Positions 1 through 40,000 of a stretch of DNA of 40,000 bases are shown piece by piece. This DNA comes from an uncultured SAR116 cluster alpha proteobacterium (GTDB taxonomy: Bacteria > Pseudomonadota > Alphaproteobacteria > Puniceispirillales > Marisalimonadaceae), in assembly GCA_902618195.1 (NCBI GenBank), contig CACMZO010000011.1:1-40000 (forward strand). The letters are read 5' to 3'. Each line of letters begins with the position of its first letter. Within the stretch, counting starts at the first letter, position 1. Position numbers and translations under genes: made by a program. The notes beneath the pieces were generated by a model. The model was not told the origin of the DNA and did no database searches. It saw only the letters and a list, made by a program, of their open reading frames with translations.

Positions 1-1
1 T

Positions 2-430
2 CAAAAAATAGATGTAGAATTAAATAACAACATAATCTTAAATGACGAAAAGAACGTTGAAAAAAAATTATTTAATATTTTAGATTTAAACTCAAAATAC
101 GTTGTTAACTTCTGGGCTACATGGTGTATCCCATGTAAAAAAGAGTTGCCAGACTTAAAAAAAATGAAAATAGATAATAAAGATTTAAAAGTTATAATTA
201 TTTCAATAGATAAAAAACCAATTAAGGATCAATTAAATTTTTTAAAAATAAATAAAGTAAATGAATTAACTACTTATTTTGATCAAAACATGACCTTTTT
301 TAAAAGTTTAAAACTTAGAGGTATACCAACAACTCTATTAATCAAAGAACAAAAGATAATAGCAAAAAAAGAGGGTATCTTTAGTTATGATCAAAATTCA
401 TTAGAACAAATTAATAACTTATTCAATTAA
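2..430 (+). CDS. Thioredoxin-fold (TlpA/ResA-like) protein, 5' truncated
   Basis: The reading frame is open from the first bases of the window, so the true start lies upstream. The visible 142 residues contain the thioredoxin active site WATWCIPC (CxxC codons at 125-136), followed by a thioredoxin-like fold with the cis-proline loop in RGIPTTLL. This is the pattern of TlpA/ResA-type thiol-disulfide oxidoreductases, which act outside the cytoplasmic membrane, often in cytochrome c or oxidase assembly. The signal peptide or anchor would be upstream and cannot be seen, so location is inferred. Its 3' end overlaps the convergent etfA gene by 8 nt. The family assignment is firm. The specific partner protein is unknown. 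Confidence 0.85.
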   Translation, partial: QKIDVELNNNIILNDEKNVEKKLFNILDLNSKYVVNFWATWCIPCKKELPDLKKMKIDNKDLKVIIISIDKKPIKDQLNFLKINKVNELTTYFDQNMTFFKSLKLRGIPTTLLIKEQKIIAKKEGIFSYDQNSLEQINNLFN

Positions 431-1355
431 GTTTACTTTCCATCTCAGGGACTGCTTTAAATAAATCTTCAGCTAGGCCATAGTCAGAAATTGAAAAAAT
501 AGGGGCTTCTTCGTCTTTGTTAATTCCTATTATAACTTTACTATCTTTCATTCCTGCTAAGTGTTGTATTGCACCTGAGATACCTACGGCTATGTAAAGG
601 TTTGGAGCAACAATTTTTCCAGTTTGACCCACCTGCCAGTCATTTGGCACGTATCCAGCATCGACTGCAGCTCTACTTGCTCCCATGGCGGCACCAAGTT
701 TATCAGCCAATTTCTCTAATACCTGAAAGTTTTCTGCAGATCCTAACCCTCTTCCACCTGATACAACTATATCAGCTGAAGTTAATTCAGGCCTTTCACT
801 TTTAGTTAGTTCAGAATTTAAATATTTTGTTAGATTATTAGTTGTTAAACTTCCAATTTCTTTAACTTCACCAACATTTTCATCGCTGGTTTCAGCTTCT
901 TCAAATGCTGTGGATCTAATAGTTATAATATTTATTTTATTTTTACTCTTACAAGTTGCAATGGCGTTCCCAGCATAAATTGGCCTTTTAAATGTTTGCT
1001 TATCAACAATTTCAATTACATCTGGAATAATCATAGTATCAAGTAATCCTGCTAGTCTTGGTGCTACATTTTTTCCATTAGAAGTATTAGAAAATAAAAT
1101 ATTCGTGTAATCTTTAAAATTTTCAGCAATAAAATTTGCTGTATCTTCAGCTAATTGGTTTTTAAATGCATCGTTTTCATTAATAAAAATATTATTAATA
1201 TTTTTAATATGAATTAATTCATTACAAATATCTTTACAACTATCGCTTAAAACTAATAAATCTACATTTTCAAGTTCAATAGCAGCTTTTATAGTATTTA
1301 ATGTCGATTTTTCTAATTTGTTATTATTATGATCTACTACCACTAACGTTTTCAT
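423..1355 (-). CDS. etfA: Electron transfer flavoprotein alpha subunit
   Basis: Alpha subunit of the soluble ETF heterodimer, which carries electrons from acyl-CoA and other dehydrogenases to ETF:quinone oxidoreductase. The 310-residue length is normal. Residues 1-185 form the ETF alpha/beta-like domain. The FAD-binding C-terminal domain is very clear (SGGRGLGSAENF at 199-210, GASRAAVDAGYVP at 225-237, GQTGKIVAPNLYIAVGISGA at 243-262). I chose the ATG at 1355, because a GAGG Shine-Dalgarno lies 5 nt upstream; the in-frame GTG at 1361 would overlap that site. It lies 14 nt downstream of etfB and is co-transcribed with it. The stop overlaps the convergent thioredoxin-fold gene. Confidence 0.97.
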   Translation of the reverse strand: MKTLVVVDHNNNKLEKSTLNTIKAAIELENVDLLVLSDSCKDICNELIHIKNINNIFINENDAFKNQLAEDTANFIAENFKDYTNILFSNTSNGKNVAPRLAGLLDTMIIPDVIEIVDKQTFKRPIYAGNAIATCKSKNKINIITIRSTAFEEAETSDENVGEVKEIGSLTTNNLTKYLNSELTKSERPELTSADIVVSGGRGLGSAENFQVLEKLADKLGAAMGASRAAVDAGYVPNDWQVGQTGKIVAPNLYIAVGISGAIQHLAGMKDSKVIIGINKDEEAPIFSISDYGLAEDLFKAVPEMESKLN

Positions 1356-1369
1356 GTTCACCTCTTATC

Positions 1370-2119
1370 TTATATTACTTTAGCTTCATTTTTTAATTTT
1401 TCAATCATCTCATCAACTGATTTTACCATAATCCCAGCTTCTCTGGATTTTGGTTCTTCAACTTTTAAGATGTCTAACCTCGGTTCAATGTCGATATTTA
1501 AATCTTCAACTTTTATTTCATCAATTGGTTTTCTTTTTGCCTTCATGATGTTTGGCAAACTCGCATATCGTGGTTCATTCAACCTCAAATCAGTTGTTAC
1601 AATTGCTGGCAAATTAACTTCAATATTTTCTATGCCCCCATCAATTTCTCTTCCAACTTTTATTTTTTTATCTTGTATTTCTAATTTACTTGCAAAGGTT
1701 GCTTGACCCCACTTCAGCATTGCTGAAAGCATTTGTCCAGTGGCATTCATATCATCATCGATTGCTTGTTTGCCCATAATCACAAGATCAGGTTTGATTT
1801 TATTACATATAGACGTTAATATTTTAGCGACAGATAATGGTTCAAGTTTAGATGTACAATTTACAAAAATACCAGAATCAGCTCCCATTGCTAAAGCGTT
1901 CCTAATTGTTTCTTGTACTTCTGGTAAGCCTATGGATACTGCAATTATTTCACTAGCAACACCTTTTTCTTTTAATCGAAGAGCTTCCTCTACAGCTATT
2001 TCATCAAAAGGGTTCATAGACATTTTTACATTATCTAATTCGACGTCCGTTTCATCTTTTTTAACTCGAACTTTAACGTTATAGTCTACAACTCTTTTAA
2101 CTGGAACTAGTATCTTCAT
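1370..2119 (-). CDS. etfB: Electron transfer flavoprotein beta subunit
   Basis: Beta subunit of ETF, carrying the AMP site and partnering EtfA. At 249 residues it is the usual length, starting [17 protein letters not shown]. The ETF-beta signature region is visible as [21 protein letters not shown] (about residues 176-197), and the segment [11 protein letters not shown] is also typical. The ATG is preceded by AGGAGATGATTT, a good ribosome binding site. It is the gene after pduO (19-nt gap) and before etfA (14-nt gap). The order etfB-etfA is standard. The electron donors (acyl-CoA, sarcosine or dimethylglycine dehydrogenases) are not encoded in this window. Confidence 0.97.
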
Positions 2120-2138
2120 AAATCATCTCCTATTTTAC

Positions 2139-2717
2139 TCATTGATTTTCTCCAGGAACCCACAATATGTCAGATTTTCCATTGTCATTTGTTACTCTCG
2201 AAACTACAAACAAAAAGTCTGATAGTCTATTAATATAGATTAAAGATTGTTTATTAATCTTATTTTTTTCAGAAAGTTTTGACATTGATCTCTCAGCTCT
2301 TCTTGCTACCGTTCTTGCAATATGAAGCCAGCACGACATTTCAGATCCACCAGGTAAAACAAATGAATTTAATGGTTCTAATTTACTATTAAATTTGTCA
2401 ATTAAATTTTCTAAATTTAAAACTTGAGAACTTTTAATTCTTAATGGTTCATATTTTGGTCTTTCTTCAATTGGTGTAGATAAGTCAGCACCTAAATCAA
2501 AGAGGTCATTTTGTATTTTTTTAAGTATCTTAACCAAAGAGTTATATTTTTTATCTTTGTTAATACAATTTATTGAAAGGCCAATAAAAGAATTTAACTC
2601 GTCAACATCACCATATGCTGAGGGTCTTAAATCATATTTTTTAACACGACTTCCATCTGATAGTCCAGTTGTTCCATCATCGCCAGTCTTAGTATAAATT
2701 TTATTGAGTTTAACCAT
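2139..2717 (-). CDS. pduO: PduO-type cob(I)alamin adenosyltransferase
   Basis: Transfers the 5'-deoxyadenosyl group of ATP to cob(I)alamin, giving adenosylcobalamin. The 192-residue protein shows the family's N-terminal ATP-binding segment YTKTGDDGTTGLSDGSR (residues 8-24), the helix with YGDVDELNSFIG, and the conserved VLPGG...ARTVARRAERS and YINRLSDFLFVVSR motifs. This is the human MMAB/PduO family, not the unrelated CobA/BtuR type. The start ATG overlaps the stop of the upstream HIG1 gene by 8 nt (ATGGTTAA), implying translational coupling. Its presence implies that the organism uses adenosylcobalamin, probably from imported corrinoids. No AdoCbl-dependent enzyme is in the window. Confidence 0.93.
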   Translation of the reverse strand: MVKLNKIYTKTGDDGTTGLSDGSRVKKYDLRPSAYGDVDELNSFIGLSINCINKDKKYNSLVKILKKIQNDLFDLGADLSTPIEERPKYEPLRIKSSQVLNLENLIDKFNSKLEPLNSFVLPGGSEMSCWLHIARTVARRAERSMSKLSEKNKINKQSLIYINRLSDFLFVVSRVTNDNGKSDILWVPGENQ

Positions 2718-2919
2718 TATAATATCTCTTCATATATAAAATAAATACAAAAACGATTATTGCAATTGCTTGGAAAATAATTCTATATCTCATGATTAAA
2801 TTACTTTTAGATTTATTATACTCACCACCTCTACCCATTGTAATAACTCCCCACATTAAAATTCCAAAAACTATTAGAACACAAATTACTAATATTGAAT
2901 TTGCAAGTAAATCATTCAT
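2710..2919 (-). CDS. Small twin-transmembrane HIG1-domain protein
   Basis: A 69-residue protein with two hydrophobic helices (about 6-27 and 45-64) separated by a short polar loop containing the family hallmark MGRGGEYNKSKSNLIMRYRIIFQ. This matches the HIG1 (hypoxia-induced protein, PF04588) family. Mitochondrial members associate with respiratory supercomplexes and cytochrome oxidase; the bacterial role is unsettled. I chose the ATG at 2919 rather than the TTG one codon earlier. It overlaps the folD stop by 8 nt (ATGAATGA), and its own stop overlaps the pduO start by 8 nt, so it sits in a coupled chain folD-HIG1-pduO. Confidence 0.85.
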   Translation of the reverse strand: MNDLLANSILVICVLIVFGILMWGVITMGRGGEYNKSKSNLIMRYRIIFQAIAIIVFVFILYMKRYYNG

Positions 2920-3817
2920 CAAAAATAATCTCTTTAAATTCGTGATTATTTCTTAAAAAACTTGCTTTAACTGTGTTATACATTAAGCATGCAATTGTCA
3001 TAGGACCTACCCCACCAGGTACAGGTGTAATTAAGTTCACCTTATTAATAACATCATTAAAATTTACATCACCTAAAATTTTAATTTTATCATTTATTTT
3101 TTTTCTATTGATACCAACATCTATTATTGTTGCTTCATCTTTTACATAGTTATTATCAATAAATTCCGCAATTCCGATTGCTACAATTAAAATATCAGCT
3201 TTTAATGTAAATTCAGATAAGTTTCTTGATTTAGAGTGTGTAATTGCAGTTGTGCAATTTTCTTTAAGTAGCAATGATTGCATAGGTTTTCCAACAATAT
3301 TTGATCTCCCTACTATTGTAGCATTTAATCCATTAAGTGAACCTAATTCTTTTTTTAACATATAAATACACCCAAGAGGTGTACATGGGATCATTCCGTT
3401 ATTATTACCTAGAAATAAGTTGCCTAAATTTATTGGATGAAATCCATCCACATCTTTTTTTGGATCAATTGATAAGATAACATTATCTTCAGATATGTGC
3501 ATTGGTAGTGGGAGTTGAACAAGAATTCCATCAATATCATTTTGTTTATTTAAATCCTTGATTTTATTTAATAATTCTTTTTCAGATATCGATGAGGGAT
3601 ATGAAATTTTCTTTGATATTATTCCAATATTTTCTGCAATTTTAATTTTATTTTTGACATATATTTCACTTGCTGAATTTTTTCCAATTAAAATAACAAC
3701 AATGGAAGGTTTACGTTTATTAAGACTCTCAGATTTTAAAACTAATTCTTTAATTTTATCTGTAAGATTTTTAGAATGTTTTATTCCATTTATAATTTTT
3801 GCATCATTATTTATCAA
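2912..3817 (-). CDS. folD: Bifunctional methylenetetrahydrofolate dehydrogenase/cyclohydrolase
   Basis: Interconverts 5,10-methylene-, methenyl- and 10-formyl-tetrahydrofolate in the cytoplasm. The protein is 301 residues. It shows the catalytic segment with SASEIYVKNKIK (the YxxxK motif, residues about 49-60), the signature DGILVQLPLP, the NAD(P) loop TIVGRSNIVGKPM, and the C-terminal TPVPGGVGPMTIA. The start is a TTG, supported by AAGGA 8 nt upstream and the lack of any ATG near the expected N-terminus. The Shine-Dalgarno overlaps the yggT stop, and only 11 nt separate the two genes. The rare start codon may keep expression modest. Confidence 0.96.
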   Translation of the reverse strand: MINNDAKIINGIKHSKNLTDKIKELVLKSESLNKRKPSIVVILIGKNSASEIYVKNKIKIAENIGIISKKISYPSSISEKELLNKIKDLNKQNDIDGILVQLPLPMHISEDNVILSIDPKKDVDGFHPINLGNLFLGNNNGMIPCTPLGCIYMLKKELGSLNGLNATIVGRSNIVGKPMQSLLLKENCTTAITHSKSRNLSEFTLKADILIVAIGIAEFIDNNYVKDEATIIDVGINRKKINDKIKILGDVNFNDVINKVNLITPVPGGVGPMTIACLMYNTVKASFLRNNHEFKEIIFDE

Positions 3818-3828
3818 TTGTCTTATCC

Positions 3829-4113
3829 TTACAAACTTAATCTGTAATCAATTAATAAATTTCTGATGAATGATAAAAGCAATATCACTATTACAGGTGA
3901 AAAATCCATTCCACCAATAAATGGAATATATTTTCTAATTTTAATTAACAAAGGTTCGTGAATTGCAATTAATCCTCTTAATATTAAATCAATAATTCTA
4001 TTGTACCTATTTACTATTTCAAATTGAACCAGGAGGGTTATTATCACATACGCTATCAGAGTATATAAATATATGGATATAATTTGATCTATTAATATAA
4101 ATAAAGCGTTCAT
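3829..4113 (-). CDS. YggT family membrane protein
   Basis: A 94-residue protein with two membrane helices (about 5-30 and 70-90) and the YggT family core EPLLIKIRKYIPFIGGMDFSPVIVILLL. YggT/Ycf19 proteins are small inner-membrane proteins of uncertain role; relatives are linked to cell division, osmotic stress or photosystem assembly. It is the first gene of the minus-strand run yggT-folD-HIG1-pduO-etfBA. I see no strong ribosome binding site before the ATG. The promoter must lie in the 63-nt divergent spacer shared with the ynjB-like gene, but no clear consensus stands out there. Confidence 0.85.
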   Translation of the reverse strand: MNALFILIDQIISIYLYTLIAYVIITLLVQFEIVNRYNRIIDLILRGLIAIHEPLLIKIRKYIPFIGGMDFSPVIVILLLSFIRNLLIDYRLSL

Positions 4114-4176
4114 TGTTTGATATAATTTGTTACAATATTGATATAAGTTTTAAAATAAAATTTTAAACGGGTGAAT

Positions 4177-5397
4177 ATGAAATCTATATTTTTATTTATT
4201 TTATTTATATTAAGTTCAATAGGTTCTTCAATTAGTGAAACTGAAAGTAAAAACAATTGGGATCAAATAGTTAAAAGCTCCCAAAATAAAACTGTAAAAC
4301 TTCATGCATGGGGAGGTTCAAAAAATATAAATAATTATATCAATTGGGTTAAAGTAAAAGTTTATGAAAAATATGGAATTAAATTAAAACATATAAAAAT
4401 TAAAGACACATCGGATGCAGTAAAAAAAGTTTTATTCGAGAAAATTGCAAAAAAAAATAAAAATGGTTCGGTCGATATTATTTGGATAAATGGAGAAAAC
4501 TTTTTAACTATGAAAAAAAATAATTTGTTGTTAAATAAGAATTGGATATTGCAATTACCTAATTCGAAATTTATCGATTTCTCTAAATCATCACCCTATT
4601 TCTATGACTTTGGTATTTTTAATGAAGGAAAGGAAATGCCTTGGGGATTATCTCAACTTATTTTTTATTATGATGGTGATCAATTAAAAATTGTTCCAAA
4701 AAGCGCATCTCAATTAAAAAATTTTATAAAAAAGAATCCTGGCAGATTTACTTTTCCTCAACCACCAGATTTTATAGGAACAAGTTTTTTGAAACAAATT
4801 TTGATAGAAGTGTCTAAAGATAAAGAACTCTTTTATAATAAGTATAATACTAACAATGATAGACATAAATCGTCATTGAATGAATTGTGGAATTGGTTTG
4901 ACGAAGTCACACCTTTTTTATGGAAAAGTGGCAAAACATACCCTAATAATTATTTATCACTTGGCCAACTATTTTCTGATAATGAATTAGACATAGGTTT
5001 AACATTTAATATTGCATATCCAAAAATGGAAATTTCAAAAGGAAATTTTAAATCTTCAGTTAAAAGTTTTGTACCAAATATCGGTTCATTAGCAAATACT
5101 CATTATCTCACCATTCCTTATAATGCCAAAAATAAAAATGCTTCAAAGGTTGTAATAAATTATATGATTTCACCTGAAGCGCAATTAGAAAAGCAAAATT
5201 CAGAAATATGGGGAGATCCTTCAGTTTTATCTTTCGAGAAATTAAACAAAAAACTAAAAAAAGACTTTGAAAATCTTTTGAGTAAATCAACTGATTTAAG
5301 TTTTCAACAATTGGAGAAAAAAATTCCTGAACCCCACCCCAGTTGGGTCAAAGTTATTGAAGAGGGTTGGATTGCAAGATATGGTTCAATTAATTGA
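4177..5397 (+). CDS. ynjB: ABC transporter substrate-binding protein, YnjB type
   Basis: A 406-residue exported solute-binding protein. Residues 1-21 form a signal peptide (MKSIFLFILFILSSIGSSIS). The mature protein begins with a typical extracellular-binding fold and carries the YnjB hallmark IIWINGENFLTMKKNNLL (about 101-118), with LHAWGGSKNINNYINW near the N-terminus. I chose the ATG at 4177 over the GTG at 4171, because the GGGTG of the latter serves as a weak ribosome binding site. YnjB belongs to the thiamine/iron/polyamine binding-protein superfamily and its ligand is not established. The permease gene overlaps its 3' end. No ATPase gene follows. Confidence 0.87.
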   Translation: MKSIFLFILFILSSIGSSISETESKNNWDQIVKSSQNKTVKLHAWGGSKNINNYINWVKVKVYEKYGIKLKHIKIKDTSDAVKKVLFEKIAKKNKNGSVDIIWINGENFLTMKKNNLLLNKNWILQLPNSKFIDFSKSSPYFYDFGIFNEGKEMPWGLSQLIFYYDGDQLKIVPKSASQLKNFIKKNPGRFTFPQPPDFIGTSFLKQILIEVSKDKELFYNKYNTNNDRHKSSLNELWNWFDEVTPFLWKSGKTYPNNYLSLGQLFSDNELDIGLTFNIAYPKMEISKGNFKSSVKSFVPNIGSLANTHYLTIPYNAKNKNASKVVINYMISPEAQLEKQNSEIWGDPSVLSFEKLNKKLKKDFENLLSKSTDLSFQQLEKKIPEPHPSWVKVIEEGWIARYGSIN

Positions 5398-7066
5398 AAA
5401 AAAAAAATTATTATTATTTTTATGTTTTCTTTTAATATTAGGTATTATATCTTTCCCAGTAATTTTTGGTACACTAGGTACTATACTTCCATCAATGGGA
5501 TATTTTTTGGATGTTTCAGATAATTTTACTCTTAAATATATACTTTTAGCATTTAAGCTTCCTGGGATAGAAAAATCAATTTATTTGACTATTATAGTGG
5601 GTATTTTATCAACTTTAATTTCTTTAATATTATCACAAGCTATATTAGCAAAATTATATTTTTCAAATTTTTTTACTAAGTTAAATAAACTTTTATTCCC
5701 GTTAATTGCTTTTCCCCACATAACCATGGCAGTTGGAATTTCTTTTCTATTTTCATCAAGTGGTTTTTTTATTCGAATATTATCATTATTTTTTAATTTT
5801 GATAGACCTCCAAATATAGATTTGTTCCCAGACAATTTTGGTCTTTTTTTAATATTTGGTTTGATACTTAAAGAGACTCCTTTTTTTTTGTTAATATCAA
5901 TTGGATTTTTAAATAATTTAAGGAGTAAAGAGCATTTTTTTTTAGCAAAATCAAAAAAATTTTCTGATTTTACAAGCTGGATTTTTTTTATTTTCCCTTT
6001 AATTTATAAAAAATTAAAAATTACTATATTTGTTGTATTAATATTTTCGGCCACTGTAATAGATATGTCGTTGATACTCGCTCCAACAACTCCATCAACT
6101 ATATCAATACGAATTTTACAACTTTTTCAACAACCAGAATTAGCAAGTTTTTCAATTGCATCTTGTTTGTCGATTATACAATTATTGATAATTATTTTAA
6201 TAATATTAACTTGGATAAGTTTCGAAAAATTGATTTGTAAACAACAATATTTAGTTTTTTATAGGTACGTTTTAGATAGAAGAAACAATTTTTTTGAAAA
6301 TATTTTATATTTTGTTTCAATAACTTGTTTTCTTATTTTTATTATTAATATTTTTTTATCAATTATCTGGTCTTTATCAGTTGATTGGAATTTCCCTGAT
6401 TTATTTCCAAAAAAATTAACTTTAGATAATTATTTTGTTTTTTTTAAATTTAATTTTGATAGTTTTCTTAATTCATTAATTTTAGCTGCTTTAGGATCAT
6501 TTATTAGTTTAATAATAATAATTACATGGTCAGAGCTTTTGGAAGTGCTAAAATTAAAGAATAATTTTTTAAATTTTATATTTTACATTCCATTATTAAT
6601 ACCTGAATTAACAATTTTGTTAGGCTTTAATTTTTTTCTTTTAACTAATAATTTTGATAACAAGTTTCTTAACGTATTATGGATTAAAATTATATATATA
6701 ATCCCCTATACATATTTAATATTTTCAAGTTCTTATAAAAATATTAACAAAAAATATTTAAACATAGCTAAGTCATTAAATAAGAGCTATTTAACAATTT
6801 TATTTAAAATTAAATTGAATTTAATATTAAATATAATTTTTCTTAGCTTTGCGATAGGGTTTATCATATCTATAAGTTTATATGCACCAATCTATTTTGT
6901 AGGTAATGGTGAAATAACAACATTATCATTAGAAATTGTCAACTTACAAACAAGTGGAGATCGAAAAGATTTAGCTGTTGCTGCTACATTGCAAATGGTT
7001 ATGCCTCTATTAATTTTATTAATTTTTCACTTTAAATCAAAGATATTCATCAAGTGGTCAGTTTAA
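5381..7066 (+). CDS. ynjC: ABC transporter permease, fused two-domain YnjC type
   Basis: A 561-residue, very hydrophobic inner-membrane permease made of two fused permease halves, as in YnjC, ThiP and FbpB, with roughly twelve membrane segments. Each half keeps an ATPase-docking (EAA-like) loop: FLAKSKKFSDFTSWIFF near residue 188, and LNIAKSLNKSYLTILFKIKL near residue 465. These retained loops imply a partner ATPase, yet none is adjacent; the next gene is aspS. I chose the ATG at 5381, which overlaps the ynjB stop by 17 nt; an in-frame TTG at 5357 is less likely. Runs of nine T occur near 5881 and 5935, but the frame reads through intact. Confidence 0.85.
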   Translation: MVQLIEKKKLLLFLCFLLILGIISFPVIFGTLGTILPSMGYFLDVSDNFTLKYILLAFKLPGIEKSIYLTIIVGILSTLISLILSQAILAKLYFSNFFTKLNKLLFPLIAFPHITMAVGISFLFSSSGFFIRILSLFFNFDRPPNIDLFPDNFGLFLIFGLILKETPFFLLISIGFLNNLRSKEHFFLAKSKKFSDFTSWIFFIFPLIYKKLKITIFVVLIFSATVIDMSLILAPTTPSTISIRILQLFQQPELASFSIASCLSIIQLLIIILIILTWISFEKLICKQQYLVFYRYVLDRRNNFFENILYFVSITCFLIFIINIFLSIIWSLSVDWNFPDLFPKKLTLDNYFVFFKFNFDSFLNSLILAALGSFISLIIIITWSELLEVLKLKNNFLNFIFYIPLLIPELTILLGFNFFLLTNNFDNKFLNVLWIKIIYIIPYTYLIFSSSYKNINKKYLNIAKSLNKSYLTILFKIKLNLILNIIFLSFAIGFIISISLYAPIYFVGNGEITTLSLEIVNLQTSGDRKDLAVAATLQMVMPLLILLIFHFKSKIFIKWSV

Positions 7067-7081
7067 TATAATTTTAAAATC

Positions 7082-7112
7082 TTGTAGTAATTTTATAGTT
7101 TGATGTTATAAA
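7082..7112 (+). promoter_or_regulatory. Possible sigma70-type promoter for aspS
   Basis: TTGTAG at 7082-7087 and TTATAA at 7106-7111 are separated by 18 nt, about 22 nt before the aspS start codon. The -35 box matches TTGACA imperfectly, and AT richness makes chance matches likely, so this is tentative. Confidence 0.3.
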
Positions 7113-7133
7113 AATTGCTGAGGGGTAATCTTG

Positions 7134-8909
7134 ATGAATAAAGCTCACACTTATAGAACACATAAATGTAACGAAATTAATAAATCTTTAGTAGGTGAAA
7201 CAGTAACGTTATCAGGTTGGGTTCATAGAAAAAGAGATCATGGACAATTGATATTTGTGGATTTAAGAGACCATTACGGCATATCTCAGATAGTTTCTAA
7301 CACACAAAAAGATACTTTTAATACTCTAGAAAAAATTTCTTTGGAATCTGTCATTTCTGTACATGGAAAAGTGGTCGAAAGATCAACTGAAACTATAAAT
7401 CATAATATTCCTACTGGTGAGGTGGAACTTCAAGTTGATAAAATTATTATTTTATCTAATGCAGAAAGTTTACCTTTGCAGGTTAATTCGGATGACGATT
7501 ATGGAGAAGAAATAAGGTTAAGATATAGATATTTAGATTTGAGAAGAAACAGGCCTCATCAAAATATAATTCTAAGATCTCAAATTATTCAAGAGATAAG
7601 ATTGAAAATGTTAGAACAGGATTTTATTGAATTTCAAACACCAATTTTAACTGCATCTAGTCCTGAAGGTGCTAGAGATTTTTTAGTTCCCTCAAGAATT
7701 CACAAAGGTAAATTTTATGCTCTTCCTCAAGCACCTCAGCAATTTAAGCAACTGGTTATGGTTTCAGGATTTGATAAATATTTTCAAATTGCTCCTTGTT
7801 TCAGGGATGAGGATAGCAGAGCTGATAGATCTCCAGGTGAGTTTTATCAATTGGATGTAGAAATGTCATTTGTAGAGCAAGAAGATGTTTTTGATGCTGT
7901 TCAACCAGTCATTTATAATGTTTTTAAAAAATTTACAAAAAAAGAAGTAGTTAAAGATTTTGAAAAAATTACTTTTAAAGATGCCATGTTAAAATATGGA
8001 ACTGACAAACCTGACATTCGATACGATGTATTTATTCAGGATGTCACTGATGTTTTCAAAAATTCTAATTTTAAAATTTTTGCAAGTAATATTGAAAAAG
8101 GGTCAGTAGTAAGAGGTGTGCCAGGTGTAGATTGTGGTAGCCGAGCTTTTGCAGATAAAATGAATAGTTGGGCTCAATCACAAGGAGCTCCAGGTATGGG
8201 TTACATAATTTTCTCTGATAATGAAGCAAAAGGTCCAATAGCAAATGCACTTGGTTTTGAAAAATCTCAAATATTAAAAGAAAAATTTAATTTGAATGAT
8301 GGAGATGCTTTATTTTTCTCATGTGCAATAGAAAAAGAATCTGCAGATTTAGCAGGTAAGGCGAGAATAAAAATAGCTACTGAAAAAAATATGATTGATG
8401 AAAATCAATTTAAGTTTTGTTGGATTGTTGATTATCCAATGTTTGAAAAAAATGAAATTACTGGTGAGATAGATTTTTCTCATAATCCCTTTTCAATGCC
8501 TCAAGGTGGGATGAAGTCACTTATTGAAGAAAACCCATTAGATATTTTAGCATATCAGTATGATCTAGTTTGTAATGGCGTTGAATTATCTTCAGGTGCT
8601 ATAAGGAATCATGTCCCAGATATTATGTATAAAGCATTTGAAATTGCTGGTCATAATCAAGATGTTGTTGACAATAAATTTCCTGGTATGATTAATGCTT
8701 TTAAATTTGGTGCTCCTCCTCATGGAGGTATCGCACCTGGTATAGACAGAATAGTAATGCTTTTAGCTGATGAACCTAATCTGAGAGAGATTGTACTATT
8801 TCCTATGACCGGAAAAGCAGAAGACTTAATGATGGGAGCACCTTCTGACGTTAATGAAATTCAACTGAAAGAATTAGGTGTTAATATTAATAAAAAGATT
8901 AAGTCTTGA
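7134..8909 (+). CDS. aspS: Aspartyl-tRNA synthetase, bacterial type, probably non-discriminating
   Basis: A 591-residue class II synthetase with an N-terminal OB-fold anticodon domain, a catalytic core with motif 2 FRDEDSRADRSPGEFYQLDVE, an inserted GAD domain (about residues 290-420), and motif 3 GIAPGIDRIVMLLADEPNLRE. In the anticodon domain, WVHRKRDHGQ has His36 where E. coli has Leu30. This His (His31 in the Pseudomonas enzyme) is associated with non-discriminating AspRS, which also makes Asp-tRNA-Asn for GatCAB. That functional reading is inference. The ATG at 7134 was chosen: GAGGGG lies 8 nt upstream, and the TTG at 7131 precedes it by one codon. Its end overlaps the convergent heme A synthase gene by 11 nt. 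Confidence 0.96.
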   Translation: MNKAHTYRTHKCNEINKSLVGETVTLSGWVHRKRDHGQLIFVDLRDHYGISQIVSNTQKDTFNTLEKISLESVISVHGKVVERSTETINHNIPTGEVELQVDKIIILSNAESLPLQVNSDDDYGEEIRLRYRYLDLRRNRPHQNIILRSQIIQEIRLKMLEQDFIEFQTPILTASSPEGARDFLVPSRIHKGKFYALPQAPQQFKQLVMVSGFDKYFQIAPCFRDEDSRADRSPGEFYQLDVEMSFVEQEDVFDAVQPVIYNVFKKFTKKEVVKDFEKITFKDAMLKYGTDKPDIRYDVFIQDVTDVFKNSNFKIFASNIEKGSVVRGVPGVDCGSRAFADKMNSWAQSQGAPGMGYIIFSDNEAKGPIANALGFEKSQILKEKFNLNDGDALFFSCAIEKESADLAGKARIKIATEKNMIDENQFKFCWIVDYPMFEKNEITGEIDFSHNPFSMPQGGMKSLIEENPLDILAYQYDLVCNGVELSSGAIRNHVPDIMYKAFEIAGHNQDVVDNKFPGMINAFKFGAPPHGGIAPGIDRIVMLLADEPNLREIVLFPMTGKAEDLMMGAPSDVNEIQLKELGVNINKKIKS

Positions 8910-9906
8910 TATTTAGAGTATGGATAATTTTAATCATTAATAAGAAGATTAAAACTGCACCAATTTGGTGCAAACTTGCATTTAAATTCGGAACATAATT
9001 TAGAAGGATATAAATTCCTAATAAAAATTGCATAATTATTAATACAATTAAAAATAATAACTCAAGAAATACTTGTTTTTTATATAAATTTTTAACAAAA
9101 AATATTCCAATTGCAACTAATGAAATTAGTCCCAAATGTCTATGATGAAATTGTGCTGATCCAGGATTTTCAAAAGGGTCTAAAAAACCCAAAGAAAGAT
9201 AGTCGATTGGAAAAAAACTATCGTTCATTAAAGGATATGTATTATACATTAGTCCGGCATCCATTCCAGCTACTAAAGAACCTGCGATGATTGTTATAAA
9301 TAGTATAAGAAAAACGATAAAATTTAAATCAAATTTAATTTTAGATTTTTTATTTTTTAGATCTAAAATGAGCCAGAATAATAGAAACAATATAAGTAGG
9401 CTATTTCCAAAATGAATAGCTAGCCTGTATTGAGATACATCTGGTTTGTCAATCAATCCAGATTTAACCATCCACCAACCAATGAATGCTTGAAGGCTTC
9501 CAAAAAATAAAATGATCAGAAGTCTTACGGCAACAAACTTTTCTATTTTCTTTGTAAAAATTAAATATATAAATGGTATTATAAAAACAATGCCTATTAT
9601 TCTTCCCCATAATCTATGAAAATATTCCCAGAAAAAAATAAATTTAAAATCTGAAAGTAGCATTCCTTTGTTATAATAAGAATATTCAGGTGTATCTTTG
9701 TAAAGGTCAAACACCCTTTCCCATTCGTGATTACTTAAAGGTGGCAAAAATCCGAGAATAGGCCTCCATTCAACCATTGATAGGCCTGAATCTGTAATCC
9801 TTGTAATGCCTCCAATAATTATCATTGATAAGACTAATATAAAAATTAATATAAGCCATCTTAAGAGAAATACATGTTGTTTTATGGGATTAATTTTATC
9901 GTACAT
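8899..9906 (-). CDS. ctaA: Heme A synthase (COX15/CtaA type 2)
   Basis: Oxidises the C8 methyl group of heme O to the formyl group of heme A, for aa3-type cytochrome oxidase, in the inner membrane. The 335-residue protein has eight predicted membrane segments and the conserved features GGITRITDSGLSMVEWRPILGFLPP (about 32-56), EYFHRLWGR (94-102), QAFIGWWMVKSGL, HFGNSLLILF, QFHHRHLG and SLHQIGA. The histidines in these are the heme ligands of the family. The length and the EWERVF...YSYYN loop match the alphaproteobacterial/mitochondrial COX15 class. It is a single gene on the minus strand, divergent from groES. Confidence 0.95.
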   Translation of the reverse strand: MYDKINPIKQHVFLLRWLILIFILVLSMIIIGGITRITDSGLSMVEWRPILGFLPPLSNHEWERVFDLYKDTPEYSYYNKGMLLSDFKFIFFWEYFHRLWGRIIGIVFIIPFIYLIFTKKIEKFVAVRLLIILFFGSLQAFIGWWMVKSGLIDKPDVSQYRLAIHFGNSLLILFLLFWLILDLKNKKSKIKFDLNFIVFLILFITIIAGSLVAGMDAGLMYNTYPLMNDSFFPIDYLSLGFLDPFENPGSAQFHHRHLGLISLVAIGIFFVKNLYKKQVFLELLFLIVLIIMQFLLGIYILLNYVPNLNASLHQIGAVLIFLLMIKIIHTLNIKT

Positions 9907-9967
9907 ATTATTAATTTATTTATCAAAATTATCAGTTAAGTAAATATGAATATTTTTTTTTTTTAAT

Positions 9968-9995
9968 CTTGAAACTTTTTAATTTAAGACTATTT
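9968..9995 (+). promoter_or_regulatory. Likely RpoH (sigma32) promoter of groES-groEL
   Basis: CTTG at 9968-9971, then exactly 17 nt, then ACTATTT at 9989-9995. The alphaproteobacterial RpoH consensus is CTTG-N17-CYTATNT, so all positions except the first base of the -10 box match. It lies about 50 nt before the groES start. A run of twelve T (9953-9964) sits just upstream. I found no CIRCE operator (TTAGCACTC-N9-GAGTGCTAA) between it and groES, so control is probably by RpoH alone. Confidence 0.68.
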
Positions 9996-10044
9996 ATCTG
10001 TTGTGCTCTTTATGAGCGTAACTTAAATAATTATGGAGATAGCA

Positions 10045-10332
10045 ATGAAGTTTAAGCCACTTCACGACAGAGTAGTTGTCGAACGTTTGGACTCAGACGA
10101 AAAGACTGCAGGTGGAATTATAATCCCAGACTCAGCTCAAGAAAAACCTATGCAAGGTAAAATTTTAGCTGTAGGTTCTGGAGCAAGAGATGATTCTGGA
10201 AAGATACAACCATTAGACGTTAAGGAAGGTGATACTATCCTTTTTGGTAAGTGGTCAGGTACAGAAGTTAAAATTGATGGTAAAGACCTTCTAATTATGA
10301 AGGAAAGTGACATCATGGGAATTATAAACTAA
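10045..10332 (+). CDS. groES: Co-chaperonin GroES
   Basis: Lid of the GroEL folding chamber. The 95-residue protein begins [15 protein letters not shown] and has the mobile loop region [22 protein letters not shown] and the C-terminal strand [15 protein letters not shown], all typical. The ATG at 10045 is supported by GGAG 6 nt upstream. An in-frame ATG at 10033 overlaps that ribosome binding site and would add four residues not seen in the family. It is the first gene of the groES-groEL operon (37-nt gap), probably driven by the RpoH promoter upstream. Confidence 0.97.
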
Positions 10333-10348
10333 ATTTAGAAATTTTTAA

Positions 10349-12049
<1,701 letters not shown>

Positions 12050-12070
12050 GCCTAATCCAAATAAAACTTT

Positions 12071-12104
12071 AAAAACACCTAATTTTTATTAGGTGTTTTT
12101 TTTT
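12071..12104 (+). terminator. Rho-independent terminator after groEL
   Basis: A perfect 13-bp inverted repeat (AAAAACACCTAAT at 12071-12083 and its complement at 12088-12100) has a 4-nt T loop and runs into a T tract ending at 12104. It starts 22 nt after the groEL stop. It is the only strong intrinsic terminator I see in the window. Confidence 0.93.
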
Positions 12105-12161
12105 GAATCTTACAATATTTCTTTATTAATAATTTAAATTAGATTAATAAATGTTTAAGTT

Positions 12162-13760
12162 ATGACCTTTATAAATGAAAAAATTTCAAATAGTTTAAAA
12201 TCTTGGCCCTTTTTAGAAGCTAAAGTTTTAATAGATAGATTAAAAAAAAATAAAAAATTTGATCACACTAATGAGGATAATCCTGTTTTGTTTGAAACAG
12301 GATATGGTCCATCTGGATTGCCACATATAGGCACTTTTGGTGAGGTGGCTAGAACAACTATGGTTCAAAACGCTTTTTATCATCTCACTGGAAAAGCTAC
12401 AAAACTAATTTGTTTTTCTGATGATATGGATGGATTTAGAAAAGTTCCTGAAAATGTTCCAAATCAAACAATGCTTAGTGAACATTTAGAAAAACCACTC
12501 ACTAGTGTTCCAGATCCTTTTGAAAAATTTGAAAGCTTTGGTTCTTACAATAATAATAAATTAAAAGAATTTTTAGACAAGTTTGGCTTTGATTATCAAT
12601 TTGTATCATCTACTGAATGTTATAAATCAGGACAATTTAATGATGCATTATCAAAAATATTACTTAATTATGACAAAATTAAAAATGTCATTATGCCAAC
12701 TTTAGGTGAAGAAAGAAAGAAAACATATAGTCCTTTTCTGCCTATATGTTCTTACACAGGTAAAGTATTACAAGCTAATGTTACTGATATAGATGTAACT
12801 AATAACTCAATAATATACTTTTCTCCAATCAGTAATAAAGAAGAAAAAGTTTCAATTTTAAATGGTAATTGTAAATTACAATGGAAATGTGATTGGGCTA
12901 TGAGATGGTACGCACTTGGTGTTGATTACGAAATGGCTGGAAAAGATTTAAGTGAAAGCGTAATTTTATCCGCAAAAATTTTAAATATATTAGGTGGTTT
13001 TCAACCAGTAGGTTTTTCTTATGAGTTGTTCTTAGATGGGAATGGTCAAAAAATATCAAAATCTAAAGGTAATGGCTTATCAATAGAAGAGTGGCTAGCT
13101 TATGGAACTGAAGAATCCTTATCATTATTTATGTTTAACAATCCAAAGAGAGCAAAAAAATTATTTTTTGATGTAATACCTAAAACGATAGATGAGTATT
13201 ACTCATTTTTAAGTAAATATAACTCAAACTCTGAACGTGAATATGATAATCCAGTCTGGCATATTCATAAAAGTAATCCACCTAAAGATATTTTTCCTGT
13301 CTCATTTAATTTGTTATTAAATTTATCTTCAGTATGTAATGCTGATAATTCAAATGATTTGTGGAGTTACATTACCAATTATACACCAGAGTTGAAAAAA
13401 GGGTTAAATAAAAAATTTGATATGTTAGTAGATCTTTCTATTAATTATTATAAACAAAGAGTTTTACCATTTAAAAAATTTAGATTACCTAGTGGATCCG
13501 AAACTAAAACTATAAAAAATTTAGTATCTTATTTAAAAGACTTAGATACCAAAACTTCTACTGAAGAAATACAATCTATTGTGTTTAAAGTTGGAAAGGA
13601 AGCTGGTTACGAAAATCTTAGAGAATGGTTTTCTTGCTTGTATGAAACAGCCTTAGGGCAATCTAGTGGACCAAGAATGGGTGGGTTTATAAAATTATAT
13701 GGAATAAATAAGAGTATCAAATTATTAGAAGATGTTCTTAATGGTAATCTTGTTAAATAA
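12162..13760 (+). CDS. lysS: Lysyl-tRNA synthetase, class I (archaeal type)
   Basis: A 532-residue class I LysRS (LysK family), unrelated in fold to the common class II LysS. It shows the HIGH-type motif GPSGLPHIGTFGE (PHIG at 54-57) and the KMSKS-type motif KISKSKGNG (297-305). A helical anticodon-binding domain follows in the C-terminal third. Class I LysRS is typical of archaea, alphaproteobacteria and spirochaetes, so it supports the lineage call. There is no strong ribosome binding site before the ATG. The stop lies 1 nt before the pyrD start, suggesting an operon lysS-pyrD. Confidence 0.95.
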   Translation: MTFINEKISNSLKSWPFLEAKVLIDRLKKNKKFDHTNEDNPVLFETGYGPSGLPHIGTFGEVARTTMVQNAFYHLTGKATKLICFSDDMDGFRKVPENVPNQTMLSEHLEKPLTSVPDPFEKFESFGSYNNNKLKEFLDKFGFDYQFVSSTECYKSGQFNDALSKILLNYDKIKNVIMPTLGEERKKTYSPFLPICSYTGKVLQANVTDIDVTNNSIIYFSPISNKEEKVSILNGNCKLQWKCDWAMRWYALGVDYEMAGKDLSESVILSAKILNILGGFQPVGFSYELFLDGNGQKISKSKGNGLSIEEWLAYGTEESLSLFMFNNPKRAKKLFFDVIPKTIDEYYSFLSKYNSNSEREYDNPVWHIHKSNPPKDIFPVSFNLLLNLSSVCNADNSNDLWSYITNYTPELKKGLNKKFDMLVDLSINYYKQRVLPFKKFRLPSGSETKTIKNLVSYLKDLDTKTSTEEIQSIVFKVGKEAGYENLREWFSCLYETALGQSSGPRMGGFIKLYGINKSIKLLEDVLNGNLVK

Positions 13761-13761
13761 A

Positions 13762-14865
13762 ATGTACTGGAGATTTTTTTATAAAATTTTAAGTTTGATT
13801 GATCCAGAAACTGCACATAATTTAATAATTAAAATAATTAAGAATGGATTTTTACCAAAAATAAAAACAAAATCTATTCCTTTAAAAGTAATGGATATTA
13901 AATTTCAAAATCCAGTTGGATTGGCAGCTGGTTTTGATAAAAATGCTGAGACTATAAACCAAATACATAAGTTGGGGGTTGGGTTTTTAGAGGTTGGCAC
14001 GATTACAGTTTTCCCCCAGGAAGGTAATCCAAAACCAAGAATATTTAGATTACCCGAAGACAAAGCTATTATTAATAGAAATGGTTTTAATAACGATGGT
14101 CTTACTTTAATCAAGAATAGAATCAAAGATTTTCGAAAAAACAATAAACGCTCAAATATAAAATTAGGAATAAATATTGGTCCTAACAAAGATTCTTCTG
14201 ATAGGATTAAAGATTATAATAAATTAATACATGCATTTGCTAAATATGCTGATTATTTAGTAATTAATATATCATCTCCAAATACACCAAATTTAAGAAA
14301 ACTTCACTCAGATAAAAATTTTAAAAATTTAATTATCTCAATAAAAAAAGAGATAAATAAGATTAAGATTTGCCCACCTATATTAATTAAGATTTCTCCT
14401 GATTTAAGTAATATAGAATTAGAAAAAATAATTAAAGAAATAGTTAAACATAAATTGAATGGCTTAATTATATCTAACACAACTGTTAAAAGAAATATTA
14501 AATCTAAATACAAAAAAGAAACTGGTGGATTATCTGGAGAACCACTTTTTAAGGAATCAACTAAAGTTTTAATTACGGCCAAAAAAATTTTAAATGATTT
14601 TGGTTCACATATTTCAATTATTGCCACTGGGGGTGTTTATGATGGAAAATCAGCATACATCAAAATTTTATGTGGAGCTGACTTAATTCAACTATATACT
14701 GGTTTGGTTTATAGAGGACCTTTTGTTGTAAAAAATATCTTAGATCAACTTGATAGGTATAGAAAAAGAGATAATATCAAAAATTGGGAAAATGTTAGGG
14801 GATTAGCTAAAAGCATAAATCAAGCAAATAAAATTGTAGAAAATGGATTAAACAAAAAAACATAG
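13762..14865 (+). CDS. pyrD: Dihydroorotate dehydrogenase (quinone), class 2
   Basis: Oxidises dihydroorotate to orotate in pyrimidine synthesis, passing electrons to membrane quinone. The 367-residue protein has the class 2 N-terminal membrane-associating helix (MYWRFFYKILSLIDPETAHN), the FMN-site segment NPVGLAAGFDKNAE, and the catalytic NISSPNTPNLR (169-179, Ser172 as base). It ends with ETGGLSGEPL and the phosphate-binding IIATGGV and LIQLYTGLVYRGP. In-frame ATGs at 13732 and 13741 would overlap lysS. I chose 13762 because family members start at this point. Confidence 0.94.
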   Translation: MYWRFFYKILSLIDPETAHNLIIKIIKNGFLPKIKTKSIPLKVMDIKFQNPVGLAAGFDKNAETINQIHKLGVGFLEVGTITVFPQEGNPKPRIFRLPEDKAIINRNGFNNDGLTLIKNRIKDFRKNNKRSNIKLGINIGPNKDSSDRIKDYNKLIHAFAKYADYLVINISSPNTPNLRKLHSDKNFKNLIISIKKEINKIKICPPILIKISPDLSNIELEKIIKEIVKHKLNGLIISNTTVKRNIKSKYKKETGGLSGEPLFKESTKVLITAKKILNDFGSHISIIATGGVYDGKSAYIKILCGADLIQLYTGLVYRGPFVVKNILDQLDRYRKRDNIKNWENVRGLAKSINQANKIVENGLNKKT

Positions 14866-14883
14866 TATAATTTTTACTTTTGC

Positions 14884-14912
14884 TTGACCATCAAAAGTGC
14901 TTCCTTTATAAG
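14884..14912 (+). promoter_or_regulatory. Sigma70-type promoter of rpmB
   Basis: TTGACC at 14884-14889 and TATAAG at 14907-14912 are separated by the optimal 17 nt, and lie 18 nt before the rpmB start. Both boxes differ from consensus by one base each. This is the best housekeeping promoter in the window and separates rpmB from the lysS-pyrD unit. Confidence 0.75.
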
Positions 14913-14930
14913 ATCATCAGAGGTTAATTT

Positions 14931-15215
14931 ATGTCTAAAGTTTGCGAAATTTCAGGTAAAAAACCAATGAGTGGCAATAACGTCAGTCATGCTAATAATA
15001 GGACAAAAAGGAGATTTATTCCAAATCTTCAAAACGTAAAACTATACAGCGGAATACTGCAGAAATACATTAATCTGAATATTACTATTAGAACTATGAA
15101 AACTGTTGAAAAAAATGGTGGCTTAGATTCTTATCTAATTAAAACTAGTAACAAAAATTTGGCTGAAACAGCTATTAAAATTAAAAAGCAAATTTTAAAA
15201 AATAATAAAAAGTAA
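14931..15215 (+). CDS. rpmB: 50S ribosomal protein L28
   Basis: The 94-residue basic ribosomal protein begins [34 protein letters not shown], the L28 signature. The longer C-terminal extension is normal for alphaproteobacteria. AGAGG lies 7 nt before the ATG, and a near-consensus promoter lies just upstream. The stop abuts the convergent cobT stop with no spacing. Confidence 0.97.
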
Positions 15216-17048
15216 TTATTGTACATTTTCATCAAATAAATCTGCAAGCTGTTCTGTCATTGCTCCTGCAAGATGTTCTGCATCAGTGAGCGTCACAGCT
15301 TTTTTATAATATCTTGTAACATCATGGCCAATTCCGATTGCAATTAATTCAACTGGAGATTGATTTTCTATAAAATTGATTATTAGTTTTAAATGTTTTT
15401 CTAGGTAGTTGCCACTATTGGCTGATAATGTAGTATCGTCTACAGGAGCTCCATCACTAATAACCATCAAAATTTTTCTTTCTTCATATCTGTGAAAAAT
15501 TCTTTCATGAGCCCATATCAGAGCTTCACCATCAATATTTTCTTTTAATATACCTTCTCTTAACATTAAACCTAGAGAGTTTTTTGCTCTTCGCCATGGT
15601 GCATCTGCTGATTTATAGATAATGTGTCTCAAATCATTAAGTCTACCAGGGTTAGTTGCTTTACCTTCATTTATCCATTGTTCTCTAGATTGACCACCTT
15701 TCCAAGCCTTTGTTGTAAAGCCTAAAATTTCAACTTTAACTCCGCATCTTTCTAATGTTCTTGCCAGAATATCTGCGCTTATAGCTGCTATAGTAATTGG
15801 TCTTCCTCTCATTGAACCTGAGTTATCAATTAAAATTGAAACAATAGTATCTTTAAATTTTGTATCCTTCTCAACTTTATATGAAAGTGGGAACAAAGGA
15901 TTTGAAACAACTCTTGCCAATTTTGCAGCATCAAGCATACCTTCTTCTAAATCAAATTCCCATGTTCTATTTTGTCTTGCTTGTAATTTTCTTTGAAGTT
16001 TGTTTGCTAGACGAGCAACAGCTCCTTGAAGGTTTTCAAGTTGTTTGTCTAAGGTTTTCCTTAATCTTAATAATTCATCATTATCACATAGATCTGTCGC
16101 ATTTATAATTTCGTCATATTTACTTGTAAAAATTTTATAAGTATTTGACTTTTTATCTAATTGATTTTGATTATTTTGTTGCTTAGAAATTAGTTCTTCA
16201 TTTCCTTCTCCGTCATTGTTTTCGATATCATCATCTGAAAATTCATTTTCATCAGAAGTAGATTCTGTGTTTTCTTCTACGCCTGTTTCTATCCCGTCTT
16301 CATTCTCTTCTTCACTGTCTCCTTGTGACGTATTATTTTGATCATCTGAGTTTTCTTCATCACTGCCATCTTCATCGGTATCGTTATCAGAATCATCGTT
16401 ACTATCGTCTAAGTCTCCTAATTCAGATTTTAATGCAATAAGAATATTATTAATATTTTCTCCAAATAGCTCTTGATCATCAACATTTTCTGAAAGTTCA
16501 GATATAAATCTTCCAACTCTTTTTTCTAACCATGGTTCCCATAAAGACATAGTTTTTGTTGAATTTTGAGGTATAGGTGCATTTGATAGTTTTTTTCTTA
16601 AATATAAATGCATTGCATTTACAAAAGAAGTTGTGTCGTCACTTCCTGGTGGTGCAATTAAATTAGTCTCAAATTTTTTTTCTATTAATTTCTGTAAATT
16701 TTTTTTAATTCCAAAGAACTTTTTACCACCTAATTTTTCAATTCTTGTATCTTCAGCTAAATTAAAAATTGTTGCAGCCAAATCAGATGATGGCTTTAAT
16801 TTTGAATGAATTAATTCATCATGATATTGCAATTTGAGTGAAATTTCATCTGATTCACCCCTAGTTTTATTAATAATAGTCTCATCAAAGTCATTGGAAT
16901 CTTTTGCAATTGTTATTTGTTTTGAATTAAATCTAGTAGTGTTTCCAAAAAATTGTATCTCACGATTTTTTAATTTATTGGAAGCAATTGCTTTAATTGT
17001 AGCTGCAGTTGCATTTTGAAATTCTGCTATTTTTTTTTCTTTATTCAT
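15216..17048 (-). CDS. cobT: CobT-type von Willebrand factor A protein (cobaltochelatase subunit family)
   Basis: A 610-residue protein of the CobT family, the AAA+-partner subunit named for aerobic cobalt chelatase CobNST. The N-terminal helical domain is followed by a long acidic low-complexity linker (about residues 212-290, rich in Asp, Glu, Ser and Asn). The C-terminal von Willebrand A domain has an intact metal-site motif DNSGSMRG (near residue 407). Its start overlaps the cobS stop by 8 nt (ATGAATAA). No cobN or other cobalamin-synthesis gene is in the window, so cobalt chelation is a family label here. A role in another metal insertion or in protein remodelling is possible. Confidence 0.92.
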
Positions 17049-18045
17049 TTTCTAAGGTTTCGTTTTCAACTAATGTCCTTCCAAAACAACGTTGATAATA
17101 TTCTGAAACAATTGGTTTTTCTACCTCATCACACTTATTTAAAAAAGTCATTTTAAATGCTAGATCTAAATCTTCGATAATATTAAAATTTTCTGCCCAG
17201 GTTATTACAGTTCTTGGTGACATCACAGTAGATAAATCACCAGCTATAAAACCATTTCGTGTCAATTCAGCTAGAGATACCATTTGATTAATTAATTTTT
17301 CATTTTTCCCAACAAATGTTGGAACCTTAGCTAAAACAATTTTTTCTTCAATCTCGTTTGGCAAATAATTTAATGCAGATACAATAGACCATCTATCCAT
17401 TTGACCTTGATTAATTTGTTGTGTCCCATGATAAAGGCCACTAGTATCACCCAAGCCTACAGTATTTGCTGTAGCAAAAAGCCTAAAATTTTGGTGAGGG
17501 GTAATTACTTTATTATTATCTAATAACGTTAATTTTCCACTAGCTTCTAAAATTCTTTGAATTACAAACATAACGTCAGGTCTTCCTGCATCATATTCAT
17601 CAAAGACAAGAGCAACTGGATTTTGAAGAGCCCAAGGTAAAACTCCTTCTTTGAAAACAGTTACTTGTTTACCATCTTTGAGCACAATTGCATCTTTTCC
17701 TACTAAATCTAAACGACTAATGTGACTATCTAAGTTAATTCTAATACAAGGCCAATTTAATCGTGAAGCAACTTGTTCTATATGAGTTGATTTGCCAGTA
17801 CCATGATATCCTTGGATCATTACTCTTCTATTATAAGAAAAACCAGCAAGAATTGCTTTAGTAGTTACTTCATCAAAGACATAAGATTCATCATGATCAG
17901 GGACAAATTTTGTTTTTTCTTTAAATCCGTAAACTTTCATGTTCGAAGCAAATCCAAAAAGTGACTTTGTATTAACTTCTTCTAGCTTTTTTGGAAATGC
18001 TTTTTCATCATTATCCATATTTCTTGCAAGTCCAATATCATTCAT
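17041..18045 (-). CDS. cobS: CobS-type AAA+ ATPase (cobaltochelatase subunit family)
   Basis: A 334-residue MoxR/CobS-type AAA+ ATPase that forms a ring with CobT. An N-terminal CobS segment (about 1-50) precedes the ATPase core, which has Walker A GYHGTGKS (79-86) and Walker [14 protein letters not shown] (145-157). A sensor region follows ([12 protein letters not shown]). The ATG at 18045 has GGAG 6 nt upstream; an in-frame TTG at 18057 overlaps that site and was rejected. It is 21 nt downstream of the J-domain gene and coupled to cobT. See cobT for the doubt about its true substrate. Confidence 0.94.
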
Positions 18046-18066
18046 ATATATCTCCAAAATTTTATA

Positions 18067-18582
18067 TTAATTAATATCTATTGATGGGCTGTCAAAAGAT
18101 TTGATGATTGCTTTGTAAGCATTAGTTATTTTTACAAACATATCACTTTCATTATCTTTTAATTTTAAGTTTTTGTCTGGGTGCCATTTCTTTGCCAATA
18201 ATTTATATTGTTTCTTGACTTCTTCAATGTTTGCTGTCGGATTTAATTCTAATAATTTCCATGAAGATAGTAATTTAGAATGATCTTTTTTCTTAGAAAG
18301 ATTTTTATCCTTTATATCATTGAAAAAATTGAAAGTATCATTTACTTTTTTGTTAAAATTACTTGTGCCAAATTTCCACGATGGTCTGTCCCATGTTGTT
18401 GATTTTCTGATTTCATTTTCAAATTGTTCTTCGGTAAGACCTTCAAAAAAATTCCATGATTTATTAAAATCTCTTATATGTTTAATACAATAATATTTAT
18501 AATTAGTAATATCTTTTCTAGATCTAGGTGCTGGATAAATCCCTTCTTCCTTACAATTTAAAAACTCACAAATTTTTTTCAT
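18067..18582 (-). CDS. J-domain protein with N-terminal Cys/His segment
   Basis: A 171-residue protein whose C-terminal J domain (about 103-168) contains an intact HPD motif (134-136 in KKWHPDKN), so it should stimulate a DnaK ATPase. The N-terminal half is not the usual DnaJ layout. It holds Cys5, Cys10, Cys32 and His35, which could bind zinc, and the conserved stretch HIRDFNKSWNFFEGL. Alphaproteobacteria commonly carry this J protein next to cobS, which suggests that it delivers DnaK to the CobS/CobT complex or a shared client; that link is inference. Confidence 0.88.
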   Translation of the reverse strand: MKKICEFLNCKEEGIYPAPRSRKDITNYKYYCIKHIRDFNKSWNFFEGLTEEQFENEIRKSTTWDRPSWKFGTSNFNKKVNDTFNFFNDIKDKNLSKKKDHSKLLSSWKLLELNPTANIEEVKKQYKLLAKKWHPDKNLKLKDNESDMFVKITNAYKAIIKSFDSPSIDIN

Positions 18583-18598
18583 TTTTATCTTTTAAACC

Positions 18599-18626
18599 TT
18601 GATCAGTTATAAATTAATTTTATATT
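18599..18626 (+). promoter_or_regulatory. Possible bolA promoter
   Basis: TTGATC at 18599-18604 and TATATT at 18621-18626 are 16 nt apart, 27 nt before the bolA start. The match is reasonable, but the surrounding sequence is very AT-rich. Confidence 0.35.
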
Positions 18627-18653
18627 AAACTCACTAATATACAAATAGCATAA

Positions 18654-18932
18654 ATGAATAGAAAAGCAAAAATAACTAATATTTTAAATGAAAATCTTGA
18701 TCTTTACAGATGTTATGTTTCAGATGTATCAGAATCACACAAAGGTCACAGTGGATATGTTAAGGGAGAGGAGACTCACTTTGAGGTTTTTATTATTTCA
18801 AATGATTTTGAAAATAAAAATAGATTAGAAAGACATAAAATGGTTAATAATTTTTTAAAAGATGAATTTTTAGGTTCTTTACATTCAATCACTTATAATT
18901 TGATGACAGTATCAGAAAGTAAGAAGAATTAA
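18654..18932 (+). CDS. bolA: BolA family protein
   Basis: A 92-residue BolA-like protein with the typical HSGYVKGEETHFEVFIIS and LERHKMVNNFLKDEF segments. BolA proteins pair with monothiol glutaredoxins, binding Fe-S clusters and influencing iron and cell-shape regulation. The conserved His in RHKMV is present. It is a single gene on the plus strand, divergent from the J-domain protein. Its stop overlaps the convergent DUF2889 gene by 4 nt. Which BolA subfamily it belongs to cannot be told by eye. Confidence 0.92.
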   Translation: MNRKAKITNILNENLDLYRCYVSDVSESHKGHSGYVKGEETHFEVFIISNDFENKNRLERHKMVNNFLKDEFLGSLHSITYNLMTVSESKKN

Positions 18933-19480
18933 TCTTCATACCATTTTGGCCATAATCTTTTAACAACTTCGCTATTAGTGTTAAATGCATGACAAGTCCC
19001 AAGAAGTAGCGGCTTTTCTTGATTATGATTTAATTTGGTCTCATTTCGATTTTTTTGTTTTGATTTGTAAGGATATATTGTTTGGAAAGCAGCTGTGGCT
19101 GCTGATGATAGCAACTCTGTTATATGAGTACAGCCATTTGTTGCACCTATTAATTTTGTTATTTCTCTCTTCCAGCCAGATTTAATTTGTAGCCCAATAA
19201 TTTTTTTGAAATTTGAGTTTGCATTTTTACAAATAGAATAAGGACTATTTTCTGTTTTAGCTTCTGCGTCTACAACAAACAATTTGTCATCAAGAACTAA
19301 TTTTATTTTCATTTGGTGTATGGGCTCGTCTTTTTTAATAGTACCTCTATCATGATTTTTAAAATCGTAATTTTTAGTATCTATTAATTCAGCTTCAATT
19401 TCAAAAAGTTTATCATCTCTGATATAGCCTTTAAAACTTATATTCCTGTTATGAAGTAATTTACGTTTTATTTTATTCAT
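18929..19480 (-). CDS. DUF2889 family protein
   Basis: A 183-residue protein of the DUF2889 family (PF11136), of unknown function. Recognisable features are the start region RNISFKGYIRDDKLFEIEAELIDTK, the central EPIHQMKIKLVLDD, and the conserved GATNGCTHITELLSSAATAAFQT with its Cys-Thr-His. I chose the ATG at 19480, which overlaps the stop of the upstream corC-like gene (TAATG). An ATG at 19501 would overlap by 22 nt and add residues not typical of the family. No signal peptide is present, so it is probably cytoplasmic. Confidence 0.85.
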   Translation of the reverse strand: MNKIKRKLLHNRNISFKGYIRDDKLFEIEAELIDTKNYDFKNHDRGTIKKDEPIHQMKIKLVLDDKLFVVDAEAKTENSPYSICKNANSNFKKIIGLQIKSGWKREITKLIGATNGCTHITELLSSAATAAFQTIYPYKSKQKNRNETKLNHNQEKPLLLGTCHAFNTNSEVVKRLWPKWYED

Positions 19481-20733
19481 TATTCTTCTAGTTCTTTCCA
19501 TAATCTCAATTTAGATAAAAAGTTTTTATCTTTTTGTAATATTCTAATTTTAATTCCAAAGAGTCTAAACTCTTGTCCAGGGTTTGGAATTGTTTTTGTT
19601 TCAAAAACAACCAACCCGGCAATAGTATTGTAATTTTCATCTGGTAAATCCCAAGCTAGAGAACGGTTTAAATCTCTTATTGTAACTGAACCGTCAATTA
19701 TCAAAGAGCCATCAGGTTGTGATTTTACACCTTCAACATTTATATCAGTTTCATCATCAATTTCTCCAACAATTTCTTCTAAAATATCTTCTAATGTCAC
19801 AATTCCACGAAAATCACCATATTCATTTACTACAATTGCAAAGTGCTCTTTCCTACCTCTGAAAATTTCTAATTGATCTAATATTGGTGTCGTTTCTGGG
19901 GCAAAGTATGGATCGATTAAAATATTTTTAAGATCAAATGATTTTGTATCCTTAAAATTGTTTCTTTGCAAAAATCTGAAAAGTTCTTTTGCATGCAATA
20001 TACCAATAATATTATCTTGTGTGCCCGAAAAAACAGGTATTCTAGTGTAGGGACTTTCTCCAACAATTTTATAAATATTTGCTGCAGATAAGTTAATATC
20101 AATCATTGTCACTACCCCTCTATGTGTCATGACTTCTTCGATATTTACGTCTTCAATGTCAATCATACTTGACATTATTTTTCCTCTTTCGATAGCCCTG
20201 GTTTCTTTTCCGGCATGCAATCTTATCATTCCTTTTAATTCTTCTGTCTTAGCTTCTTCGCTAGCATAATCTGGTCCAGTTATTAATTTTGAAAATTTTT
20301 CTGTTAAGAAAGTTAAAGGAGTAAAAACTATAATAATTAAATTAATTAATGGTGATACTATAAGTGCAATTTCATCTGCATTTTTAAGAGCATAAGTCTT
20401 TGGTATCATCTCAGCAAAAATGACAAGAATTATAGTTAATATAATTGTAATAATAATCAAAGGTATGTCTGTAAAATATTGTATTGCAAAACTAGTCGCA
20501 TATACTGAAGCAATTATATTTACAAAATTATTACCTATAAGTATTGTTCCAATCATTTTATCTCGATTTTTTAAAATCTTTTCGATTAATTTTGCTTTTT
20601 TATTTCCTTTGTTTACAAGCTCATTAATACGAGCTTCAGATACAGCTGTTAAGGCAGTTTCAGAGCTTGAAAAAAAAGCAGAACATATAATTAAAAATAA
20701 AATAATTAGTATAAAAATACTTAATTCATTCAT
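19480..20733 (-). CDS. HlyC/CorC (CNNM-CBS) membrane protein
   Basis: A 417-residue inner-membrane protein of the CorC/CNNM family, linked to Mg2+ or Co2+ efflux. The N-terminal CNNM (DUF21) domain (about 1-190, four membrane segments) starts with SAFFSSSETALTAVSEAR. A CBS pair follows (about 205-325, VMTHRGVVTMIDI and the HFAIVVNEYGDFRGIVTLEDILEEIVGEI segment). The protein ends in a CorC/HlyC transporter-associated domain (about 345-417). The old 'hemolysin' label is not supported. Its start overlaps the aroB stop by 8 nt (ATGAATGA). Confidence 0.93.
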   Translation of the reverse strand: MNELSIFILIILFLIICSAFFSSSETALTAVSEARINELVNKGNKKAKLIEKILKNRDKMIGTILIGNNFVNIIASVYATSFAIQYFTDIPLIIITIILTIILVIFAEMIPKTYALKNADEIALIVSPLINLIIIVFTPLTFLTEKFSKLITGPDYASEEAKTEELKGMIRLHAGKETRAIERGKIMSSMIDIEDVNIEEVMTHRGVVTMIDINLSAANIYKIVGESPYTRIPVFSGTQDNIIGILHAKELFRFLQRNNFKDTKSFDLKNILIDPYFAPETTPILDQLEIFRGRKEHFAIVVNEYGDFRGIVTLEDILEEIVGEIDDETDINVEGVKSQPDGSLIIDGSVTIRDLNRSLAWDLPDENYNTIAGLVVFETKTIPNPGQEFRLFGIKIRILQKDKNFLSKLRLWKELEE

Positions 20734-21865
20734 TTATCAACTCATTTAAAAATTTTTTTAATGTAATTTCATCTACATCATTTCTTATTAATGCACTTCC
20801 TATTCCATTAGATAAAATAAATGTAATTTTTCCGTTTTTAACTTTTTTATCTAAATAAAATTTATTTAAAAGTTTTTTTGATGATAATTTAATGTCCTTA
20901 ATGTCTTTTAATTTTGTTGGAAGATTAAATTTTGATATTAATTCTATACATCTCTTAGCTTCTTTTTTTGAACATAAATTCATATGGGCACTTAGTTTAA
21001 ATGCACAGGCCATTCCAATTGCAACGGCCTCACCATGAATTAATTTCTTACTATCATAATTTATTAAATTTTCAAATGCGTGGGCAAAAGTATGACCAAA
21101 ATTTAAAATGGCTCTTATGCTGTGTTCTTTTTCATCTATAGATACTATCTTTGCTTTAATTTGACATGATTGAAAAATAATATTTTCGATATATGGACTT
21201 TTTAGTTTTTTAATACTTTCAATATTTTTTTCTAAATAATTAAAGAACTTTTTATCATATATAAAGGAATATTTAATTACTTCTGCAAAGCCTGCTAAAA
21301 GCTCTCTTTCTGGAAGTGTTTTTAAAAAATTTATATCAATTAAAACTCCTTTTGGCTGATAAAAAGTTCCAACAAGGTTTTTTCCATGTTTTGTATTTAT
21401 TCCAGTTTTTCCTCCTACAGAACTATCTACTTGAGAAAGTAGAGTTGTTGGAATATGTATACATTGAACTCCCCTTAAAACAATGGAACTAGCAAGACCA
21501 ACCAAATCTCCTGTTACACCACCACCTATGGAAATAATAATAGAATCTCTATTAATTTTATGAGACAAAATTAAATTTAATAAAATTGAGAGTTTGTCAA
21601 AATTTTTGTTTTTATCTTTTGATTTGATTTTGAAAAAAAAATTTTCTGACCCTAGTTTAATTGATAATTTTTCAAAGTTTTCAATCAAATTTTTATGTAA
21701 TTGTAATTTATAAAAAAATTCATCATAAATTATAAAAATTTTTTTTCCTTTTAAAGTTTTGGAAAAATTCTTTTCCAATGTTTGAATGAAATTATTTCCT
21801 ATCAATATTGAGTATTTAAATGATTTATTCTCATTAATAACTGATATTTTTTTCAAGACAGTCAT
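20726..21865 (-). CDS. aroB: 3-dehydroquinate synthase
   Basis: Second enzyme of the shikimate pathway, converting DAHP to 3-dehydroquinate in the cytoplasm. The 379-residue protein has the NAD-binding SIGGGVTGDLVGLAAS-like segment, the IPTTLLSQVDSSVGGKTGIN signature, and the metal ligands in GFAEVIKY (Glu), LNFGHTFAHAFE (His) and HGEAVAIGM (His). The start overlaps the aroK stop by 4 nt (ATGA), so the aroK-aroB pair is translationally coupled, as in many proteobacteria. Confidence 0.97.
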   Translation of the reverse strand: MTVLKKISVINENKSFKYSILIGNNFIQTLEKNFSKTLKGKKIFIIYDEFFYKLQLHKNLIENFEKLSIKLGSENFFFKIKSKDKNKNFDKLSILLNLILSHKINRDSIIISIGGGVTGDLVGLASSIVLRGVQCIHIPTTLLSQVDSSVGGKTGINTKHGKNLVGTFYQPKGVLIDINFLKTLPERELLAGFAEVIKYSFIYDKKFFNYLEKNIESIKKLKSPYIENIIFQSCQIKAKIVSIDEKEHSIRAILNFGHTFAHAFENLINYDSKKLIHGEAVAIGMACAFKLSAHMNLCSKKEAKRCIELISKFNLPTKLKDIKDIKLSSKKLLNKFYLDKKVKNGKITFILSNGIGSALIRNDVDEITLKKFLNELINE

Positions 21866-22398
21866 GATATACCTTTTATTATTTTATTACATAAATCGTT
21901 AATAGAAAGATTATCTGTATTAATTTTTAAATGTGATTTTTGATAATTTTTAATTCTTTTATTTAATAACATTTCAATATTGGTCTCAACATTACCTTTT
22001 ATCATAGGCCTATTAAAAGCTTTGCCAACTCTTTTGCTTAAAACTTTGATGTCACTATTCAACCAAATCACCTTAGAATTATTTAGAAGAAATTCTCTAG
22101 TATTTTTACTTTCAAAAGCACCTCCACCTAAACTAATTATAGCCTTAACATTTTGACTTAAGCATTCACTTACTTTAAAAAAAATAACCTTTTCTTCTAT
22201 TAAACGAAAATGTTTCTCTCCAAACTTCTTAAAAATCTCACTTATTTTTAAATTTTTTTCTAATTCAATAATTGAGTCTATATCTAAAAAACTTATTCCT
22301 AATTTTTTAGCTAATACACTTCCACAACTAGTTTTACCAGAACCCATCATCCCTACTAAAGTAATTAACTTAATATTATTGTTTGTCATGGTATTCAT
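21862..22398 (-). CDS. aroK: Shikimate kinase
   Basis: Phosphorylates shikimate with ATP. About 178 residues, with Walker A GMMGSGKTS (16-24), the shikimate-binding FLDIDSIIE and FRLIEEKV segments, the ISLGGGAF loop, and the lid Arg region NRPMI. Three starts are possible (TTG 22407, ATG 22398, ATG 22389), and none has a clear ribosome binding site. I chose 22398, with doubt. It is the first gene of aroK-aroB-corC-DUF2889. Confidence 0.94.
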   Translation of the reverse strand: MNTMTNNNIKLITLVGMMGSGKTSCGSVLAKKLGISFLDIDSIIELEKNLKISEIFKKFGEKHFRLIEEKVIFFKVSECLSQNVKAIISLGGGAFESKNTREFLLNNSKVIWLNSDIKVLSKRVGKAFNRPMIKGNVETNIEMLLNKRIKNYQKSHLKINTDNLSINDLCNKIIKGIS

Positions 22399-22500
22399 AT
22401 ATTGCAACTATAACGTATATAAGCGATGAAAATTCATTTATTTTTAAAAAAATGTAAATAAAGACAAAAACTTGCCACAATCTTTTAATATCACACTTTA

Positions 22501-22629
22501 ATGAAAATTATAATTTCAATAATTTTTTTATTTATTGTAGGTTTTTTTACATATATTTACACATGGGATATACCTGTGCCAGAAAAAGAAGTAAAAAAAG
22601 AAATAAATATTTTGGATCTTAAAAAATAA
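22501..22629 (+). CDS. Small single-pass membrane protein, 42 residues
   Basis: An ATG-initiated reading frame of 42 codons. The N-terminal hydrophobic segment (MKIIISIIFLFIVGFFTYIYT) acts as a membrane anchor, followed by a short polar tail starting WDIPVPEKEVKKEI. The WDIPxPxKxVxKxI pattern recalls tiny conserved proteins that I associate with this locus in other alphaproteobacteria, but this is from memory and no function is known. It ends 4 nt before the start of the exported protein gene and is probably co-transcribed with it. It is small enough to be missed by gene finders. Confidence 0.68.
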   Translation: MKIIISIIFLFIVGFFTYIYTWDIPVPEKEVKKEINILDLKK

Positions 22630-22633
22630 ATTT

Positions 22634-24355
22634 ATGAAATTATTATTTATTTTATTCTTAGCTTTATTTTCAAACTCTGCTTTTCCTCAGACACTAAAAA
22701 ACTCCGACGATAACTTTATCAATTTAACAAATGAAATAAAAGGTGACCAAAAAACATCAAATGATGTTAAAAATGATAAAACAATTGACAAACAAAGTGA
22801 TAATGAAACCAAAAAATTAGAACCTGTTATTATCGGCAAGCTTGAAATACCTTCCCTAGGTTCTATTGGTGTAGAAACAAATTTAAATAAAAAAAAGGGT
22901 TTAAGTTTATGGAGTGATTTTACAGCTAATGATGCAATAAAGTATTTAAATTTATTACCAAATAATATCTCTAGTAGAGCTTATCAAAGATTTTTAAATG
23001 AAGTATATGCCAGTACATCTGAACCGCCTAAAGGAAATTCTGATGAAATTTCTAAATTTTTAGAGACTAGATTGGTCAAATTAGCTTTAAATGGTCAAAC
23101 AGATTATTTAATAAAAATAATTTCTCAATTGCCTGATAGTCCAAAATGGGAGAGTTGGAAGAAATGGTATGTGATTCATCATTTTTTAGTTAAAGACGAT
23201 ACTAATGCTTGTCTTAAAATATCCAATACAACTAAGAATTATGATAGTATTTTTTGGAAAAAAGCTAATCTATTATGTCTTATTCTTCAAAGAAATTTAT
23301 CTGAAGCAAATTTCATATTTGATGTTATGCGCTCTCAAAATTTATTAGATGAAACTTATGAAACACTAATTGATAAAATTTTAAACGAAAAACAATTAGA
23401 AAAATTCAATTTTAAAGATAAATCAGTTACACCACTCAATTTGATTTTGTTAGATATAACTAAGTATCCAATTAGTTTTGAAATGATAAAAGATTTTGGT
23501 TTTGAATATAAGTGGCAATTATCAAACCTAATATATTTAAAGCCTGAAGCAAGAGCATTGCTTATTGATCAAATAACGACAGTTAAAGATATAAATAGTG
23601 ATTTATTAATTAAAATATATCAAGACATTAAACTTGAAAGTTCTAATCAAGATGAGACACTAAAAAGTTTAAATTTAAATCCTAATGGATTGATTAGAGC
23701 TAAGGTTTGGCAAAATGCAATGAAAATTAAAGATAGTTCGGAAAAAACTGAATTTATACTAAAAAGTCTTTTAATTGAAAACAAACATAATAATTCTAAA
23801 ATAGCCTCAGAGCTATACATTCCATCTTTGATTTCCTTAAAAACTAATTCATTGTCTCAATCCCAAGCTCAGCATATCAACTACATATATAATCTCAATA
23901 ATCCAGAAAAATTTGTTGATTCACCTTTTTCACAAATATTGTTAGATCCTAAAAATAAAGTGTGGGATGAACAATTTATCTCACGACACAACGCTTGGAA
24001 TCTTGTTAATTTCCTTAGCTATTTAGGGATGCGGTCACCTGAAATTACGTGGGAAAATAATCTTAATTCCATGTCAAAAGATATAAAAAAAATAAATGAT
24101 AAATTTTCTTTAAATATTTCTTATGAAGATTTTATTTTAAGTAGGGGAATTTCTAATAATATTAAAGAAAAAAATTATTTAAAGGCAATTTTATTAATTG
24201 GTAAATTGATAGGTGAAAATGAATTAAAATTTTTAAATTTAACAACTTTTCAAGCAATTGATATGTATTTAACTGATTTAGATTTTTTAACTTTACGTGA
24301 TGAATTTAGAAAAGAAGTTTTATATGAAAAATTTTTCTATTCAAAAAATCTTTAA
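22634..24355 (+). CDS. Exported conserved protein of unknown function
   Basis: A 573-residue protein with a clear signal peptide ([19 protein letters not shown], cleavage near residue 19), so it is periplasmic or outer-membrane associated. A charged, low-complexity segment follows (about 20-65, rich in Lys, Asp and Asn). The rest looks all-helical, with repeated leucine-rich stretches resembling a solenoid or TPR-like fold. It resembles long hypothetical proteins located before xerD in alphaproteobacteria, sometimes mislabelled 'antifreeze' proteins. I recognise no enzyme motif. Its upstream neighbour is the 42-residue membrane protein and downstream is xerD, 1 nt away. Confidence 0.82.
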
Positions 24356-24356
24356 A

Positions 24357-25298
24357 ATGAATTTTGATAAAAATAAAATTAACGAAATAATTGAAAACTT
24401 TGTTTCTACAAAAGTTTTAGATAAAGGAATTACAAGTAATACTATTACAGCTTACAAAAAAGATTTAAATCTGTTTACTAATTGGTGTCTAATTAATCAA
24501 ATTAGTTTGATTGAAGCTAAAAAAAAAGACATAAATATTTATATTCATTTTTTAAAAGAACAAAATTTAAATAGTTCTTCAATTAATAGAAAATTATCTG
24601 TTATTAAAAGTTTTTATGATTATTTGTATCAAATAAATTTCATAAATTTTAATGAACTAAAAACAATAGTAACACAGAAATTAGAAAAGAATTTACCAAA
24701 ACTTTTATCGGAAAAAGAAATATTATATCTCATAGATAAATCTAGAGAATTGTATGTTAAAAATCCTATTAAAAATATATCTTATCTACGAACTCAGGTA
24801 ATTTTAGAGATTTTATATTCAACTGGTCTTCGTATCAGTGAATTGTTAAATATTAAAATCAACCAAGTGGCAAATATAAAAGATAAATTGTATATAAATG
24901 GTAAGGGTAATAAACAGAGATTAGTAATATTTAATAAAAATGCTTTAGATTTATTAAAAAAATGGATTAGTATAATGATTAAGAATAATAAAAATAAAAA
25001 CTCTTATCTTTTTGAAAATATTCACAACATAAAAGTTATTTCTCGACAACAAATATATAAAGATCTTAAAAAGTTAGCACTTAAAACAAATACAGACTTA
25101 GAAAAACTTTCTCCTCATTCGATAAGACATTCTTTCGCTAGTCACATGCTAAATAGAGGAGCAGATCTAAGAAGTATTCAAAAGCTTTTGGGACATTCTG
25201 ACATATCAACAACAGAAATTTATACACAAGTTAGACAAAATAGGCTAAAAGGTTTAGTAAATAATATTCATCCACTGAGCAATATACTAAAAAGGTAG
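24357..25298 (+). CDS. xerD: Tyrosine recombinase XerD
   Basis: Site-specific recombinase that resolves chromosome dimers at dif together with XerC and FtsK. The protein is 313 residues: an N-terminal SAM-like DNA-binding domain (about 8-100) and a C-terminal catalytic domain with Arg159 ([10 protein letters not shown]), Lys in GKGNKQR (183/186), His254 and Arg257 ([12 protein letters not shown]), His280 (LLGH) and the nucleophile Tyr289 (TEIYTQV). The C-terminal ending with NNIHPLS fits XerD better than XerC. I chose the ATG at 24357, 1 nt after the upstream stop; an in-frame ATG at 24324 would overlap that gene. It sits among housekeeping genes, not a mobile element. Confidence 0.92.
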
Positions 25299-25310
25299 AG
25301 AGTAAATTAA

Positions 25311-26255
25311 ATGATTAAACATTTTTTAACATTTGAAAAAAATATAGCTGACCTTGAAGGGAAAATAGAAGATTTAAAACATATTTCATCAAACTCTGAT
25401 TTAAATATTGCTGAAGAAATTGGTAAATTACAAAATAAAGTAGCAGATGAATTAACGGATACTTATTCTAATTTAAATCCTTGGCAAAAAGTTCAAGTAG
25501 CAAGACATCCTGACAGGCCACAGTTTCAAGATGTTATTGAGCACTTAATTGATGGTTATTTGAGTTTAGGGGGAGATCGATTATTTGGTAATGATAATGC
25601 TCTTACAGGGGGGGTAGGCTACTTTAGAGGAAAAAAAGTATTATTGCTAGGCATTGATAAAGGTAAGAATACTAACGATAGAATTTTGAGAAACTTTGGC
25701 ATGGCTAGACCCGAAGGTTACAGAAAAGCTATCAGATTAATGGGATTAGCTAATAGATTTAATTTACCTGTACTTTCTTTTATTGATACAGCCGGTGCAT
25801 ATCCAGGCAAAGGAGCTGAGGAAAGGGGACAAGCTCAAGCTATTGCATCATGTGTTGATGCATGTTTAAAGTTAAACACACCAATGATTTCTACAATTCT
25901 AGGGGAAGGTGGCTCTGGAGGAGCTATTGCATTAACTTCTGGAAATGTAATTCTAATGTTTGAACATTCAATTTTTTCAGTAATTTCTCCTGAAGGTTGT
26001 GCGTCTATTTTGTGGAGAGATGCAAGTAAAGCTAACGAGGCTGCAAAAGCTTTAAAATTAACTGCTAAAGATATGAAAAAACTAAACATCATTGATGAAA
26101 TTATTCAAGAGCCTTTAGGAGGGGCTCATAGAGATTATAACAAATCTTTAACACTTTTAGGAGATTCTATTGAGTTACAACTTAATGAATTACTTAGACT
26201 TGATCCAGAAGAATTGAAAATAATAAAACAAAATAAATATTTAAAAATCACATAG
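25311..26255 (+). CDS. accA: Acetyl-CoA carboxylase carboxyltransferase subunit alpha
   Basis: Alpha subunit of the carboxyltransferase that makes malonyl-CoA for fatty-acid synthesis; it works with AccD. The 314-residue protein has an N-terminal coiled coil (about 8-50), then PWQKVQVARHPDRPQ, RNFGMARPEGYRKAIRLM and IDTAGAYPGKGAEERGQ. The oxyanion-hole region EGGSGGAIAL follows, and SPEGCASILWRD lies near the end. All are standard. It starts 12 nt after xerD, so the plus-strand run from the 42-residue protein to accA looks like one operon. The 3' end is 15 nt from the convergent nitrilase gene. Confidence 0.97.
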   Translation: MIKHFLTFEKNIADLEGKIEDLKHISSNSDLNIAEEIGKLQNKVADELTDTYSNLNPWQKVQVARHPDRPQFQDVIEHLIDGYLSLGGDRLFGNDNALTGGVGYFRGKKVLLLGIDKGKNTNDRILRNFGMARPEGYRKAIRLMGLANRFNLPVLSFIDTAGAYPGKGAEERGQAQAIASCVDACLKLNTPMISTILGEGGSGGAIALTSGNVILMFEHSIFSVISPEGCASILWRDASKANEAAKALKLTAKDMKKLNIIDEIIQEPLGGAHRDYNKSLTLLGDSIELQLNELLRLDPEELKIIKQNKYLKIT

Positions 26256-26270
26256 TTTATATTAGATCAT

Positions 26271-27104
26271 CTAATCTATTTTATATTTCTTGTTTATAAA
26301 TAGCGAAGGTATTTTTGATCTGGCTATTTCTATCTGACGTTTTTCAATATCGTCAATTATAATATTCTTTTCCGTTTTTGCGTCTTTAAGTATTTTCCCC
26401 CATGGTGAAACTATTAGAGAGTGACCATAAGACTTTCTTTTATTTAAATAATGACCATATTGGGCAGGAGCAACTATATAGCATCCTGTTTCAATTGCAC
26501 GTGCTTTTAATAGACTATGCCAGTGATCTTTCCCAGTAATATGCATAAAAACTGATGGAACTGTAATTAAATCTGCTCCGTTTAGTGCTAGATCTCTAAA
26601 TAAATGTGGAAACCTTAGATCATAGCAAATAGTCATACCTATTTTGTAGTATTTTCCATTAACTTTTAATTTAGCAATTTTTGCAGATTGACCACTTTCA
26701 TAAGTTTTTGACTCTTGATAAGATTGTTGTTTTGATATTTTAACATCATACATATGAATTTTATCATACTTGCAAATTACTTTGCCATTTCTATTAATTA
26801 AAAAAGATCTATTAAATAACTTTTTTGTTAACATTTTGTATTCAAGAGTTTGTAAAGATCCAATTAAAATATTTACATCCAAATTTTTTGCAATTTCTTT
26901 TATCACCCTAAGAGAAAAACTATTTCTTTCAAAGCTTGCATTCATCATGGTATCAGATTTGTTAGTATTTAAAAAAGTTGCACATTCAGGAAGTGTAATA
27001 AGATCAACTTTTTTTTTGGCTGCATTATAAATTAAAGGTATTAATTTTTTTAAAGTTTTTTTTTCATCTTCATAAGATTTGTATTGTATACAAGCTACTC
27101 TCAT
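26271..27104 (-). CDS. Carbon-nitrogen hydrolase (nitrilase superfamily, Nit1/Nit2-like)
   Basis: A 277-residue cytoplasmic amidase-type hydrolase with the complete catalytic triad: Glu40 (LPECAT), Lys115 (YDKIHMYD) and Cys160 (TICYDLRFPHLFR). The segment KDHWHSLLKARAIETGCYIVAPAQ is typical of the Nit1/Nit2 branch, whose members hydrolyse deaminated glutathione or omega-amides such as alpha-ketoglutaramate. A glutathione-repair role is therefore plausible, but the substrate cannot be settled by eye. In many alphaproteobacteria this gene lies beside grxC and comF; here both are absent from its flanks. Confidence 0.9.
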   Translation of the reverse strand: MRVACIQYKSYEDEKKTLKKLIPLIYNAAKKKVDLITLPECATFLNTNKSDTMMNASFERNSFSLRVIKEIAKNLDVNILIGSLQTLEYKMLTKKLFNRSFLINRNGKVICKYDKIHMYDVKISKQQSYQESKTYESGQSAKIAKLKVNGKYYKIGMTICYDLRFPHLFRDLALNGADLITVPSVFMHITGKDHWHSLLKARAIETGCYIVAPAQYGHYLNKRKSYGHSLIVSPWGKILKDAKTEKNIIIDDIEKRQIEIARSKIPSLFINKKYKID

Positions 27105-27184
27105 AAAATTATTTCATAAATCGTTTAATAATCTAATTAATTATATGTATGCTATTTATAAATTAACCTATATAATAAAATTCT

Positions 27185-27988
27185 TTGCAAAATAATATAT
27201 TTAAAATTGACTACCAAATAAAAACTCTTAAACGAACCAGAATATCTTCTGACATAGTTAATCATAATTTTTTAATTAAATTAAGTGAAAACCAAATTTT
27301 AAGTAAAATAAATAATTTTGCTTCAAAAGTTGAAGTTTTAGTAGAACTTGGTTCAAATAGTAATATAGGTGAAATGTATAGCAAAAGTAATAATTGTCTT
27401 TTCATTTCATTAGATAATTCATTAGACTTTTTAAAAAAAAATAGCTCCTCAAATAATAACATTGTTATAGATAAAAATAATTTTCCTTTTAAACAAGAAA
27501 CAGTTTCAGGTGTGATTTCTTGCTTGTATGTGGATAGTGTAATTGACTCTGAAAACTTATTCTCAAATATTTACAAAATTTTAAAAAACGACGGATTTTT
27601 AGTATTTTCAATTTTTGGTACAAAAACAATGAAAAATGTTAAAGAATGTTTCATAAAGATTGAAGAAAAAAAATATAGTGGTATCTCACTTCGCTTTAAT
27701 CCATTATTTGATTTAGATTTAATAGGGAATGATCTAAAAAAAATAGGGTTTGAAAATGTCATTGTAGAAACTGAAATTATTAAAGTTAAATATAATAGTC
27801 TTTTTAAGTTAATGCGTGATCTTCGTGGTATGGGTATGACAAATAACCTTTTTAATAGATCAAAATTTTTTACACCAAAAAGTTTATTTGATGAAGTAGA
27901 TGAATTTTTAATAAAGAATAATAAAAATAAAGAGTTTTTAGTTCCTTTTGAAATAATAACTTTAACTGCCTGGAAAGATAATCTATAA
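27185..27988 (+). CDS. NDUFAF5/BioC-like methyltransferase-fold protein
   Basis: A 267-residue class I methyltransferase-fold protein. The SAM loop is degenerate (VELGSNSNIGE near 53-63), but the later LKNDGFLVFSIFG strand and the C-terminal LMRDLRGMGMTNNLFNR are typical of the alphaproteobacterial relatives of NDUFAF5. That mitochondrial factor hydroxylates an arginine of complex I subunit NDUFS7. A complex I assembly role is thus a reasonable inference. No ATG exists near the family's usual N-terminus. I chose the TTG at 27185, just inside the open frame, with no ribosome binding site and a TATAAT at 27171-27176 only 9 nt upstream. Confidence 0.8.
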   Translation: MQNNIFKIDYQIKTLKRTRISSDIVNHNFLIKLSENQILSKINNFASKVEVLVELGSNSNIGEMYSKSNNCLFISLDNSLDFLKKNSSSNNNIVIDKNNFPFKQETVSGVISCLYVDSVIDSENLFSNIYKILKNDGFLVFSIFGTKTMKNVKECFIKIEEKKYSGISLRFNPLFDLDLIGNDLKKIGFENVIVETEIIKVKYNSLFKLMRDLRGMGMTNNLFNRSKFFTPKSLFDEVDEFLIKNNKNKEFLVPFEIITLTAWKDNL

Positions 27989-28399
27989 GAGCAGATCTTG
28001 AAGACTTGTAACTAAGAACTTATTTGCTGGTGGCATATTATAATTGTTTAAATTATTGGCTTCAACCCATCTCAATTCAGTATGAAATTTACAAATTGGC
28101 TCTAAGTTCCACTTTCGGCTAATAAAGAGTAAAATAATAATATTAACATTTTCATTTTCATAAGTTGAAAAAACAAGAGGAGCAATACAATTCTTACTAA
28201 GATCAATATTAATTTCCTCTTTTGTTTCTCTAATTAAAGCTTGTTCTACAGTCTCATTTTTTTTTACTTTGCCTCCAGGAAATTCCCATAAGTTTTCAAA
28301 GACTTTTCCAACAGGTCTTTTACCAATAAGTATTTTATTTTCGTCATCAATTAGAGCTATTGTTGAAACTAGTTGATTTTTAACTTCTATAATCTGCAT
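27983..28399 (-). CDS. mutT: MutT-like Nudix hydrolase
   Basis: A 138-residue Nudix protein, probably an 8-oxo-dGTP diphosphatase that sanitises the nucleotide pool. The Nudix box spans residues 43-65 (G-x5-E49-x7-R57-E58-x2-E61-E62). The metal-binding glutamates are all present, but Asn64 replaces the usual glycine near the box's end. The IGKRPVGKVFENLWEFPGGKV region matches MutT closely. The ATG at 28399 overlaps the argJ stop by 20 nt, with no visible ribosome binding site, so it depends on argJ translation. Its stop overlaps the convergent methyltransferase gene by 6 nt. Confidence 0.9.
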   Translation of the reverse strand: MQIIEVKNQLVSTIALIDDENKILIGKRPVGKVFENLWEFPGGKVKKNETVEQALIRETKEEINIDLSKNCIAPLVFSTYENENVNIIILLFISRKWNLEPICKFHTELRWVEANNLNNYNMPPANKFLVTSLQDLLL

Positions 28400-29594
28400 T
28401 AATACGAATATATTGTTCTGTTAAATCACAAGTGTAGACAGTCCATTTATGGTTACCCATACCTATATCAATTGAAATACTAATTTCCTTATTTTTTAAA
28501 TATTCACTTAGATTTTTCTCTGAATATTTTGAATATCTCATCCCATTTTTCGCAACTAAATATTTGCCAAATTTAATTTTTATTTTATTTTGATCTATTA
28601 GTTCATAAGATTTACCAATGGCCATTACTATTCTGCCCCAGTTAGCATCTTCTCCTGCGATAGCTGTTTTAACTAAGGGTGAATTAGCAATAGAAAAAGC
28701 AATATTTTTGGCAGAAGAGATAGATTTTGCATTTTCTACTTTTATTTCTATAATTTTTTTTGCACCTTCTCCATCAATAACAATCTGTTTTGCCAAATCT
28801 AGCATTATATCTGAAATACATTTTTTAAAATCATTTAGAAATTTATCATGAAAGTTGTTTATTTTTTTATTTTTCAATTCATTTGTAGATATCAATAAAC
28901 ACGTATCACTTGTTGATGTATCGCTATCAACTGTAATGGAATTGAATGTTTTATCATTTTCATTAGTTAAAATTTTTTGAAGTACTTTTGAGCTTATATT
29001 CAAATCGGTAAACATGTATGCTAACATTGTGCCCATATTAGGTGCAATCATTCCAGATCCTTTGGCAATTCCAATAACATTAACTTCAAAATTTTTATAT
29101 TTAACTTTAGATATAGCATATTTAGGAAAAGTATCAGTGGTCATTATTGATTTAGCAGCTTCTTCAATAGAGTTTACAAAAACTGGATTTTTATTTTTAA
29201 TACAAGATATTATTTTTGATGAATTTAATTCTTCACCAATTACTCCTGTTGAGGATGAAAAAACTTCATTTTCATCACAATTATAAAGATTAGAAAGAAA
29301 TTTAATAATTTTATTAACTGTTTTTGTGCCTTTCATTCCAGTAAAAGCATTTGCATTACCTGAGTTGACCACTAAACATCTAATAGACCTATCTTTTAAG
29401 TTAACTTTATTTTTACAATCGATGACAGCAGCACTTGGTGTTTTAGATTTTGTAAATACTCCAGAAATCGAAGAAAATTTTGGGAAGGTTACTAATAATA
29501 AATCTGTTTTATTTTTTTTTATACCTGATTTAAATATTTTAAAATCAAGACCATCAATATCGATTTTTTTAATTGGATCTTTATTTTTTATCAT
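28380..29594 (-). CDS. argJ: Bifunctional glutamate N-acetyltransferase/ornithine acetyltransferase
   Basis: Arginine biosynthesis enzyme that recycles the acetyl group from N-acetylornithine to glutamate. The 404-residue precursor cleaves itself before a conserved threonine. The cleavage region reads KGSGMIAPNMGTMLAYMF, with Thr189 as nucleophile and Gly188 where many homologues have Ala. Also present are SGNANAFTG and the C-terminal AGEDANWGRIVMAIGKSY. Size and layout are normal. The minus-strand argJ-mutT order, divergent from secA, is common in alphaproteobacteria. Confidence 0.95.
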   Translation of the reverse strand: MIKNKDPIKKIDIDGLDFKIFKSGIKKNKTDLLLVTFPKFSSISGVFTKSKTPSAAVIDCKNKVNLKDRSIRCLVVNSGNANAFTGMKGTKTVNKIIKFLSNLYNCDENEVFSSSTGVIGEELNSSKIISCIKNKNPVFVNSIEEAAKSIMTTDTFPKYAISKVKYKNFEVNVIGIAKGSGMIAPNMGTMLAYMFTDLNISSKVLQKILTNENDKTFNSITVDSDTSTSDTCLLISTNELKNKKINNFHDKFLNDFKKCISDIMLDLAKQIVIDGEGAKKIIEIKVENAKSISSAKNIAFSIANSPLVKTAIAGEDANWGRIVMAIGKSYELIDQNKIKIKFGKYLVAKNGMRYSKYSEKNLSEYLKNKEISISIDIGMGNHKWTVYTCDLTEQYIRINADYRS

Positions 29595-29686
29595 TTTACG
29601 GATAAAGATTGGTTTATATATAGAATTTCATTTTAAAAATACCATTTAAATGTAATAAGTAAATAGAATTATAATAAGGGATAATT

Positions 29687-32278
29687 ATGTTTTCTAAAAT
29701 TGGAAAAGTAATTTTTGGATCTTCAAATGATAGACAACTTAATAAATTAAGACCTACTATAAATAAGATCAATGATCTTGAAAAAGAAATTTCCAAGCTT
29801 GATAAGAATAAATTAATTGAAAAGACTAAACTTTTTAAAAATAGAATTAGCAATGGTGAAGATTTAGACTCTATTCTTCCTGAAGCTTTTGCAGTTGTTA
29901 GAGAAGCTTCTAAGAGAACGCTTAAACAAAGACATTTTGATGTACAATTGGTGGGGGGTATTGTTCTTCATCAAGGTAAAATTGCAGAAATGAAGACCGG
30001 AGAGGGAAAAACATTAGTATCAACTCTTCCAAGTTATTTGAACTCTTTGACAAAAAAAGGAGTCCATATTGTTACAGTAAATGATTATCTTGCTAAAAGA
30101 GATTCTGAATGGATGGGAGAGATTTACAAATATTTAGAAGTTTCTGTAGGCTGTGTAACTAATGAGAAAGATGATACAGAAAGAAAATCAGCATATGATT
30201 GTGATATTACGTATGGAACAAATAATGAGTTTGGCTTTGATTATTTAAGAGATAATATGAAATTTGGTATCAGTGATATGGTTCAAAGACCATTTAATTT
30301 TGCTATAATTGATGAAGTTGATTCAATACTTATTGATGAAGCAAGGACGCCATTAATTATATCAGGACAAGCAGAAGATTCTTCGGTTTTGTATAATAAA
30401 ATTGATAAAATCATACCTCAATTATCAAAAGATGATTATGAATTAGATGAAAAGCAAAGAACTTGTAATTTAACTGAAAATGGAATTTTAAATATTGAAA
30501 AATTGCTCATTGATAATAATTTAATAGAAAATGGATCATTATACGACGTAAATAATGTAAATCTCCTGCATCATATAAATCAAGCTTTAAAAGCTCATAC
30601 GTTATTTAAAAAAAATACTCACTATATGGTAAAAAATAATTCTGTTGTCATTATCGACGAATTTACTGGCAGAGCTATGGAAGGTAGAAGATTTGGAGAT
30701 GGCCAACATCAAGCAATTGAGGCTAAAGAAAACGTATTTGTTCAGCCAGAAAATCAAACATTAGCCAGTGTCACATTTCAAAACTATTTTAGAATGTATC
30801 CAAAATTGTCAGGAATGACAGGTACTGCTTTAACCGAAGAAGGCGAGTTTTCAGAGATCTATAGTCTAGATGTAATTGAGATACCAACAAATGAAAAAGT
30901 TGAACGCATTGATGAAGATGATGAAATTTACAAGACAAACGAAGAAAGAGATGAAGCTGTAATTAAATTAATTCAGAAATCTTCTGAAAACAATCAACCT
31001 GTTTTAGTTGGGACAGTATCTATTAGTAAATCTGAACAAATTTCAAAATTATTAAATGATAATGATATAAAACATGAAGTATTGAATGCAAAATTTCATG
31101 AGCAAGAAGCAAAAATTATTGGTTATGCTGGCATGCCTGGCGCGGTAACTATAGCAACAAACATGGCTGGAAGAGGGACAGACATTCAATTAGGAGGAAA
31201 CTTCGAAATCAGAAAACAACTAGAAATACCTTCTGAAATTTCTGATGATGATAAAAAGGTTATTGATTTACAAAAAGATATATCAACAAAAAAAGCTCTC
31301 GCGCTAGAGTCTGGAGGGTTGTTTGTTATTGGAACTGAAAGACATGAAAGTAGGCGAATTGATAATCAATTAAGAGGAAGAACAGGGAGACAAGGAGACA
31401 TAGGGAAGTCTAAATTTTTATTATCATTACAAGATGACTTAATGAGAATTTTTGGTTCTGAAAAATTAGAAAACATGCTGAACAAGCTAGGCCTTGAAAA
31501 AGGTGAGGCTATAATTCATCCATGGATAAATAAAGCAGTTGAAAAAGCTCAAGGAAAAGTTGAAGCTCATAATTTTGAAATTAGAAAACAACTTCTTAAG
31601 TATGACGATGTTATGAATGATCAAAGAAAGGTTATATTTGAGCAGAGAAAAGAAATAATGAGTTCGGATGACATTAATTTAATGATAAAAGATATGAGGC
31701 TAGAAGTTATACAAAAAATAGTATCTGATTGTATTCCTGAGAACAGTTATTATTCCGAATGGAATCATGAAAAATTAAAAAATGAAGTTGAAACTAATTT
31801 GAATATAGATATACCCGCAAAAGATTGGGTTAATGAAGATGGCATAGTAGAAAAAGAGTTAATTGAAAGAATTGAAAAAGATGCATCTCATTTTATGGCT
31901 CAAAAAGTATCTAAAATTGGAAATAATGTTTTTAGAGAAGCCGAAAAAAGTATTTTGTTACAAGTATTAGACCAATGCTGGAAAGACCACCTCTTATACT
32001 TAGACCAACTTAGACAATCTATTGGTCTACGAGCATATGGTCAAAAAGACCCATTAAATGAATATAAAAAAGAAGCTTTTCAACTTTTCGAGATGATGTT
32101 ATCAAAAATAAGTTTTATGATTACATCAATTTTAGCTAAAGTTGAAATTGGAGAAGAAAATACATCAGATAAATCTCCTTCAAATAAAACAAAAGAAAAT
32201 TTTGGAAAGATTTCAAGAAATCAACCATGTCCTTGTGGGTCTGGCAAGAAATTTAAACATTGCTGTGGAAAGTTATAA
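29687..32278 (+). CDS. secA: Preprotein translocase ATPase SecA
   Basis: Motor of the Sec export pathway, acting at SecYEG. The 863-residue protein has Walker A MKTGEGKT (102-109), the [12 protein letters not shown] motif, and [19 protein letters not shown] (DEAD-box equivalent and preprotein cross-linking start). The helicase motif with [14 protein letters not shown] and the two-helix finger region are also present. The protein ends in the zinc-binding tail [14 protein letters not shown] used for SecB and lipid contact. AAGGGA precedes the ATG at good spacing. Length is slightly short of the E. coli protein, as expected for this group. Confidence 0.98.
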
Positions 32279-32292
32279 CCAAATATTTTTAT

Positions 32293-32760
32293 ATGATTAA
32301 ATATAGTCTTAAATGTGTTGAAGAAAATTGTAATAAAAATGAACCTTTCGATGGTTGGTTCCAAAACAGTGCTTCTTTTGATAAACAAATTGACGCTGGT
32401 TATATTTCCTGTCCTTATTGTGGTAGTTTAAATATAAAAAAAAACTTAATGTCTCCTTCAGTAAAAAGTACTAAGGAAAAAATCCCCAAAATGATTTCAA
32501 AAAATGTCAAACATAATAAATTAAATAAAAATTCAAACAAACAAATTGACATGATGGTAATCTTAAGAAATCTAAAAAAAGAAATTCAAAAAAATGCTGA
32601 GTTTGTTGGAAAGAATTTTACAAAAGAGGCAAAAGCTATTCACGAAGGAAAATCAAAAGAAAGAGCTATTTATGGTCAAGCTGATGCAAAAGACTTAGAA
32701 GAATTAAAAAGTAAAAATATTGACTTTATCAATGTTCCTTGGGTACAGGACGATAACTAA
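32293..32760 (+). CDS. DUF1178 family protein, probable zinc-binding
   Basis: A 155-residue protein starting MIKYSLKCVEENCNKNEPFDGWF, the DUF1178 signature, with the paired cysteines Cys8/Cys13 and Cys40/Cys43 (SCPYCGS) that likely bind zinc. The middle is basic and poorly conserved. The C-terminal half has the conserved ERAIYGQADAKDLEELKSKNIDFINVPW. Function is unknown. The ATG at 32293 was preferred to an upstream in-frame start inside secA. It follows secA by 14 nt and overlaps the convergent ubiG by 4 nt. Confidence 0.88.
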   Translation: MIKYSLKCVEENCNKNEPFDGWFQNSASFDKQIDAGYISCPYCGSLNIKKNLMSPSVKSTKEKIPKMISKNVKHNKLNKNSNKQIDMMVILRNLKKEIQKNAEFVGKNFTKEAKAIHEGKSKERAIYGQADAKDLEELKSKNIDFINVPWVQDDN

Positions 32761-33521
32761 ATAATTTTAATACCAGAAATTCCATAATTAACATTTAAAA
32801 AATTTGTAAATTTGAAATCTTTTATAATTGGCTTGAACTCACTGGAGATTCCAATAATTGGTTTAAACCCTACAATTTCATCAAGATAAATTTTGTACGG
32901 TTTAGCTTCATCTATAAGGGTTTCAGGACTTACAAATTTTTCAAATTCGTGAATTCCTTTTGGAAGAAGTTTTAAAATATTTTCTGCCATGAATTTAGCA
33001 AATAATAGGCTTAAAGTAGTTTTATTAATTGTAGTTAAAATTAATATACCTTTATTTTTTAACAATTTTGATGCTTCATTGAAGAATAAAATTCTATTAT
33101 CTAAATGTTCAACTACTTCTGAAGCAATAACTACATCAAATTTTTTTGAAGAATTATTTTTAATAAATAATGAAAGATCAGTATTTATATAATTGATATT
33201 TAAGCCAGAGTTAAATGCGTGAATTTTAGCAATATCAATTGAATTTTGAGTAATATCTATGCCGGTAACTGATGCTCCTAGACGAGCTATTCTTTCTGAC
33301 AATAATCCACCACCACATCCTATATCTAGGCATTCAAGTTTATCTAATCTGTTTTTTTTATCTTGTTTTTTATATTTCGAAATCACTCTATTAATATATT
33401 TAATCCTAATATCAGTAAATTTATGTAAAGATTGAAATTTACCATTTTCATCCCACCATTCACTAGACAATTCTTTGAAAGGATCTTTTTTATTATTTAA
33501 AGTTGATGTATTCATAAACAT
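32757..33521 (-). CDS. ubiG: Ubiquinone biosynthesis O-methyltransferase
   Basis: SAM-dependent methyltransferase for both O-methylation steps of ubiquinone synthesis. The 254-residue protein begins with the UbiG-specific DPFKELSSEWWDENGKFQSLHKFTDIR. It has the SAM loop LDIGCGGGLLSERIARLGA and the post-motif segments VIASEVVEHL and ILTTINKT. A second ATG at 33515 is equally possible; neither has a ribosome binding site. It is divergent from lysC, an arrangement common in alphaproteobacteria. It marks ubiquinone as the respiratory quinone, consistent with etfAB and pyrD class 2. Confidence 0.95.
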   Translation of the reverse strand: MFMNTSTLNNKKDPFKELSSEWWDENGKFQSLHKFTDIRIKYINRVISKYKKQDKKNRLDKLECLDIGCGGGLLSERIARLGASVTGIDITQNSIDIAKIHAFNSGLNINYINTDLSLFIKNNSSKKFDVVIASEVVEHLDNRILFFNEASKLLKNKGILILTTINKTTLSLLFAKFMAENILKLLPKGIHEFEKFVSPETLIDEAKPYKIYLDEIVGFKPIIGISSEFKPIIKDFKFTNFLNVNYGISGIKII

Positions 33522-33562
33522 TTGTTACACGATTTTATAAAAATAAGCAAAAGAGGATTTAA

Positions 33563-34804
33563 TTGAAATTAATTGTTACAAAATTTGGTGGCACTTCTGT
33601 TGGGACAATAGATAGAATTAAATCTGTTGCTGCAAAAATAAAAAATGAAGTTAATAGTGGATATAATGTAATCGTCGTAGTATCCGCAATGGCAGGAGAA
33701 ACAAACAGATTAATAAAGCTAGTAGAAAGTTTAACAAATGATTATAGAACAAGTGAATATGACACAGTAATTTCTTCTGGAGAACAAGTGACATCCGGTT
33801 TGTTAGCAATAGCTTTGAACGAGTTAGGGATTAAATCAAAATCTTATCAAGCTTGGCAAATACCATTTGAAACAGACAATAACTTTAGTAAGGCAAATAT
33901 TAAAGAAATAAAAAAAGATAAAATTTTGTTTGACCTTAATGATGGCTATGTGATTGTTGTACCAGGTTTTCAAGGTGTACATAAAAATAGAGTAACAACT
34001 CTTGGAAGGGGAGGTTCTGATACATCAGCTGTAGCATTAGCAGCAGCTTTTGGAGCTGAAAGATGCGATATATATACAGATGTTGACGGAGTTTACACAG
34101 CTGATCCAAGAATTGTAGCAAATGCTCTTAAATTAGAAACAATAACATTTGAAGAGATGTTAGAATTAGCATCACAGGGTGCAAAAGTTCTTCAAACTCG
34201 TTCTGTTGCTTTAGCAATGAACCATAATGTAAAGCTACAAGTTTTGAGTAGTTTTGAAAATAAAACAGGTACGTTTATTATTAATGAGAGGCAAAAAAGT
34301 ATGGAAGAAACAATAATTAGTGGAATTACATATACTTCAAATGAAGCAAAAATAACTTTATTCAACGTAATAGACAAGCCTGGTCAGGCTGCAATGATTT
34401 TTGGAGCTCTAGCGGATCAAGGAATTAACGTGGACATGATTGTTCAAACTTCAACAAAAGATGGAGAGGCTACAGATATAACATTTACGGTATTAAAATC
34501 AGATTTATTAAGTACAAAAGAAATTATTGAAAATCTTAAGAACACGATTAAATTCAAAAATATGGTAGAGGACAGTAAAGTTTCAAAGATTTCAGTCGTA
34601 GGTAGTGGTATGAGGACTAAGCCAGGAGTGGCAAAGACAATGTTCAAGACGCTATCAGATAATAACATTAATATTCAAGTGATATCAACAAGTGAGATAA
34701 AAATTTCAGTTCTTGTTTCCTCTGATTATACTGAATTAGCTGTTAGAACTTTACATGACGCCTTTGGTTTAGGTAAAGATATAAAGACAATAAATATTGA
34801 TTAA
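33563..34804 (+). CDS. lysC: Aspartate kinase
   Basis: First step of the lysine/threonine/methionine branch. The 413-residue protein has the kinase domain (about 1-245) with KFGGTSVG (7-14), SGEQVTSGLLA, GRGGSDTSAVALA and DVDGVYTADPRI. Two ACT regulatory domains follow (about 260-410), which bind feedback inhibitors. The start is TTG with AGAGGA 5 nt upstream; no ATG is available at the conserved N-terminus. Upstream is the divergent ubiG; rodZ follows. Confidence 0.97.
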   Translation: MKLIVTKFGGTSVGTIDRIKSVAAKIKNEVNSGYNVIVVVSAMAGETNRLIKLVESLTNDYRTSEYDTVISSGEQVTSGLLAIALNELGIKSKSYQAWQIPFETDNNFSKANIKEIKKDKILFDLNDGYVIVVPGFQGVHKNRVTTLGRGGSDTSAVALAAAFGAERCDIYTDVDGVYTADPRIVANALKLETITFEEMLELASQGAKVLQTRSVALAMNHNVKLQVLSSFENKTGTFIINERQKSMEETIISGITYTSNEAKITLFNVIDKPGQAAMIFGALADQGINVDMIVQTSTKDGEATDITFTVLKSDLLSTKEIIENLKNTIKFKNMVEDSKVSKISVVGSGMRTKPGVAKTMFKTLSDNNINIQVISTSEIKISVLVSSDYTELAVRTLHDAFGLGKDIKTINID

Positions 34805-34833
34805 TTAAAAAAAAATATGATAAAAGTTAATTA

Positions 34834-35850
34834 ATGAAACAGAACGATAAAAAAATTAAAATAAAAAAATCTAATATTGATGATAGAAACATCTCAAAAG
34901 ATTTTTCAGAAATATTTGATATCTCTGAAAATATTGAAGATATAGGGTCTTTATTTGTTGACGCTCGAGTAAAAAAAGGTTTAACGCAAGAAGATGCAAG
35001 CAAGATATTAAAGGTTAGAATTTCTGCTATAAAGCAGATCGAAAGTGGCGAAGAATTGGAATCATTAGGTTCAGCCTATAGGTTAGGATTCTTAAGAAGT
35101 TATGCAAAATTAGTTGATTTAGATCCTGAAAATATTATTAAAGATTATAAATCATCTAATAGTGAAAAAAATATAAAATTTGATTATAATTTTCCTAGCA
35201 TTAGAAAAGAAAAAAAATCATTATTGCCTATCATTGCCTTGTGTACTTTTCTTTTTTCATTAGTAATTTACTCTAGTTGGTATTATTTGAATATAAATAA
35301 TTTAGAAAATGAAAATAGAAATATTTCTTATTTAGATAATGACAATAATAATTTAGATTATGTTAAAATTGAAGATAACAAAAACGCCTCACTAGATAAT
35401 AGTGACAAAATCAAGAGTGAAAATGTCGTATTAAGTGAAAAAGTAACCTCAAACATTACAACTAACGAAAATTTTCAAAATAAAGTTGTCGATAATAATG
35501 ATGATGGATTAAAAATTTTATCAGAACCCAATACTTTATCAGAAACTTCAATAAGCAATGAAACTTCTGCAATAGCAAATGAAAGAATACCTAAAGAAGA
35601 AATGGTTTTAAAATCATCAGGAAATAGTTGGGTAGAGATTGAAGATTTGGATGGAAATTCATATTTAACAAGATTAATGAGATCTGGAGAAACATTCGTT
35701 GTGCCTGATAAAAAAGGGTTAACTTTATCAACTGGGAATGCAGGTGTTTTATCATTAACATTTGGATCTACACATATTTCTAAACTAGGTAGTGTCGGGG
35801 AAGTAATTTCTTCTAGACCATTAAATATTGAAGCCTTTAAAAAAAGGTAA
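34834..35850 (+). CDS. rodZ: RodZ-like helix-turn-helix membrane protein
   Basis: A 338-residue protein with the RodZ layout. A cytoplasmic HTH_25 domain (about 37-110, [24 protein letters not shown] and [17 protein letters not shown]) is followed by a basic linker. A single membrane helix (about 128-147) leads to a low-complexity Asn/Ser-rich spacer (about 150-255) and a C-terminal DUF4115 domain (about 256-335, [13 protein letters not shown]). RodZ links MreB to the wall-elongation machinery, so cell-shape control is the likely role. It overlaps no neighbour, but ispG follows within 13 nt. Confidence 0.92.
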
Positions 35851-35863
35851 TATATCTATAAGA

Positions 35864-36955
35864 ATGGATTTTAATTCTTTAACAAAAATTACTAGAAAAA
35901 CTACACGTAAAATTATTATAAAAGACGTTGAGATTGGTGGAGATGCTCCTATAAGCGTTCAAACTATGACAAATACGATTACTTCAAATCCTACTTCAAC
36001 CTTAAATCAAATTGAAACAATAGAAAAAGCTGGGGCTGACTTAGTGAGAGTTTCGTGCCCAGACCAAGATTCAACTTCAAGTTTAAAAGAAATCGTAAAA
36101 TTTTCAAATATACCTATAATTGCAGATATACATTTTCATTATCTAAGAGCTATAGAAGCAGCAAAAGCAGGAGCGTCTTGTTTAAGAATTAATCCAGGTA
36201 ATATAGGTTCCAAAGAAAAAGTAAAAGATGTTATAAATGCTGCAAAAGATTATGATTGTGCAATTAGAATTGGTGTAAATGCTGGGTCGCTAGAAAAAAA
36301 TATTTTAGATAAATATAAAGAGCCTACTTATGAAGCTCTTGTAGAGTCCGCTCTTTTCCATGCAAATATTTTACAAGAACAAGACTTTCATCGTTTTAAA
36401 ATAAGTGTTAAGGCTTCAAATGCATTGTTATCCATTGCGGCGTATTCAAGCCTTTCTGAAAAAATTGATTGCCCATTGCATGTTGGTATTACTGAAGCAG
36501 GTAGCTTTCGTGCAGGAACAGTCAAATCTTCAATTGGAATTGGAAATTTACTGCTTAATGGTATTGGAGACACAATACGAGTTTCATTGTCATCAGATCC
36601 TTGTGATGAAGTGAGAGTAGGTTTTGATATTTTAAAATCTCTAGGTTTAAGACAAAAAGGTGTCACCGTGATATCTTGCCCATCTTGCGCAAGACAACAA
36701 TTTGATGTTATTAGTACTGTAAGAGAAATTGAAGAACAGTTAGATGACGTTCTAACACCAATAACGGTTTCAATAATAGGATGTGTTGTCAATGGACCAG
36801 GAGAAGCGAGGTCCACAGATGTTGGTATAACTGGTGGTGGAAAAGGTACTCATCAAATTTATGTAAATGGTATACCTGATCATGTTATAAAAAATCAAAG
36901 TGTAGTTGATCACGTTGTTAACGAAGTAAGAAAAAAGTTATCATCTTTAAACTAG
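35864..36955 (+). CDS. ispG: 4-hydroxy-3-methylbut-2-en-1-yl diphosphate synthase
   Basis: Fe-S enzyme of the MEP isoprenoid pathway, using reduced ferredoxin or flavodoxin. The 363-residue protein has the TIM-barrel segments VSVQTMTNT-like ([10 protein letters not shown]), [10 protein letters not shown] and LRINPGNIG. The [4Fe-4S] ligands lie in SCPSCAR and [11 protein letters not shown] near the C-terminus. The ATG at 35864 is chosen because the earlier in-frame TTG at 35828 falls inside rodZ. This is the short bacterial form, not the long chlamydial or plant form. Confidence 0.96.
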
Positions 36956-36982
36956 CAATTATTTAATACTTTAGAGGATTTA

Positions 36983-38230
36983 GTGGAAAATTTTCAAACT
37001 GTGAGAGGAGTAAAAGACTTACTGCCAGAAGAGTTAAGCAAAATGAGATTTATAGAACAACAAGCTGCTTTAGTTTGTAAAAATGCTTGTTATGAAGAAA
37101 TCTCAGTTCCAATATTTGAATTTGCAGAACTTTTTGAAAAACCACTTGGTGAGACAAGCGACATTGTAACAAAAGAGAATTATGTTTTTCAAGATAGAAG
37201 TAATAATACATTAATGTTAAGACCAGAGGGAACTACAGGCGTAGTACGTGCAGCTATTAATGAAAGACTTCTTCAAGATTTTCCAAAAAGATTTTTTTAT
37301 TATGGCCCTATGTTTCGCTATGAGAGGCCTCAAAAGGGGAGATTGAGACAATTTCATCAATTTGGTGTGGAGTTATTAGGTGTTAAGGATTATTTCGCTG
37401 ATATTGAAACAATATATTTAGCTAAATGTTTTTTAAAAAAAATAGATGTTCTTAGTCAAACTATTTTAAAAATCAATTCACTAGGTGATCATGAAAGTAG
37501 AGAAAATTATAAAATAAAACTCAAATCATTTTTAAAAAAGTATATTAATGAATTATCCTCAGAAAGTAAAATTAGATTGGAAAATAACCCTTTAAGAATA
37601 TTAGATTCAAAAAATAAAAAAGATATTGAAATTCTATCATCTGCGCCAAAGTTTCAAAATTATTTGAATAAACAATCATTAGATTTTTTTAATTCGGTGT
37701 GTGAAGGCCTAGATAGATTAAAAGTCAATTTTGAGATTGATCAATCTTTGGTAAGAGGATTAGATTATTATTCTCACACGGCTTTTGAGTTTAAGACAGA
37801 TTTTGTAGGTTCACAGGGCGCTGTTTTAGCAGGAGGCAGATATGATGATTTATCTAAGTTGATTAGTAAGCAAAATTTTCCAGGAGTTGGTTGGGCGGCA
37901 GGAATAGAGCGGTTATCAATGTTGCTAGATTATAAGTACAAATTTACACCAATGGTAGGATTAATTGGGTACTCAGATAAATATTATCATGTTTTATTAG
38001 ACTATTATAAAAAATTTCTTAATAACAAAGTTAACTCTCAAATTATTTATAATGGATCATTATCAAAAAAGTTTAAAAAAGCTGATAAATTAAAGTGCAT
38101 GTTTGTTGTTGTCTTAGGTGAAGATGAAATAAAAAATGGGGTACTTCAACTAAAAAATCTTAAAACTGGAGATCAAAAACAATTAACTTTTGAAGATATT
38201 ATTGAAATAATAAAGAAAAAAAATGATTAA
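36983..38230 (+). CDS. hisS: Histidyl-tRNA synthetase
   Basis: Class II synthetase of 415 residues, charging tRNA-His. It shows motif 2 with [13 protein letters not shown] and [23 protein letters not shown], the histidine-specific [15 protein letters not shown], and motif 3 [17 protein letters not shown]-terminal anticodon domain (about 330-415) follows. The start is GTG with AGAGGA 4 nt upstream; the protein begins at the usual place ([14 protein letters not shown]). Its stop overlaps the prfA start by 8 nt (ATGATTAA). Confidence 0.97.
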
Positions 38231-39299
38231 TTTAGAAGATAATATAAAAAAATTTTTCAAAAGAAAATTAGAGATTGAAGAAACCTTGTCTACATCTAAC
38301 TTAGACCCTAAAGAATATGCAACTTTATCAAAAGAACTGTCTGATGTTACACAAGTAACTGATCTATCATCATTAATTAATTCAAAAAAAAAAGAATTAG
38401 AAGATTTATATATTTTGCTAAAAGATAAAGAAGCAGATGTTGACCTTCAAGATATGGCAAGAGAAGAAAGTAAAATGTTAGAAAATGAATTAAATTCATT
38501 AGATAAAAAATTGGAATTAGCTATTTTGCCAAAAGATAAAGATGATCAAAGAAATGTTATTTTAGAGGTGAGAGCTGGCACAGGCGGAGACGAAGCAGGA
38601 ATTTTTGCAGCAAATCTTTTTAATATGTATCAAAAGTTTTCAATGAATAATAACTGGAAATTTGAAATTTTGAGTGTATCTGATACGGGTGTAGGTGGAT
38701 ATAAAGAGGCTCATGCCAATATAGTTGGTGGAGGAGCTTTTGGAAAACTCAAGTTTGAATCAGGTGTGCATCGTGTTCAACGAGTACCGGTTACTGAAAC
38801 TAACGGAAGAGTGCACACATCAGCAGCAACAGTTGCTGTTTTACCTGAAGCTGAAGATGTAGAAATTAATTTAAATGAAAAAGATTTAAGAATTGATGTA
38901 TATAGATCAAGTGGTCCCGGAGGACAATCAGTAAATACAACAGACTCAGCTGTAAGAATAACACACATACCAACAGGTATTGTTGTGAGCCAACAAGATG
39001 AAAAATCTCAACATAAAAACAAAGCTAAAGCGATGAAAATACTTTTAGCAAGATTGTATGATCAAGAAAGACAAATTCAAAATTCAAAAATAGCTAGTAC
39101 TAGGAAAAATCAAGTTGGTACAGGAGATAGATCGGAGAGAATTCGTACTTATAATTATCCTCAAGGGAGAGTAACTGACCACAGAATCAATCTTACTTTA
39201 CATAAAATAGAAAAGATCATTGATGGGGAAGGTCTTAATGAAATAATTGATAATCTAATTTTAAAAGATAGGATGGAAAAACTAGAAGAAAATGGTTGA
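38223..39299 (+). CDS. prfA: Peptide chain release factor 1
   Basis: Recognises UAA and UAG stop codons. The 358-residue protein has the codon-reading motif [12 protein letters not shown], whose P-x-T marks RF1 rather than RF2, and the catalytic [14 protein letters not shown] (GGQ). The N-terminal coiled-coil domain (about 1-110) and the [13 protein letters not shown] segment are normal. Overlaps of 8 nt at both ends couple it to hisS and prmC. PrmC, encoded next, methylates the GGQ glutamine of this protein. Confidence 0.98.
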
Positions 39300-40000
39300 T
39301 TTTTTTAATTCAAAAGAATTATTGATAGATGGCATTAGTAAATTAAAATCTAGTAAAATTCCGAACCCAGAAATAGATGCAAGAATTTTATTATCTTATG
39401 CAATAAATTATCAAAACACCATTTACATGCATAATAATTTTTCAATATCAAAAAAGGATAAAAATAAATTTTATTGTTATTTAGATAAAAGAATCAAAGG
39501 AAAACCAGTTTCAAGAATTTTAGGTTCTAGAAATTTTTGGAAAAATAATTTTTTAATTAATAAATATACACTTGATCCAAGACCAGATACTGAAATTATC
39601 ATTGATGTTTTAACTAAAACTTGCAGCAATAAAAGTAACCATTTTCAAGTGCTTGATCTTGGATCCGGTTCTGGTTGTATTGGTTTATCCTTAATTGATG
39701 AAATTAAAAACGCATCACTTTTATCTGTAGATATATGCAAAAAATCTTTAGAAATATTGAACAAAAATGCAAATAGACTAAATCTTATGAATAAATTATA
39801 CTGCGCACAAATTAATTGGTTTGAAGATACATGGATTGAAAATATCAAAATAATTACTCAAAACGAAAAATTATTTTCAAAAAATAAATTTGATATTATT
39901 GTATGTAATCCACCATACATAAAATCATCAGATATTGAAAAACTTCAAACTGAAGTTAAAAATTACGATCCTTTAGTGTCTTTAGATGGAGGTATTGATG
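39292..40000 (+). CDS. prmC: Release factor glutamine methyltransferase, 3' truncated by window end
   Basis: The frame opens at an ATG inside the prfA end (8-nt overlap, ATGGTTGA) and runs off the window, giving 236 residues. It shows the PrmC landmarks: [14 protein letters not shown] and the [11 protein letters not shown] segment, the SAM loop [15 protein letters not shown], and the catalytic VCNPPYIKS (NPPY). PrmC methylates the glutamine of GGQ in RF1 and RF2, and the prfA-prmC pairing is common in bacteria. A low-complexity insert rich in Lys and Asn lies between the SAM loop and NPPY. Confidence 0.95.

Follow-up and report, generated by a model that had tools for sequence, protein, structure and literature searches.

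A small membrane protein and an exported helical protein encoded ahead of xerD: an old gene pair of the Alphaproteobacteria and a possible periplasmic scaffold

In the genome of an uncultured SAR116-cluster alphaproteobacterium, a 42-residue membrane protein and a 573-residue exported protein are encoded immediately ahead of the recombinase gene xerD. The question raised by this locus is whether the two proteins work together, and at what, or whether they and xerD are merely neighbors. The original prediction, which could name a function for neither protein, read the close spacing as a sign of one transcript and perhaps of one cell-envelope task, and allowed that the link to xerD might be only a matter of operon layout.

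The window (the whole 40,000-nt stretch of DNA analyzed here) belongs to a genome estimated to be 60.73% complete, and the close relatives of its encoded proteins are found in loci of SAR116-cluster genomes and one Alphaproteobacteria MAG. On the minus strand lie a CNNM/HlyC-type transporter-like gene (19480..20733), aroB (20726..21865), and aroK (21862..22407), the last divergent from the genes considered here. They are followed on the plus strand by the small gene (22501..22629), the large gene (22634..24355), xerD (24357..25298), which encodes a tyrosine recombinase, and accA (25311..26255), a conserved downstream neighbor. Coordinates of accA and the minus-strand genes are from the ORF list and a comparison of loci; the names xerD, accA, aroK, aroB, and CNNM/HlyC-type are putative assignments from the sequences. 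A 190-aa minus-strand frame (18929-19501) shares about 20 nt with the end of the CNNM-like gene. The first start codon of the xerD frame in the ORF list is a GTG at 24297, with an in-frame ATG downstream at 24357. The stop codon of the small ORF is separated by 4 nt from the ATG of the large one, whose own stop (TAA, 24353-24355) is a single base from this xerD ATG, so that the coordinates and spacings given in the original prediction are confirmed. In many relatives the small and large frames may overlap, and the choice of start codon sets the extent at some 14-26 nt. Because of these gaps of 4 and 1 nt and the possible overlaps elsewhere, it is likely that the pair and xerD form one transcription unit, as had been proposed. 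A search of the stretch for terminator-like sites gave none, with just 0.3 expected by chance, and a promoter scan returned 13 sites against 15.6 expected.

Both frames appear among relatives as genes with conserved surroundings. A set of 61 related genomes, which counts the window's own, has matches to the large ORF in 51; among the 24 genomes with completeness of 90% or more and contamination of 5% or less, 23 have one. Fifty-six loci were compared, six of them (L031-L036) copies or near-copies of genomes already counted, with one matched genome (G052) left out. A homologous xerD lies beside the large gene in all 56, and aroK is upstream in 54; in the remaining two (L020 and L046) the locus is bounded on one side by the edge of its contig. 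A small frame with a transmembrane (TM) segment, identified by eye from the frame list, is found just upstream of the large gene in 41 of 50 loci. The nine without it are all nine loci of one family (f2) of the window's order, and one of them is cut by a contig end. Among eight of the nine same-genus loci (L009, with ambiguous residues and a different length, was omitted), the nonsynonymous/synonymous ratio of the small frame is 0.29 over 28 pairs, which are not independent of one another, whereas the two remaining forward frames of this gene give 0.97 and 1.86. A ratio near one had been named in advance as the result that would speak against the small frame; judged from these sequence comparisons, it is under selection at the protein level. 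The corresponding value for the large gene is 0.26, from the 11 of 28 pairs that were of equal length (17 were dropped).

The product of the small gene (MKIIISIIFLFIVGFFTYIYTWDIPVPEKEVKKEINILDLKK), known from the ORF list, its protein-level conservation, and its class-wide family, reads as a single-pass membrane protein. Family members have around 45 residues, with a positive start, one TM segment, a W-x-I-P-x-P motif, and a tail that in many cases ends like KVIPNDRFPK. In the window the TM segment, as read from the sequence, covers approximately residues 3-21 (22507..22563, plus strand), and the motif, here W-D-I-P-V-P, residues 22-27 (22564..22581, plus strand). The motif is the most conserved part of the family; in a 24-row alignment P25 and P27 are invariant and W22 is nearly so. 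Flanking charges were counted in 93 of 112 homologs, the 19 others being dropped because P-x-P was not in place or the TM segment could not be located. The N-terminal flank has on average 1.77 K+R to 0.27 D+E; the tail is also slightly positive (2.96 vs. 2.44), and the net charge of the N-terminal flank exceeds that of the tail in just 50 of the 93. The small protein is probably an anchor with its N-terminus inside and its C-terminus outside, which would place the W-x-I-P-x-P motif just beyond the membrane; the charge of the tail does not decide between the two orientations.

The large gene is defined by its ORF and by homolog profiles. Its product begins with a hydrophobic stretch that looks like a signal peptide, approximately residues 1-18 (22634..22687, plus strand; the cleavage site is a predicted one), and the same kind of start, assessed by hydrophobicity rather than with a signal predictor, is seen among the homologs listed. 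Of 184 large frames, 128 passed filters for completeness, hydrophobic start, length of at least 450 aa, and unambiguous sequence, with close copies left out; these range from 504 to 785 aa (median 621.5). An alignment of 76 rows, made up of 75 non-redundant sequences not picked for cysteine plus the window's own, has a mean identity of 13%. Its sole invariant columns are two cysteines, Cys193 (codon 23210..23212, plus strand) and Cys215 (23276..23278, plus strand), and 38 of the 76 proteins have exactly two Cys. A partly blind check comes from a genome (G274) in which the large-protein profiles found nothing, yet the frame in the corresponding slot encodes a protein of 485 aa that begins like a signal peptide and has two Cys and no more, at a spacing of 23 residues compared to 22 in the window. 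Since the protein appears to be exported and these two cysteines never change, they probably form a disulfide; a signal-like start together with a Cys pair conserved in 76 of 76 is the sequence pattern expected of a periplasmic, disulfide-bonded protein. One large homolog in family f2 (L056, genome G043), where no small gene was found, has a lipobox-like end (FVVAC) to its start segment, which suggests that a lipoprotein form of the large protein can occur where the small anchor gene is not found.

An envelope task for the pair is likely, given the signal-like starts, the invariant cysteine pair, and the TM segment. This part of the original prediction stands, but the idea of a single shared task is incomplete, with 15 genomes keeping the small gene alone (see below). 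AlphaFold2, run on seven close SAR116 sequences, returned a helical model with a pattern of helix pairs, but at low confidence (mean pLDDT 45.9).

Database searches placed neither protein in a known family. Pfam and NCBIfam gave nothing above cut-off for the window's proteins, for a few homologs of each, or for the 76-row large set; the 22-row large alignment was also scanned against Pfam. A profile search of solved structures with the 22-row alignment gave chance matches only, and PDB sequences gave partial matches to the large protein, none better than E 0.007. TPR profiles did not match the window's large protein, and among the 76 members there were weak matches to TPR_19 in two (best 8.8e-4), TPR_11 in one, and TPR_14 in one; comparison of the large-protein profile with itself showed no convincing internal repeat. 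From the weak TPR matches and the low-confidence helical model, a periplasmic TPR-like helical solenoid is the likely form of this protein.

The original prediction had proposed conservation and synteny across the alphaproteobacteria as a check, and both were found. A small-protein profile of 24 rows has matches at E 0.01 in 218 of 387 alphaproteobacterial genomes; its seeds were frames beside the large gene and so biased, while the genome search itself was not. Large-protein profiles matched 226 of the 387 with 22 rows and 266 with 76. With the latter, 192 genomes have both genes, 74 the large only, 26 the small only, and 95 neither (Fisher odds ratio 9.5, p ~6e-21, uncorrected for shared ancestry, which partly accounts for the association). 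Where both places are among the matches listed, the genes are adjacent in 104 of 106 genomes, with the small one upstream on the same strand, and in 102 of these 104 it is at most 460 nt from the large-protein match. In the two non-adjacent cases the genes are on different contigs, and the large-gene match starts less than 70 nt from a contig end.

The small gene is probably more widespread than 218 of 387, since in 22 of 42 large-gene loci whose small slot is negative by profile a TM frame of 36-90 aa ends there, compared with 8 of 318 control windows taken from those loci; six further loci are cut by contig ends. These frames often have a different tail, and the other 20 of the 42 slots contain no TM frame. 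In a scan of the phylum, 62 of 299 genomes matched the large protein, 60 of them in the class. The two matches outside it cover the same 44-residue stretch, within frames bearing an SLT domain; because these short matches are the only ones, the large protein appears at this sensitivity to be restricted to the Alphaproteobacteria. A search of a plasmid collection with one homolog of each protein gave no match.

Losses of one gene or the other are informative about how far the two depend on each other. In 15 of the 26 small-only genomes, spread over 10 families, the small gene is directly before xerD with neither room for a large gene nor a match to one anywhere in the genome. The small matches in three of these (G159, G319, and G382) are weak (E 0.002-0.009) and rest on position. 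The remaining small-only genomes vary. Two may be false, one (G170) with a match at E 0.001 and a 939-aa frame covering the place, the other (G246) missed by the second profile. One is G274, with its divergent large gene; in two the large-gene slot is split (G085) or holds a C-terminal remnant (G390); two (G384 and G437) break off immediately downstream of the small gene; and in four (G065, G392, G239, and G314) the small gene is away from xerD. The remnant (L150, 5164-5677 in small-gene orientation) is a short frame which by eye resembles the C-terminus of the large protein and stands before xerD; the large gene is apparently being lost there while its small neighbor is kept. The split slot (L155, 5126-6585) consists of two frames where G274, of the same family, has one intact, and represents either an assembly error or a broken gene. 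Since the small gene persists in 15 genomes in which no large one was detected, its product must do more than anchor the large protein.

The relationship to xerD is close but not constant. Downstream of the large gene, in 120 loci with room, xerD is next in 113, accA in three, and neither in four; this set and the 41 loci used below include many chosen as unusual rather than at random, and one genome (G229) is counted twice in the 120. In three of the four "neither" loci (G212, G353, and G417) xerD is some 3-4 kb further on. The three with accA directly after the large gene are L157 (G194), L160 (G373), and L189 (G403), and in the first two the small-large pair is intact ahead of it. The XerD family model was applied to 15 genomes other than the window's. 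Five of the large-gene genomes give no more than distant recombinase matches (G194, 47 bits; G403, 35; G373, 74; G234, 70; and G309, 69), compared with 212-334 bits in eight others. In G373, G234, and G309 this match extends over almost the full profile and may represent a divergent working recombinase. All five genomes are streamlined, at 1.2-1.6 Mb, and their dimer-resolution system may be unusual. Two single-contig genomes of 1.5 Mb (L126 in G239 and L139 in G314) keep the small gene, with no match in either the large-protein or the XerD-family search; they share a genus with genomes of 5.4-5.6 Mb and look like reduced symbionts. Each of the genes is therefore separable from another, as small-only genomes, large-only genomes, and genomes with the pair but without a close XerD all occur.

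These patterns bear on two rival explanations. According to one, the pair assists XerD or couples the resolution of chromosome dimers to the cell envelope where division takes place. The persistence of xerD as next gene fits this, as does its position directly after the small gene where the large one is lost, and evolutionary distances of the large protein and XerD remain correlated after correction (mirror-tree partial r 0.397, 0 of 999 permutations, 41 loci). It is nonetheless improbable, with accA in the place of xerD in three genomes, only distant recombinase matches (35-74 bits) in five, and an exported large protein, whereas XerD is cytoplasmic. The mirror-tree test in any case is non-specific, because small-aroB (partial r 0.298, 0/999), a combination without common function, and large-xerD couple comparably to small-large (partial r 0.357, 0/999), and it does not favor the small protein over XerD as partner of the large one. 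A dedicated role as XerD helper is unlikely, and the link looks mostly like gene layout. The original caution on this point was reasonable. The other explanation extends layout to the pair itself: two separate envelope proteins would be encoded on one transcript through an accident of long ago, with the small one having another partner and the large one working alone. The natural losses keep this alive, as 15 genomes retain a small gene with no large one, other genomes have a large gene with no small one detected, and the order aroB-aroK, pair, xerD-accA is largely frozen even around genes that have no common function. Against it, the two genes remain together in genomes where accA takes the place of xerD (G194 and G373), and the possible overlaps of the two frames in many relatives favor coupled synthesis. 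On balance it is rather less probable than a working pair, though a good deal more credible than a XerD helper.

A further alternative concerns the large protein alone, which could be a relic of the soluble lytic transglycosylase Slt, consisting of its superhelical part without the catalytic domain and still binding peptidoglycan. Slt of P. aeruginosa is the best solved-structure match of the large profile (E 0.007 over 44 residues) and the top Foldseek match of the low-confidence model, although at E 0.33 and TM 0.17 in a list that is non-significant throughout, and the only two phylum matches outside the class lie in frames with an SLT domain, as noted above. With hhalign, the large family scored 36.8 against seven Slt proteins of the class, compared to at most 16.6 for 20 column shuffles, but the score falls to 32.3 (probability 5.9%) with 13 Slt rows. 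In single-sequence comparisons the best of 18 Slt proteins reached 32.1 (median 16.4), and 30 ordinary TPR proteins did nearly as well (best 29.1, median 15.6), so that the similarity to Slt is not clearly above that to TPR proteins in general. Neither the catalytic SLT domain (PF01464) nor SLT_L was detected in the 76 members at E 0.1. Descent from Slt is accordingly doubtful, to about the same degree as a role with XerD.

The reading that best accommodates the pair is a membrane-tethered periplasmic scaffold of the Alphaproteobacteria, and we regard its chances as about even. The large protein would be exported and form a helical solenoid of TPR-like type, in which Cys193 and Cys215 are joined as a disulfide staple. 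The small one would sit in the inner membrane, N-terminus inside, with a tail of about 20 residues that carries W-x-I-P-x-P outside, and would bring the solenoid to the membrane, along with a further partner in certain lineages. Such a scaffold would most likely dock proteins that build or remodel the envelope, with xerD as a co-transcribed neighbor and not a partner. We infer its topology, disulfide, solenoid fold, physical contact, independence of XerD, and kind of task; envelope biogenesis is a natural guess from location alone. The large-only loci of family f2, the 20 of 42 profile-negative slots that have no TM frame, and the small-only genomes count against it, and the low model confidence and the failure to find an internal repeat weigh against the fold. 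A more specific version, in which a disulfide-stapled solenoid and a protein of about 45 residues make up an undescribed ancestral module and the tail of the latter serves a second partner, falls somewhat short of that even standing. If true, it would explain both the small gene on its own and the retention of the pair in 1.2-Mb genomes without a close XerD.

Whatever its task, the sequence comparisons indicate that the pair is old and widely kept in the Alphaproteobacteria, with both genes real, tightly linked, class-wide, and each separable. Searches of titles and abstract starts found no literature on it, and neither xerD nor shikimate occurs in the main text of PMC2241609. The pair itself, the cysteine signature, and the pattern of losses are not described in anything found. 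Genes kept through much of a major bacterial class, even in complete genomes of 1.2 Mb, normally have an important function, and a protein as small as the shorter one is easily missed by annotation. A role can be tested directly in culturable relatives, with the motif, the two cysteines, and the losses seen in nature as starting points.

Periplasmic helical adaptors with a small membrane partner are a known kind of system, and among these the large protein is most like the periplasmic TPR adaptors of the CpoB/YbgF type, with which NlpI and LbcA may presumably be grouped. Like them it appears to be exported and helical, with no recognized catalytic domain; entries with NlpI and LbcA occur far down the non-significant Foldseek list. 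It differs in being encoded between aroK and xerD rather than with tol-pal, in its invariant Cys pair, and in having a small TM partner gene. Identity with CpoB/YbgF itself was considered and rejected, given this neighborhood, the lack of a match to TIGR02795 (tol_pal_ybgF) in the 76 members at E 0.1, and hhalign scores at background level (at most 18.6) against 18 YbgF-family frames. The resemblance to Slt is confined to a stretch of some 44-138 columns corresponding to its TPR-like part, and the large protein differs from Slt in being without the catalytic SLT domain. The C-terminal family of FimV/HubP (TIGR03504) is also TPR-like; one of the 76 members matches it, at 0.0054, and the other 75 do not at E 0.1. 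Small single-pass membrane proteins encoded beside a partner are likewise a known kind, and the small gene resembles them in its product of about 45 aa with one TM segment and a short tail, and in lying close to the gene that follows or overlapping it. It differs in belonging to no Pfam or NCBIfam family, among the members scanned, and in outliving its neighbor in several families.
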